Below the pieces are notes generated by a model. That model searched no databases, was not told where the DNA came from, and worked only from the letters and a program-made list of their open reading frames with translations. A program made the translations under genes and the position numbers. Shown here piece by piece: positions 1 through 48,041 of a stretch of DNA of 48,041 nucleotides. How positions within the stretch are numbered: the first letter of the stretch is position 1; each line of letters begins with the position of its first letter. The DNA comes from a virus: IMG/VR virus record IMGVR_UViG_3300028581_003708, positions 1 through 48,041 of that record. The stretch is one strand, 5' to 3'.

Positions 1-19
1 GTTAATTCTTTTTTATTCT

Positions 20-616
20 TCACTCTGAAGTGTTGTAATTGTCATCTGCAGGTTCAATGTATATATGAGCACCATTGACAACTTCTGGATCCATCATGAG
101 ATCAGTATATACTTTGTCGCGATACTCATTCAACACAGCATGATGCTTGTTTTCTTTCTTGATGCGGTTAATGAAGGCATGGAAGGCAATGGTAGTGAAA
201 TATGAGAAAGGACTGAATCCTGTATCCAGTCTAAATTTTTGATTGCGCAATGCAGAGAACATCTTGACAATTGCATCACCAATCATGTCATCTTTGTAGG
301 AGTAGTTAATAAAGTTTGGTGCAAAAGATAGTCCATTGGCAATTTTAGTTAAACTCTCTCCAAGCTTTTGTGTCACGTGACCTGACTTGTAGTATGCACG
401 TATCTCTTCTTCGAACTCTTTGCCGTTCACATAGTGAACCTTTTCCTTGGGCTTGAGCTTTTTACCTGTAGGTGTTACTGCAGGGGTTGATATGACACCT
501 TTTGAGATAATGGCTTTGAGCGTAGGATCACTCTCAATTGTCTTCTCTTTGGAAGGTTTAGCTTTCTTGAGCTTCACAGATTCTTTTGGCAGAGTATTTA
601 ATTTTTTCTTTTTCAT
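20..616 (-). CDS. 55: Late-transcription sigma factor, T4 gp55-like
   Basis: This 198-aa protein is probably the phage sigma factor that directs host RNA polymerase to late promoters, acting with the sliding clamp. Residues about 85-165 resemble T4 gp55: a FAPNFINYSYKDDMIGDAI segment followed by FSYFTTIAFHAFINRIKKE, the sigma region 2-like core. The first 65 residues are a lysine-rich extension not needed for the match. The start overlaps the 3' end of the uvsW gene by 59 nt, so expression is probably coupled to uvsY-uvsW. The order uvsY-uvsW-55 also occurs in marine T4-like phages. Its presence explains the many NATAAATA boxes in front of virion genes in this window. The family is clear; the exact start is less certain because the N-terminus is divergent. 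Confidence 0.85.
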   Translation of the reverse strand: MKKKKLNTLPKESVKLKKAKPSKEKTIESDPTLKAIISKGVISTPAVTPTGKKLKPKEKVHYVNGKEFEEEIRAYYKSGHVTQKLGESLTKIANGLSFAPNFINYSYKDDMIGDAIVKMFSALRNQKFRLDTGFSPFSYFTTIAFHAFINRIKKENKHHAVLNEYRDKVYTDLMMDPEVVNGAHIYIEPADDNYNTSE

Positions 617-2024
617 AAAGTGCGCGACGTTTTTCCATATGAGCTAGACCATATTTGAAATTATCTGCGATGTCGAATATTATAAGCTTATCTTTATCCT
701 TATGCAAGCGAAGACCTCTTCCAATGGATTGCACAGTTCTAATTTTAGCTTTACCTCCACATGCAAAAACAATGTAATGCAGGTTCTTAATGTTGATGCC
801 TGTGGAGAAAATCCTGGAAATGGCAACAACAACAATGTCAGTTCTCTTCTCCATGAGCTGTCTTATTTCATCTCTCTCAGCTACTTCCACATCACCGCGT
901 ATGAAATAGCATTGTTTTTCTGGACACTGTTCTGTTATTGCTTTGTAGAGCAATTCACCATGTTCAATGTGATCCACGAGAATTAAAGAATTGTTGGCAA
1001 GCTTGCACACAATCTTGCTTATTACTGCATTTCTAAACTCGCTTCTCATTAAAAATCTTTGCTCTTCGCGATAAAGATTTGACGAGGATATGACTACATC
1101 TTTGAAGGGGTCATCTTTGTAGATTAGTTCTATGATTTGTATCTGCACATTGCTTACATAGCTTTCCAATCGGAGCTCGTAACTGTTCTTCTCATATATG
1201 ACAGGGCCTATCTTTCCAATAATATTCCACTGGTCCAATAAACTTTCAGGCATGGTGCCAGTGAATCCGAATCTGAAAGGTGTTTGTATTTTTTTAAGAA
1301 TCTTATTAACTTCATTGCCTCTGCGTATCTTGTGGACCTCATCAACTATCAACACATCAATTGTTTCCAGCCAAGATAAGTCTGTATTTTTACTCTGTAA
1401 TATTCCAAGATTTGCAACTGTGACGTTTGCTTCATTCTTTAATTCACAGCTCCCCGTCCATTTTCTGACTGAAAACGGCACATTGTAAGAAGAAAAATCT
1501 GAAGACGTCTGTTCCACCAATCCCAGGTCTGGTACAATGTACAGGCAGTTAAATTTTGATCCATACAGTAAGAATAGTTTGGTAAGCAGAGAAGCAGCAG
1601 TGAGTGTCTTGCCACCTGCTGTGGCGAGAATAATTGTGCCACGGCCAATGGATAGGGCTTTTTTAACAATTTCTTCTTGATAATCTCTCAGCGGTAATTT
1701 GAGAGGTATGGGATCATATGAAAATCTTGTATCAGATTGAAGCTTTTTAACAGGCACAATCACTTCCAACAATGATTCATCTGTCTTCACTTCTCCAACA
1801 TATTGATTGTTGTTGAGATATTTTCTTATTTCAAAATACAGACCAGGATCAAATCTGCCTGTTGGTGTTATGGCATATGTTCTCTGAGGCATGAACCGCC
1901 CATATCTTTTTCTCATGAAAAAGGCAGCTTCATTTTTAACAGAAAATGCTTCTCTTATTTCTTCCAACTTATCACCAGAGACAATGCCAACACCTTTGGC
2001 AGGGTCGAATGAAAAATTAATCAT
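558..2024 (-). CDS. uvsW: DNA/RNA helicase UvsW-like
   Basis: A 488-aa superfamily 2 helicase, the counterpart of T4 UvsW, which unwinds R-loops and branched DNA and helps switch replication from origin-dependent to recombination-dependent. Visible motifs are the Walker A segment LATAGGKT (about residue 133), the Walker B-type DEVHK, the motif III-type FTGTMPE and a C-terminal QSIGRGLR (motif VI). Length is close to T4 UvsW. The start ATG overlaps the uvsY stop codon (ATGA), so the two are translationally coupled. Its last 59 nt overlap the start of the gp55 gene in another frame. Recombination role is known for the family; coupling is inferred from the overlap. Confidence 0.88.
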   Translation of the reverse strand: MINFSFDPAKGVGIVSGDKLEEIREAFSVKNEAAFFMRKRYGRFMPQRTYAITPTGRFDPGLYFEIRKYLNNNQYVGEVKTDESLLEVIVPVKKLQSDTRFSYDPIPLKLPLRDYQEEIVKKALSIGRGTIILATAGGKTLTAASLLTKLFLLYGSKFNCLYIVPDLGLVEQTSSDFSSYNVPFSVRKWTGSCELKNEANVTVANLGILQSKNTDLSWLETIDVLIVDEVHKIRRGNEVNKILKKIQTPFRFGFTGTMPESLLDQWNIIGKIGPVIYEKNSYELRLESYVSNVQIQIIELIYKDDPFKDVVISSSNLYREEQRFLMRSEFRNAVISKIVCKLANNSLILVDHIEHGELLYKAITEQCPEKQCYFIRGDVEVAERDEIRQLMEKRTDIVVVAISRIFSTGINIKNLHYIVFACGGKAKIRTVQSIGRGLRLHKDKDKLIIFDIADNFKYGLAHMEKRRALYEKEKIKYSAKRICEAQES

Positions 2025-2413
2025 GTCATTTCAAGCTTAATGATATCAACGAGATTCTTAATATCATAAGATGTGGAGCTGAGTGTTCTTTCAGACTTTT
2101 CCAATAACTCAATGATGAGTTCTAATTCTTTTATTTGTGTGTCTATTTCAACAACCTCACTATGCTTTGCTGCAGTTCTTTCAATGATGGGTGTTGCTAA
2201 TTTTACCGGGCTTTGTTCTTGTATTTTGTCTACTAGTGTGCGCTTTAGTAATTCGCGTTTTTTGCATAACTCATTGATTTGCAATTTGTGTCTGATGCAT
2301 CTGCCGGCCCATTTGTGCTTGATGCCTGGTAGTTTTAGCTGATAATCCTTGAGAATAAGCTCATCTATCTTCAAATCGTTTTCAAGTTCTTTTATGTAAT
2401 CTTCTAGTAACAT
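2021..2413 (-). CDS. uvsY: Recombination mediator UvsY-like
   Basis: A 130-aa, highly helical, charged protein. The N-terminus MLLEDYIKELENDLKID matches the T4 UvsY pattern (MRLEDLQEELKKD), and length is close to T4 UvsY (137 aa). UvsY loads the UvsX recombinase onto gp32-coated single-stranded DNA; neither UvsX nor gp32 is in this window. The reading frame stays open upstream, but the start at 2413 is chosen because it gives the family N-terminus and lies just after a TTGATT-N16-TATTAT promoter. The stop overlaps the uvsW start. Identification rests on the N-terminal match, size and the uvsW neighbour. Confidence 0.75.
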   Translation of the reverse strand: MLLEDYIKELENDLKIDELILKDYQLKLPGIKHKWAGRCIRHKLQINELCKKRELLKRTLVDKIQEQSPVKLATPIIERTAAKHSEVVEIDTQIKELELIIELLEKSERTLSSTSYDIKNLVDIIKLEMT

Positions 2414-2421
2414 TAACTTAA

Positions 2422-2449
2422 ATAATAGTATACAACCATATGAAATCAA
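2422..2449 (-). promoter_or_regulatory. Sigma70-like promoter of uvsY-uvsW-55
   Basis: Minus-strand TTGATT (2449-2444), 16-nt spacer, TATTAT (2427-2422). The predicted +1 is at about 2415, two bases before the uvsY ATG, so the transcript would have almost no leader. It overlaps the first codons of the divergent gene at 2440. Confidence 0.55.
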
Positions 2450-2700
2450 TGAGTTTATTTGAATCAAAATTTTGCAAGCTTCTTGAAGAAGACAATGTTG
2501 CAGGTGGCGCAGAGAGCGCTTTTGGCACTGGCACTTTGGCTCCCATAGGTGATTTTGGTAACCAATTTCCCTCACAAAATGATGATGCATATGCACCAGG
2601 TGATGCCAGAATGCCAAAAGCATTGGGTGCAAAAAAAAGAAAAAAGAAAAAAGACAAATTCATAATACAGCGACGAGCACTACCAGGTCTTAGCATTTGA
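2440..2700 (+). CDS. Small basic protein mimicking the gp23 N-arm
   Basis: An 86-aa protein in three parts. Residues 5-17 (LFESKFCKLLEED) look like a T4 capsid-targeting leader ending in a gp21-type cleavage site. Residues 40-60 match residues 86-106 of the major capsid protein of this same phage at 18 of 21 positions, including FPSQND, AYAP and DAR. Residues 65-73 are a lysine-rich tract (KKRKKKKDK). The codons differ at most synonymous sites from gp23, so the similarity is not a recent copy. A second small gene at 45534 has the same plan. It is probably an internal or capsid-lining virion protein that binds DNA through the lysine tract. Function is inferred; the internal similarity is directly visible. 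Confidence 0.7.
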   Translation: MKSMSLFESKFCKLLEEDNVAGGAESAFGTGTLAPIGDFGNQFPSQNDDAYAPGDARMPKALGAKKRKKKKDKFIIQRRALPGLSI

Positions 2701-2710
2701 TGGCTTGCTA

Positions 2711-2718
2711 GCTAAATA
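2711..2718 (+). promoter_or_regulatory. Late-type box GCTAAATA, 5 nt before ATG 2724
   Basis: Variant of the T4 late box (TATAAATA) placed exactly 5 nt from the start codon of the GIY-YIG gene, so the predicted +1 is the A of ATG. Confidence 0.45.
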
Positions 2719-2723
2719 CACAC

Positions 2724-3137
2724 ATGGATCTTGGTCATTGGCTACTCTCTGAAGGCATTGTTGTGGATGAAAATACGTTTGGTTTCATTTACGAAATAAC
2801 AAATGTAGTTACTGGCAAGAAGTACATTGGCAAAAAACAATGCAAATCCAAGCTAAAGAGAAAGCCATTGAAGGGAAACAAGAACAAGCGCATTGAGATA
2901 AAGGAATCTGATTGGAGAGCATACACAAGCTCGTCCAATGTGTTGAATGAAGATATACTTAAATATGGCAAAGATAAATTTGTATTTAAAATCTTGCGTG
3001 CATGTGGCTCCAAATGGGAATTGGCCTATTTTGAAATTAAAGAACAATTGCAGCAGAGTGTTCTGTTGAGAGATGATTACTACAATGGCATCATCAACGT
3101 GCGAATTGGCCGCCCTCCAAAGAATTTTCTTGATTAG
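2724..3137 (+). CDS. GIY-YIG endonuclease-like protein
   Basis: A 137-aa protein with a GIY-YIG nuclease core: FGFIYEIT at residues 19-26 and KKYIGKKQ at 32-39, spaced as in the family. A basic stretch (KSKLKRKPLKGNKNKRIEIKE) is followed by SDWRAY and a conserved-looking C-terminal YYNGIINVRIG. Single-domain proteins of this size occur in marine T4-like phages and may be free-standing homing or structure-specific endonucleases. There is no helix-turn-helix DNA-binding tail typical of larger homing enzymes. It lies between two late genes and has its own late-type box, which would be unusual for an early homing nuclease. Family assignment is good; the biological role is unknown. Confidence 0.7.
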   Translation: MDLGHWLLSEGIVVDENTFGFIYEITNVVTGKKYIGKKQCKSKLKRKPLKGNKNKRIEIKESDWRAYTSSSNVLNEDILKYGKDKFVFKILRACGSKWELAYFEIKEQLQQSVLLRDDYYNGIINVRIGRPPKNFLD

Positions 3138-3158
3138 CTTGTAATTTTCATTCATAAT
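3130..3158 (+). promoter_or_regulatory. Sigma70-like promoter before gene 3164
   Basis: TTGATT (3130-3135, overlapping the stop codon of the preceding gene), 17-nt spacer, CATAAT (3153-3158). Predicted +1 is within one base of the ATG at 3164. Confidence 0.45.
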
Positions 3159-3163
3159 GTGGC

Positions 3164-3727
3164 ATGCTTAAAAAACTTGAGTTCAAGCAATACAATTTTC
3201 GCATAATCGACTTTAACTCTATTTTTATCAAGAAAATTGAAGTTGGTTTAATTAACGATCTGCATCGTTTTGATTTGTTCAAAGGCAGAATAACATCACA
3301 TGCAAAAAAGTTTTTTTATCATCATATGATCTTCAGTCTGTGTGAATTTTTATTGCATGACAAGTCAAAGGAGAAGACAATCATATATTTTAATAACACA
3401 CAAATGTCGGATTTGGAGCTTTTCAACTATTTCAAAGAAGATGAAGTGCAACATGTTGTGGAGCAAGTAATGAGACGCATAAAGATCATATTGCCCATCA
3501 GAGTTTTTATTACAAACATTTCATATGATTTTCTGCAGCATCTCATGGATAAGAAGGATGGACGTGGTGTAGAGCTTGTTAATAGTCTTCGATCATATGT
3601 TGATAGTGTTGATTATGAAAAGTATACGTTTAACAGGGTGTTGACGTTTACAAAACGCAATGATCTGGTGTTTCTAAGCAAAGATTATTTTGATAAACTC
3701 AAAGCAAAACAACTTATGATTGTTTAA
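3164..3727 (+). CDS. Hypothetical protein, 187 aa
   Basis: I do not recognise this protein. It is rich in aromatic and basic residues (for example KKFFYHHMIF at about residue 48) and mixes predicted helix and strand, with no signal peptide or clear membrane segment. It lacks the capsid-targeting-like N-terminus of the following genes. A TTGATT-N17-CATAAT promoter abuts its start, suggesting early-type expression, unlike its late-type neighbours. It ends 16 nt before the next start. Base use resembles the surrounding genes. Confidence 0.7.
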   Translation: MLKKLEFKQYNFRIIDFNSIFIKKIEVGLINDLHRFDLFKGRITSHAKKFFYHHMIFSLCEFLLHDKSKEKTIIYFNNTQMSDLELFNYFKEDEVQHVVEQVMRRIKIILPIRVFITNISYDFLQHLMDKKDGRGVELVNSLRSYVDSVDYEKYTFNRVLTFTKRNDLVFLSKDYFDKLKAKQLMIV

Positions 3728-3730
3728 AGT

Positions 3731-3738
3731 AATAAATA
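3731..3738 (+). promoter_or_regulatory. Late-type box AATAAATA, 5 nt before ATG 3744
   Basis: T4 late-like box; the 5-nt gap puts the predicted +1 on the A of the start codon. It also decides the start at 3744 over an in-frame upstream ATG at 3720. Confidence 0.55.
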
Positions 3739-3743
3739 ATAAT

Positions 3744-4184
3744 ATGACCTTTAATGACCGCTTGATAAGATATAGATCTCTTCTGAATGAACAGGAACCA
3801 GTGCCACAGGATGCTGCTGCACCTGCTCCACAAGCTGAACAACCATCAGCATTGCCTGCAAAAGCTGCACCAGTAGCTGTTCCACCTGAGGGTTATGTGG
3901 ACATGGTGAGGTTGCTTGCCAAAGCATTGGTGATGAATGTGCCGGCTGGGTCAGTTGATACTCTGTTTACAACACCCATCACAAAGGAGAATGCATATGA
4001 AATGAGAGAGCAAATTGAAAATGCCATTTCAACAAGTGAGAGTGCTGGTGATAATGATGCGAGGGTATCCAATCCTAACGTTTTAAAATTTGTGAATTCA
4101 ATTAATGAGAAGAATTTCATGGTGAAGTACAAACAAATTCTTGACATGATGCAAAACTACAGCAACGATCCAAAGTTAAAATAA
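3744..4184 (+). CDS. Probable internal virion protein with capsid-targeting leader
   Basis: A 146-aa protein. The N-terminus MTFNDRLIRYRSLLNE resembles the T4 capsid-targeting sequence and ends in LNE, a fit to the gp21 consensus (L/I)-x-E. It is followed by a low-complexity Ala/Pro/Gln linker (residues about 17-50) and a helical C-terminal domain rich in Asn and Glu. No enzymatic motif is seen. The start at 3744 is preferred because of the late-type box. It begins a run of three genes (to 6512) with 1-nt spacing or overlap, all with similar leaders. Packaging inside the head is an inference from the leader. Confidence 0.65.
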   Translation: MTFNDRLIRYRSLLNEQEPVPQDAAAPAPQAEQPSALPAKAAPVAVPPEGYVDMVRLLAKALVMNVPAGSVDTLFTTPITKENAYEMREQIENAISTSESAGDNDARVSNPNVLKFVNSINEKNFMVKYKQILDMMQNYSNDPKLK

Positions 4185-4185
4185 C

Positions 4186-5292
4186 ATGCAAAAATATCGA
4201 AGCTTGCAGGATATTTATTTAAGCGAAAGTTTTGCAAAGTCGTTACCGCCTTTGCCTAGACAGACAATTAATTGGTTAATGGAAGCTATAGCTGATGCCC
4301 CGCCTCCTGCCCCAAATTCAGCTTATGTACAACTTTACGTAAAAGATCCTTCAAAAAATGAACAACAATTTGTAGGTAATATTGAAGTCGATTATTTTAA
4401 TAAGATTGTTAAGCCCGTTCTGAGTAGAGGTTCTGAGAGTGCTATAGATACCAACCGGTTAATAGAAAAGAGATTAAAAGATGCAAATATTACTACAGAG
4501 AATCTTAATCCTATTTTTGATTTTATTCAAGATACGCAGATGAAAATTACTACAGAAAACTTTGATAAGTGTCAGGGTATATTTAAAAGGTCTATAGCTG
4601 AAGAAGGGATTTTCTATATATCAAATATTCTTTCGGAAAGCTTTAATACAGCTGTAGAGAATATTACCAATAAATCTGATGAGTTGTTAAATTTGATGAG
4701 ATTAAGAGCACAAGGTGGATCTGCAGGGCATGGTAGTCGTAGTGAAGTGTCAGGTCCTGGTGAAGTTGTTCTCGCATTTTTTGGTAACGGTAGAAAAATG
4801 TCTATACAGAAAAGAAGAGGAATGCCTTCAGAAAAAGGAGATGTGTCGTTAGGAGAGCTTAGAATAGAATTAAAAGGTACAGAAGCAAGAATACATCCTG
4901 TTACTGAAATTAGATATACTTCTGAACATGGTACAGCAAAAAAAGGAGATTTTTTTAAAAAAACTATTAAAACAGATCCAAAGAGTGCAATAAAATACAT
5001 TGTTTTTGGAGAAGTAGGTCTGCAGAACAATAATTTTGATAATGAGTTAGATGTGGAATTAAAGACCGGTATTGACCCTGTTATTGTAGCAATAGGTCTT
5101 GCCTTAAGAGAGTATCAGGTATTAGCTAACTTTAACTATTATTGTTTTATTGACTCAAACCGGGCGACAGGGCTTGGACTTACATGCTCGGGTAAAAAAT
5201 TATCTGAAATTGGAAAATGGTTTACAACAAATGTTGGCAATTTACAATTTGACAGAGGTGGTCACAGGCTACCAGCAACCTTTAAGATATAA
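4186..5292 (+). CDS. PD-(D/E)XK-like nuclease with capsid-targeting leader
   Basis: A 368-aa protein. The N-terminal 38 residues contain YRSLQDIYLSES and then NWLMEAIADAPPPAP, where LME|A fits a gp21 cleavage site followed by a proline linker. The middle of the protein carries GDVSLGELRIELKGT: an acidic strand then E-x-K followed by GT, the layout of PD-(D/E)XK restriction-type nucleases. A nearby glycine/serine-rich stretch and MSIQKRRG could contact DNA. Codon and base use look more AT-rich (many AGA, TTA and GTT codons) than in flanking genes, suggesting later acquisition. It starts 1 nt after the previous stop and overlaps the next start. Nuclease activity is inferred from the motif alone; an unrelated structural role is possible. 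Confidence 0.6.
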   Translation: MQKYRSLQDIYLSESFAKSLPPLPRQTINWLMEAIADAPPPAPNSAYVQLYVKDPSKNEQQFVGNIEVDYFNKIVKPVLSRGSESAIDTNRLIEKRLKDANITTENLNPIFDFIQDTQMKITTENFDKCQGIFKRSIAEEGIFYISNILSESFNTAVENITNKSDELLNLMRLRAQGGSAGHGSRSEVSGPGEVVLAFFGNGRKMSIQKRRGMPSEKGDVSLGELRIELKGTEARIHPVTEIRYTSEHGTAKKGDFFKKTIKTDPKSAIKYIVFGEVGLQNNNFDNELDVELKTGIDPVIVAIGLALREYQVLANFNYYCFIDSNRATGLGLTCSGKKLSEIGKWFTTNVGNLQFDRGGHRLPATFKI

Positions 5293-6512
5293 TGATGACG
5301 TTTAAACAGTTTCTGCTTGAGGGCGGAGTTGCTGGACATATGGCACATCCTTTTGATCTGCCTAATGTCAATAGCGGCAGAGATCTTATTAACATCTTCA
5401 ATAAAATAGCCATCAGCTTGACCAAAAAGCCGTCTGCAGTAAAAATTGATGGTGTGAATGCTTCCATCAAACTCATCACCAACAGCAAAGGCAATAAAGA
5501 ATTTGCCATGGATCGTGGTTCCAACAAACCTGAGGACGTTGAAGGTGTTACCATTGACAAGCTTGCCTTGCGTTTTCCTGAGGGACATGGCATGAGAGAC
5601 ACAGGCAAGACAGTGTTGGAGATTTTTAATCAAGCGCTTCCTTCTGTAGAAAAACAACTCAAACAGTTGAAGATGTGGGATAATAACACCATTCTTTTCA
5701 ACATGGAGTTTGTCAAAGGTGCAACAAACGTGATTGGTTATGTGAATAATTTTCTTGCCATCCATGGATTGAATGAAATAGTGCAAGTGAAGAGCCCCAT
5801 TCGCGGAAGTGTGAGTCGCGCTTCACGCGAAGTGTCGTATGATAAAAAGGCTTTGCAATCATTCATAGAAACTATCAAGCCCATTGCTAAGAAACATGGT
5901 TTTGATGTTGTTAATGAATTTGCTGTTACTTTGACAAACAAGATTGATTTTAATCCAGAATTAAATTCCAAGTTTTCTGTAAGTTATGATTCACGCAACA
6001 TACAAGCACATCCTCTGAAGGACTGGTTGAGCAAGGCAAAGAATCCTCGTGCTGACAAGATCAAGCTGGCATCTGGCAAATCCATTGGTGCAATGAGTTT
6101 GGAGAATTATAAGAGCATGTCTGCAGGTGTGCCTTTGAATCATTATCTGGGTGCAAATGACAAGGACTATCAAAAAGCCATTGATGGTGCAGTGATGGTG
6201 CATGCAACCATCATGATGGGCCAAAAGATAAAGGATGCAGCAACTTCAGAATTGGGCAGTGTGGGTACACAAGAGGGCATTGTTATCAGAGATGCAAACA
6301 TATCAGTGAATCCATTGAAAATAACAGGCAATTTTTTCACAGGCAAAGAGACAGGGCGCATCAAACAACTCAAAACACAGGAACAAGAAGAAGGCATCCG
6401 GGGTCAACTTGCAAACACCAACCGAGTGCAAGACAGGACAAATTATCAGACAAATCCATTGGGTGGTAAGGAGGGTGGGCGAATGACATTGACACCAGGA
6501 ATGAACATATGA
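5292..6512 (+). CDS. Ligase-like nucleotidyltransferase with capsid-targeting leader
   Basis: A 406-aa protein starting MMTFKQFLLEGG, a near-ideal capsid-targeting leader with LLE|G as a gp21 site. The body carries signatures of the covalent nucleotidyltransferase superfamily (RNA/DNA ligases, capping enzymes): AVKIDGVNASI for motif I (KxDG, lysine nucleophile at about residue 51), LFNMEFV for motif III, TQEGIVIRD for motif IV and GRIKQLKTQ for motif V. Similar proteins of unknown role occur in marine T4-like phages (I recall the label DUF6267). It overlaps the preceding stop and the next start. Enzyme activity, substrate and packaging are inferred; the spacing from motif I to motif IV (about 290 residues) is longer than in classic ligases. 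Confidence 0.6.
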   Translation: MMTFKQFLLEGGVAGHMAHPFDLPNVNSGRDLINIFNKIAISLTKKPSAVKIDGVNASIKLITNSKGNKEFAMDRGSNKPEDVEGVTIDKLALRFPEGHGMRDTGKTVLEIFNQALPSVEKQLKQLKMWDNNTILFNMEFVKGATNVIGYVNNFLAIHGLNEIVQVKSPIRGSVSRASREVSYDKKALQSFIETIKPIAKKHGFDVVNEFAVTLTNKIDFNPELNSKFSVSYDSRNIQAHPLKDWLSKAKNPRADKIKLASGKSIGAMSLENYKSMSAGVPLNHYLGANDKDYQKAIDGAVMVHATIMMGQKIKDAATSELGSVGTQEGIVIRDANISVNPLKITGNFFTGKETGRIKQLKTQEQEEGIRGQLANTNRVQDRTNYQTNPLGGKEGGRMTLTPGMNI

Positions 6513-7162
6513 AATTTGATGTGCTAATAGAACAGATACTGCAACAACAAAAGAACAATCTGGTTGTTATTTTTCCGGGAAGATTTCAACCATTTCATGT
6601 GGGCCATAAGAAGCTTTATGATGCTGCCAAGCAAAAATTTCCAGGTGCAGATTTTTATGTGGCCACAGCAGATGCAACACAGAGCAATGTCAAGGAGCCA
6701 GATCGTTATCCTTTTAATTTTGCAGAGAAAAAGCAGATCATCCAAGCCACAGGCATACCAGAGAATGAGATTGCACTCACACCACAACCTTACAGACCCA
6801 TTGAAGTGTTGAAAAAATATGATCAAAATGTTGCGAAAGTGGTTTACATTGTTGGTGAAAAAGACATGAGAGAGAATGCAAGATTTTCATTCAAACCAAA
6901 GAAGGATGGCTCTGCATCTTATTTCCAGCCATTCAAAAGCTTGAATGAACTGGAGCCTTTCAAAGAACAAGGTGGGCATGGCTACATATATGCACCAGGC
7001 ACTGTACAGTTCAATGTGGGTGGCAAGAGCATCACTAGTGCCACAGAATTAAGAAACATGTACAAGACAGCAGATGAAGCAACAAGGAAGCAATACATCA
7101 AAGACACATTGGGCAAGTACGACCAGGGCATTTACAATTTATTCAATACCAAGCTGAGTTAA
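6509..7162 (+). CDS. NMN adenylyltransferase-like nucleotidyltransferase
   Basis: A 217-aa HxGH-type nucleotidyltransferase. Residues 20-36 read VVIFPGRFQPFHVGHKK, the nucleotide-binding motif, and SITSATELR near residue 175 matches the second family motif ((I/S)SxTxxR). These enzymes transfer AMP or CMP, as in NAD or CDP-alcohol synthesis. The leader MKFDVLIEQIL resembles the capsid-targeting helices of neighbouring genes but lacks a clear gp21 site (QILQQQ). It overlaps the previous gene by 4 nt and the convergent gene at 7159 by 4 nt. The nucleotide and acceptor cannot be decided from sequence; NMN adenylyltransferase is the best guess. A link to NAD repair after host defence is speculative. 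Confidence 0.65.
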   Translation: MKFDVLIEQILQQQKNNLVVIFPGRFQPFHVGHKKLYDAAKQKFPGADFYVATADATQSNVKEPDRYPFNFAEKKQIIQATGIPENEIALTPQPYRPIEVLKKYDQNVAKVVYIVGEKDMRENARFSFKPKKDGSASYFQPFKSLNELEPFKEQGGHGYIYAPGTVQFNVGGKSITSATELRNMYKTADEATRKQYIKDTLGKYDQGIYNLFNTKLS

Positions 7163-7731
7163 GTTTTGTTTTCAAGCAACACAATGGTCTCCATCAACAC
7201 CTTTTCAAGTGTTTCTCTGGATTCTTTTTTCAACACAGACCTCAACTGATTGACCAATGAATCCCCACCTTTTGCAATGGCTGCATACAGGTCTTCTTCA
7301 TTGTTCTCTTCCACACCCATCATTTCCATCTGACTGCGCGCTGCTTCATAATCTTTGTAATCAAAAACTGATTCCAGGTCATCATGTGCATTGGTGAGCT
7401 TGCTCAATACCCATGCTTCCACCTCACCACCTTTGCGTATGATATCATGCAGCATTGCTGACAGTTTAAAAATTCTAAACAAAAGCTGTTTGGACATGTA
7501 ATCATTCTTTTCTGTGTCTTCCAATCCATCTTGTGTTGCCATGGCACTATCGCATGATTCACAATCTTCACTCTCTCCATCACAATCTCTCTGCGGCACT
7601 TTGAAGCCCTGTATTTTTGTTGGTGAAGGTATTACATTCTCATTGTCTGCTTGTGGTCCAAGGCCAACACTTTCTTTGACAATCTGCAGATTGTAGATGT
7701 CATTCAACTGATGATAGTCCTTATGGAACAT
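7159..7731 (-). CDS. Hypothetical virion-type protein, 190 aa
   Basis: The N-terminus MFHKDYHQLNDIYNLQIVKES resembles the YRSLQDIYLSES leader of the nuclease at 4186, and VKE|S could be cleaved by the prohead protease. After an Asn/Pro/Gly-rich linker comes an acidic, cysteine-containing stretch (CDGESEDCESCDS, about residues 50-62). The remainder is helical and ends in a coiled-coil-like LRSVLKKESRETLEKVLMETIVLLE. I recall proteins of this type in marine T4-like phages without known function. A late-type box lies 5 nt before the start. It is convergent with the gene at 6509, overlapping by 4 nt. Confidence 0.65.
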   Translation of the reverse strand: MFHKDYHQLNDIYNLQIVKESVGLGPQADNENVIPSPTKIQGFKVPQRDCDGESEDCESCDSAMATQDGLEDTEKNDYMSKQLLFRIFKLSAMLHDIIRKGGEVEAWVLSKLTNAHDDLESVFDYKDYEAARSQMEMMGVEENNEEDLYAAIAKGGDSLVNQLRSVLKKESRETLEKVLMETIVLLENKT

Positions 7732-7736
7732 GTAAT

Positions 7737-7744
7737 TATTTATT
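7737..7744 (-). promoter_or_regulatory. Late-type box AATAAATA, 5 nt before ATG 7731
   Basis: Minus-strand T4 late-like box; predicted +1 coincides with the start codon of the 190-aa protein gene. Confidence 0.55.
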
Positions 7745-7771
7745 CAAATACAATGAAATTATTGCCATTAT

Positions 7772-7779
7772 AATAAGTA
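7772..7779 (+). promoter_or_regulatory. Late-type box variant AATAAGTA, 5 nt before ATG 7785
   Basis: One mismatch to the AATAAATA form, at the same 5-nt spacing. It is divergent from the box at 7737-7744. Confidence 0.35.
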
Positions 7780-7784
7780 TTACT

Positions 7785-8192
7785 ATGCAGCCATTCAAGG
7801 ATTTCTACAATAAACCTGTGTTGGGTGTGGATGAAGTCATCGATGTGGAAGGATTGGGTGTGGTCAAAGCCAAGGTGGACAGTGGCAATGAAGCGTACAA
7901 TGTGATCCATGGGGTGGATATTTCACAAGAAGGTGAAAACGTCTCTTTTACAACTGTAGGTGGAAAAAAAATGACTGCACCTAGAGATGGTGAGATAAAG
8001 ATACACATTGGCAGTGGTGTAAAGGAAGACAGGCCCACAGTGAAGCTCAACATCAAGATCAATGGCAAAGCATACAAAGATGTGACATTCAGTGTTGCTG
8101 ATCGTTCAGAAAATCAAGATCCTATTCTCATTGGTGAACCGTTTCTGAAGCAACTGAATGCAGTGATTGATGTGAACAAGGAAATAAAATAA
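7785..8192 (+). CDS. Retropepsin-like protein of the RimB/Zn_protease family
   Basis: A 135-aa protein resembling the retropepsin-like family once called ATP-dependent zinc protease (PF05618, RimB-type). The active-site-like segment VVKAKVDSGNEAYNVIHG (about residues 28-45) has DSG where the family commonly has DTG. FSVADRSENQDPILIGEPFL near the C-terminus matches the family's second conserved block. The start MQPFKDFYN resembles the leaders of neighbouring putative cargo proteins, but no gp21 site is obvious. It is followed 1 nt later by a structural gene. It could be a protease acting in the virion or after injection, or simply a retropepsin fold used structurally. Substrate unknown. Confidence 0.6.
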   Translation: MQPFKDFYNKPVLGVDEVIDVEGLGVVKAKVDSGNEAYNVIHGVDISQEGENVSFTTVGGKKMTAPRDGEIKIHIGSGVKEDRPTVKLNIKINGKAYKDVTFSVADRSENQDPILIGEPFLKQLNAVIDVNKEIK

Positions 8193-8193
8193 C

Positions 8194-9009
8194 ATGGCTG
8201 ATGTAACTATAGATGCATTACCGGCAGATTCACCAAGCAGCACAGCTTCTATACCATTTTCTGATGGTGGTGTAACAAAGAAAGTCAACCCTACAAATAT
8301 TTTAGTTAATGCAGGTAATGTAGGTATAGGTACAGCTAGCCCTACGCAAAAATTAGATGTTGCTGGTGTTATAACTTCTGATTATTTAACTGTTAGAAAA
8401 CAGAACGATGTAGGAGAAGGTGGTGAAATACAGTTGCAAGGTTCGGGAGGATTTGGCGGGGTTCAGATAGATAATTTAGGCGGTAACTGCAGAATACATA
8501 CACTGGCTGCAGGTAAGCAATTACAAGTAGTGGGCGGGGGTATATATGCGGAAGGGCCTATAACAGCCACCAGATTGAATGTAGCAGGCACAGTATTACA
8601 AGTTGTGTTTAATACAGCATCAACTGAAGTTAGACATGATTCCAACTATGCTAATATAATCTCTAATTCTATAACAACTAAGGGTGCCAATTCAAAGATA
8701 CTTGTAACCATAAACCAGCATATTTTTACAGATCAAGACACAGGCTATGGTTTTCGCATTGTAAGAGACGCATCTGTCATATACACTGCTGTAAATGCTG
8801 GTGCCAGCGGATTTGGAGTAGGAGGGAGTGTCAACACACAGATATATAATTTTGTAACCTTTCAATGGTTAGACAGCGGAGCAACTACACAAAATCAAGC
8901 CTATACTTATTATGGTCAAGGCTGTCGAAATAATGGCGGTAGAGGATGCACTTCCAATCCTGGCAGCAACAGAACATCCACCATCACTTTGATGGAAATA
9001 GCAGGTTAA
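8194..9009 (+). CDS. Tail-fibre or decoration-type structural protein
   Basis: A 271-aa protein with a repetitive beta-rich composition typical of phage fibres: GNVGIGTASPTQKLDVAGVI near residue 42 is a phrase common in tail-fibre and S74-type proteins. The N-terminus MADVTIDAL is shared with the 54-aa gene at 9703 (MADVTISAL), suggesting a common attachment module. The C-terminal half is Gly/Asn/Thr-rich and ends TSTITLMEIAG, like a receptor-facing jelly-roll domain. No S74 protease domain is present. It follows the retropepsin-like gene by 1 nt. Exact virion location is unknown. Confidence 0.65.
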   Translation: MADVTIDALPADSPSSTASIPFSDGGVTKKVNPTNILVNAGNVGIGTASPTQKLDVAGVITSDYLTVRKQNDVGEGGEIQLQGSGGFGGVQIDNLGGNCRIHTLAAGKQLQVVGGGIYAEGPITATRLNVAGTVLQVVFNTASTEVRHDSNYANIISNSITTKGANSKILVTINQHIFTDQDTGYGFRIVRDASVIYTAVNAGASGFGVGGSVNTQIYNFVTFQWLDSGATTQNQAYTYYGQGCRNNGGRGCTSNPGSNRTSTITLMEIAG

Positions 9010-9651
9010 TTAATTCTGCGCAAACTCTACAAACTTGTAGAACTCAGCTCTGGAATTGTCATTGTTATCCAAGAACGCACCAGACATTCTGGCTGTGCGC
9101 ATGGTGGAATCATGACGGATGCCACGATTGGAACAACATGTGTGATTGGCTTCAATTAGCACTGCCACACCATTGTTCTTCTCACACACCAAATCAATGT
9201 GTGCATGAATTTGCATGGTGAGGTTTTCTTGCACCTGTGGACGACGAGCAAACCAATCCACCACCCGGTTGAGCTTGCTCAAACCAATGACCTTGCCTTC
9301 CTTGGATGGGATGTAAGCCACATGAGCCACTCCAGTGAAGGGTGCATGATGATGTGAACACAATGAAGTTAATTTGATGTTGTTTTGACACACCATGCCA
9401 TCATATTGATCAATGTTATCAAAAGCGGTGATTTTGGGAGGCAAGCTGTAACAACCCCATGCAAAGTCTTCCACAAAAGCCTTGGCCACTCGGTGCGGAG
9501 TGTTGTCACTGTTAGGATCATTTCTCCAATCATATCCTAAAGCATCCATGTAAGCTTCATAAGCCTTAGATGCTCTTTCAATGATTTGATCTCTTTCTTC
9601 TTGAGTATGAGGATGATTGTGATTAGCGAAAGCAAGTTTTACATTGGACAT
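9010..9651 (-). CDS. folE: GTP cyclohydrolase I (FolE)
   Basis: A 213-aa GTP cyclohydrolase I, which opens GTP to dihydroneopterin triphosphate, the first step of both folate and 7-deazaguanine synthesis. The zinc site is visible as LCSHHHAPF (Cys98, His101) and a later HTCCSNRG; KVIGLSKLNRVVDWFARRPQVQE is the family core, and RHDSTMRTARMSG the C-terminal motif. Length is normal. With queD, queE, queF and dpdA elsewhere in the window it most likely feeds DNA modification rather than folate. It has a TTGATC-N16-TATAAT promoter whose +1 falls on the ATG. The adjacent plus-strand gene ends at the base before its 3' end. Confidence 0.92.
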   Translation of the reverse strand: MSNVKLAFANHNHPHTQEERDQIIERASKAYEAYMDALGYDWRNDPNSDNTPHRVAKAFVEDFAWGCYSLPPKITAFDNIDQYDGMVCQNNIKLTSLCSHHHAPFTGVAHVAYIPSKEGKVIGLSKLNRVVDWFARRPQVQENLTMQIHAHIDLVCEKNNGVAVLIEANHTCCSNRGIRHDSTMRTARMSGAFLDNNDNSRAEFYKFVEFAQN

Positions 9652-9657
9652 ATATAT

Positions 9658-9685
9658 ATTATATGATAAGATGTAACCAGATCAA
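9658..9685 (-). promoter_or_regulatory. Sigma70-like promoter of folE
   Basis: Minus-strand TTGATC (9685-9680), 16-nt spacer, TATAAT (9663-9658). The predicted +1 is 9651, the A of the folE start codon, so the message should be leaderless. The same TTGATC -35 is used before dpdA. Confidence 0.65.
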
Positions 9686-9693
9686 CATAAATA
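9686..9693 (+). promoter_or_regulatory. Late-type box CATAAATA, 9 nt before ATG 9703
   Basis: T4 late-like box with a slightly longer gap than the usual 5 nt; the predicted leader is about 4 nt. Confidence 0.4.
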
Positions 9694-9702
9694 ATATTAC
9701 GT

Positions 9703-9867
9703 ATGGCTGATGTGACAATATCCGCATTAGGTGATTTAATACCGACAACAGGTTTGTTCCTGCCTGTATCTGATGCATCAACCACTGGCAAAGTGACCTT
9801 GTCTCAAGTGCGCGTGGCCATTAAGAATTTTGGCAATGAAGCAGTGTGCATATTCTATGATGTGTAA
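9703..9867 (+). CDS. Short structural-module protein, 54 aa
   Basis: A 54-aa reading frame starting MADVTISALGDLIPTTGLFL, whose first residues match the N-terminus of the 271-aa structural protein at 8194. The continuation (VSDASTTGKVTLSQVRVAI) resembles the short N-terminal domains that begin many T4-like fibre proteins, including the genes at 15412 and 16103. It could be a stand-alone attachment domain or the remnant of a larger fibre gene that lost its distal part. The late-type box upstream favours a live gene. It is 12 nt upstream of the next gene. Confidence 0.55.
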   Translation: MADVTISALGDLIPTTGLFLPVSDASTTGKVTLSQVRVAIKNFGNEAVCIFYDV

Positions 9868-9879
9868 AGAAATAATGAT

Positions 9880-10317
9880 ATGAAATACAATTATGTAATA
9901 TTAGAGAGCTTAAAGAAGACAGCTTTGAAACGCATACGCATCAAGGTGGATCCAGCACAAGTGAGTGCTGAAGCTGACTTCACAAAAGTGGATGGTTATG
10001 AAGGATATGTATTGGAAGAAGGCAAAGGTCATTTGAAGATTCTGGTGCTTTCCCCAGAAATGAGCATTGAGACAATTCCTATGGAATTCATTGAGGCCAT
10101 AGCTGCAGAAGCAGATTATGATTCATTTTGCTGCTTCAAAGAATACCTGATCAGGCAATTGCTTAAAGATGGAAAAATAATGAATGATCCCATCATAGCA
10201 CAGATAAATAATACAAACAGCTTGTGTGATGTGGAGACCATCATTCGTCAATGTGGGTACACAGGAGACAAGCTGGCAGACTTATACAGAGGATTTTTAT
10301 CAGATGAAGAAACTTGA
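9880..10317 (+). CDS. Hypothetical protein, 145 aa
   Basis: Not recognised. The start MKYNYVILESLKKTALKRIRIKVDP could be a short capsid-targeting-like leader (ILE|S), but the following segment is beta-rich rather than a linker, so this is weak. The rest is acidic and mixed alpha/beta, with EYLIRQLLKDGKIMND and a C-terminal CGYTGDKLADLYRGFLSDEET. It overlaps the next gene start by 14 nt, so the two are probably co-translated. It is part of a late-type plus-strand run from 9703 to 11058. Confidence 0.65.
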   Translation: MKYNYVILESLKKTALKRIRIKVDPAQVSAEADFTKVDGYEGYVLEEGKGHLKILVLSPEMSIETIPMEFIEAIAAEADYDSFCCFKEYLIRQLLKDGKIMNDPIIAQINNTNSLCDVETIIRQCGYTGDKLADLYRGFLSDEET

Positions 10318-10891
10318 ATTTAACGATTTAGTGAGCGTCATTCTTAATGAAGATGGTTTTCTTCGCAAGATAGGCAAAGGCTTGATCAAGCCATCCAATT
10401 GGGTTGGTGCTGCAGCTGCAGCTGTGAATGCACCCAAAGCCATAACCACAGCTGTGATGGGCAGGGGGCAAATAGGCAGAGGGTTAAATGCATTGCAAGG
10501 TGGTCTAGCCAAGGGTGAAAATCGCAGAGAAGAAGAACAAAAGAAGAAAGATGAAGAGCTTAAAAAGCAGCATGACAAAGTAGAACATTTTGACAAAACG
10601 TTTGTGGATACCCTTCTCATGAAATCCAGACCAGGCACACCGGCACAGCAGACAACGGCTGGCAGCATGCAAGCAGCCGGCACAGTAACTGGAGGCACAG
10701 CAACACCTGCTGGCAGCAGTGGCACCAGCTCAGGATCTGTGACAGCACCCATGTCACAAACACCTGCAGCTGCACCAGCAAATCCCAAGGAGGGTGAAGT
10801 GTTCTCCATAGTTAGTCAACAAGGTCGGGTGCAAAAATATAAGATTTTAAAGATTGACAAGGCTGTGGTAAGTGCAACACCAGTCATATAA
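10304..10891 (+). CDS. Probable internal virion protein, Ala/Thr/Pro-rich
   Basis: A 195-aa protein with N-terminus MKKLEFNDLVSVILNEDGF, a capsid-targeting-like helix ending in LNE|D. Residues about 30-60 are Ala/Gly-rich and could insert in or lie along a membrane. A charged helix (REEEQKKKDEELKKQHDKVEH) follows, then a long Thr/Ala/Pro/Gly low-complexity linker and a small C-terminal beta domain (GEVFSIVSQQGRVQKYKILKID). The start at 10304 is preferred to an upstream in-frame ATG because it gives the leader. Such a plan would suit an ejected or head-internal protein, but no family is recognised. Confidence 0.65.
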   Translation: MKKLEFNDLVSVILNEDGFLRKIGKGLIKPSNWVGAAAAAVNAPKAITTAVMGRGQIGRGLNALQGGLAKGENRREEEQKKKDEELKKQHDKVEHFDKTFVDTLLMKSRPGTPAQQTTAGSMQAAGTVTGGTATPAGSSGTSSGSVTAPMSQTPAAAPANPKEGEVFSIVSQQGRVQKYKILKIDKAVVSATPVI

Positions 10892-10894
10892 ATA
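10887..10894 (+). promoter_or_regulatory. Late promoter TATAAATA, 5 nt before ATG 10900
   Basis: Perfect match to the T4 late consensus, overlapping the stop codon of the previous gene; predicted +1 is the A of the next start codon. Confidence 0.6.
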
Positions 10895-10899
10895 ACTGC

Positions 10900-11058
10900 A
10901 TGTCCAAGTTAACAAGTTTCACCAAGAGAGGCTTCTACATTGTGAATGCAGATGGCAATGTCATCCTGAATGAGGCGCATATGCCTCTTATATTTGCCAC
11001 AAAAGAAGCAGCAGAAGAGTATTGCATGCAAAATAACATTCAAGGCACAGTCAAATAA
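10900..11058 (+). CDS. Small protein, 52 aa
   Basis: A 52-aa reading frame beginning MSKLTSFTKRGFYIVNADGN, then VILNEAHMPLIFATKEAAEEY and a short tail. The pattern of a beta-hairpin followed by an amphipathic helix suggests a compact folded domain. A perfect late promoter ends 5 nt before its ATG, the best evidence that it is expressed. I do not recognise a family. Confidence 0.6.
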   Translation: MSKLTSFTKRGFYIVNADGNVILNEAHMPLIFATKEAAEEYCMQNNIQGTVK

Positions 11059-11061
11059 CAG

Positions 11062-11089
11062 TTGATTTCCAGAAAAACACCCTTATAAT
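11062..11089 (+). promoter_or_regulatory. Sigma70-like promoter of queD
   Basis: TTGATT (11062-11067), 16-nt spacer, TATAAT (11084-11089). Predicted +1 is about 11096, which leaves a 75-nt leader before the queD ATG, unlike the leaderless layout of folE and dpdA. The leader (11096-11170) contains no obvious hairpin or upstream gene. Confidence 0.55.
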
Positions 11090-11170
11090 AATACAGGATA
11101 TAGAAAAGACAGTTACTACACCTCATGCATTTGATGTTGATATAGTGATATTAAGGTATACAATAAACAT

Positions 11171-11833
11171 ATGAAATACGAAAGTACAAAAATTATTGAA
11201 TTGGGTAGTTGCGCTTTTAGACAATGGAAGGCAGACAGTCACTGCAAATTTATACATGGATACAGACTAGTCGCGAAATTTCAGTTTGCATGCAATCGAT
11301 TGGATGAAAGAAATTGGGTGGTTGATTTTGGTGGCTTAAAGGCTCTCAAGCAAGTATTTGCAAAACAATTTGATCATACATTATGCATTGCAGCAGATGA
11401 TCCCTTGTTGGAAACATTCAAGCAATTGCATGCAACAGGTGCATGTGATTTGAGAGTCATGTCCAAAGGTGTTGGCATTGAAAGAACAGCAGAATATTGC
11501 TTTGATGTGGCTGATGCACATGTGAGAGGCATTACAAACAATAGATGCTGGGTGGAGAGAGTGGAAGTGTGGGAACATGATAAAAACTCTGCCATTGTTT
11601 CTTTTGATTCTGTTATTACACCTCAGCAAACAGGCAACACTGTGGCCACCACCATACAGGCACCCATCAATCAAGTGAAAGATTTCTTAGAAGATGTGGC
11701 TGCAGAAACAGGCATAAATGTGGCAAACATTCTCAAGAATGCTCCACCCCCTGCATCGCAAGGTGCACGTGTGGGTAACGTCACCACCACGAGTTATTCC
11801 AATTTGTTTGGAGGTACCAGCTGGGGCCAGTGA
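11171..11833 (+). CDS. queD: 6-carboxytetrahydropterin synthase (QueD-like)
   Basis: A 220-aa protein whose first 130 residues are a QueD/PTPS domain, the second step of 7-deazaguanine synthesis. Seen are CAFRQWKADSHCKFIHGYRL (Cys14, His24, Cys25, His29), NWVVDFGGLK and QFDHTL (the family DF and DH motifs). The usual HGH zinc motif is HGY here, so one metal ligand is replaced or supplied elsewhere. I recall other phage QueD-like proteins with the same form. The C-terminal 80 residues are an extension ending in a low-complexity NAPPPASQG and TTTSYSNLFGG stretch. The stop overlaps the start of the next small gene (TGATG). Confidence 0.82.
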   Translation: MKYESTKIIELGSCAFRQWKADSHCKFIHGYRLVAKFQFACNRLDERNWVVDFGGLKALKQVFAKQFDHTLCIAADDPLLETFKQLHATGACDLRVMSKGVGIERTAEYCFDVADAHVRGITNNRCWVERVEVWEHDKNSAIVSFDSVITPQQTGNTVATTIQAPINQVKDFLEDVAAETGINVANILKNAPPPASQGARVGNVTTTSYSNLFGGTSWGQ

Positions 11834-12009
11834 TGGATGCAGAAACCAAGCAGCAGTTGTATGGTGGTGAGATAAGTGATTTTCTGCCCAAGAAAGCAGA
11901 AAAAGAATTAAAAGACGATTACAAAGCTATTGAGGACATATATCTCAATTTGAAAAAGAAATCACTTAAATTTGATGCTCGCGATTACCTTGACAATAAA
12001 CTTGAGTAG
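11833..12009 (+). CDS. Small acidic/basic protein coupled to queD, 58 aa
   Basis: A 58-aa frame whose ATG overlaps the queD stop (TGATG), the usual sign of translational coupling. The product is highly charged and helical (KAEKELKDDYKAIEDIYLNLKK). Its last 48 nt overlap the 3' end of phoH on the other strand. No family recognised; it may assist QueD or simply be a small late addition. Confidence 0.5.
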   Translation: MDAETKQQLYGGEISDFLPKKAEKELKDDYKAIEDIYLNLKKKSLKFDARDYLDNKLE

Positions 12010-12702
12010 CTTGCTTCTGGTTATGTCATCTTCAGTGAAATGAAATGCATGTATGCCATTGTCATGGCTTTGGTCTGTATCAAAAGCTTTCATGATGTTT
12101 GCAAATCCAGATTTTTGTATGTCAGATTGAAGTGAATCACCTATAACAAACAGTTTACAGTTTTTACCAAATCTCGTTAGAATAGTAACCAATTCGCTGT
12201 GCTCCAGATTTTGTGCTTCATCCACTATCACCACATTGTTCATGAATGTGGCACCACGCAGAAAATTCACTGGTATGCTCTTCAAATAATCACTCTCAAA
12301 TAACATTTCTGTTATTTGTTTACCTACTAACTCATCACATTTCTCCACAAGAGGTATGCTCCATGGTTTGAACTTTTCATCCACTTCACCTGGTAGACTG
12401 CCCAATTTGCGTGTTGCAGATTCCACAATGCTTCTGATGTACACAATTTCATCTATCTTTTTGTCCTTGAGCATGGTCAATGCTACATACACAGCTAGAT
12501 ATGTCTTGGAAGACCCTGCAGGTCCATCACAGAATAAAATTTGTGATGCTTCATCCATGGCTTTTTCAACGAAAGATTTGTGATGGTCATTTAAATGAAA
12601 TTTCTGATCAATTCTAAAGTTAAGAAATATGTCATTTCTTATGATACCATTTTCATCTTTGGGTTTAACAGCTTTCTTGAGCTGTCTATTCTTTTTCGAC
12701 AT
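11962..12702 (-). CDS. phoH: PhoH-family P-loop ATPase
   Basis: A 246-aa PhoH-like ATPase, frequent in marine phages. Residues about 53-60 (GPAGSSKT) form the Walker A loop, VNFLRGATFMNNVVIVDEAQN contains the Walker B DEAQ, and VIGDSLQSD is the family's third motif. The protein lacks extra RNA-binding domains and has the usual phage length. The biological role of phage PhoH is unsettled. It is the only minus-strand gene between folE and the structural genes at 15412, and an AATAAATA box lies 7 nt before its start. It overlaps the end of the 58-aa gene on the other strand. Confidence 0.88.
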   Translation of the reverse strand: MSKKNRQLKKAVKPKDENGIIRNDIFLNFRIDQKFHLNDHHKSFVEKAMDEASQILFCDGPAGSSKTYLAVYVALTMLKDKKIDEIVYIRSIVESATRKLGSLPGEVDEKFKPWSIPLVEKCDELVGKQITEMLFESDYLKSIPVNFLRGATFMNNVVIVDEAQNLEHSELVTILTRFGKNCKLFVIGDSLQSDIQKSGFANIMKAFDTDQSHDNGIHAFHFTEDDITRSKLLKFIVKVIASIKFK

Positions 12703-12709
12703 CTACATG

Positions 12710-12717
12710 TATTTATT
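12710..12717 (-). promoter_or_regulatory. Late-type box AATAAATA, 7 nt before phoH ATG
   Basis: Minus-strand T4 late-like box with a 7-nt gap; the predicted leader is 2 nt. Confidence 0.4.
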
Positions 12718-12755
12718 CTGGATAATCTTCTTTTATAACCTATATTATCAACATA

Positions 12756-13709
12756 ATGAACATTGTTGTTACAGGTGGCCTGGGTTTCATTGGTTCACAC
12801 TTGATAGAAGTGCTCCTGCAAAAAACAGACGCAAATGTACACTGCTTTGATAATGAAACATATGCTGCAAATTTGCATTTTAAACAGAAAATGTCTCATA
12901 ACATGCGCTTATTTTTTCATAAAGTGGACATATCCAAGAGTGAGCAACTGGCCTGTGTTTCACCATACATAGATAGCATTGATTACGTGATTCACTTGGC
13001 AGCTGAGTCGCATGTAGATAACAGCATACATAGACCGGACATATTCGTTTTAACCAATGTTCTGGGCACTTTCAACATGTTGGAATTTGCCAGAAAAAGC
13101 AACATCAAGCGGTTTGTGCATGTGAGCACAGATGAGGTGTATGGATCCATTGATAATTCAGAACAACAAGCTTTTGTAGAGACCACAACACTTGATCCAA
13201 GTTCTGTGTACTCCTCCACCAAAGCGTCGTCTGATCTCATTGTGAACAGCTACTTCAAAACTTACAATCTGGACACCTGCATTACCAGGTGTTGCAACAA
13301 CTATGGATCCAGGCAAAATAAAGAAAAATTGCTCCCTAAGCTCATAACCAATGCATTAACAGATCAATTGATACCAGTTTATGGCAATGGCAGAAATGTG
13401 AGAGAATGGATTCATGTGGTGGATCATTGCAATGCCATCTTGTGTGTGCTCAACAAAGGCATTGCCGGTGAAGTGTACAACATTGGCACTGGTTGCACCG
13501 TGGCTAACATAGATCTGGTTGAACATGTCCTGAATAAATTAGGCAAAAGCAAAGATACAATTACATTTGTTGAAGACAGAAAGGGTCACGACTTGAAGTA
13601 TGAAATTAATTCCAACAAAATAAAGACCAAGCTGCTCTGGCAGCCTCAGATTGATTTTTTTGATGAAGGATTAGATTTAACTATTGATTATTATAAAAAT
13701 ACACTATAA
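12756..13709 (+). CDS. dTDP-glucose 4,6-dehydratase-like (RmlB family)
   Basis: A 317-aa short-chain dehydrogenase of the extended type. Rossmann motif TGGLGFIGSH is at residues 6-15, HLAAESHVDNSI and VSTDEVYG are typical of dTDP-glucose 4,6-dehydratase, the catalytic pair is YSSTK, and REWIHVVDHCNAI is the family's C-terminal substrate block. It would make a 4-keto-6-deoxy sugar nucleotide. It lies just upstream of queE (14 nt) and about 3 kb before a block of four glycosyltransferase-like genes, so it may supply their sugar donor. A UDP-sugar epimerase is a less likely alternative given STDEVYG. Confidence 0.85.
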   Translation: MNIVVTGGLGFIGSHLIEVLLQKTDANVHCFDNETYAANLHFKQKMSHNMRLFFHKVDISKSEQLACVSPYIDSIDYVIHLAAESHVDNSIHRPDIFVLTNVLGTFNMLEFARKSNIKRFVHVSTDEVYGSIDNSEQQAFVETTTLDPSSVYSSTKASSDLIVNSYFKTYNLDTCITRCCNNYGSRQNKEKLLPKLITNALTDQLIPVYGNGRNVREWIHVVDHCNAILCVLNKGIAGEVYNIGTGCTVANIDLVEHVLNKLGKSKDTITFVEDRKGHDLKYEINSNKIKTKLLWQPQIDFFDEGLDLTIDYYKNTL

Positions 13710-13710
13710 T
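13684..13710 (+). promoter_or_regulatory. Sigma70-like promoter of queE
   Basis: TTGATT (13684-13689), 15-nt spacer, TATAAT (13705-13710), at the end of the dehydratase gene. Predicted +1 about 13717, giving a 7-nt leader to the queE ATG. Confidence 0.5.
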
Positions 13711-13723
13711 AGAGTACAAGCAT

Positions 13724-14461
13724 ATGAGTGATCAAACTATCTTCCTAAGCGACGACAAAATATTTTATACACTGGAAGGTGAAGGTGAATATGTTGGGTG
13801 TCCTTCAGTATTTATGCGTCTGTCCATGTGCAACTTGACATGCAAAGGTTTTGCATCTGCAGATGCACCCAATGGATGTGATAGTTTCATTAGCTGGTCA
13901 GTAAAAAATAGAATGACCTTTGATGAAGTATTTGATTACATGACGCAACGTGGTTATCAATGTCATTTAAGGGATGGTGCTATCTGGAAAATTACCGGCG
14001 GTGAGCCGCTTATTCAGCAGAAAGCCCTTCTAGAACTTGTAGATCAATATATTTTTAGATTCGGCTACGTACCAAAGATTGATTTTGAAACCAACGCAAC
14101 AATATTACCTGATCAACAATGGAAAGACTGGGGTGCTACGTTTACTACATCACCAAAATTAAGCAACAATGGTGACCCTGTTGAAAAAAGATACAAACCG
14201 GAAGTGCTGAAGTGGCATGCTCAAAATAAGTCTGGATTTAAATTTGTTGTTAGCGGTGAAGATGAAGTGAATGAAATTCTCGAAAAATACGTGCAAGATT
14301 GTAAAGTACCAACAGATCGTATTTGGCTCATGCCCTGTTGTGGCAGCAGAGATGAACACACTGAAAAATGTCCCATGGTTGCTGAGTTTTGCAAGAAACA
14401 TAATTTTAAATTCAGCCCCAGATTGCAGCTTGTAATTTGGAACAAAGCTCTTAAAGTATAA
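13724..14461 (+). CDS. queE: 7-carboxy-7-deazaguanine synthase (QueE-like radical SAM)
   Basis: A 245-aa radical SAM enzyme of the QueE type, which converts carboxytetrahydropterin to 7-carboxy-7-deazaguanine. The N-terminal YTLEGEGEYVGCPSVFMRL and the ITGGEPLIQ block are typical of QueE. The cluster-binding cysteines are Cys36, Cys40 and Cys52 (SMCNLTC ... NGCDS), that is CX3C followed by 11 residues before the third cysteine, instead of the standard CX3CX2C; the final CD is kept. I recall other phage QueE proteins with a similar insertion. The gene ends 1 nt before the kinase at 14463. Confidence 0.85.
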   Translation: MSDQTIFLSDDKIFYTLEGEGEYVGCPSVFMRLSMCNLTCKGFASADAPNGCDSFISWSVKNRMTFDEVFDYMTQRGYQCHLRDGAIWKITGGEPLIQQKALLELVDQYIFRFGYVPKIDFETNATILPDQQWKDWGATFTTSPKLSNNGDPVEKRYKPEVLKWHAQNKSGFKFVVSGEDEVNEILEKYVQDCKVPTDRIWLMPCCGSRDEHTEKCPMVAEFCKKHNFKFSPRLQLVIWNKALKV

Positions 14462-14462
14462 C

Positions 14463-15203
14463 ATGAGAATCGCCATATCAGGTACATCTTGCCAAGGTAA
14501 AACTACGTTTATAAATGATTTTATAAAACACTGGCCTGCTTACAATCGTTCTCAGGAATCATACAGAAAAGTTCTCAAGGATGAAAAGCTTAACATTAAT
14601 AAAAAAGTTGATAAGGATGGACAATGGAAGATTTTGAACTGTCTCATTGATGACATTCAAAAAACATCCAAAGGTGACAAAATTATATTCGATCGCTGTC
14701 CACTAGATAATTTGGTGTATTCATTGTGGAGTGAAGAAAAACAAGCTTCAGATATTGATAAAAAATTTATTGACAAATGCATTCCTCTTGTGCAAGAAAG
14801 CATGCGCGCAATTGACATAATACTGTTCATCCCCATCACCAGAGCTGCACCGGTTAAGCTGGAAATAAAAGAAAACAGAGAGCTTGACAAAGAATTTATT
14901 GAGGAAATTGATAACATATTCAAAGCCATAGCACGCAACCTGATGTCCAAAGGTGTTTGTCCATTCATGAAAGAAGATGACAGACCGCCCATGATAGAAA
15001 TCTTTGGCAATCCTGAGCAACGCGTAGAAATGTGTAAACTTTACATTGACAATCAAGGAGATCTTATTGATGAGGGTAAGAGCATCTTGGACACAGAGAA
15101 CTTGAGTAAAATGGAGCAACTCTTGAACATGCAAAAGGGTATCTTGAAAGATGAAAAATTTGAAGCGGCAGTCACAAAAAGAATCATCACTAGCCTTAAA
15201 TAA
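14463..15203 (+). CDS. P-loop nucleotide/nucleoside kinase-like ATPase
   Basis: A 246-aa P-loop protein with Walker A GTSCQGKTT at residues 7-15 and FDRCPLDNLVYS near residue 78, the Asp-Arg motif of nucleoside kinases and NadR-like AAA_28 ATPases. The rest is helical and charged. Spacing of 1 nt from queE argues for a shared transcript. A second protein of this type (32699) sits beside queF, so both are next to 7-deazaguanine genes. Substrate cannot be read from sequence; a GMP or nucleoside kinase in a salvage step, or an NAD-related kinase, are options. Confidence 0.65.
   Translation: MRIAISGTSCQGKTTFINDFIKHWPAYNRSQESYRKVLKDEKLNINKKVDKDGQWKILNCLIDDIQKTSKGDKIIFDRCPLDNLVYSLWSEEKQASDIDKKFIDKCIPLVQESMRAIDIILFIPITRAAPVKLEIKENRELDKEFIEEIDNIFKAIARNLMSKGVCPFMKEDDRPPMIEIFGNPEQRVEMCKLYIDNQGDLIDEGKSILDTENLSKMEQLLNMQKGILKDEKFEAAVTKRIITSLK
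15195..15202 (+). promoter_or_regulatory. Late-type box variant CTTAAATA, 5 nt before ATG 15208
   Basis: Lies inside the 3' end of the kinase gene; spacing is exactly 5 nt and it decides the start of the next gene. Confidence 0.4.
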
Positions 15204-15207
15204 TAAC

Positions 15208-15420
15208 ATGGCACAGTTCAATGACAAGTATGAAGAGCTTCTGGAAAGCTTCAAATACATCAAGACAGTTAAAAGAGAGTTTTACCCAAAAAACTTCAGA
15301 TTATCAGAGACATTTGTCAAAGCTTTCAGAGCTGAGTACAAACGGCTACTTGATGAAGGCATACATCCTCGCAAAGCTTTGGTGAAGCTCAACAAAGCAC
15401 TCTTATTCCACTCAAATTAA
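15208..15420 (+). CDS. Small protein with capsid-targeting-like leader, 70 aa
   Basis: A 70-aa protein, MAQFNDKYEELLESFKYIK, where LLE|S fits a prohead protease site. The remainder is basic and helical (VKAFRAEYKRLLDEGIHPRKALVKLNKALL). The start at 15208 is chosen over an upstream in-frame ATG because it gives this leader and matches the late-box spacing. The 3' end overlaps the convergent structural gene by 9 nt. No family recognised. Confidence 0.6.
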   Translation: MAQFNDKYEELLESFKYIKTVKREFYPKNFRLSETFVKAFRAEYKRLLDEGIHPRKALVKLNKALLFHSN

Positions 15421-16098
15421 TTCCGAATAAAACACACGCCACAGCAAGGGTGTTTGATATTTGACGCGGTAACCGGTGCTTATTTTAAAAACCAAATTGT
15501 TGTGGATGTCGGCACTTATTTCTGTTACAAACGGCTGACTGGAGAGTGTGACAACAGGTGTGAAGAAGAAATGAAATGGCTTGAGCTCGCCCAATGTGAG
15601 ACGAGGATTGCGTGTAAAAAAGCCGGATAATACATATGTTGCTGTGTTGGTGCTCTGTGAAACAGTCATATACTTCAAGCTTGGATTGATCCAATCAGAG
15701 CTGCTTGATTCATCAACTATGTATCTGTACAATGTGTTTTGATAAGTTGTGAGTGCTGACAGGGTGGTGGTTGTGAGCAACACATATTCTGGTGAACCGG
15801 TGACACTTGTGGATCTTGTAATCATTCCACCGTTAATGGTGAATGTGTTGTTGAAATTTGCGCTTAAAGACACACCAGACAATCCATTTGCAAAGAATGT
15901 ATTGCTTGTGATTGTATTTATTGCAGAAAAAGATTCAATGTAACTGCTGTGTCCAGACAAGTTACCTACAGCCGTGGCATTTTTATTAACATCTGTCTTT
16001 AGGAGATTAATATTTGTAAAATCAATAGCTTTAGTAAAATCACCAGATTGAATGACAAACAGGTCTCCGTCAACGACTTGTTCAACTCGAGAAAGCAT
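15412..16098 (-). CDS. Structural protein, paralogue of gene 16103
   Basis: A 228-aa beta-rich protein. Its first 55 residues (VVDGDLFVIQSGDFTKAIDF ... KTDVNKNATAVGNLSG) align with the N-terminal module of the gene at 16103 (AVNGDLLIIQTDNGLQTIDF ... KTDASGNATVIGSLSG). The two also share FTINGG(M/I)(I/V)T, GSPEY and a YR(Y/I)VVDESS block and the C-terminal STGYR/NTGYR ending. They are probably fibre or baseplate-periphery proteins that arose by tandem duplication. It lies 4 nt downstream of its paralogue in the same transcript. Exact virion role unknown. Confidence 0.65.
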   Translation of the reverse strand: MLSRVEQVVDGDLFVIQSGDFTKAIDFTNINLLKTDVNKNATAVGNLSGHSSYIESFSAINTITSNTFFANGLSGVSLSANFNNTFTINGGMITRSTSVTGSPEYVLLTTTTLSALTTYQNTLYRYIVDESSSSDWINPSLKYMTVSQSTNTATYVLSGFFTRNPRLTLGELKPFHFFFTPVVTLSSQPFVTEISADIHNNLVFKISTGYRVKYQTPLLWRVFYSELI

Positions 16099-16102
16099 TG
16101 TC

Positions 16103-16822
16103 TTATACTGTTGTATAAGTATACAACAATCTCCAGTAAAACGATGTGTCCTGAGGCACCCTGTACCCGGTATTCACAGTAAATGTTAATCCATTCAGCC
16201 CATCATTAATGACATTATTAACATATGGAAAGGTGGACAGTTGTGATGTTGTCATTAGCGTAAAATGTTGTGGTTGTATGGAACCTGGAGAAACAGTAGG
16301 ATATCTGCTAAAGAACCCGGCAAGATAATATTGTTGTGATGCATTGTTTGCTAGAACAGTAACAAAATTTTGACCAGCATCTGTGCTTGATTCATCCACT
16401 ACAATCTTGTAGAGTGTGTTTTGAAATGTAGTTAATGCAGGCAATACAGTGTTGTTTATGTGTTGGTACTCTGGTGAGCCTAGCACATATGATGCGCTGG
16501 TTACAATACCACCATTAATTGTGAATCTGTTATAATAATCAGTTGGAGCAAATATGCCTGCTTGATTGTTTGATGCATAGTTTAAACTGGCAACTGTGCA
16601 CAGTGCATTAACGTTTGTAAAGTAACAATTTGTACCAGAGAGACTGCCTATGACAGTCGCGTTTCCTGAAGCATCAGTCTTTACAGCATTAAAATTCTCA
16701 AAATCAATGGTTTGCAGTCCATTGTCTGTCTGTATGATTAACAAATCACCATTAACAGCTTCCTGTGTTTGTGGTAAATTTGTTATGCTTACTATGTTAC
16801 TGTTTGAAGTATTGATTGCCAT
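16103..16822 (-). CDS. Structural protein, paralogue of gene 15412
   Basis: A 239-aa Asn/Thr-rich beta protein with the same domain order as the gene at 15412: a 60-residue N-terminal module, a FTINGG segment, GSPEY, a VVDESST block and a C-terminal domain ending in NTGYRVPQD. Divergence between the two is considerable, so the duplication is old or selected for change. It starts 6 nt after a perfect TATAAATA late promoter. The divergent glycosyltransferase gene has its promoter in the same 30-nt gap. Confidence 0.65.
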   Translation of the reverse strand: MAINTSNSNIVSITNLPQTQEAVNGDLLIIQTDNGLQTIDFENFNAVKTDASGNATVIGSLSGTNCYFTNVNALCTVASLNYASNNQAGIFAPTDYYNRFTINGGIVTSASYVLGSPEYQHINNTVLPALTTFQNTLYKIVVDESSTDAGQNFVTVLANNASQQYYLAGFFSRYPTVSPGSIQPQHFTLMTTSQLSTFPYVNNVINDGLNGLTFTVNTGYRVPQDTSFYWRLLYTYTTV

Positions 16823-16838
16823 CTCTGTTATTTATACT
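16812..16838 (+). promoter_or_regulatory. Sigma70-like promoter of glycosyltransferase block
   Basis: TTGATT (16812-16817), 15-nt spacer, TATACT (16833-16838); predicted +1 about 16845 and a 7-nt leader to ATG 16852, the same geometry as the queE promoter. The -10 overlaps the opposing late box at 16829-16836. Confidence 0.45.
16829..16836 (-). promoter_or_regulatory. Late promoter TATAAATA, 6 nt before ATG 16822
   Basis: Perfect T4 late consensus on the minus strand for the paralogous structural genes; it shares bases with the opposing sigma70-like -10. Confidence 0.55.
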
Positions 16839-16851
16839 AATATATCTGAAT

Positions 16852-17652
16852 ATGCAAAAGATTGGAGTAGGTATAATTACATGCAATCGACCCAAGTTCT
16901 TTGTAAAATGCTTCAAATCAATACCGCAAAACGTTGAGCTTGTTGTTGTTAATGATGGTGCTGACTTTGAAGATGTTGGAAGATTGCATAGCATGCGTAA
17001 ATTCGAATACATTCACAACAAGGAAAACCTTGGTGTTGGCAAAACAAAAAACAAAGCATTCAAATATCTGCTTGAGCAAAATTGCGATCACATCTTTGTT
17101 ATTGAAGATGATATTGTTGTTAAAGATCCTGCTGTTTTTGACAAATACATAGAAGCACGAAATTTAACAGGCATACAGCACTTTAATTTTGCCTATCATG
17201 GGCCTGCAAATAAAAATAACATATCTGGTGGCAAACCAACTCCACGGTTTGTTGTTGACTATGGCAGCATAAAGGTGGCCATTAATCCTGCCAGTGTTGG
17301 TGCATTTTGCTATTACACCAGAGAAGTGCTTGAAAAGGTTGGTTTAATAGATGAGGATTTTCTCAACGCTTTTGATCATGTGGATCATGATTATCGTATA
17401 TTCAGAGCCGGGTATTCTACACCATACTGGAATTGGCCAGATCTGGCCAATAGCATGGATTACATAGATGAAATCGAATGTTCTGAAAAGAGTAGCACCA
17501 TAAGGCCAAGAAAAGATTGGCAAGAAAACCTCACAAAAGGAGCTGAGTGGTTTAAGAAAAAACATGGATACATGCCTGCATGGCAAGGTTGTGTGCCAGA
17601 TACGACCAAGGAAGATGTTGTCAAATTTCTTAGATCCATAAAACCAAAATGA
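16852..17652 (+). CDS. Glycosyltransferase, GT-A fold (family 2-like)
   Basis: A 266-aa protein with the GT-A layout: IGVGIITCNRPKFFVKCFKSI at the N-terminus, ELVVVNDGAD, NLGVGKTKNKAFKYLLEQ and FVIEDDIVV, where the EDD is the metal-binding DxD equivalent. AINPASVGAFCYYTREVLEKVGLIDEDF is typical of family 2 enzymes. The start at 16852 is used because the upstream extension reads through the promoter. The first of four successive genes overlapping or spaced by less than 10 nt, so likely one transcript. Acceptor (host surface, virion protein or modified DNA) unknown. Confidence 0.78.
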   Translation: MQKIGVGIITCNRPKFFVKCFKSIPQNVELVVVNDGADFEDVGRLHSMRKFEYIHNKENLGVGKTKNKAFKYLLEQNCDHIFVIEDDIVVKDPAVFDKYIEARNLTGIQHFNFAYHGPANKNNISGGKPTPRFVVDYGSIKVAINPASVGAFCYYTREVLEKVGLIDEDFLNAFDHVDHDYRIFRAGYSTPYWNWPDLANSMDYIDEIECSEKSSTIRPRKDWQENLTKGAEWFKKKHGYMPAWQGCVPDTTKEDVVKFLRSIKPK

Positions 17653-18401
17653 AAATAAGTTTGCTTGTACCAAGCAGAGAAAGATTGAATCTCAAGCTAA
17701 CACTCATTAGCTCCATTATGACCTCAGTGAGTGACATCAATAATGTGGAGCTTGTTTTTGGTGTTGATGAAGACGATCCCAAGCGAGACATTGTTCATAA
17801 AATTGCTCAAGCAATACCATTTGTACGTATTGTTGATATTAAAAATGATGGAAAGTTCATTGGTATTAATCGCATATGGAATATTTTAGCTGCTAATACA
17901 GACAATGAGCTGTTTGGTTATGTAGGTGATGACATGATCTTCATGACACCAGATTGGGATAAAGAAATTTTGAAAGAGTTTAACAAAACAAATTGCCCTG
18001 CAGATAACATCAAGCTTGTGCATTGCTATGACGGGCATCGCGATCGGGATGAAATATGCGTTAATGCTTTTGTACATAGAAAATATTATGAAGTGCTTGG
18101 TTATTTCTGCAAGGAAGACTTCTTAATCAATTGGTCTGATCAATGGATGTATCAAACGTTTAATGCATTTGACAGAATAAAGTACCGACGTGATATGCAC
18201 ATTCAACACAATCACTGGATTTACGGAGGCAGAAAAAAAGACAGCACAGCTGATAGAATGCTTTCAGATAATCACGACAGGATAAGTGATCAGCTTTGGC
18301 ATGACCTTGCCCCCGAAAGAGTTGCAGCTGTAAAAAAACTAGGTAAATATCTCAACATTGACCCTGACTGGACAAAGGTCGATTGTGGTAAACAAAAATG
18401 A
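17649..18401 (+). CDS. Glycosyltransferase-like protein
   Basis: A 250-aa protein starting MKISLLVPSRERLNLKLTLI, with ELVFGVDEDDPKRD and FGYVGDDMIFMTPDWD; GDD is the DxD-type metal site of a GT-A fold. The C-terminal half is rich in His, Tyr and Trp (for example HIQHNHWIYGGRKKD), as in enzymes recognising sugar acceptors. It overlaps the preceding gene by 4 nt (ATGA) and the next by 4 nt. Assignment to the fold is good; donor and acceptor are unknown. Confidence 0.7.
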   Translation: MKISLLVPSRERLNLKLTLISSIMTSVSDINNVELVFGVDEDDPKRDIVHKIAQAIPFVRIVDIKNDGKFIGINRIWNILAANTDNELFGYVGDDMIFMTPDWDKEILKEFNKTNCPADNIKLVHCYDGHRDRDEICVNAFVHRKYYEVLGYFCKEDFLINWSDQWMYQTFNAFDRIKYRRDMHIQHNHWIYGGRKKDSTADRMLSDNHDRISDQLWHDLAPERVAAVKKLGKYLNIDPDWTKVDCGKQK

Positions 18402-19000
18402 GCAAACACTCTCCAAAACCAAAGCTTTCCATCCTGATACCTTCCACACCCAACAGAGTGGCAGGCAAGATGCTTGAGTTGTTTAATTGTCTTGAAAAAC
18501 AAGTTAATAAATTATCCAATCCTAATGATGTTGAGCTGCTAGTATTGCTGGACAATAAAAAACGCTCCATAGGATTCAAGCGCGAATCATTGCTATATAT
18601 TGCACGTGGTGATTTTGTTGCTTTCATGGATGATGACGACATGGTACATGATTTTTATATTGAGGAAGCTGTGAGAGCAATTGACGCGCATCCTGAGGTG
18701 GACGTTATTACTTTCAAAGAGTATGTGTATATAAATGATTCACCGCGGTATGAATTGACCTTTGAACTTGGCTATCCGAAAAATGACGCTGTACAGATTC
18801 CAGATGCAAAGCGGCCACCATGGCACTGTTGTTTCTGGAAGAGGACCTTGGCACAGAAGTACCACTTTCCAGACCTAATGTATGGTGAGGATTGGGCTTG
18901 GGCATCACAAATCAATCAAGAAGCAAAAACAAGCCATCACATAGATAAATTCATGAGAACTTACAAGTATAATGACACTGTCACAGAAGCCATTGAATAG
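18398..19000 (+). CDS. Glycosyltransferase, family 2-like (short)
   Basis: A 200-aa protein with LSILIPSTPNRVAGKMLELFNCLE at the start, ELLVLLDNKKRSIGFKRESLLYIARGDFVAFMDDDD (FMDDDD is the DxD metal site) and a C-terminal MYGEDWAWASQI, where ED-W is the catalytic-base region of family 2 enzymes. It is shorter than typical because the C-terminal extension is missing. It overlaps the previous gene by 4 nt. The best family 2 match of the four genes. Confidence 0.75.
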   Translation: MSKHSPKPKLSILIPSTPNRVAGKMLELFNCLEKQVNKLSNPNDVELLVLLDNKKRSIGFKRESLLYIARGDFVAFMDDDDMVHDFYIEEAVRAIDAHPEVDVITFKEYVYINDSPRYELTFELGYPKNDAVQIPDAKRPPWHCCFWKRTLAQKYHFPDLMYGEDWAWASQINQEAKTSHHIDKFMRTYKYNDTVTEAIE

Positions 19001-19008
19001 CATAGTTA

Positions 19009-19824
19009 ATGAAGCGTATTGCTAATTTTACCCAAACATACAAGGGAAACTCACATTGGTCACCAGGCAGTGATGGTAAGAGCAGAGATTTTCTCATTGA
19101 AGCATTATGTAAAAATTCGGGAAAAATTAATGCTATGCAGTTGCTTGATTATCAAACACTCAATTTTCATAACATGGACGTTGAGCACTGCAAAACCTTA
19201 GCACAACAAATCAAAACCGTATTACCAGACTGTGAATTTTTTGTTTATAAAAATATGAGTTTTGGAAGCACAATATTAAAGCACATGCATCATTTAAAAG
19301 AAAAAGGCATTTCTGATGTGTTGTGGGTGCAGGATGATGAATTCTTTACACATACAAATTTTAAAGATTTTGAAACGTTAATTACTTTCTACAGAAATAC
19401 ACCAGAAGTTAAACATATAAATTTACTCAATCGTCTTGAAGATAATACACAAATAAACGCATATGCCCAGCACAAGGGCATATCACCAGTTGACAGTATA
19501 CAAGTTACAAATAATATCATATTACACAAAACCCATGCACGTGACATTGAGCCTGCTAATAATTACGTAATGGATTTCTCCGCTTTTATTTGTGACATAG
19601 ATTATTTTCTTGATAAAATGTATGATGCATCATTCATTGATCACCTTGATGCATACAGACTAGAAGGTGCAGTAAATGCAAAATGCTTACAAAACAATGT
19701 GCAGCGGTTCTTCACCAACATAAATTTCTTTGAATCGTTCAACATTGTTGGCATGCCACCTTCACTTGGCCATGGACCTGCAGCACTAGCGCGTCTCAAA
19801 AAAATAGTAATAAAAGATGCTTGA
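19009..19824 (+). CDS. Glycosyltransferase-like hypothetical protein
   Basis: A 271-aa protein. ISDVLWVQDDEFFTHTNFKDFETLI contains a DDE that could serve as the DxD site, preceded by a region like the nucleotide-binding half of a GT-A fold (TQTYKGNSHWSPGSDGKSRDFLIEAL). The C-terminal part has no recognisable family motif. Position as the last of four similar genes supports the call, but the sequence alone is weak. It ends 30 nt before the next gene, the gap being filled by a promoter. Confidence 0.5.
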   Translation: MKRIANFTQTYKGNSHWSPGSDGKSRDFLIEALCKNSGKINAMQLLDYQTLNFHNMDVEHCKTLAQQIKTVLPDCEFFVYKNMSFGSTILKHMHHLKEKGISDVLWVQDDEFFTHTNFKDFETLITFYRNTPEVKHINLLNRLEDNTQINAYAQHKGISPVDSIQVTNNIILHKTHARDIEPANNYVMDFSAFICDIDYFLDKMYDASFIDHLDAYRLEGAVNAKCLQNNVQRFFTNINFFESFNIVGMPPSLGHGPAALARLKKIVIKDA

Positions 19825-19848
19825 GTTTTCCAAACAATACATTATTAT
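19821..19848 (+). promoter_or_regulatory. Sigma70-like promoter of gene 19855
   Basis: TTGAGT (19821-19826), 16-nt spacer, TATTAT (19843-19848). Predicted +1 is 19855, the A of the start codon. Confidence 0.5.
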
Positions 19849-19854
19849 TGTAAC

Positions 19855-20442
19855 ATGATTTTAAATGACGTTAAGGTATATGATGGTAAGCTACTTCACT
19901 CCAGATTTGCATATAAGTTTTTTCGTGAAAGAACTCTGCCAATTGGTAATATTATTGCTTTCCGTTCACCCATGCATGTTGAAGCAGACGGAATGATTGA
20001 CACAGAAGACGTCCTAAACAATGACTACATTTACAGCGATGATGCAATTAATTTTCTTTGGGAGATACCCAACCTGGATCCATTTGGAGCAGTTGCATGG
20101 CAGAGACTATTCAATACACAAATAGCTAACATCTTGAGCACTCAGTATCTCAGCACACCAATTGAAGTGAATGGTGATGATTTAATTGTGCACAAGGAAC
20201 ACACACAAGGTGGTGTTACACAGCCCAAGGGCAAATGCAGCGTGAGCATCACATATTCTTCCAACAATGTGGCTCTTGGTCATACTGGTATTAATGTTGT
20301 TGCTGGAAAGAAAGCGCCTGCTTTTGCTTACTCGACTAATCTTACAGACGGCCAATCAATTGAATTCATGAAGCAAGTAGTTGAGCTTTTCTACAAGCTT
20401 AATGATGACATTTTTATTGCGACTTCAAAAGTCATTAGCTAA
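19855..20442 (+). CDS. DUF366-like protein
   Basis: A 195-aa protein that resembles the mainly archaeal DUF366 family as I remember it: an N-terminal YDGKLLHSRFAYKFF, then IIAFRSPMHVEADGMIDTEDV, IYSDDAINFLWEI, WQRLFNTQIANIL, and a C-terminal KCSVSITYSSNNVALGHTGINV. The function of that family is not known to me. It starts a tight run of early-type genes up to the helicase at 21999 and shares 1 nt with the next gene (TAATG). Identification is from pattern memory and should be treated as provisional. Confidence 0.5.
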   Translation: MILNDVKVYDGKLLHSRFAYKFFRERTLPIGNIIAFRSPMHVEADGMIDTEDVLNNDYIYSDDAINFLWEIPNLDPFGAVAWQRLFNTQIANILSTQYLSTPIEVNGDDLIVHKEHTQGGVTQPKGKCSVSITYSSNNVALGHTGINVVAGKKAPAFAYSTNLTDGQSIEFMKQVVELFYKLNDDIFIATSKVIS

Positions 20443-20825
20443 TGACCATATTTGATTTTATTTCAAATATTGCATTCACAAAGAATAAAAACTGTCTCAA
20501 TTCAATAGACGAAGAGTCAGAGTTTCAACCGTTTTTAGTCAATCGCTGGTTGAGTATGTATTCATCTGAACTTGCCAAAGTATCAAACACGCTGAACAAA
20601 TATATTGGCGTTTTTGAATCTAAAAAAGATCTATTTGCATTATTCTGTGCCACATTTCCTCGTGTGTCGGCCAAGAAAATAACATATTTTAAGAAAACTA
20701 AGGAACCTAAAGACCTAAAGGATGACGAAATTATTGCGCAAATTGCAAAAAATATAGAGCTCTCACAACGCGAAATACGCAATTATATTGGCACCTTACA
20801 GCAAGCAGACATTGATAAAGCATAA
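20442..20825 (+). CDS. Clamp-loader small subunit-like (gp62-like)
   Basis: A 127-aa protein whose layout resembles the short gp62 of marine T4-like phages: FDFISNIAFTKNKN at the N-terminus, QPFLVNRWLSMYS near residue 30, LFALFCATFPRVSAKKITYFKK in the middle and a C-terminal ELSQREIRNYIGTL. gp62 works with gp44 to load the gp45 clamp, which in T4 also activates late transcription with gp55. gp44 and gp45 are not in this window. Provisional because the family is divergent and short. Confidence 0.5.
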   Translation: MTIFDFISNIAFTKNKNCLNSIDEESEFQPFLVNRWLSMYSSELAKVSNTLNKYIGVFESKKDLFALFCATFPRVSAKKITYFKKTKEPKDLKDDEIIAQIAKNIELSQREIRNYIGTLQQADIDKA

Positions 20826-20839
20826 CATCTAATTAAATT
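20812..20839 (+). promoter_or_regulatory. Possible sigma70-like promoter of gene 20845
   Basis: TTGATA (20812-20817, within the end of the preceding gene), 16-nt spacer, TAAATT (20834-20839), a weak -10. Predicted +1 is within one base of ATG 20845. Confidence 0.3.
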
Positions 20840-20844
20840 ACAGT

Positions 20845-21306
20845 ATGCCTGCAAATATTGATCTTCTACCAACACAAAAAAGTCTGCTTGATCTGTCTGA
20901 ACTTCCAAAAAATAGCTTCAATTCCGTTTTTTACGGTTATAATATTAAATCTGTTCTTGATGATGTATTACTTGTAAAGTATGCTGATGAAACTGAAGAT
21001 GGTACCTCTATTGTGCGCAATGGGATTGTTATTCCCATTAATGCAGATACAAAAGCGTGGCGCATAGGTGAAGTAATACTTTGTGGACCATGTGCAAAAT
21101 ATGTCAAAGTGGGGGATTATGTTTGCTTTCCTAACAACCTTGGTGTGCCTGTTGCCAATCTTGACATTGAAAACCATGGCAGCTTAAAGAAGGGGTTATT
21201 TTTAAACGAGCAACGCATTTTTGGTATATGTTCAATAACAAAAGATAATGAAACTGTCGCTGCCCACATTAAAAGGTCTTCTTCTAAACAACGTAGTGGA
21301 AATTAA
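20845..21306 (+). CDS. GroES/gp31-like co-chaperonin candidate
   Basis: A 153-aa protein with a GroES-type core: VLDDVLLVKYADE, NGIVIPINADTKAWRIGEVILCGPCAKYVKVGDYVCFPNN. In GroES the corresponding pieces are D-x-VLVK, GGIVIP, GEV-x-G and VGD-x-V-x-F. T4 gp31 replaces GroES for folding gp23. An N-terminal 30 residues and a basic C-terminal tail (HIKRSSSKQRSG) are additions. The mobile loop that binds GroEL would lie around EDGTSIVRN. Fold assignment is reasonable; function as capsid co-chaperonin is inferred. Confidence 0.55.
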   Translation: MPANIDLLPTQKSLLDLSELPKNSFNSVFYGYNIKSVLDDVLLVKYADETEDGTSIVRNGIVIPINADTKAWRIGEVILCGPCAKYVKVGDYVCFPNNLGVPVANLDIENHGSLKKGLFLNEQRIFGICSITKDNETVAAHIKRSSSKQRSGN

Positions 21307-21625
21307 GTTCTTGCGCAAGCGACCACGCTTGGGTGCACCTCCTACGAGAAGAATGCTTTGCACAAACGCTTTGTCGCTTCTCATGAGCCCCGAAGGCAGA
21401 ATAGCTCTTAATTATCGTCGCGCCATTAATTACCCAAAATATGATCCTGCAGCTAAGAACGTTCTAATAACCTGGGATATATTCATGCAAGATTACAGAA
21501 GCATCAACATGGCAGCATGTGACATGATTCAAGCCATACCGGCAAATAAACAATTTTGGAAATACTTTAATGAGCGTCTCTCTTTGCTAGATGCACAGCA
21601 AAAAATGAGGTTCATGAATTCATGA
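21296..21625 (+). CDS. Conserved phage hypothetical protein, 109 aa
   Basis: The frame is open from an ATG at 21248, but the conserved-looking sequence begins at a GTG at 21296 (VEIKFLRKRPRLGAPPTRR), which overlaps the preceding stop by 11 nt and is preferred here. ALNYRRAINYPKYDPAAKNVLITWDIFMQDYR resembles a small hypothetical protein that I recall from other marine T4-like phages. It is basic with a WDIFMQDYR motif. Function unknown. It overlaps the next start by 4 nt. Confidence 0.6.
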   Translation: MEIKFLRKRPRLGAPPTRRMLCTNALSLLMSPEGRIALNYRRAINYPKYDPAAKNVLITWDIFMQDYRSINMAACDMIQAIPANKQFWKYFNERLSLLDAQQKMRFMNS

Positions 21626-21969
21626 CGTCAGTTGAACAGATTGAACGGGGCATAACCGCCTTTTTGCAGCACAATGTGACATTTGCATTAGAGAATAAGA
21701 TTGTAAAAAGAGGGAAAATTATTCTCTTTTGTGTTAAGGACTTTTTTTGTGTCTTTACATTAATTTGCGAAGAAAAAAATAATAAAAAAATTATCTATGA
21801 AATCCCGTACCCTTTTGCATTTAATATTGCAAATAAAAAAGCGGTATTTGATTATTCAGTAAATACATTTTGCAAAACAAATAAAAATTTGTCTGATATT
21901 ATCAAGACACTGGGCATTGAGAAAACGTCAAAGTTGTTTAATAAACGACTCATAGTGAATATAGTTTAA
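21622..21969 (+). CDS. Hypothetical protein, 115 aa
   Basis: Not recognised. A basic, Lys/Asn/Phe-rich protein with a beta-rich middle (KIILFCVKDFFCVFTLICEEKNNKKIIYEI). Its DNA is more AT-rich than the flanking genes. It is translationally coupled to the preceding gene (ATGA overlap) and precedes the helicase by 29 nt. No signal peptide; the hydrophobic stretch is too broken to be a confident membrane segment. Confidence 0.55.
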   Translation: MTSVEQIERGITAFLQHNVTFALENKIVKRGKIILFCVKDFFCVFTLICEEKNNKKIIYEIPYPFAFNIANKKAVFDYSVNTFCKTNKNLSDIIKTLGIEKTSKLFNKRLIVNIV

Positions 21970-21992
21970 TTTACTTTTTTGTAGTATATAAT
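21965..21992 (+). promoter_or_regulatory. Possible promoter of the helicase gene
   Basis: TATAAT at 21987-21992 places +1 exactly on the GTG start at 21999, as at folE and dpdA. The -35 (TTTAAT, 21965-21970, 16-nt spacer) is weak. Confidence 0.4.
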
Positions 21993-21998
21993 ATAATT

Positions 21999-23630
21999 GT
22001 GTTCAGCAGATATCTATCGCATTTTCCAAAAGAATATGAGCCAAGTCAGCAGCAAATTAAACTCATACGTGGTGTAGAAAAAGCTTTCAACAATGGCAAG
22101 AAGTTTGTGATCTGTTGTGCGCCAACAGGCACAGGCAAAAGCTTTCTGGCGAAAACTCTGTCCGGGCTTGGCTCCCGACCCAATGAAACGTTCATCAACA
22201 GTGTCAACACATATGCAGCCTACAAGCAGGACTTTGCCGGTAATTATATTAATGAGGTGGATTGTCTCTCTCAACCACCCTTTGGTACATTTGCACTAAC
22301 AATTACAAAATCTCTGCAAGACCAATACTTGAAACTCTTTCCTGATACTGACATTCTCAAAGGCAAATCTAACTACATTTGTGATGTAGATCCAAATTTT
22401 GATGTGGAGACAGCTCCATGTGTGCTTGTTTCCAAGATAAGGGATGAATGCTGGGAGAAGAATCGCTGCCCGTATTATAATGCCCGCAATCAATCTCTTT
22501 TGTCGAATTTTTCTGTGTTAAATTATAAAATGTTTCTTGCACTGCCTAATCATGTTAAGCGTAAGAATTTTATTATTTGTGATGAGGCTTCTGAACTCGA
22601 AGAAGAATTAGTCAAACGGTTCTCAGCAGAGGTTGTTTATGATCGCTTAAAGCAATACGACATTAGTTTTAGCTCACTCATTACAGATAACAAAGATAAG
22701 ACAAGAGCATGGATTTACGATTTGATTTTTAATGTAAGCGAGCAGATTAATAGCCTTATCAATCGAGTTAATAAAAAACAGCGCACTCTTTCACAACCAG
22801 AAAAAATAAAATTACAATACCTGAAGAATTTACACAATTCTCTTACCATGGTGGACAGTCTGTGGAAAGATTGTGAGTTTGTTATTGATAAAGACAGCAA
22901 GAAGGTAACTATTACACCACTCAAGGCGGACCGTCTTACAAAATTTATCTTTAACCATGCCGATAATGTGTTGCTCATGTCTGCAACAATTATTGACCAT
23001 GTAAATTTTGCTAAAACTCTTGGCATTAAAGACTATGAATATGTGGAAGTGGAAAGCGATTTTAATCCTCAGAAGTCACCAATATATGTTTCATCTCAAA
23101 ATAAATTAAATTACAAAAATCTAACTAACATATTGCCCAACATTTGCGAGCAAATTAAAGTGATAATAGATCATCACAAAACAGAAAAAGGAATAGTTCA
23201 TACACACTCGCGCGACATTACAAATTTCTTAAAGAATAAACTATCAAACAACAAGAGATTTTTATTTCGGGATGATTTGGCAAATAATGAAGCAATCTTA
23301 AGGCAGCATTATGAAGCTGATTTCCCTACCATTCTAGTTTCGCCGTCACTATCTTTTGGTGTGGATTTAAAGGACGATTTGGCCAGATTTCAAATTATTA
23401 TCAAGCTGCCTTTTCCACCATTATCTTCCAAGCGCATTAAAAAATTGTTTGATGTTGATAAGGATTGGTATGAAAACAAGATGCTTAACTCTTTAGTACA
23501 AGCATGTGGCCGCGCAACGCGCAGTAAAAATGATTTCTCAACCACGTACATTCTTGATGGCAACATAGTTAATACGCTCAAACGTACAAAAGATAAGCTG
23601 CCTAAATCTTTTATTGAGCGTATTTGTTAA
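21999..23630 (+). CDS. DinG/XPD-type superfamily 2 helicase
   Basis: A 543-aa helicase starting at GTG. Walker A is CAPTGTGKSF (about residue 40), the DEAH-type box is CDEAS (FIICDEASELEE), then LLMSATII, VHTHSRDIT, LVSPSLSFGVDL and the C-terminal QACGRATRSKND. This is the Rad3/XPD/DinG set. Cysteines in the region between Walker A and the DEAS box (CDVDP, CVLVSKIRDECWEKNRCPYY) could ligate the iron-sulphur cluster of this family. The likely role is in replication or repair; T4 itself has no close equivalent. The GTG start is supported by TATAAT at the right distance and by lack of a nearby ATG. Confidence 0.82.
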   Translation: MFSRYLSHFPKEYEPSQQQIKLIRGVEKAFNNGKKFVICCAPTGTGKSFLAKTLSGLGSRPNETFINSVNTYAAYKQDFAGNYINEVDCLSQPPFGTFALTITKSLQDQYLKLFPDTDILKGKSNYICDVDPNFDVETAPCVLVSKIRDECWEKNRCPYYNARNQSLLSNFSVLNYKMFLALPNHVKRKNFIICDEASELEEELVKRFSAEVVYDRLKQYDISFSSLITDNKDKTRAWIYDLIFNVSEQINSLINRVNKKQRTLSQPEKIKLQYLKNLHNSLTMVDSLWKDCEFVIDKDSKKVTITPLKADRLTKFIFNHADNVLLMSATIIDHVNFAKTLGIKDYEYVEVESDFNPQKSPIYVSSQNKLNYKNLTNILPNICEQIKVIIDHHKTEKGIVHTHSRDITNFLKNKLSNNKRFLFRDDLANNEAILRQHYEADFPTILVSPSLSFGVDLKDDLARFQIIIKLPFPPLSSKRIKKLFDVDKDWYENKMLNSLVQACGRATRSKNDFSTTYILDGNIVNTLKRTKDKLPKSFIERIC

Positions 23631-23636
23631 TAAATA
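23629..23636 (+). promoter_or_regulatory. Late-type box AATAAATA, 5 nt before GTG 23642
   Basis: Overlaps the end of the helicase gene. The 5-nt rule chooses GTG 23642 over an in-frame TTG at 23624 as the gp15 start. Confidence 0.5.
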
Positions 23637-23641
23637 TAATA

Positions 23642-24454
23642 GTGAAACTAGAAACATTTCATTTTGAGATAAAAGACTTAATAACTCAGTTTGTTGCTGC
23701 ATTTGATGACATTATTATCAAGCGTTACGACAAGAACCGCATTCCACAAAACAAAGTGCAAGTAAGGTATGTATATGCACCAAAAGAGCGGGTATTGTAT
23801 GACATTGTTAACAAATCACAAAATTTAACTGTGCCAGTTGTATCAGTGTGCATAACAAACATTGCACGAGATGAGGAACGTGTTTTCAATAAAACTAGCG
23901 GCTTCTATCTTACCAGAGGTGCAACAGAAACTGCTACAAGCGCCACCTCACAATATTACAGGACTCCTGTGCCCGTTAACATTGGTGTATCCATGTCCAT
24001 TGTAACAAAGTTTCAATCTGACATGGATCAAATCATTTCAAATTTTGTTCCATATAACAATCCATACATTATCATCTCTTGGAAGATACCCTACTCAATA
24101 ATACCCAACGGGTTTGACATACCACAAGAGATACGCAGCGAGGTGCTGTGGGATGGAGGAGTGAACCTCACATATCCAACTGATATGCAGTCTAATGAGA
24201 AATATCGTATAATTGGCGACACATCATTCATTATCAAAGGATGGCTGTTCCCTTACATGCAGAATCCTGTGGGTAACATTTATTTTATCAACAGCAACTT
24301 CCAGGCCGCATCAATACTAACAGATTATGACACCCTCACAGGTAACACATACATGTATCCCGCTAGCACAGGGCTAGTGAGCGACACAGAAACCGTTTCC
24401 ATATCTGGCACACCACAATACACTAACATTGATTCTGGCACATCATTTTCTTAA
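23642..24454 (+). CDS. 15: Tail completion/sheath stabiliser, gp15-like
   Basis: A 270-aa protein matching T4 gp15 (272 aa) in layout: ETFHFEIKDLITQFVAAFDDIIIKR at the start, VQVRYVYAPKER, PVVSVCITNIARDEER, YYRTPVPVNIGVSMSIVTKFQSDMDQIISNFVPYNNP and a final domain with FIIKGWLFPYM. gp15 caps the tail tube and sheath and joins tail to head. It precedes the portal gene, as expected in a head-neck block. The GTG start is inferred from the upstream box; an in-frame TTG lies 18 nt upstream. Confidence 0.82.
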   Translation: MKLETFHFEIKDLITQFVAAFDDIIIKRYDKNRIPQNKVQVRYVYAPKERVLYDIVNKSQNLTVPVVSVCITNIARDEERVFNKTSGFYLTRGATETATSATSQYYRTPVPVNIGVSMSIVTKFQSDMDQIISNFVPYNNPYIIISWKIPYSIIPNGFDIPQEIRSEVLWDGGVNLTYPTDMQSNEKYRIIGDTSFIIKGWLFPYMQNPVGNIYFINSNFQAASILTDYDTLTGNTYMYPASTGLVSDTETVSISGTPQYTNIDSGTSFS

Positions 24455-24491
24455 TAAATGAACAATTACAGTTTAAGTTTAGAATAGTGCA

Positions 24492-24499
24492 TATAAATA
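24492..24499 (+). promoter_or_regulatory. Late promoter TATAAATA before gp20
   Basis: Perfect T4 late consensus, 12 nt before the portal ATG; predicted leader about 7 nt. Confidence 0.65.
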
Positions 24500-24511
24500 T
24501 AATAAATCCAT

Positions 24512-26317
24512 ATGGCCAACCAAGAATCTAACAGAGAGAGTACATTCGGCAGAGATTTGATGAAATACATATCATCTAAACTACCCTACCAATCTCTCAA
24601 TATTGAAGACAGGATCAACTCGCTCAATCCAAAATACGAAGATTTTTTTGACAAAGGCACACATCGTGAAGAAGCCCTGTCAAGGCAATCCATCTCTTCT
24701 TCACTTGCATTCACAGATGATCTGTACGCTAATGTAATTCAGAACAAAGACTATCATAACTACATGTATGCCAACTTGCAGCCTGACAAAGGCCGCCGGC
24801 TCATGGATTACAGAGTAATGGCTGCATTCTCAGAAGTTGCCGATGCATTAGATGAAATATGTGATGAGTTTATAAACAAGGATGACAATGGTGAAATTGT
24901 CAAGCTCAAGATGAAAGCCGATTCACTCTCTGAAGAGCAAAAAGAGAAGCTTAAGAAAGAATTTCAAAAATATATAGGTTATTTTGATCTGGAGAACAAA
25001 GGATGGGAATACCTGAGACAGCTGTTAGTTGATTCAGAAGTATACTTTGAGCACATTGTTCATAAGAAATACCCTCAAGAAGGCATTCTGGGTGTTGTTG
25101 CTATTCCACCAGATCTCATAGATCCTATCTTTGAGAATGTGCAAAATCAAATTGTCAGAGGTTATCTGTTGCGCAAGAATATTTACGATTCAAAGAATCC
25201 TGGTAAAGTTTCAAAAGTGGAGCTTGTGCCCATGGATGTGAATCAAGTCACATACATCAATTCAGGCATATGGAATGAATCAAAGACTTTGAGACTACCG
25301 TTCATTGAGAACGCCAGAAGAGCTTACAGACAACTATCACTTATAGAAGATGCCATTGTAATTTATCGCTTGGTCCGAGCACCAGAGCGTTTGGTTTTTA
25401 ATGTGGATGTGGGTAACATGCCCCCGCCCAAAGCAGAGGCATATTTGCGCAAACTAATGACAAATTACTGGTCCAAGAGAACTTATGATGCCGACCAGGG
25501 TGCATCTGTGCAGAAGTTTAATCCACAATCCATGCTGGATAGCTTCTGGTTTGCCAAGCGCGCTGGCAGTGAAGGCACAACTGTGACTCAATTGCCTGGT
25601 GGTGCAAATCTCGGTGAATTGACTGACTTGATGTATTTTGTACAGAAACTTTACAAATCGCTCAAAGTGCCTGTGACGCGTCTGAATGCAGAAGATGTGT
25701 TCAAGGATGGCACAGATATTCTTCGCGAAGAATTGAAATTCGCGCGATTCATCATTCGCCAGCAACAGCGCTTCGCCACAGGTCTCAAGAACGGATTCAT
25801 CACACATTTAAAGCTGAAGAAACTTTGGGAGGAATATAACCTTCGAGAAGCTGAAGTGGATATCACTCTCAATGTGCCAACAAACTTCTATGAGCTCAGA
25901 GAAAATCAAAAATTCCAGCTCAAAGCTGAAAACTTTAATTCCATCACACAAAGTGATCTTGTTTCAAAGACTTATGCACAGAAGAAATATCTTGGCTGGA
26001 CAGATACAGATCTCATGGCTAACAGAGAATTTTTGAGAAAAGACAGACAACTGCTTTGGGAATTAGACCAAATTACAAACAGTGGACCAAATTGGAGAGA
26101 GCTGGGAGCTGTGGCACCTGGTCAAGGGCCTGAGGCAGGTGCTAGCGCGGCAGGCGGAGGAGCCGCAGGTGGTGGTGGGTCAAGATTGCCTCCAGAATTT
26201 GGCCCAGGGCCTGGTGGTGCTGCAGGTGAAGCAGGCGCAGAAGCGCCAGCAGCTGGTGGAGGTGCAGCTTCTGGGAGTGCACCTACGGGAGGTGAAACTG
26301 CTACTCCCGCGGCATAA
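24512..26317 (+). CDS. 20: Portal vertex protein gp20
   Basis: A 601-aa T4-type portal. The dodecameric portal nucleates the prohead, is the channel for DNA packaging and binds the neck. Typical segments: RLMDYRVMAAFSEVADALDEICDEF, VYFEHIVHKKYPQEGILGVVAIPPDLIDPI, SIWNESKTLRLPFIENARRAYRQLSLIEDAIVIYR-type region, and PGGANLGELTDLMYFVQKLYKSLKVPVTRL. Length is slightly greater than T4 gp20 because of a C-terminal Gly/Ala-rich tail (about 65 residues, residues 530-601) that is probably disordered. No frameshift or intein. Confidence 0.95.
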   Translation: MANQESNRESTFGRDLMKYISSKLPYQSLNIEDRINSLNPKYEDFFDKGTHREEALSRQSISSSLAFTDDLYANVIQNKDYHNYMYANLQPDKGRRLMDYRVMAAFSEVADALDEICDEFINKDDNGEIVKLKMKADSLSEEQKEKLKKEFQKYIGYFDLENKGWEYLRQLLVDSEVYFEHIVHKKYPQEGILGVVAIPPDLIDPIFENVQNQIVRGYLLRKNIYDSKNPGKVSKVELVPMDVNQVTYINSGIWNESKTLRLPFIENARRAYRQLSLIEDAIVIYRLVRAPERLVFNVDVGNMPPPKAEAYLRKLMTNYWSKRTYDADQGASVQKFNPQSMLDSFWFAKRAGSEGTTVTQLPGGANLGELTDLMYFVQKLYKSLKVPVTRLNAEDVFKDGTDILREELKFARFIIRQQQRFATGLKNGFITHLKLKKLWEEYNLREAEVDITLNVPTNFYELRENQKFQLKAENFNSITQSDLVSKTYAQKKYLGWTDTDLMANREFLRKDRQLLWELDQITNSGPNWRELGAVAPGQGPEAGASAAGGGAAGGGGSRLPPEFGPGPGGAAGEAGAEAPAAGGGAASGSAPTGGETATPAA

Positions 26318-26330
26318 ACCGCTTAAATAA

Positions 26331-26338
26331 ATTAAATA
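26331..26338 (+). promoter_or_regulatory. Late-type box ATTAAATA, 6 nt before ATG 26345
   Basis: Short gap after the portal gene; a late-type variant 6 nt from the neck-protein start. Confidence 0.35.
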
Positions 26339-26344
26339 ATATAT

Positions 26345-27421
26345 ATGGACTGCACTGCAATAACGCCTATAACAGCGTTTCAAAGTACTAATCTTAGTAG
26401 CAAGATAGACTCATTCTCACGTCTTGGTGATAGGATTACACGCAGTCTTGGTGCTCCCTTAATTAACCTGGAACTACATCATGATCAATTGTTTGAGAAC
26501 ATTTCTATATCATGCGAAATGTTTGCAAGATATGCAGGCTACACAGAAGAAATTTTAGTGTTTGACTCAGATTTATATGTGGACGGCAAGGGCATTAGAT
26601 TGGATGAATTGTTCAGCATTACACCATTTTTTAACAAAACAAATACACCATCAAAGACGGTTTATGCTGCAACGTCTTCTATTAACAGCAACATATTCAA
26701 TGCATCAACAACCTTATCAAGCACATATGCAGATGGAATTTTTAAGAATCAAATTTTAACCACATCAAACTATTTGAGTGTAATTAACTTTAACGGTACA
26801 CTTGCACAATACTTCAACCCGTCTTCCAATAGTCAAGACAGGTATGTGAACAGCTTTGACTATGATGCCATGGAGTACAGAAAAGTAATTGATGTTATAG
26901 ATTTTGAAGAAGGCAGTTCTTCTGGTGTGAACACTTTGTTTACAATTGAACAAACACTTGCACAGCAAACATATTTTAGCTACGCCATGGGCAACTATGG
27001 CTTCGATCTCATCAGCTGGTACACATTGAAGAACTGGATGGAAATTCGCGAAAAATTACTTGCAACACGCAGGTATTACACATTTGATGACAGAACTCAA
27101 TGTCTAGTTTTTTATCCACCACCGCGCACACCTGGATCAGGCAGCCGCTTCTATGGTGCCATGCCATGCTATGTGGAACGGCCTCTGAGAGACATCATTA
27201 AAGAGCCCTGGGTGTATCAGTATGCGCTGGCATTAAGTAAGATTACAGTGGGCAATGTGCGCGGTAAATACACAGGCACAACACTGTTTGGTGGTGGTCA
27301 AATCAATTACACAGATCTTCTTTCACAAGGCCTTGCAGAAAAAGAAAGACTGGAACAGAAGCTGTATGAAGGTGCACCAGGGTTGGGTGCAGCTGCACCA
27401 CCTCAATTCTTTGTTGGATAA
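26345..27421 (+). CDS. Neck protein (gp13-like)
   Basis: A 358-aa structural protein between portal and gp4. The C-terminal block WVYQYALALSKITVGNVRGKYTG followed by GGGQINYTDLLSQGLAEKERLEQKLYEG resembles the C-terminal region of neck/head-completion proteins of marine T4-like phages, annotated as gp13. The N-terminal 200 residues are beta-rich and Asn/Ser-rich. The position between portal and gp4 fits a connector that joins after DNA packaging. A gp14 counterpart was not seen. The stop codon and the next ATG overlap (TAATG). Confidence 0.6.
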   Translation: MDCTAITPITAFQSTNLSSKIDSFSRLGDRITRSLGAPLINLELHHDQLFENISISCEMFARYAGYTEEILVFDSDLYVDGKGIRLDELFSITPFFNKTNTPSKTVYAATSSINSNIFNASTTLSSTYADGIFKNQILTTSNYLSVINFNGTLAQYFNPSSNSQDRYVNSFDYDAMEYRKVIDVIDFEEGSSSGVNTLFTIEQTLAQQTYFSYAMGNYGFDLISWYTLKNWMEIREKLLATRRYYTFDDRTQCLVFYPPPRTPGSGSRFYGAMPCYVERPLRDIIKEPWVYQYALALSKITVGNVRGKYTGTTLFGGGQINYTDLLSQGLAEKERLEQKLYEGAPGLGAAAPPQFFVG

Positions 27422-27879
27422 TGATTCCATTAAACAAAACAGACAAATACAGACAAGGTCTGTACAGGCCCAGAAATGCATCAAAATACATAGGGCGCAA
27501 TCCACCGGTGTACAGATCTGGTTGGGAGTTGAAGTTTTTTAGATGGTGCGATGACAATACCAATGTGCTTGAATGGGCCAGTGAAGCCATCATCATACCA
27601 TACATCAATCCCATTGATGGTAAGGCTCACAGATACATCACTGATGGTGTTGTAGTTATAAAGGAAACAGACAAGGTTAGCAAATACATCATTGAAATAA
27701 AACCAAGCAATCAGTTGATACAACCTGTTACAGGAAAAAAGAAGAATAGTACTGTCATTTATGAAAATAAGCGATACATACAGAATATGGCGAAATGGGA
27801 AGCTGCTAAAAAATGGTGTGACAAAAGGAATTACAAATTCTTGATTTTGACAGAAAAAGAATTAGGTCTAAATAAATAG
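27421..27879 (+). CDS. 4: Head completion protein gp4
   Basis: A 152-aa match to T4 gp4, which completes the head before tail joining. Diagnostic residues: NASKYIGRNPPVYRSGWELKFFRWCD, NVLEWASEAIIIPYINPIDGKAHRY and KYIIEIKPSNQ. The E, the D of ITDGVVVI and the EIK resemble a restriction-like nuclease core, and T4 gp4 has been suggested to act as a nuclease trimming DNA ends. Its start overlaps the preceding stop by one base. Confidence 0.9.
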   Translation: MIPLNKTDKYRQGLYRPRNASKYIGRNPPVYRSGWELKFFRWCDDNTNVLEWASEAIIIPYINPIDGKAHRYITDGVVVIKETDKVSKYIIEIKPSNQLIQPVTGKKKNSTVIYENKRYIQNMAKWEAAKKWCDKRNYKFLILTEKELGLNK

Positions 27880-27889
27880 ACATCTATTT

Positions 27890-27897
27890 AATAAATA
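27890..27897 (+). promoter_or_regulatory. Late-type box AATAAATA, 5 nt before gp21 ATG
   Basis: The 5-nt gap places the predicted +1 on the A of the prohead protease start codon. Confidence 0.55.
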
Positions 27898-27902
27898 ATA
27901 TT

Positions 27903-28574
27903 ATGGCTTTACGTCTATTAGTCGAAACACCAGCTCCAGAGGAACAGTTCGAATACATCCTGGAAGAGAAAAATTCCAAAGGGCCTGCGCGCCTTTACAT
28001 TCAAGGCCCTTACATGGTTTGCAATGAAGTGAACAAGAATCAAAGGATTTATGAGAAGACGGACATGGAACGTGAAGTGAACCGTTACATCAAGGAAATG
28101 GTCAATTCAAAACGCTCCATGGGTGAATTGAATCATCCCACCTCTGCAGAAGTGAATCTCGAAAGAGCTTGTCACATTGTGACAAATTTAAAAACTGAAG
28201 GCAATTATGTCATAGGCAAATCACAAGTGCTGTCCACTCCCATGGGTCAAATTGTGCGTTCTCTTATCAATGACGGTGTTAAAGTGGGAATGTCCAGTCG
28301 TGCTCTTGGCAAATTAAATGAAGAAGCAGGTGGTGTGAACCGTGTCACTGACATGCGCTTGATTGCCATTGATTGTGTTGCTGATCCATCGTGCCCCAAA
28401 GCGTTTGTCAATGGCATTCTGGAAAGCAAGCAGTATGTGCTTGCTGCTGATGGCCAGCTTGAAGAAGTGTTTGAACGCTTTGAAAACACTCTCAAAACAT
28501 TGCCTGGCAGAGAAGTGCAAGCATATCTTAAAGAACAAATTCTTTCCTTCTTTAAACATCTCAAGGCAAATTAA
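27903..28574 (+). CDS. 21: Prohead core protease gp21
   Basis: A 223-aa serine protease of the T4 gp21 type, which cleaves scaffold, capsid and internal proteins at (L/I)-x-E sites during head maturation. Visible are GELNHP (His78) and GMSSRA (Ser131 or Ser132) of the catalytic machinery and MRLIAIDCVADPSCPKAFVNG. The N-terminus contains LLVE and YILE, likely self-cleavage sites. Its presence is the basis for reading LLE|G-type sites in the putative cargo proteins of this window. Length is close to T4 gp21. Confidence 0.93.
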   Translation: MALRLLVETPAPEEQFEYILEEKNSKGPARLYIQGPYMVCNEVNKNQRIYEKTDMEREVNRYIKEMVNSKRSMGELNHPTSAEVNLERACHIVTNLKTEGNYVIGKSQVLSTPMGQIVRSLINDGVKVGMSSRALGKLNEEAGGVNRVTDMRLIAIDCVADPSCPKAFVNGILESKQYVLAADGQLEEVFERFENTLKTLPGREVQAYLKEQILSFFKHLKAN

Positions 28575-28608
28575 GTATGAAAAACAAGAAGAAAACAATC
28601 AAAGGCAA

Positions 28609-28616
28609 GATAAATA
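28609..28616 (+). promoter_or_regulatory. Late-type box GATAAATA, 5 nt before ATG 28622
   Basis: Chooses the start at 28622 rather than an in-frame ATG at 28577. Confidence 0.5.
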
Positions 28617-28621
28617 ATAAC

Positions 28622-28792
28622 ATGGCCAAGAAAGCTGTTAAAAGCAAAATTAATGAGAGTTCAGAAATAATTAAGTTTTTACGCTCAATTTCCCAGAAAA
28701 ATTATTCCGAGGCCAATAAATACTTACAGAACGTCATTGAATCGAAGCTCAAAGCCAAGATGACTGACGCTCTAAAAGAGAAAATTTTTTAA
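28622..28792 (+). CDS. Prohead core protein, gp67/68-like
   Basis: A 56-aa helical basic protein (SEIIKFLRSISQKNYSEANK, YLQNVIESKLKAKMTDALKE) between gp21 and gp22. Small prohead-core proteins lie near these genes in T4-like phages (gp67, gp68), and the layout FLRSI-x-KNY-x-EANKYL is what I recall from marine relatives. An upstream in-frame ATG at 28577 would add 15 lysine-rich residues; the late-type box favours 28622. It is followed 1 nt later by gp22. Confidence 0.65.
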   Translation: MAKKAVKSKINESSEIIKFLRSISQKNYSEANKYLQNVIESKLKAKMTDALKEKIF

Positions 28793-28793
28793 T

Positions 28794-29681
28794 ATGGAAA
28801 ACAACAATATATCAAGTGTTCTTAGAGAAGCAACCAAAGACATTCTCACAGAGGATGTGCTCAAGGAAATCGAAGCCGCTTTTAACAACACAGTAAATGA
28901 AAGAGTACAATTGCACGTTGAAAAAGCTTTATCAGAGCAAGACACAGATTATTCAAAAAAGCTGGAAACACTCATTGAAGCTATTGACACTGATCATACA
29001 GATAAGCTCAAAAAAGTTGTTGAAGCTATTGATGCTGATCGTGCTGAAAAGCTTAAGACTGTTGTTGAAAAATATGAGACAGCGCTGAACAATGAAGCTG
29101 CTGCATTTAAATCTTCCATGGTGGACAAAGTGAGCAAGTTCCTCGATATTTATATTGATGAGAAATTACCCACTGCTGCCATTAATGAAGCTGTGAAGAA
29201 TAAGAGAGCTGTTGCGCTTCTCGAAGATCTTCGCAAGGTTCTTTCAGTAGACATGATTCTCGCGAAAGATAACATCCGCGATGCCATTGTTGATGGAAAG
29301 ACAAAAATTGATGAAGCTGCTAGTCAGCTTGAAGCCGCTAATAAGCAGGTTGCAAAGTTAACTGATGAGAATGCTAAGTTAGCTTCTAAGGTCGTCTTAG
29401 AAGGTAAAATATCAGATCTCGATGAAGACAGAAGGGCTTACATGAAGAAAATGTTCAATGGCAAGTCATCTGAGTTCATCAAAGAGAACTTTGATTACAC
29501 ACTCAATTTATTTGAGAAAACTGAAGAAGAGCGTCTTTCTAATCTTAAGACAGAAGCCGTGACAGAATCTGTAACAACCAATGTTGACAGACCTGTTATT
29601 GAAGAATCAGCTTCTGATCTCATTCATGAAGAACCCTCACCCGCGTTTGGTTTCTACATGAATGAGCTTAAAAAATACTAA
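28794..29681 (+). CDS. 22: Prohead scaffold protein gp22
   Basis: A 295-aa, highly charged, helical protein in the scaffold position between the protease and capsid genes. The N-terminus has VLREATKDILTED, with LTE|D as a gp21 site. Residues 56-97 contain about three 15-residue repeats (KLETLIEAIDTDHTD, KLKKVVEAIDADRAE, KLKTVVEKYE...), a coiled-coil-like spacer. The C-terminal end, EEPSPAFGFYMNELKKY, is the type that contacts the shell protein. In T4, gp22 is degraded to peptides after assembly. Confidence 0.88.
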   Translation: MENNNISSVLREATKDILTEDVLKEIEAAFNNTVNERVQLHVEKALSEQDTDYSKKLETLIEAIDTDHTDKLKKVVEAIDADRAEKLKTVVEKYETALNNEAAAFKSSMVDKVSKFLDIYIDEKLPTAAINEAVKNKRAVALLEDLRKVLSVDMILAKDNIRDAIVDGKTKIDEAASQLEAANKQVAKLTDENAKLASKVVLEGKISDLDEDRRAYMKKMFNGKSSEFIKENFDYTLNLFEKTEEERLSNLKTEAVTESVTTNVDRPVIEESASDLIHEEPSPAFGFYMNELKKY

Positions 29682-29704
29682 TTTTTTAACAAAGATTTAA
29701 TTGA

Positions 29705-29716
29705 GGGCTTAAGCCC
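29705..29716 (+). other. Palindrome upstream of gp23
   Basis: GGGCTTAAGCCC is a perfect 12-bp palindrome in the 85-nt gap between gp22 and gp23; as RNA it gives only a 4-bp stem, and no T-run follows. It may weaken readthrough from gp22 or be chance. Confidence 0.35.
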
Positions 29717-29726
29717 CTGAATAGTT

Positions 29727-29734
29727 TATAAAAA
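29727..29734 (+). promoter_or_regulatory. Late-type box TATAAAAA before gp23
   Basis: One mismatch to TATAAATA. The gap to the gp23 ATG is 32 nt, so unlike most late genes here the capsid gene would have a leader of about 27 nt, which contains a weak AGGA (29751-29754) 12 nt before the start. Confidence 0.5.
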
Positions 29735-29766
29735 GGTCGACAAGTTACATAGGAAATTATTAATAT

Positions 29767-31275
29767 ATGTCAAAACAAATTCGTCCTACACAGGCTTACA
29801 TCGATGAGTCGCGTGCCAAAGTATTGCTCGAAAAATGGGGTCCAGTATTGGATTACTCTTCGAACAATGTGGCACCGATTGAAGATGATCATACACGTTT
29901 GAACACCGCCATCCTTTTGGAAAACCAAGAGAAGTGGTGTTTTGAAGCTAATCAGTCAGGTGGTTCATCCACACTAGGAAACGGTGTTTTTGCTGGCGGA
30001 TCGGTTTATCCCGGTTCACAAGGCAATCAATTCCCTTCCCAGAATGACAGTGCTTATGCTCCAAACGATGCACGTCTCCCTAAGATCCTCATCCCCATGA
30101 TCCGCCGTACGTTCCCTGAGTTGATCACTAACGAAATCGTTGGTGTTCAGCCCATGAGCGGTCCTGTAGGTCTCGCTTTTGCTCTACGTTATAAGTACGA
30201 AGGTACTGCTCTTGGTAGCACAAACGGCAGAGGATCAGATGGTTCATTAACCAATGGTTCATTTGCTGGTGGTCCGCAACATCAGTCTTCTGGTGCCGAA
30301 TTAGGTTACCAATACCTAGATTCTCGCTTTACTGGCGTTTCATCGTCTGCCCTCTCGGGTAACGATTTCTTCTCCATAAAAGCTCAGGATCGAGGTGTTG
30401 CTCAGTTGCTAGCCAACTTTGAGTTAACCTCCAACATTCCCCAGGTCGTAGTTAGCTTCGAAAAGACAGCCGTTGAGGCTGGTACTCGTAGGCTCGCTGC
30501 CCGCTGGTCTGTTGAACTCGAGCAGGATCTTAAGAACATGAACGGCATTGATATCGATACCGAACTCACCAACGCCATGTCGTATGAGTTGCAGGCCGAA
30601 ATCGACCGTGAAATGATCATTCGTATGATCCAAACAGCCCTAAACGCTGGCTTAGGAACAGGCTTCTCAGTCTGGTCCCCTGCCTCCGCAGATGGCCGTT
30701 GGCTCGTTGAGCGCAATCGCGACTTCTATCAGAGACTAATTGTTGAGGCTAACAGAATTGCTGTTCGTAACCGCCGTGGTTCGGCAAATTTCATTGTGGC
30801 AACACCTCGTGTGTGCGCCATTCTTGAGATGCTGCCCGAATTCCAGTGGGTTCCGGTACAGGGTAATGTTAACACTCAGCCCGTTGGCGTTGCCAAGGTA
30901 GGTTCACTTGCTGGTCGGTTTAACGTATACCGCGATACACGTACAGAAGCACAGGCTGAAGCCCACGCCGGAGGAAACTTCGGCGGTGACGGTGGGTTCC
31001 CCACCGGTACAACGCGCTCAGGCCCTCGTCTCGAGTACGCTCTCCTTGGTTACAAGGGTCCGGAATTCTACGACACTGGTATCATCTATTGTCCGTACAT
31101 TCCGGTAATGGTTCAGAGAACTATTGGTCCTAATGATTTTGCTCCTAGAGTCGGTCTATTAACACGTTATGGTGTGGTAGACAACATCTTCGGCGCAAAT
31201 CTTTACTACCATGTAATTATCTTGACCGGTCTCGGTGTTGCGTTCCAGCCTGGAACACAATCAGTCTACTTCTAA
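29767..31275 (+). CDS. 23: Major capsid protein gp23
   Basis: A 502-aa T4-type major capsid protein (HK97 fold). Typical segments: PMIRRTFPELITNEIVGVQP, MSGPVGLAFALRYKY, ARWSVELEQDLKNMNGID, YELQAEIDREMIIRMI and YKGPEFYDTGIIYCPYIPV. A removable N-terminus (about 60 residues) has LLEKWGPVL and LLENQEKWCFE, with maturation cleavage most likely after one of these glutamates. Residues 86-106, just after the cleavage region, are the segment copied in the small protein at 2440. Codon use is richer in C-ending codons than the rest of the window, as expected for the most highly expressed protein. Confidence 0.97.
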   Translation: MSKQIRPTQAYIDESRAKVLLEKWGPVLDYSSNNVAPIEDDHTRLNTAILLENQEKWCFEANQSGGSSTLGNGVFAGGSVYPGSQGNQFPSQNDSAYAPNDARLPKILIPMIRRTFPELITNEIVGVQPMSGPVGLAFALRYKYEGTALGSTNGRGSDGSLTNGSFAGGPQHQSSGAELGYQYLDSRFTGVSSSALSGNDFFSIKAQDRGVAQLLANFELTSNIPQVVVSFEKTAVEAGTRRLAARWSVELEQDLKNMNGIDIDTELTNAMSYELQAEIDREMIIRMIQTALNAGLGTGFSVWSPASADGRWLVERNRDFYQRLIVEANRIAVRNRRGSANFIVATPRVCAILEMLPEFQWVPVQGNVNTQPVGVAKVGSLAGRFNVYRDTRTEAQAEAHAGGNFGGDGGFPTGTTRSGPRLEYALLGYKGPEFYDTGIIYCPYIPVMVQRTIGPNDFAPRVGLLTRYGVVDNIFGANLYYHVIILTGLGVAFQPGTQSVYF

Positions 31276-31333
31276 AAAAAGTAGTCGGGATATAAAAAGA
31301 AAATCATTTCACCCAGTAAGTCCTGGGACAGTT

Positions 31334-31369
31334 AAAAAGGGCCTCTTGCGGGGCCCTTTTTTTTTGTAT
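31334..31369 (+). terminator. Rho-independent terminator after gp23
   Basis: AAAAAGGGCC (31334-31343), 8-nt loop, GGCCC (31352-31356) and a run of nine T. A ten-pair stem counting the A-T base, followed by the U-tract: the clearest terminator in the window, closing the head gene block. Confidence 0.85.
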
Positions 31370-31394
31370 ATTGCTAAATATTACCACTGCATAG

Positions 31395-31402
31395 AATAAA
31401 TA
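31395..31402 (+). promoter_or_regulatory. Late-type box AATAAATA, 5 nt before ATG 31408
   Basis: Restarts transcription after the gp23 terminator. Predicted +1 is the start codon. Confidence 0.55.
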
Positions 31403-31407
31403 TTTGT

Positions 31408-31797
31408 ATGGCATTTATACAGTTTACAAACACACTAGCAGACCCAGCATCCACCTCACCAGAGACATTGAATTTCTCTCTCACTGCCAAAGGCGTGGTT
31501 CTTGAAACATTGGGCACAGGTGCAAAATATCTTGTGTTTCAAGATGCAAGCCGCACATTGACCACTGTGCAACAAACATTGTCCACACCTGATGGCACGA
31601 AATTTAGAGCTGACATTGCCTACAAGGATGCACAATTTGGAATCATCAATACTAACAACACCTCCACCATCTTCACATTGGTCACAGGCAGCGGTGTTGC
31701 CAACAGAGTCACATATGTGACACAGTCAGTTACTGACAATGGTTTTGATTCGCAGAGTTTTGCAGACTTTCAGAGACTGTGGAGTCTCAACGGTTAA
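31408..31797 (+). CDS. Hypothetical protein next to gp23, 129 aa
   Basis: A 129-aa Thr/Ala/Asn-rich, beta-type protein (MAFIQFTNTLADPASTSPETLNFSL), with a C-terminal GFDSQSFADFQRLWSLNG. No family recognised. Its position after the major capsid gene, with its own late-type box, suggests a capsid decoration protein or a small virion component. It converges on queF; the stops are adjacent. Confidence 0.6.
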   Translation: MAFIQFTNTLADPASTSPETLNFSLTAKGVVLETLGTGAKYLVFQDASRTLTTVQQTLSTPDGTKFRADIAYKDAQFGIINTNNTSTIFTLVTGSGVANRVTYVTQSVTDNGFDSQSFADFQRLWSLNG

Positions 31798-32718
31798 TCA
31801 CTGACGAACTGTCTTAGTAAAGTATTTCCATTTATCCCACATAGCATGATTCTGTTTTAATAGCTCTTGGCTATTGGCTCTAATAGGATTAATGTCAATA
31901 CCGCCTCGTCTAACATACAAGCATGATACCATTAGTTCTTCTGGTTTAACTAAATCATATAACCGCTTATATATAGTCTCGCAAATTTCTTCATGAAAAT
32001 GACATTCATCTCTAAATGAGACAATGTACTGTAATAACGAGGTTTGATTAAGCTGATAAGGTCCTTTGTAATGAATGTACACATCCCCCCAATCCGGTTG
32101 GGATGTGACCCTGCAATTACTCTTTAAAAGGGCTGAATGAAAGCGTTGTACTTTATTAGAATCACCTTCAGTCCAGCCAAGTAAGGAGGGGTCTTCTTTA
32201 TAACCGCGAGATTTAATTGACGTTACGTCAATATTATTTTCCAAAGTAGGGTAGTTAGCGCTCGAGAATAAAGGTGGATAATACATCGTATCATCAACAG
32301 CTTTTGCTAATCTAACACAAACTCTAACTTCTGTTTCTAATAGTTTAGATAAATCATTTTCCATTACGGCTTCAAGCTGTTGTAATACACTAATAATATT
32401 ACCCTGATACTTCTCCATATTGAATGTATTCATATAGAGTTTAATAGACTTTGATTCAACAATATATTTGTTAGTAGCAGGATATACAACCTTAGCAATA
32501 GCAGCAATAGGCATTCCTTCATTAGTTAAACAAGACACTTCATAAGCATTCCAGATATCATAACCACAGAATGGAGGATTATCATCACTGATATCCAGAT
32601 GCTTTCTATTATTCTGTCTCGGCTCACGAACCAAAAGTGAGGGGTCGTAGGTACATTTATACCCAGTTATTTTACCAAGATGCTTTGATATATTACTGTT
32701 ATCTAATTCCGTATTCAT
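31798..32718 (-). CDS. queF: 7-cyano-7-deazaguanine reductase (QueF)
   Basis: A 306-aa two-domain (E. coli-type) QueF, which reduces the nitrile of preQ0 to the aminomethyl of preQ1 with NADPH. The catalytic region is SNCRVTSQPDWG (Cys202, Asp209). ESKSIKLYMNTFN (from Glu88) is the NADPH/substrate motif of the first domain, and FHEEICETIYKRL with RRGGIDINPIR are typical of the C-terminal domain. It is the last gene of the dpdA operon. In this setting preQ1 should be destined for DNA, not tRNA. It overlaps the preceding kinase gene by 20 nt. Its DNA is more AT-rich than the operon average. Confidence 0.93.
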   Translation of the reverse strand: MNTELDNSNISKHLGKITGYKCTYDPSLLVREPRQNNRKHLDISDDNPPFCGYDIWNAYEVSCLTNEGMPIAAIAKVVYPATNKYIVESKSIKLYMNTFNMEKYQGNIISVLQQLEAVMENDLSKLLETEVRVCVRLAKAVDDTMYYPPLFSSANYPTLENNIDVTSIKSRGYKEDPSLLGWTEGDSNKVQRFHSALLKSNCRVTSQPDWGDVYIHYKGPYQLNQTSLLQYIVSFRDECHFHEEICETIYKRLYDLVKPEELMVSCLYVRRGGIDINPIRANSQELLKQNHAMWDKWKYFTKTVRQ

Positions 32719-33277
32719 TAAGTTTTATTTTAATCGCTTCCATGCGTTCTTCCACTGTTCCTTTTAAAATAGTTACCTTGTCTTTTAACCGTTCATCCTT
32801 TAGCCAGCAATTTTCATACGAATCAATAATTGCATCTCTAAATTCTTTATTTGTACTTCTCTCACCATCATCCTCCAGAGGCACATCATGAGGACTTGGA
32901 TAAAAAATATGATCATATCTATGAATATGATTTACATAATACATCAAACCAAGACTATTGGACACAGGAAAATCTTTTAGCCTATTATAAGCAAAGTAAC
33001 TTGTATATATCATGCCATCCATAATACACCTATCATGAAGTGTACCTCCAAACCCACTCAACTTGTAGTCAAATAGTAAATTCTCAAATTCTTTATTCAA
33101 TATTAGAGTTTGAGTCACATCGTTTGCTCCTGACTCATTTATATCAACTCCATACTCACGGCTAATTAATCTTGTGACTTCATCTACATACCATAACTTG
33201 GAACCATAAAATCGTTTGCACTCCTTGAGCAGCGTAGTTTTACCTGAACATTGTGGACCTGTGAAAGTGAATATCAT
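32699..33277 (-). CDS. P-loop kinase-like ATPase (NadR/AAA_28-like)
   Basis: A 192-aa P-loop protein: Walker A FTGPQCSGKTT (residues 5-15), LWYVDEVTRLISREYG and LHDRCIMDGMIYTSYFAY, the layout of the NadR-type ribosylnicotinamide kinase group. HDR is the equivalent of the DR motif. It shares its G-x-x-C-x-GKTT loop with the kinase at 14463, which lies beside queE. In the dpdA operon it could phosphorylate a purine or salvage intermediate, but the substrate is unknown. Start overlaps the preceding stop by 4 nt. Confidence 0.68.
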   Translation of the reverse strand: MIFTFTGPQCSGKTTLLKECKRFYGSKLWYVDEVTRLISREYGVDINESGANDVTQTLILNKEFENLLFDYKLSGFGGTLHDRCIMDGMIYTSYFAYNRLKDFPVSNSLGLMYYVNHIHRYDHIFYPSPHDVPLEDDGERSTNKEFRDAIIDSYENCWLKDERLKDKVTILKGTVEERMEAIKIKLNEYGIR

Positions 33278-33444
33278 TTTTTTAGTATCTTAGCAGTATA
33301 CTCCAACTCAATGCCATACAACAGTTCTTTCAACATCTTCACTTCATCCAAAAGAATACGGTTTTGTTTTTCTAATGTCTTTAGTTGCTCTTGCAAAACA
33401 GATCTACCTTGAGTCATCTGTCTATACCAATGCATTAATGACAT
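33274..33444 (-). CDS. Small coiled-coil protein in the dpdA operon, 56 aa
   Basis: A 56-aa helical protein (QLKTLEKQNRILLDEVKMLKELLYGIELE) with heptad-like leucines. The start at 33444 (MSLMHWYRQ) is used because it lies 1 nt after the preceding stop; an upstream in-frame start would overlap. The stop overlaps the kinase start by 4 nt. No family recognised; possibly an adaptor for a neighbouring enzyme. Confidence 0.55.
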   Translation of the reverse strand: MSLMHWYRQMTQGRSVLQEQLKTLEKQNRILLDEVKMLKELLYGIELEYTAKILKK

Positions 33445-33445
33445 T

Positions 33446-33793
33446 TTATTTGCCCCACTTACCATTGTATACTATTTCAGCAATAATGCCATACACCGCT
33501 GAATCTCTGAATGCGTCCATGACTGGTTCATTTGCAGAATTCATGACTTTTTTCTTTAAGACCAAGTTAATTAGCCGTTGAATCTTGTCATTGAGACGCA
33601 CCACAATGGCAGATATGGCAGCAAATATATCTTCCTGCTTCACTAAATCTGAGCCAAGAGAAATATTTCCTGGGCCATAGTCAAACTGCTTCCTGCAAAA
33701 CGTTTCATATAATTCGATCTGTATTTTCTGAAACTCTTTGCATGTCTCTGGGAAATTTTTTTCCACGTATTTGATGGCATCATCTTTATTCAC
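33446..33793 (-). CDS. Nmad1/DUF1599-like protein
   Basis: A 115-aa protein with the pattern of nucleotide modification associated domain 1 (DUF1599): FCRKQFDYGPGNISLGSDL, AAISAIVVRLNDKIQRLINL and a final DAFRDSAVYGIIAEIVYNG. The conserved K-x-x-DYG, N-I, R-x-x-DK-x-x-RL and D-x-x-Y are present. The family is found with base-modification genes, but its chemistry is not established. It starts with GTG, overlapping the stop of GMP reductase (GTGA). Its place in this operon is consistent with a role in DNA modification. Confidence 0.7.
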   Translation of the reverse strand: MNKDDAIKYVEKNFPETCKEFQKIQIELYETFCRKQFDYGPGNISLGSDLVKQEDIFAAISAIVVRLNDKIQRLINLVLKKKVMNSANEPVMDAFRDSAVYGIIAEIVYNGKWGK

Positions 33794-34761
33794 AATCGCA
33801 CTCCATGAGATACTTTATTTAAATTCAAAGCACCCAGATTGCAACCACCTGCATAACTAATGGCACTCTGCAAGTCTTGCTCTATTTCTTCTAGTTTTTC
33901 TAGATATGTAAAAGCGTCTGTGTCCATGAGCTTCATTGTACCTTCAATATTCTTTTTTTCAATCTTATTGTGTGCACTGGCTGATCCAAAGTACTGTTTG
34001 TAGCGTCTGCCATTAGCATCTTTTACAAGAGGTGCAGGGCTATCTGAACATGCAGCAAATATGGATCCACACATCACCATGGTGGCGCCTGCAACAAGAG
34101 CCTTTGCAATATCACCATTGCAGCGCACACCACCATCTGCAATGATGGGCATGTCCCTGTCCTTGGTACACTCCATGATGCAGCTAAACATAGGATATGT
34201 GAACCCTGTTTTATCTTTTGTAGTACAAGCAAACCCTCCACCAATTCCAACCTTCACAGCATCTGCACCCATGCTGTGCAAGTATTCAACGCCCTGAAAA
34301 GTAGCAACATTACCAGCAATGATTTTTGTATCTGGCAGGGTTTGCTTGATGTGTTTGATCTGATCTGCAACCTTGGAATGATGACCATGAGCCACATCTA
34401 TGGTAATAAAATCTACACGAAGATGTCTGTTAGCCAACTCAGTAATAATAATAGCATCCTTGGATTGTATGCCAACGCTGATGGAAATGGTCTTAAGATC
34501 GCCCAACCAAGCTCTGTTATTTGCATCTTCGACAAACTTAATAATGTCAACATCAAAACGATGCATGATATAAAAATAATCGTTGAGATCCAGCATTTTG
34601 CAAATATCAAAATCAATGCAGCATCTCATGTTGGCTGGCACTACAGGTAACTTGAAGCGCTTGCCACAAAACATTACATCAGTATCAATCTCTGCTCTGG
34701 TTTGAACAGAGTTAAAATTTGGCTTGAGAAAAATATTCTCATAGTGTAGAGACATGTCCAT
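33790..34761 (-). CDS. guaC: GMP reductase
   Basis: A 323-aa IMPDH/GMP reductase-family barrel. The catalytic loop GIGGGFACTTKDKTGFTYPMF has Cys179 and resembles GMP reductase (GIGPGSVCTTRKKTG) rather than IMP dehydrogenase; there is no CBS domain. LKTISISVGIQ, FITIDVAHGHH, IIAGNVAT and MPIIADGGVRCNGDIAKAL are the usual barrel strands. It converts GMP to IMP with NADPH. It lies in the dpdA operon, starting 2 nt after the end of the formyltransferase gene. A phage-encoded GMP reductase is unusual; one use would be recycling guanine released by DpdA. Confidence 0.85.
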   Translation of the reverse strand: MDMSLHYENIFLKPNFNSVQTRAEIDTDVMFCGKRFKLPVVPANMRCCIDFDICKMLDLNDYFYIMHRFDVDIIKFVEDANNRAWLGDLKTISISVGIQSKDAIIITELANRHLRVDFITIDVAHGHHSKVADQIKHIKQTLPDTKIIAGNVATFQGVEYLHSMGADAVKVGIGGGFACTTKDKTGFTYPMFSCIMECTKDRDMPIIADGGVRCNGDIAKALVAGATMVMCGSIFAACSDSPAPLVKDANGRRYKQYFGSASAHNKIEKKNIEGTMKLMDTDAFTYLEKLEEIEQDLQSAISYAGGCNLGALNLNKVSHGVRL

Positions 34762-34762
34762 G

Positions 34763-35335
34763 TTACTGTTCAAGAATTCTAAACGCAGTGAAGAAGCTCT
34801 TCCAAAGATCCAATGCTGTGACACGCAGAGCACTGCACACTTCATTTAACGTTTTATTTTTTATATCCGTGCCTTGGCTCATGAGTATCTCTCCTTCATC
34901 CACCCCTGGTGTAACTCTGTGAATAACACATCCAGCCACATCATATCCTTCTGTAAAAGCTCTCTGTTGTGGATTAAACCCCTTCAATGAAGGGAATTTG
35001 TCAATGAGCCCTGGATGCAAATTGTAGATTTCATATTTTTCACATATTTGTTCAGGAATAATTCTCAGGTAGCCATGCAATGTTACAATTGGGTTGTCAT
35101 ATCTGGATAGAATACTCTCATAGTTTGCTACACTTGGCTTGGATGGCAAGTGTTGCCAGCAATGCATCATGTTGAGTTTAGTTGCTCTGAATGTAGTCAA
35201 CTCAACAAGCTTTTGGTTAACACCATCATTGTTGTGTTTGTTGTGCACAACACAATCAGGATACACACCAAGTGCATTACTCAGATCATAAATCTCTGTG
35301 CCAGTTTGAGAGAAAAATGTCACCCAAGGTCTCAT
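34763..35335 (-). CDS. dpdN: PurN-like formyltransferase, candidate DpdN
   Basis: A 190-aa formyltransferase-fold protein. The catalytic triad of glycinamide ribonucleotide formyltransferase is visible: Asn105 and His107 in IYNLHPGLI and Asp146 in PGVDEGEI, with VTLHGYLRIIPEQI and VAGCVIHRV between and around them. It is not a purine-synthesis gene by context: its start overlaps the dpdA stop (ATGA), and queF is in the same operon. I recall that DpdN was proposed as the dPreQ1 formyltransferase in phages carrying 7-(formylamino)methyl-7-deazaguanine. This protein fits that role; a substrate of free preQ1 is also possible. Function is inferred from fold and context. Confidence 0.72.
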   Translation of the reverse strand: MRPWVTFFSQTGTEIYDLSNALGVYPDCVVHNKHNNDGVNQKLVELTTFRATKLNMMHCWQHLPSKPSVANYESILSRYDNPIVTLHGYLRIIPEQICEKYEIYNLHPGLIDKFPSLKGFNPQQRAFTEGYDVAGCVIHRVTPGVDEGEILMSQGTDIKNKTLNEVCSALRVTALDLWKSFFTAFRILEQ

Positions 35336-36144
35336 CTACGAATAATTTTCTTAAACATTGTAGTATTATACTTTACCAGTTCAAGCTGATCATCTGTAAA
35401 ATTATGTGTAATAAGATCAGCTAATTTTGTTGATGGTTTATTATCCAGTCCATAGTCAGCATCATACTTCAATCCATGTATGGCAGCAACAACGGGATTA
35501 CTGGTATCACAACTAACAATGTTGCAAACATCTCTATCCACATAATACCTAAACTCCTTGGCCAAGGAGCATCCAAGCAAATGATGAGGCTTGCTCCAAT
35601 TCCATGCTCCGGCATTTATAAGATCGGCGATAAACCGTTGTCGGCCGGTGCACCATCTCTCCAGCGGGTTGCTACCCTCTCCTGTGATATGATAATAACT
35701 AAAATCAAAGCTGATGGCAATCATGTCTGCATTATCAGACATGAATTTGTAGCACTCCTTGAGTTCATGCCAATTCTTGCCTTGCACGGCTCCTATGGCT
35801 TTTGTTGAAAACCTTTCTTTGATGTCCATTGTATAATTTGCAAAAGCCTTAAAGCTTTGCATGGTACCCTGCGCATCTTCTAATACATCTGGCACAATGA
35901 ACATATTAGGCTCAATCTGCTTAGTTTTTACCCAGAACTCTCTACTATCAAACGCTTTGCCCAATTCAAAAATGGAATTATCAAGCAACACCTCTCTGTT
36001 GTAGATTGCCCTGGAAGACTTAAAAAACTCATTGTATGCAGGGTATTGATCCAGAAGATGCACCAAGCAGTAATCGAAATCGTTATATTCTTTGGAATGA
36101 TCAAGTATGGATATAGGGGACTCGTGTGATACTTTCATTAGCAT
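35332..36144 (-). CDS. dpdA: DNA guanine transglycosylase DpdA
   Basis: A 270-aa TGT-fold protein of the DpdA type, which swaps guanine in DNA for a 7-deazaguanine base. Seen are LLDNSIFELG (a counterpart of the TGT active-site Asp region), FIVPDVLED, IGAVQGKNWHEL (matching the GIVQG motif of TGT), AISFDFSYY and NIVSCDTSNPVV, probably including the nucleophilic Asp. The frame is open upstream, but the start at 36144 is chosen because a TTGATC-N17-TATAAT promoter puts +1 exactly there. It heads a seven-gene operon with overlaps of 4 to 20 nt or 1-nt gaps. Which DpdA subfamily it belongs to needs a phylogeny. Confidence 0.85.
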   Translation of the reverse strand: MLMKVSHESPISILDHSKEYNDFDYCLVHLLDQYPAYNEFFKSSRAIYNREVLLDNSIFELGKAFDSREFWVKTKQIEPNMFIVPDVLEDAQGTMQSFKAFANYTMDIKERFSTKAIGAVQGKNWHELKECYKFMSDNADMIAISFDFSYYHITGEGSNPLERWCTGRQRFIADLINAGAWNWSKPHHLLGCSLAKEFRYYVDRDVCNIVSCDTSNPVVAAIHGLKYDADYGLDNKPSTKLADLITHNFTDDQLELVKYNTTMFKKIIRR

Positions 36145-36150
36145 ATCCCC

Positions 36151-36179
36151 ATTATAAATGTAAATAACATATAGATCAA
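36151..36179 (-). promoter_or_regulatory. Sigma70-like promoter of the dpdA operon
   Basis: Minus-strand TTGATC (36179-36174), 17-nt spacer, TATAAT (36156-36151). Predicted +1 is 36144, the A of the dpdA start. The same bases include a plus-strand late box for the spike gene. Confidence 0.65.
36153..36160 (+). promoter_or_regulatory. Late-type box TATAAATG before gp5-like gene
   Basis: One mismatch to the T4 late consensus, 20 nt from the spike ATG at 36181. It overlaps the -10 of the opposing dpdA promoter, so early and late transcription could exclude each other here. Confidence 0.45.
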
Positions 36180-36180
36180 C

Positions 36181-39054
36181 ATGAATTATCCAAAATATTA
36201 CGGTAATTATCTGGGCATAGTGGTACAGAATAATGATCCACTCAAGAGAGGCCGTGTCAAGGTGTTTGTACCGCACATATCACCCACTGTGTACAACAAG
36301 TGGGTTGAAACAGGCAAAGACAAATGCTTTAAATTTTTAGGCAAAAATGTGTACAGTGATCTGTCAGACATTATTGATGAGTTGAAAAAAATACTCCCAT
36401 GGGCTGAAATTGCAGCTCCTCTTGCTGGAGAGAGTGGCAGCGGCAGATACAATGCACATTTTAACATTGGCACCATCAGTGACAGCAGTGATGTGAGGCA
36501 AACATTCACAAATGCAGATAATTGTGAAATTGATTACTCAAAGACAAATGAATACAGTCAAAATTTGGATAACATTGGTGAAAAACCAGGTTTTATATAT
36601 GATGTATCTTACTACAAGCTCAAAGATGCTTTTGCTGATCCAGCAGAAAACAATACCAACAATGTAAATGTATTTACCTACAACTACACTCCAGAGTGTT
36701 ACAGCAATTGTGCCAAAGGTGCATTTCCAATATTAAACGTTGGAGCTCATGTGTGGGTGTTCTTTAACAATGGAGATGCACTCAAACCTGTCATATTTGG
36801 CACCTCATATGGTTCAGATGATTGGGGAAGCATATTCGGCATAGCCAACACAGAAGGCACACAACTGTCAGCCACCCCAGATGAGGGACTGGATTATCCA
36901 GGTGCATATGAGAATGCAGCTTTATCAGGTAATAAAGTGGAGTATGACATCAATGCAGACACCTATCGCAACAAATATGTTCTGAATCAAAAAGGAGGCA
37001 CAATTGCCATAGTAAACACTGACAACAGAGAAATGCTCAAGCTCACCCACTATTCAGGCTCTTTTAAAGAATTTAATAACCACACAACAATTGAGCTGGC
37101 AACCAACAATGATCAAAAGCTTGTGTTGGGTGATTCGTTTCTTACGGTGAGAGGCACAAGAAACGAATTCACACAGTTTGATTATGACAGTGTTGTGAAG
37201 GGCGATCACTATCGAAAAGTGGGTAATTTAAACAAAGAACTCTACAAGCAATGGAGAGAGACAGCCAGAGAGCTAGCAGATACAAAACAGCTTTTTGACA
37301 TACAACGTTCTGGTGGATACACAGGGACCGGCGGCACGAGCTTCACAGCAGCCGGTCAATCCAGAAGCGGCTCTGCAGACAAGTGCCCTGTGTGCAATAA
37401 AGATACAAACAAATATTTTGCTGTTAATACATCTTATAACAAATCATATGTCAATAGAACAAACAGGTCAGTAGCCAACTCCAGAGGTGATTTTGTCTTT
37501 GGAAAAACAATGATTCCGAGTGTTGGAAAGACCATGAGTGTACCCAATCTAGGCAATCTTGGAACCCCCATAAATGTTTCTCCTGTGGATGGATTAGGAG
37601 GATCAGTTGATGGCAGTACAGGAACTAATAGACCTGGAATGATTTTTGGTAAAACATGTCCAGCTTGCAATGGCACAGGATTGAGCCCCAGCTCACAGGG
37701 TGGCCGTTGGACAAAGGAACCTAAAAAAGAAAATTTTGAAAGACTGTTGCAACAAAAAATATGTGAATTGGCTGATATAGAGAAGAAAATGGGCATAGGT
37801 GGCAGTGAAATTGTTGATATAACCAAACACAAAGTTGAAAATATTGGATCTGCCATGAACGATTATGGTGCTGTTCGTGTTGATCCCAAAGGTAAAATGT
37901 ATGTGTCTGATGTGCAAGTGGGTAAATATGGCACATTTTATAACCGCACACCAACACCGTTAGTTGAAATGGTGCAAGTTACAGATCAACCAGCTGGCAA
38001 CTATACACTCAATGTGAGCAACAAATATAACTGCATGGTGGGTGCAGGGGGCATGAACATGAAATCATATGGCGCAGTTAATATCAGCGGCGCAATGACC
38101 AATGTTGCAGGTTCTCAAGTTAATATTTCCAGTGAAAATGAAGTGACCATTGATGGAGGCAAGAGAATCAACATCACTGGTGATGTGGTGAGTCTCAAGC
38201 AAAGAGACAAGAAGCAAATCCTAGTGGAAGGATCTCTTGGTATTACTAATAATGCAGTAGTCGCTGGCGGTCTACATGTTGAAGGTGAAGGTACATTCAA
38301 TCACATAACAATGCCCAAACAAATCAGCTCCACAGAGCAAGCACAGACCTTTGGTGCTGCAGCCACTGATGAAACAAACGGTTTTGGAAAAATTATTGGC
38401 TATGGTGTGCCTCTTGCCAATGCCCCTACAGCAGCAACAGATCCCAATGGAGGTCTATATTTTAGTCCTGATGTGCCTGGTGCACCAGCATTTGTGGGCA
38501 TTACTGACATGACATTAACCATAGGCAGAATCAAAGGAAGCACAGAAGGCGGAGAAGCATCAAATATAGGATATATTCCTATTAATTGCATCGCGACTTT
38601 TAACCCCGCATATGGGTACGTACCAAATCCCGCAGGTCTGCCCACACCAAATACAATCCCAATACCCATTTTGGGCGGCATATGCTCGGGTGCACCTGGC
38701 TTGGCGTCACCTGCTCTTGATGCGCCTGTTGTGTTTGGTACTGGCACACCCAACATTCGTGGTGCATATAGTCAGGGCGGGGGCTCAGCAGACGCAGGAG
38801 TCATATCAACAATACCAATCAACAATGCATCTGCACTGAATCATTCCTTAGCATTATATGGCACTGGCAGACAGTCAGACTCTTTTGTGCTTGAACCACA
38901 CAGTCACCTGTTCCCTGCACCTGCAATGACACTCACAGACACAAACATGGCTGTGAGAGAAAAGGCTTCAGGCAAATTAGCACCCATAAACGCTGAACCA
39001 CCAGCAAACGCACCCATACTGAGCAATAGCTCGCTAACTAATAATGTCAACTAG
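36181..39054 (+). CDS. 5: Baseplate central spike, gp5-like
   Basis: A 957-aa protein. The first 220 residues contain a gp5/VgrG-type OB-fold (YYGNYLGIVVQNNDPLKRGRVKVFVPHI ... LPWAEIAAPL ... VGAHVWVFFNNGDALKPVIFGTSYG). The middle (residues about 380-520) is low-complexity and carries two CxxC pairs, Cys402/405 (CPVC) and Cys493/496 (CPACNGTG), likely one zinc site. The C-terminal third is repeat-rich (VNISSENEVTIDGGKRINITGDV), as in a trimeric beta-helix, and ends with EPHSHLFP (His907, His909), which could hold a metal at the tip. No lysozyme domain is present, unlike T4 gp5. Confidence 0.8.
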   Translation: MNYPKYYGNYLGIVVQNNDPLKRGRVKVFVPHISPTVYNKWVETGKDKCFKFLGKNVYSDLSDIIDELKKILPWAEIAAPLAGESGSGRYNAHFNIGTISDSSDVRQTFTNADNCEIDYSKTNEYSQNLDNIGEKPGFIYDVSYYKLKDAFADPAENNTNNVNVFTYNYTPECYSNCAKGAFPILNVGAHVWVFFNNGDALKPVIFGTSYGSDDWGSIFGIANTEGTQLSATPDEGLDYPGAYENAALSGNKVEYDINADTYRNKYVLNQKGGTIAIVNTDNREMLKLTHYSGSFKEFNNHTTIELATNNDQKLVLGDSFLTVRGTRNEFTQFDYDSVVKGDHYRKVGNLNKELYKQWRETARELADTKQLFDIQRSGGYTGTGGTSFTAAGQSRSGSADKCPVCNKDTNKYFAVNTSYNKSYVNRTNRSVANSRGDFVFGKTMIPSVGKTMSVPNLGNLGTPINVSPVDGLGGSVDGSTGTNRPGMIFGKTCPACNGTGLSPSSQGGRWTKEPKKENFERLLQQKICELADIEKKMGIGGSEIVDITKHKVENIGSAMNDYGAVRVDPKGKMYVSDVQVGKYGTFYNRTPTPLVEMVQVTDQPAGNYTLNVSNKYNCMVGAGGMNMKSYGAVNISGAMTNVAGSQVNISSENEVTIDGGKRINITGDVVSLKQRDKKQILVEGSLGITNNAVVAGGLHVEGEGTFNHITMPKQISSTEQAQTFGAAATDETNGFGKIIGYGVPLANAPTAATDPNGGLYFSPDVPGAPAFVGITDMTLTIGRIKGSTEGGEASNIGYIPINCIATFNPAYGYVPNPAGLPTPNTIPIPILGGICSGAPGLASPALDAPVVFGTGTPNIRGAYSQGGGSADAGVISTIPINNASALNHSLALYGTGRQSDSFVLEPHSHLFPAPAMTLTDTNMAVREKASGKLAPINAEPPANAPILSNSSLTNNVN

Positions 39055-39250
39055 CAGGTCTTGTCTTGCGCCAATCAATTCTGTGATTAGAAACCCAATC
39101 AATTAAAGCGCGCTCAAACCCCACATCACCGCCCTCACGTTCAGACATGCACCATTTGTGTTTGTGTATTTCATCTCTCTCAGCATGAAACTCTTTGAAT
39201 AGAGCTGTATGATCCAACTGCAACGCACAAACAGATGATAGCGGTGCCAT
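39047..39250 (-). CDS. Small conserved protein, 67 aa
   Basis: A 67-aa protein with HKHKWCMSEREGGDVGFERALIDWVSNH in the middle, a pattern (HK-x(2)-SE-x-EG-x-DVG-x-E-A-x-DW) that I recall from small proteins in phages and bacteria. Role unknown. A late-type box ends 5 nt before its start. Its 3' end overlaps the spike gene by 8 nt. Confidence 0.6.
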   Translation of the reverse strand: MAPLSSVCALQLDHTALFKEFHAERDEIHKHKWCMSEREGGDVGFERALIDWVSNHRIDWRKTRPAS

Positions 39251-39255
39251 GTTAA

Positions 39256-39263
39256 TATTTATT
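39256..39263 (-). promoter_or_regulatory. Late-type box AATAAATA, 5 nt before ATG 39250
   Basis: Minus strand; predicted +1 is the start codon of the 67-aa gene. Confidence 0.5.
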
Positions 39264-39282
39264 CATTTGTACAACAAAATAC

Positions 39283-39329
39283 ATACATCAGTAACCTCTC
39301 AGGTTCCCACCAACCCACCCCTGATGTAT
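39283..39329 (-). other. Stem-loop enclosing a G-quadruplex-like tract
   Basis: A 9-bp stem ATACATCAG/CTGATGTAT closes a loop holding a small hairpin (AACCT, CTC, AGGTT) and, on the minus strand, GGGGTGGGTTGGTGGG (39321-39306), four G-runs that could fold as a two-tier quadruplex. It lies in the 106-nt gap between two minus-strand genes. No gene is seen in the gap. Confidence 0.5.
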
Positions 39330-39356
39330 AAATACAACTGCTCCTTCAGAACTTAT

Positions 39357-39578
39357 TTATGATTGGGCGGATAATTTTTCTTTGAGCTTGTCAAATATTT
39401 CTTTTTTTTCTTCCAACGCTTGTGGCTTGAGCACATCAAGGATCTTTAGTATTAAAGGTATGCGCAATGCTTTTAATATGTCGAAATTGGGTTCAAACGT
39501 TAACACTTTCCCTGCAATAAGATACAGAATAGAAATCTCTTCTTCTGTAAGATCATTGAGCGTGTGTGAATAAATCAT
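39357..39578 (-). CDS. Hypothetical protein after nrdB, 73 aa
   Basis: A 73-aa helical protein (LNDLTEEEISILYLIAGKVLTF ... LEEKKEIFDKLKEKLSAQS). The start overlaps the nrdB stop by 4 nt, so it is translated with the reductase. No family recognised. Confidence 0.6.
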   Translation of the reverse strand: MIYSHTLNDLTEEEISILYLIAGKVLTFEPNFDILKALRIPLILKILDVLKPQALEEKKEIFDKLKEKLSAQS

Positions 39579-40639
39579 AGTTTGATGTCATCAAATGTAT
39601 CTTCTGTGATGTTGGTGTTGCGTGCACCAATTTTATATGCAGAGATCTCTGTTTCCTGAGGAGCCACTTGCACCTTGCTGCTGTCCAGATAGCTGTCCAG
39701 CCATCCTGAGATGGGGTTTTGTTTTTGATTGAACAATTTTTTATAACCAAGAGAGCGCAATCTGTTGTCACAAAGCCATTTTGCATATCCACCAAGCACA
39801 TCTGGATTGAGTCCCAGCAGTGCACCTTTGCTGAATAGGTATTGTGACCATTCAACTTCATTTTTTACAGCTTGTTCATAGAATGCATACACCTTGTCTT
39901 CACTCTTTTTTGCAATGGTTGTGAAACCTTCCCTGTCATCTTCGCGAAATATCTTCAAAAGATTTTGTGTGATGCCAAAATGCAACGCTTCATCACGTTG
40001 AATGAACTTGATGATCTTTGCATTGCCTTCCATTTTGCCACGGTAGCCAAAATAAAAGCTGCAAGCAAATGAAACGTAGAACACCAGTCCTTCCATCACA
40101 TTTGTTGACAATACACAATCATAAATTTGCTCCTTCTTATCCTTCTTTTCATCAGAGCCCAGAATTTTATCATAATTGTCTCTGATCAATTCAGCTCTGC
40201 TCACAATTTCCTTGTCTTCCATGATGCTGTCAAAAAACTTTGTGGCATCTGGATGCACATTGTTGAGCAAGTATGAATAGCTGTAGCTATGAATGCCTTC
40301 AAACCTTGCCCATGTGTTCATGCATATTTCTAGTTCAGGATTTGTAACGTGTTGTTTTAGCGTGTGTATAGACCTGGAGAGCATGCTATCACCCAATGTT
40401 TGGAATCTTAGATTCTGATCAAAAACAAAGCGCTCTTCTGTAGTGAGTTCTTTGTAGTCATTTCTGTCTTTCTGTAACGCTATTTCATGTGGCCACCAAA
40501 AGAACTCTTCTTGTTTCTTGAACAATTCAAAGAACACTGGATACTTGAATCTGTCATACCTTTGCAAATTCAGGTCTTCACCAAAGAACAAGGGCTGCTT
40601 GGTGTAGTCTACGTTTTTTAGATTTAATACAGATTTCAT
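39575..40639 (-). CDS. nrdB: Ribonucleotide reductase small subunit NrdB
   Basis: A 354-aa class Ia beta subunit that carries the diiron-tyrosyl radical. Seen are FWWPHEIALQKD, RFQTLGDSMLSRS (the first Asp ligand), RFEGIHSYSYSYLL (Glu, His and the radical Tyr) and IKFIQRDEALHFGI (Glu and His ligands). No obvious inactivating change. A late-type box lies 5 nt before the start and overlaps the end of nrdA. Together with NrdA it makes dNDPs for phage DNA. Confidence 0.95.
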   Translation of the reverse strand: MKSVLNLKNVDYTKQPLFFGEDLNLQRYDRFKYPVFFELFKKQEEFFWWPHEIALQKDRNDYKELTTEERFVFDQNLRFQTLGDSMLSRSIHTLKQHVTNPELEICMNTWARFEGIHSYSYSYLLNNVHPDATKFFDSIMEDKEIVSRAELIRDNYDKILGSDEKKDKKEQIYDCVLSTNVMEGLVFYVSFACSFYFGYRGKMEGNAKIIKFIQRDEALHFGITQNLLKIFREDDREGFTTIAKKSEDKVYAFYEQAVKNEVEWSQYLFSKGALLGLNPDVLGGYAKWLCDNRLRSLGYKKLFNQKQNPISGWLDSYLDSSKVQVAPQETEISAYKIGARNTNITEDTFDDIKL

Positions 40640-40644
40640 GAATA

Positions 40645-40652
40645 TATTTATT
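40645..40652 (-). promoter_or_regulatory. Late-type box AATAAATA, 5 nt before nrdB ATG
   Basis: Minus strand. Predicted +1 is the A of the nrdB start; unexpected for a nucleotide-metabolism gene, which supports the idea that the box may act in translation. Confidence 0.45.
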
Positions 40653-42909
40653 ATAACTTACATGCGCCACTAGAGCAATCTGCTTCTTTGTTTGTGGATT
40701 GTTCTTTATCACCATCATCTGTGTTGTTGTAGTACAGGCTTATGAGTCCCATGCTGTAAGCATACATCAACTCCTTCATCACTTTGGCATCCGGTAACAC
40801 ATTGTCTGCATAATGACTGTAGTTGTAATACATGTTGGTCGAAATGGCCATGTCAATGTACTTCTGTATGACTGCATTAACATTGATGATGCCCATGTTG
40901 TCTTTGAAATTGTATGCTAGCTCGTAGTTGTTATCAAACTTGCCAATGCCAGGCACCAGCACAGGCAGTTTGCCCATCTTGGAGGTCTTGTATGTCATCA
41001 AAGAGCGCACCGGCTCCACACCATTGGTGGAGCTTTGAATGACAGAGCTCGACTCACAAGGCATGCAACATGACAGTGTTGAATGTCTTAAACCATGCTC
41101 TTTGATGTCCTTTCGCATGGCTTCCCAATCCAGGTCCAGCTTTCTCTTGCAAACAGTGTCTACATTCTTTTTGTAAGTGTCAATAGGCAAAATGCCCTTG
41201 GCATATTTTGTACGATCGTACTTGTCACATCTGCCTCTCTCTTTTGCGAGACTCACACTGGACTTCAACAGATAATATTGAAAACGCTCCATGTACTCAT
41301 CTAGTAAATTCAATGCTTGCTTGGAATCATATGACACTTCATTCTTTGCAAAGAAAGCAGCAAGATTGGTGATGCCAATGCCCAGGCTGCGTCTTTTCTT
41401 AGCAAAGTTCTCTGCAGCTTTGTTGAAGTATGTCTGTATGTCAATGATTTCTTCCAAGAAGCGTACAATCAGATCAGTTGTCCTCTCTAGGTCTTTCCAG
41501 TCTTTTATCTCCAGCATGTTGATAGCTGACAGAATGCACATGCCAATTTCTGCATCAGGGTCATGATAATCTTTGAGAGGTATGGTGGGGTGAATAACTT
41601 CTGTGCACAGATTGCTCATGGTAACTCTATCCAACCAGGAGCTATGCTCATTGGCAGTATCCACATTGAGAATGTATATTCTGCCTGTTTCAACGCGTTC
41701 TTTCACAATGAGAGAGAAAAGTTTTCTGGCAGAAATTTTCTTTTTTATCTTTATCTTTCTGTCCACTTCACATTCTTCATACACTTTGTTAAATCTTGAA
41801 GTTCCCCATGCTTCGTACAAATGTGGCACTTCATGTGGACTGAACAAGGTCACATCTTCATTCTTTATGACTCTATCATAAAATAACTTGGACATGCCTA
41901 CTGTGTAGTCTAATTTTCTTACTCTGTTATCATCTGTGCCTGCATTGTTCTTAAGAACTACAACATCATTTATTTCATAATGCCACCACTGAATGTTGGT
42001 AGTTGCTGAACCACCTCGAAGTCCGTTCTGCTGCCATGCTTTAACAGAAGCTTCAAATATTTTTAAAAATGGAATAAGACCAGTGTGCACCACTTCACCA
42101 TTGTTAACAGGTGAGCCAATTGCTCTTATTTTGGACACATCAATGCCAATGCCACAACGACTTGCAGTGGCAATGGATACTGCTGTGCCTGATGCAGTGA
42201 TTGATTCTTTGTTATCATCTACACCAATCAAGCAACAGCTGGCATAACTTTTTGAGGTTGTTCTCAATCCTGCCATGATGGGAGTGGGTAGATTTATCTT
42301 GTGCTTGGATGTGGCATTGTAGAACCGATGTACATACTCCAACCGCGTATCTTTAGGGTAATTAATAAATGCATATGCAGCAATCAAAGCATAAGCAAAT
42401 TGTGGTGTCTCGAAAATAGTTCCAGTGACACGATTCTTGATCAGATACTTGTCACACAATTGCTTTATGCCTGCATAGGTAAAGGTCAAGTCTCTGTCGT
42501 GATCAATAAATTCACCAATTTTGTTTAGCTCATCTTCAGAGTATTTTTCAAGAATTATATCATCATACACTTTCTTTTTTATACCTGCATGGATGACGTC
42601 AATAAGCCGGGGTGCATGCTTTCCACCCCACACATCTTTTCTGAGCTGGTAGTTGAGCAATCGGCTTGCCACATATTGATAGTTTGGTTTTTCTAATGAA
42701 ATTAAGTTAGCAGCTGAATCAATAATAACTTGATGAATGTCATGTGTTGTTATGTTCTCTGTGATGTTGAGCTTGGCATTGATCTCAACCTCAGATAAAC
42801 TGACGTCAGAGATCCCGTCTATGGCCCAATTAATAACTTTGTTAATTTTTTCAATATTAAATTTTTCAAATTCACCGCTTCGCTTCTTGATCATCATTTG
42901 AGTATTCAT
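40651..42909 (-). CDS. nrdA: Ribonucleotide reductase large subunit NrdA
   Basis: A 752-aa class Ia alpha subunit. An N-terminal ATP-cone-like region (IKKRSGEFEKFNIEKINKVI) is followed by YASCCLIGVDDN, MSNLCTEVIHP (the active-site Asn, Cys and Glu) and GMCILSAIN (the partner Cys). The C-terminal tail CSSGACKL keeps the redox pair that is reduced by thioredoxin or glutaredoxin. No intein or intron interrupts it. It is 11 nt upstream of nrdB. Confidence 0.96.
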   Translation of the reverse strand: MNTQMMIKKRSGEFEKFNIEKINKVINWAIDGISDVSLSEVEINAKLNITENITTHDIHQVIIDSAANLISLEKPNYQYVASRLLNYQLRKDVWGGKHAPRLIDVIHAGIKKKVYDDIILEKYSEDELNKIGEFIDHDRDLTFTYAGIKQLCDKYLIKNRVTGTIFETPQFAYALIAAYAFINYPKDTRLEYVHRFYNATSKHKINLPTPIMAGLRTTSKSYASCCLIGVDDNKESITASGTAVSIATASRCGIGIDVSKIRAIGSPVNNGEVVHTGLIPFLKIFEASVKAWQQNGLRGGSATTNIQWWHYEINDVVVLKNNAGTDDNRVRKLDYTVGMSKLFYDRVIKNEDVTLFSPHEVPHLYEAWGTSRFNKVYEECEVDRKIKIKKKISARKLFSLIVKERVETGRIYILNVDTANEHSSWLDRVTMSNLCTEVIHPTIPLKDYHDPDAEIGMCILSAINMLEIKDWKDLERTTDLIVRFLEEIIDIQTYFNKAAENFAKKRRSLGIGITNLAAFFAKNEVSYDSKQALNLLDEYMERFQYYLLKSSVSLAKERGRCDKYDRTKYAKGILPIDTYKKNVDTVCKRKLDLDWEAMRKDIKEHGLRHSTLSCCMPCESSSVIQSSTNGVEPVRSLMTYKTSKMGKLPVLVPGIGKFDNNYELAYNFKDNMGIINVNAVIQKYIDMAISTNMYYNYSHYADNVLPDAKVMKELMYAYSMGLISLYYNNTDDGDKEQSTNKEADCSSGACKL

Positions 42910-42953
42910 GGCTATCAGAGAAAATATTTAATCTTTCTTATCGGGAAAAAAAA

Positions 42954-43535
42954 TTAAAAATTATAATTTTTAACTACAGAGTGAAGAAAGTTTTTTGTTG
43001 TTGTATTGTAAATATTTTTGTTACTTAACACATAAATAACAAAATACCCCAACGCTTGAAAACTATTAACTTCCTGCACGTCAAGTAATTTTGTGTACAG
43101 ATCAGACTGATTCAATTTTGTATTTGAAAACAAATCCAAATGCTCACTATCAATAGGATATATGCCTTTGCGCAAGTAAGCAAAACAATTGTTGCAGCTA
43201 AGATTGTGCTCGTTAAGTGTCTCCACATAGAAATCTTTATTTATATTTTCTGTTTTACTTGAGCCAAGAGCTTCAAGCTTGGTAATGAGATAATTGAAGC
43301 GAGCATTAACATCGATCTTGATGCCTCTGAAGAACTTGGGCATAATGGACTCACCTGGCACAAAGTGTATCACATCAATGGGGTTATACTCTGGCTTTAT
43401 GATCAGCCGCTTTTGGTCGTACAGGTTTTTCAGTTGAAACCCAAGAAGCACCAAAGGATAGTCCTTGTCATCAAGATAAGAAAAACAATCAATGTCTAAA
43501 GGTTGCTCTACAAGGTCAATGCCCAACAAATTCAT
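42954..43535 (-). CDS. Hypothetical protein, 193 aa
   Basis: Not recognised. A soluble, Asn/Tyr/Leu-rich protein (LDIDCFSYLDDKDYPLVLLGFQLKNLYD) with three cysteines in a SCNNCFAYLRKG stretch. It has a clear TTGATA-N16-TATAAT promoter with +1 on its ATG, so it is likely early. It is 44 nt upstream of nrdA and may be co-transcribed with it. Confidence 0.65.
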   Translation of the reverse strand: MNLLGIDLVEQPLDIDCFSYLDDKDYPLVLLGFQLKNLYDQKRLIIKPEYNPIDVIHFVPGESIMPKFFRGIKIDVNARFNYLITKLEALGSSKTENINKDFYVETLNEHNLSCNNCFAYLRKGIYPIDSEHLDLFSNTKLNQSDLYTKLLDVQEVNSFQALGYFVIYVLSNKNIYNTTTKNFLHSVVKNYNF

Positions 43536-43541
43536 AACCAG

Positions 43542-43569
43542 ATTATATGAACTTGTTTATCTATATCAA
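43542..43569 (-). promoter_or_regulatory. Sigma70-like promoter of gene 43535 (and nrdA)
   Basis: Minus-strand TTGATA (43569-43564), 16-nt spacer, TATAAT (43547-43542). Predicted +1 is 43535, the A of the start codon. The -35 lies within the end of the upstream gene. Confidence 0.6.
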
Positions 43570-44057
43570 CCGTTTATTCGCTTGACAAGCTCCGCCAATA
43601 ATACAATAAAAATAGATGTAACAGATGCAAGTGCAGATGTTGTAAGCGCCGTTTTAAAATTCCATGTACCAGTTACCTCTGTATTGCGACGTCCAAATTC
43701 GCTTGCTATTTGTGTGGAAATGTTATTGAATCTCTCAGTAACCACCTCAGTGATATGCTTGAACTTGAGTTCCATTTCTTTTTCTAAATTATTAATCTTA
43801 GCCTCAAAATTATTATCGATATTTTTAATCTTATCATTTACAAAATTAACCAAATCTCCTGTGCGTGTTTTAATTTCACTGTCTAAATCTTCTATTTGTG
43901 CGCCAAGGCTTTCATGATGCGACTTAAGCTTGCCTTCAAGATTGGAGAGCTGTGTTAAAATTGAAGGCTTGCCATTGCCCTGATAAACAACCCTGTATAC
44001 TTGCTGCACATCATCTTGTAACTTTTTTATTGTACTATTTCCAGATTTTTTACGCAT
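43566..44057 (-). CDS. Coiled-coil protein with C-terminal membrane segment
   Basis: A 163-aa protein: long coiled coil (residues about 35-125, for example IEDLDSEIKTRTGDLVNFVNDKIKNID), then TGTWNFKTALTTSALASVTSIFIVLLAELVKRING, a single hydrophobic helix followed by a basic end. The topology suggests a tail-anchored membrane protein with the coiled coil in the cytoplasm. It could be a lysis or superinfection protein; no family is recognised. It starts 1 nt after the preceding gene. Confidence 0.6.
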   Translation of the reverse strand: MRKKSGNSTIKKLQDDVQQVYRVVYQGNGKPSILTQLSNLEGKLKSHHESLGAQIEDLDSEIKTRTGDLVNFVNDKIKNIDNNFEAKINNLEKEMELKFKHITEVVTERFNNISTQIASEFGRRNTEVTGTWNFKTALTTSALASVTSIFIVLLAELVKRING

Positions 44058-44058
44058 A

Positions 44059-44292
44059 TTATTTTACCTGAAATGAATAAGAAAGAATACCTTTGGGAAG
44101 CGAGTACACTTTGCCACGCAAAGATCCAGATTGGTCCTTAACAACTAAAGTCATTTTATTTTGTGTAACTATGGGACCATTAACTACTTCCACATTACCC
44201 AGACTGATGCTATAAGACTTAATACCCTTTGTAACATCAAACACATTCACTGTATTTTTTCCTGCTAGAACTGCGGAATAGAGCTTATCCAT
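44059..44292 (-). CDS. Small beta-rich protein, 77 aa
   Basis: A 77-aa protein of alternating hydrophobic residues (SYSISLGNVEVVNGPIVTQNKMTLVVKD), probably a small beta-barrel or sandwich. Virion or regulatory function cannot be told. Late-type GATAAATA lies 6 nt upstream. It is transcribed with the coiled-coil gene. Confidence 0.55.
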   Translation of the reverse strand: MDKLYSAVLAGKNTVNVFDVTKGIKSYSISLGNVEVVNGPIVTQNKMTLVVKDQSGSLRGKVYSLPKGILSYSFQVK

Positions 44293-44298
44293 ATTAAG

Positions 44299-44306
44299 TA
44301 TTTATC
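44299..44306 (-). promoter_or_regulatory. Late-type box GATAAATA, 6 nt before ATG 44292
   Basis: Minus strand, in the 51-nt divergent gap before the fibre gene. Confidence 0.4.
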
Positions 44307-44326
44307 GTTGTTAATTGAAAAATATG

Positions 44327-44334
44327 CATAAATA
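44327..44334 (+). promoter_or_regulatory. Late-type box CATAAATA, 9 nt before ATG 44344
   Basis: Plus strand; predicted leader of about 4 nt for the fibre gene. Confidence 0.45.
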
Positions 44335-44343
44335 ATATAAAAT

Positions 44344-45537
44344 ATGGCCAATACAATTACAAAGATATTAATCCGTCAGGGCACAGATGTTCAAAGAAGA
44401 ACAGCAGAACTAACTGGCATTGTGTTCAGTAGTGGCGAGCCAGGTTATTGTGTGGATACCAAGCGCTTGTTTATTGGCGACGGATCCACATCAGGTGGTT
44501 GGCCAATTGGCATTCAAAATTTAGGATCAGTAGAATCACTGTATGGTACTTGGCAAAACGGATTTTCGTTTGATACCATAACAAAATTCAATGACAAAGG
44601 CGCATCAGTAGGAGATATTATATATGATCGAGACACACGGTCATTGTATTCATTGACCAGTGTTTCAACTTTTCCACCCCTATCAACTGATGTGGTTAAA
44701 TATGATTTTGCCACGCTCATCAATGATCAACAGTTTGTTTTTGATGAAAATAATAATTTAAACATTAAGAATGGTGGTGTTGGCAATGCACAGTTAAGCT
44801 TGAGCATCGTGGATGGAATCACGCTTTTCAAGCCATCATATGCAGCTGCTGTGTCTGTGAAGCTCAAAGGAATAGATAATACCCGGCTTGCAAATGCTCC
44901 AGGTTACACAGTCAAAGGCAACAGCACTGGGGTTGACAACTCACCTGCAGACATTTATGTTGGTCCAGGGCAATTGGTGGGCAGAACTGCAACCTCAGTG
45001 CTCACAGCATTTCCATTCAGTGTGGTTCTGTCTGAGGCCAGCTTCAATTACACAAATGGCATCATAGTTGATCAAGCAGCTGCGCCACCAGTGTTTAAGC
45101 TGGATGAAGCTAAATTTACAATCACATCCACAACCATAGCATTGCTCAAGCCCACCACAGTAACTGGTAATTTTACTGTCAATGGCACATCACAGGTGAA
45201 TGGTACACTAAGATGCACAGGTGATATAATTGCTTATTATTCACCCTCAGATATTAACAGCAAAGAAAATATTAAACTCATTGAATCACCATTGCAAAAG
45301 ATTCTGGGCATAGCTGGATACAGCTTCACATGGAGGGCAGGCATAGAGAATGATGATGTACTCACAGGAAAAGATTATGGTGTAATAGCACAAGAGGTTG
45401 AGAAGATAATTCCTGAAGCAGTTGTTACTCGTGAGAATGGCACCAAATCCGTTAATTATATCAAACTGATACCTCTTCTCATAGAAAGCATAAAAGAACT
45501 CAAAAAAGAAGTTGACATTTTAAAAGCAAATAAATGA
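44344..45537 (+). CDS. Tail-fibre protein with S74 chaperone domain
   Basis: A 397-aa fibre-type protein. The N-terminal ILIRQGTDVQRRTAELTGIVFSS, then GEPGYCVDTKRLFIGDGST, is the phage attachment domain seen in Mtd-like fibre proteins. The middle is Thr/Val/Asn-rich. The C-terminal 100 residues form an S74 intramolecular chaperone: SDINSKENIKLIESPLQKI, DYGVIAQEVEKIIPEAVVTREN and SVNYIKLIPLLIESIKELKKEV. In this family the domain trimerises the fibre and cuts itself off at the conserved Ser of the SD-x-N-K-x-N motif. It overlaps the next start by 4 nt. Confidence 0.85.
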   Translation: MANTITKILIRQGTDVQRRTAELTGIVFSSGEPGYCVDTKRLFIGDGSTSGGWPIGIQNLGSVESLYGTWQNGFSFDTITKFNDKGASVGDIIYDRDTRSLYSLTSVSTFPPLSTDVVKYDFATLINDQQFVFDENNNLNIKNGGVGNAQLSLSIVDGITLFKPSYAAAVSVKLKGIDNTRLANAPGYTVKGNSTGVDNSPADIYVGPGQLVGRTATSVLTAFPFSVVLSEASFNYTNGIIVDQAAAPPVFKLDEAKFTITSTTIALLKPTTVTGNFTVNGTSQVNGTLRCTGDIIAYYSPSDINSKENIKLIESPLQKILGIAGYSFTWRAGIENDDVLTGKDYGVIAQEVEKIIPEAVVTRENGTKSVNYIKLIPLLIESIKELKKEVDILKANK

Positions 45538-45719
45538 AGTTTGATCAAACAGTGAAACAGTTGCTGGAAGGGTTCAATGTGATGCCTCAGATGCAAACAG
45601 CTCCCAGCACTGGTCCTGATCAAGGCATGACAACAGGTGATCAACAGAACACATTTCCTAGCAAGATGGAGACATTGCAAGTAACATTGCCTAGGAAGAA
45701 GAAGAAGAAAAAACGTTAG
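45534..45719 (+). CDS. Small basic protein, gene 2440 type
   Basis: A 61-aa protein built like the one at 2440: MKFDQTVKQLLEGF (leader with LLE|G), a Pro/Gln/Thr linker, QNTFPSKMETLQ, and a C-terminal LPRKKKKKKR. FPS occurs at the place of FPSQND in the capsid-mimic protein. It may be a cleaved, DNA-binding internal head protein. It overlaps the fibre gene by 4 nt, and its stop overlaps the convergent cell-wall hydrolase gene by 4 nt. Confidence 0.6.
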   Translation: MKFDQTVKQLLEGFNVMPQMQTAPSTGPDQGMTTGDQQNTFPSKMETLQVTLPRKKKKKKR

Positions 45720-46249
45720 CGAACGTTTTTTAGAAATGTGTGATGTCCAATGGTGTTGGTTACAACAGCTTGTGGGTTCTTGCCACCTACTGCAGGATTG
45801 CTCCACTTGGGGTTCACTTTGCCTGGACCACTGGACACATGATAATGTGTTGCACCATCTGTAATATCATTAAGTTTACCGGATAAACCTGCAAGAGCTA
45901 TGCTACGAGCTTTGTTCCAGTTGGAGTGCTTTGAGGCACGTTGAATTATTTGATTCATTTCTTCTTTACCTGCATTATAGTTATTAAAAAAGCTAAACTG
46001 CTTAGGTTTTAAAACATTACTTATAGCACCACGGACAAGGTCATTAGACCCTTTTGCTCTGTTGACAATAACATTCATTACAGCATGCATACCTTTCTCG
46101 CCCTCACCACCTGCTTCACCAATCAATGCTGCTGCAATCACATCAATGTTGGTTGCAGGCGCCTGTGCTTTCTGCACAATGGCAGGAGGCGGCGGAGGTA
46201 CATCCGCAGCTGCCTCCAACAACTTCTCAAATGTCTCTTTGAATCGCAC
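45716..46249 (-). CDS. SleB-type cell-wall hydrolase with capsid-targeting leader
   Basis: A 177-aa protein. The GTG start gives MRFKETFEKLLEAAADVPPPPP: leader, LLE|A gp21 site and proline linker. The rest is a SleB/Hydrolase_2 peptidoglycan hydrolase: IAAALIGEAGGEGEKGMHAVMNVIVNRAK (the Glu of GEA is the likely catalytic residue), LKPKQFSFFNN, KLNDITDGATHYHV and HHTFLK. No signal peptide, so it would not act as a simple secreted endolysin. It may be packaged in the head or tail and act at entry. The late-type box ATTAAATA at 5 nt supports the GTG start. Confidence 0.75.
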   Translation of the reverse strand: MRFKETFEKLLEAAADVPPPPPAIVQKAQAPATNIDVIAAALIGEAGGEGEKGMHAVMNVIVNRAKGSNDLVRGAISNVLKPKQFSFFNNYNAGKEEMNQIIQRASKHSNWNKARSIALAGLSGKLNDITDGATHYHVSSGPGKVNPKWSNPAVGGKNPQAVVTNTIGHHTFLKNVR

Positions 46250-46254
46250 CTAAT

Positions 46255-46262
46255 TATTTAAT
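46255..46262 (-). promoter_or_regulatory. Late-type box ATTAAATA, 5 nt before GTG 46249
   Basis: Overlaps the end of the preceding gene; spacing supports the GTG start of the hydrolase gene. Confidence 0.4.
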
Positions 46263-46833
46263 TTAAAATGGCCACCTTTACAATGTTTGGATGTGTGTCT
46301 GCAAAGTCAATGGCATCACTCTTGTTGACAAAAAACACATCAATCACAGGCAGTTTGCCTCCAGAAGCAACCTTGTTCTTCACTGCAGTGCCAGTGTCCA
46401 CTGCTCTCACCAGGCCCACATTGGGTATGATCACTTCTTTGTCATAAGGAATGATGCGTGGATCCACTGCAATAGAGTCACCTTGTTTGAGTGTGTAGCC
46501 TGTGGAGCTTCTCATTCTGCGACTGTCAGCATCTGTGTCACCACCCCGTGCCCAGTACACAGTCAATCGGACTGTGATCACTTTGTATTCACTGCTGTCA
46601 GTCTTGGGAATGAAGATGCCATTGTATTTTATGCCATCTTTTTTTACTTCAATCTGCTTGGCAGCTTGTTGTTCTTTGGAGGGGGTCAGAGATTTTAATT
46701 CTTTCTTCATGTCACCAACTGTGAGCTTCCTTTCAATGCGCTGAAAAGCCGACATGCTTATAGGATTGGCTGTTACAATCAGTCCTATGACTATTAATAA
46801 TAGCTTGTTTGTTTTTGTGTTTTTTGTTTTCAT
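46258..46833 (-). CDS. Secreted 3D-domain (lytic transglycosylase-like) protein
   Basis: A 191-aa protein with an N-terminal signal peptide or anchor (KTNKLLLIVIGLIVTANPISMSA) and a C-terminal double-psi barrel of the 3D type: ITVRLTVYWARGGDTDADS, DSIAVDPRIIPYDKEVIIP, VRAVDTGTAV and VIDVFFVNKSDAI. The three Asp (AVDP, AVDTG, IDVFF) match the catalytic set of MltA/3D proteins. It probably acts in the periplasm or outer cell wall at lysis. It is next to the SleB-type gene, suggesting a lysis or entry pair. Confidence 0.75.
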   Translation of the reverse strand: MKTKNTKTNKLLLIVIGLIVTANPISMSAFQRIERKLTVGDMKKELKSLTPSKEQQAAKQIEVKKDGIKYNGIFIPKTDSSEYKVITVRLTVYWARGGDTDADSRRMRSSTGYTLKQGDSIAVDPRIIPYDKEVIIPNVGLVRAVDTGTAVKNKVASGGKLPVIDVFFVNKSDAIDFADTHPNIVKVAILN

Positions 46834-46837
46834 AAAT

Positions 46838-46860
46838 TAAAAGAGTCGCTATGCGACAGG
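46838..46860 (-). other. Hairpin between genes 46890 and 46833
   Basis: Minus-strand GTCGC, ATA, GCGAC followed by TCTTTT. The stem is only 5 bp and the T-run short; it may be a weak terminator for the upstream phosphoribosyltransferase gene or a hairpin near the next start. Confidence 0.4.
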
Positions 46861-46889
46861 CCTGAAAGCGCTAATGTATGGTTTAATAT

Positions 46890-47348
46890 TTAATCTAGTT
46901 TAACGGATTCCCAAGGGAAGTCAAGCCAGATGTGGTCGTCAAATTGTTTAACATAAAAATTAGGAATAAACTGTGTGGACTTTTTTATGTACAATGTGGC
47001 AAATTTAAAATTAGTAAATGCACAAGATTCAAAATAATCTCTTGCAGCTACAAGTGTTTTGCCTTTGTCAGAAAGATCATCAATGACAACAACGCGTTTG
47101 TCTCTAAATTCCGAATTGAATTTTAATCCAGGTATTTGGCCAATCTGTAATTGTCCTGCTGCAAATTCTTCATAAGATTTGATGGCAAAATTAACAACTG
47201 ACACATCATGTGCATGGGAAATAATGGTGCTTGGAACTAGTCCACCGCGACCAATGGCCACAATAGCATCACATGGTCCAATTAAATTTGCTAACACTTT
47301 ACAATCGTCTTGAATGTGCTTCCAGGACAAATTGACACGCTCAGGCAT
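46890..47348 (-). CDS. Purine phosphoribosyltransferase-like
   Basis: A 152-aa type I phosphoribosyltransferase. RVVVIDDLSDKGKTL is the PRPP-binding motif, IVAIGRGGLVPSTIISHA the early loop, and HIWLDFPWE the C-terminal purine-contact end, resembling xanthine/guanine phosphoribosyltransferase. It would join guanine or xanthine to PRPP. The ATG at 47348 is chosen over a GTG at 47354 because TATAAT sits exactly at -10 from it. With GMP reductase (33790) it could close a guanine salvage loop. Confidence 0.75.
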   Translation of the reverse strand: MPERVNLSWKHIQDDCKVLANLIGPCDAIVAIGRGGLVPSTIISHAHDVSVVNFAIKSYEEFAAGQLQIGQIPGLKFNSEFRDKRVVVIDDLSDKGKTLVAARDYFESCAFTNFKFATLYIKKSTQFIPNFYVKQFDDHIWLDFPWESVKLD

Positions 47349-47354
47349 GTGCAC

Positions 47355-47382
47355 ATTATATGTTAAAAATTTAAAAAATCAA
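47355..47382 (-). promoter_or_regulatory. Sigma70-like promoter of the phosphoribosyltransferase
   Basis: Minus-strand TTGATT (47382-47377), 16-nt spacer, TATAAT (47360-47355). Predicted +1 is 47348, the start codon. The -35 overlaps the end of the upstream gene. Confidence 0.6.
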
Positions 47383-47654
47383 ACCTTATCAAATATGTTG
47401 GCCATGTCTTTGTGCAGAGTGTTCATGTTGATCATGATGTATTCATAGTCTTCTTTGAGACCGCGTGCAGCTCTCTTGGACATGTTGTTGAGTTCCAGAG
47501 CAATGCGCTTTTTCAACACATCTGCTTTCTCTTCATTTTCACTTCGCACACTGCTGTATTCCCGAGGAGCATAGGTGTATGAATCAGTGTTGCCAGTGGT
47601 ATGATTGATGCCTGCATTGTATGCTTCAGCTATAGCTTTATGATCTGGATTCAC
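47379..47654 (-). CDS. Hypothetical protein, 91 aa
   Basis: A 91-aa helical protein starting with GTG, with a Ser/Thr/Tyr-rich piece (GNTDSYTYAPREYSS) followed by a charged helix (ENEEKADVLKKRIALELNNMSKRAARG). No family recognised. A CATAAATA box 5 nt upstream supports the GTG start. The divergent plus-strand gene begins 16 nt away. Confidence 0.55.
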   Translation of the reverse strand: MNPDHKAIAEAYNAGINHTTGNTDSYTYAPREYSSVRSENEEKADVLKKRIALELNNMSKRAARGLKEDYEYIMINMNTLHKDMANIFDKV

Positions 47655-47659
47655 CTAAA

Positions 47660-47667
47660 TATTTATG
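47660..47667 (-). promoter_or_regulatory. Late-type box CATAAATA, 5 nt before GTG 47654
   Basis: Minus strand, within the short divergent gap; supports the GTG start. Confidence 0.45.
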
Positions 47668-47669
47668 CT

Positions 47670-47903
47670 GTGGCTGACTCCGAATCTATTAAAAAGCGCA
47701 AAGCTGCAGCCAAAAGAATACTCAGAGACATTGAACATTACAAAGTGTGTGTGGGTTGTGAATCTGTGATATTAAAAAAAGATGCTTTCTGTCCAGTGTG
47801 TGATACTTACAGATTCAATGATGATGCAGAGTACACCAGAAGGGTTGTGGAAGAATTGTCCAAGCGTGAACAAGTAAGTGTACTACCGAGTGATTTTATT
47901 TAA
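47670..47903 (+). CDS. Small zinc-ribbon protein, 77 aa
   Basis: A 77-aa protein from a GTG (MADSESIKKRKAAAKRILRD), with CVGCESVILKKDAFCPVC: two CxxC pairs 12 residues apart, a zinc ribbon. The frame is open upstream to an ATG at 47601, but the GTG is in the intergenic gap and is preferred. CCTAAATA lies 8 nt before the start. It may be a transcription or DNA-binding factor; function unknown. Its end overlaps the convergent partial gene by 21 nt. Confidence 0.55.
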   Translation: MADSESIKKRKAAAKRILRDIEHYKVCVGCESVILKKDAFCPVCDTYRFNDDAEYTRRVVEELSKREQVSVLPSDFI

Positions 47904-48041
47904 AGGAATATAGTTGTTGAGATACTTGGAAAGCAAAATGACTCGCTTCATCATTTCATCTTTCTTCATGCCTGTGTTCTTCTTGGCCTTGTCATACAGG
48001 TCCAACACTTCGTCAGCAGTGACTTTTTTTCTGTCCTCTTT
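47883..48041 (-). CDS. C-terminal part of an unknown gene cut by the window edge
   Basis: The last 52 codons of a minus-strand gene, open to the edge: KKVTADEVLDLYDKAKKNTGMKK followed by MMKRVILLSKYLNNYIPLNK and a stop. Highly charged and helical; no family can be named from the fragment. Confidence 0.6.
   Translation of the reverse strand, partial: KEDRKKVTADEVLDLYDKAKKNTGMKKDEMMKRVILLSKYLNNYIPLNKITR

Follow-up and report, generated by a model that had tools for sequence, protein, structure and literature searches.

Introduction

In phage T4, the internal proteins IPI–III and Alt carry a capsid targeting sequence (CTS) (Mullaney and Black 1996; review, PMC9026906). According to that review, targeting depends on positions 4 and 7 of the IPIII leader, and positions 8 and 10 are important for processing. 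The P1 protein DarB is described as having an N-terminal signal that loads it into the head (PMC9024508). T7 gp16 is a head-ejected internal protein with a transglycosylase domain (PMC8954989), and polyvalent proteins have been predicted to be packaged and injected with the DNA, with lysozyme-type domains suggested to breach peptidoglycan at invasion (Iyer et al. 2017, PMC5512222). We considered the latter paper as a precedent for PF07486 and set it aside, since the domain that its text places under PF07486 is 'SpoIID-like', yet SpoIID is PF08486 in Pfam. The SleB-like protein CB7_83 of phage CB7 (Vequintavirinae) is reported with a signal peptide, and a homologue has been implicated in lysis (PMC7344957).

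Here we analysed a SleB-type peptidoglycan hydrolase with a short N-terminal leader, encoded in a 48,041-nucleotide stretch of viral DNA (IMG/VR record IMGVR_UViG_3300028581_003708, positions 1 to 48,041; hereafter the window). The leader, its recurrence on unrelated proteins and the T4-type head genes of the window are compared below with the systems described above.

Results

The hydrolase consists of a leader, a proline-rich linker and a SleB-type domain

The hydrolase gene (45716..46249, minus strand) has a GTG start and encodes 177 residues, with the N-terminus MRFKETFEKLLEAAADVPPPPP. Residues 48–172 match Pfam Hydrolase_2 (PF07486) with an E-value of 1.1e-11 and 45.7 bits against a cut-off of 27. 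Pfam revealed this single domain in the hydrolase, whereas polyvalent proteins are defined by at least two unrelated domains per polypeptide. The AlphaFold2 model, built from a nine-sequence alignment, has a mean pLDDT of 84. It starts with a low-confidence helix at residues 2–15, followed by proline-rich disorder, with the linker at residues 13–33 (AAADVPPPPPAIVQKAQAPAT; 46151..46213, minus) showing a pLDDT below 50 over residues 14–29. The catalytic domain (residues 34–177; 45719..46150, minus) begins at about residue 34 and is mostly above 90. Among solved structures, Foldseek matched the model best to catalytic domains of SleB, namely 4fet, with an E-value of 5.1e-4 and a TM of 0.73 by target length, and 4f55, with an E-value of 7.4e-4. 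Sequence alignment revealed that Glu45 in the motif GEAGGE is invariant in all nine aligned relatives, and that the motif aligns with GESRGE of Bacillus SleB, giving the form GE(A/S)xGE; we take this glutamate to be the catalytic residue. The profile score above the family cut-off, the SleB fold and the retained motif glutamate place the protein in the SleB/Hydrolase_2 family. The domain appears intact, and peptidoglycan cleavage is its predicted activity.

Residues 1–12 form the leader MRFKETFEKLLE (46214..46249, minus), a putative T4-type capsid targeting propeptide for which profiles, capsid-arm comparison and relatives suggest cleavage after Glu12. A search with the hydrolase protein against cultured phages gave no match at 1e-5. 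A profile scan of IMG/VR yielded 40 loci, including a close group of 15 (L101–L115, 58–99% identity) that contains the near-duplicates L103/L104 and L107/L115.

The hydrolase lacks an export signal and adjoins a protein with a hydrophobic start

The preliminary description of this locus had read the hydrolase as beginning with the leader, an alanine and a proline-rich linker in place of an export signal, and our analysis confirmed the ORF, the N-terminus and its position. The codon directly 5' of the GTG start is an in-frame TAG, which makes an upstream signal peptide impossible in this frame. Over the first 40 residues of the hydrolase, the highest 11-residue Kyte-Doolittle mean is 1.01. By the same measure, the upstream neighbour of a 99%-identical relative (L101) reaches 3.27. 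This neighbour stands in for the 3D-domain protein of the window (46258..46833, minus; PF06725, E=2e-6), the first 45 residues being the same. In the close group, the maximal values range from -0.33 to 1.41 for the hydrolase N-termini (n=14) and from 2.21 to 3.91 for the upstream neighbours (13/13). The contrast between a signal-less hydrolase and a neighbour with a hydrophobic start, which had been noted earlier as a signal peptide at 46258, is therefore real and conserved, with a signal-peptide-like N-terminus kept in every upstream neighbour measured. An upstream ORF with a hydrophobic start occurs in 15/15 close relatives, and the 3D domain was found by Pfam search in 9/9 records tried; the conserved neighbour of the hydrolase carries a predicted export-type N-terminus. 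Two more distant homologues, L008/L119 and L009, begin instead with a hydrophobic stretch that resembles an export signal or membrane anchor.

Endolysins released by holins usually have no signal peptide. The absence of a signal peptide, which had been offered as an argument for delivery with the virion, consequently carries no weight by itself, and the argument for head targeting rests on the leader.

A second, longer 3D-domain protein was also observed, at 6357-8147 (minus) of L088 (G005), at ~32963 in G014, at ~18000 in G006 and at ~70850 in G007. The G005 protein adjoins a gp5-like gene and is possibly a tail-tip lysin. In G005 and G014, this further 3D-domain protein has ~600 residues, and these phages may already possess an entry enzyme in it. 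A second 3D match was not found in the window or in G009.

The leader recurs on proteins with unrelated bodies

Similar N-termini precede unrelated bodies in other proteins of the window, namely MSLFESKFCKLLE (2449), MMTFKQFLLE (5292), MAQFNDKYEELLE (15208) and MKFDQTVKQLLE (45534). The second belongs to a 406-residue protein (5292..6512, plus), in which the leader is followed by GG and stands in the register of T4 IPIII; neither Pfam nor PHROG matched this protein at E <= 0.01. The last belongs to a small basic protein of 61 residues (45534..45719, plus), convergent with the hydrolase, in which the leader is followed by G and the tail is KKKKKKR. An aromatic or hydrophobic leader followed by [LIV]-x-E, the form expected of a CTS, is present in the hydrolase and in 14 of its 15 close relatives. 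Inspection by eye found no such leader on three structural proteins of the window: the gp5-like protein, the portal and the tail sheath stabiliser.

A loose regular expression for the leader was dropped as evidence and replaced by profiles, because it also matched the cytosolic lysozyme e of T4 and T4 proteins not known as head cargo. The first profile (13 columns) was built from 12 non-hydrolase leaders, neighbouring small proteins included, and ranked 809 N-termini. Of the seven hydrolases included, five took ranks 8, 10, 12, 14 and 18, and those of G005 and G003 fell outside the best 60. The held-out head protein T4 Alt ranked 19th; among the first 20, at least two entries seem unrelated. 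Within single genomes, the hydrolase ranked 4th of 188 N-termini in G009 and 4th of 83 in G014.

The stricter profile was trained on the leaders of capsid-copy proteins (see below) and on T4 ipII/ipIII only, without the hydrolase or its neighbour, and ranked 1168 N-termini. The hydrolases of G001, the window and G009 were found at ranks 10, 12 and 13, followed by those of G007 (33), G006 (38) and G002 (42), and further down by those of G015 (118), G005 (131), G014 (155), G012 (156) and G013 (318). The GH108 enzyme of G005, read from an internal start, ranked 112th, above these last five hydrolases, which belong to the GH108 subclade. The window's 3D neighbour was placed 610th. T4 Alt was placed 285th, indicating that this profile also misses a true leader. 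When residues 2–16 were shuffled 5000 times, the score was reached by 2 shuffles for the window, 1 for G009, 4 for G007, 8 for G006 and 11 for G002, compared with 68 for L108, 243 for L113 and 536 for L110. The leader of the window hydrolase thus resembles those of internal head proteins beyond chance, while the same is not clearly so for the GH108-bearing subclade.

A second recurrent N-terminus, approximately M.KD..LI(F/Y)EAY, was observed in G009 (83824, 134462 and 150332), G007 (12649 and 17228), G002 (15094), G003 (4681) and the window (47379), and could represent another leader class.

T4-type head genes and copies of the capsid N-arm

A CTS calls for an S77 prohead protease and gp23 in the same phage, and the window encodes both. 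The prohead protease of the T4 gp21 type (Peptidase_S77; 27903..28574, plus) matches PF03420 (E=6.3e-34) and phrog_207 (E=6.3e-59), and is followed by a probable head scaffold (28794..29681, plus; T4_CASP, below the Pfam cut-off). The major capsid protein gp23 (29767..31275, plus; PF07068, E=1.5e-87) has a putative propeptide end at ...KWCFE, followed by ANQ. The portal gp20 (PF07230, E=2.5e-103) and the tail sheath stabiliser gp15 are also encoded. The gp5-like protein gave an OB-domain match and no lysozyme domain by Pfam, a weak negative as Pfam alone was used. The cultured gp23 matches are headed by cyanophages at ~33% identity, and all 2494 lie below 60%. The S77 protease was found in 6 of the 20 records searched, and was not found in the fragments G005, G006, G007 and G012.

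Six genomes of four lineages, including T4, encode a protein in which a leader is joined to a copy of the N-arm of the phage's own major capsid protein. In the window, this protein (2440..2700, plus) has 86 residues, with the leader ...SLFESKFCKLLE followed by the capsid-arm copy and KKRKKKK. Its counterparts are located at 4982-5227 (minus) in G005, 96164-96424 (plus) in G009 and 69388-69624 (plus) in G014, and are gp61.1 in T4 (18966-19130, minus) and SSM2_108 in S-SM2 (91376-91804, plus). A lysine-rich stretch follows the copy in 5/6, and the 142-residue S-SM2 protein continues otherwise. The local scores of the copies to their own capsid N-terminus are 69–164, and none of 1000 shuffles reached the score in any of the six, while the scores between lineages are 20–78. 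The capsid of another phage from the same subclade can outscore the own one: the window copy gives 122 with the window capsid and 140 with that of G009, and the G005 copy gives 154 with the G005 capsid and 164 with that of G014.

In five of the six pairs, a glutamate directly precedes the copied stretch in the leader protein and in the capsid; the window pair is one residue off, with LLE then E in the leader protein and CFE then A in the capsid. In T4, residue 66 of gp23 is where the copy begins, and a length of 65 residues is given for the propeptide of gp23 (PMC5694885). The cleavage site is mapped in T4, and those of the other capsids are predicted. The end of the leader is thus fixed by homology to the mature capsid N-arm. 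Deposited annotations already label some gp61.1 homologues as 'major capsid domain-containing', so the resemblance of gp61.1 to the capsid has not gone wholly unnoticed. The capsid-copy proteins may line the capsid interior or tune assembly.

Conservation among close and distant relatives

The leader M[RQ]F...[LIV]xE is present in 14/15 close relatives, with the hydrophobic-x-E triplet falling at residue 9 to 13 as LLE, ILE, LNE or VNE. The capsid boundary of G005 likewise shows VNE. In 15/15, the hydrolase lies next to a small convergent ORF that is rich in lysine and bears a leader. The one relative lacking the M[RQ]F leader (L106, in G003) has another N-terminus, similar to the window protein 11830-12009, and retains KE followed by AIDLPPPPP. 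In this locus (L003/L106; G003 1499-2140, minus), the leader is replaced by ~49 residues similar to that window protein, which could be a natural fusion or an assembly chimera.

Six distant homologues were picked for their long ORFs (L116, L121, L122, L124, L126 and L129). All six carry NUDIX and Hydrolase_2, three carry ART-PolyVal, and two have a poly(A)-polymerase or tRNA nucleotidyltransferase part. Some distant homologue N-termini look leader-like by eye, such as MKPLTYKLYFQE in L120. The L122 contig encodes gp23 with no S77 match and the L127 contig encodes both, and neither was found in eight other distant-homologue contigs (13,049 to 76,165 bases). The C-terminal tail of L127, the SleB-type protein of G024, was considered as a capsid-arm copy and rejected, the comparison by eye with the G024 capsid N-arm giving no convincing match.

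Lysis genes and alternative roles of the hydrolase

Six of the 16 records (G005 and G011–G015) encode a GH108 enzyme, which in G005 also has a peptidoglycan-binding domain. GH108 was absent from the remaining ten, including G009 (157,857 bases), the contigs being fragments. GH24 and Amidase_2 were not found in 8/8 records. The window clade, G009 included, thus showed no endolysin of these three families, and its hydrolase may therefore be needed for lysis.

This is the main argument for an ordinary cytosolic endolysin, released late by a holin and without a role in the particle, whose leader would be a short helix of other use. The signal-less state normal for endolysins and the adjoining 3D-domain protein with its export-type N-terminus also agree with it, and two of the three PHROG matches of the hydrolase are named endolysin. 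SleB-like proteins elsewhere have been placed among lysis proteins, with the homologue CR3_087 implicated in the accounts cited (PMC7344957, PMC11370258). We nevertheless regard this explanation as less likely than packaging in the head. Small head-type proteins that are not enzymes have leaders matching that of the hydrolase, whereas T4 lysozyme e, a cytosolic enzyme, ranks only 572nd of 1168 in the stricter profile, and known SleB-like relatives carry export signals instead of the leader. In addition, all six GH108-bearing records keep the hydrolase with its M[RQ]F leader, which suggests that in these phages it is not simply their endolysin. The GH108-bearing phages are those with the weaker leaders, so this last argument rests on less secure leaders.

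A double use, in which the unprocessed cytosolic enzyme would lyse the host and a share would be loaded into heads for the next infection, would reconcile the leader evidence with the lack of another recognised endolysin of the three families in the window clade; as the GH108 subclade would have no need of a second lysis role, we consider it improbable. Loading of the enzyme by a genuine leader onto the baseplate or tail, by analogy with the T4 entry lysozyme, which sits on the baseplate (gp5, by annotation), is very improbable, given that the same kind of leader precedes capsid N-arm copies and T4 internal head proteins, and that the three structural proteins inspected by eye in the window lack it.

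Several other features of the window were observed. The product of 43566-44057 (minus), on the hydrolase strand, shows by eye a coiled coil and a C-terminal transmembrane stretch, and is possibly holin-like. The motif TATAAATA, which we take to resemble the T4 late promoter core, was counted 6 times in the window, where 2.36 occurrences would be expected; 3 of 100 shuffles had as many, and no occurrence lies at the hydrolase gene. In five of the 11 relatives examined (L108–L112), the motif begins some twelve bases upstream of the GTG; we gave it no weight as evidence. A 7-deazaguanine pathway for DNA or tRNA modification is suggested by genes of the QueF type (31798-32718) and for GTP cyclohydrolase I (9010-9651).

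Discussion

We favour packaging of the hydrolase in the head with a role at entry, to which we assign a probability of roughly 0.55; on the sequence evidence, delivery with the virion is probable. The computational results themselves comprise the intact domain, the leader common to unrelated proteins, the agreement of its end with the capsid propeptide boundary, the head genes and the conservation among relatives. From these we infer packaging, cleavage, ejection and the entry role as follows. The hydrolase would be made as a precursor with a T4-type CTS, the 12-residue leader would bind the prohead core, and the S77 prohead protease would cut after LLE. The trimmed enzyme would stay in the mature head on its flexible proline-rich N-terminus, and at infection it would leave with the DNA and cut peptidoglycan at the entry site. 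This model further assumes that the enzyme can get from the head into the periplasm. Given the signal peptide of CB7_83, the weak leaders in phages with GH108 and the ambiguous PF07486 citation, we place less weight on head packaging, more on an endolysin and slightly more on another location in the virion.

The head-targeting leader proposed in the preliminary description is supported by inference from the common leader, the capsid-arm boundary and the T4-type head genes. The accompanying proposal of a clean division of labour, with one enzyme delivered with the virion and the other exported during lysis, is uncertain, because the window clade showed no further murein hydrolase of the three families.

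If head packaging is true, a contractile-tailed T4-type phage carries its wall-opening enzyme in the head and not at the tail tip. The leader, combined with a cleavage point set by capsid homology, would provide a sequence rule for predicting which proteins enter the host with the DNA in uncultured T4-like phages, and the capsid-arm copies would offer an independent, genome-only means of locating prohead protease sites.

Precedents exist for capsid targeting sequences, for hydrolases carried in the head (T7 gp16) and for polyvalent proteins with wall-lytic domains. A stand-alone hydrolase behind a natural T4-type leader was not found among the papers listed from the open-licence literature. 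We tentatively propose that the stand-alone wall hydrolase of the window naturally bears a T4-type capsid-targeting leader and would act as a peptidoglycan opener delivered from the head of a contractile-tailed phage, within a wider cargo system of this lineage that includes the capsid-arm copy proteins. The design of these small proteins, with leader, capsid N-arm copy and lysine-rich stretch, is found also in T4 gp61.1 and, without a lysine stretch next to the copy, in a cyanophage.

Comparison with Bacillus SleB and PF07486 revealed a common fold and GE(A/S)xGE motif, whereas the window hydrolase has no export signal and carries the leader and proline-rich linker in that place. CB7_83 is likewise a SleB-like phage hydrolase, but as described it has a signal peptide and a placement in lysis instead of the leader. 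The six distant homologues, with NUDIX and PF07486 and in three cases ART-PolyVal, show the make-up of polyvalent proteins as Iyer et al. present them, whereas the window protein has one domain and a leader of its own. The DarB signal, which its source places between 9 and 30 residues, is described with no consensus among Dar proteins and with no wall hydrolase, unlike the window leader. T7 gp16 is the nearest working parallel in the published account, being an enzyme in the head that is ejected to open peptidoglycan, but by another route: it comes from another phage type, and its hydrolase is one domain of a 1318-residue ejection-tunnel protein. The T4 CTS, as reviewed, shares with the window a short aromatic N-terminal leader, an [LI]-x-E site, unrelated cargo and an S77-type protease. 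In T4, foreign enzymes were put behind the CTS in the laboratory; in the window, the cargo is a stand-alone peptidoglycan hydrolase, and its 12-residue leader has Phe3 and Phe7 where IPIII has Tyr4 and Phe7.
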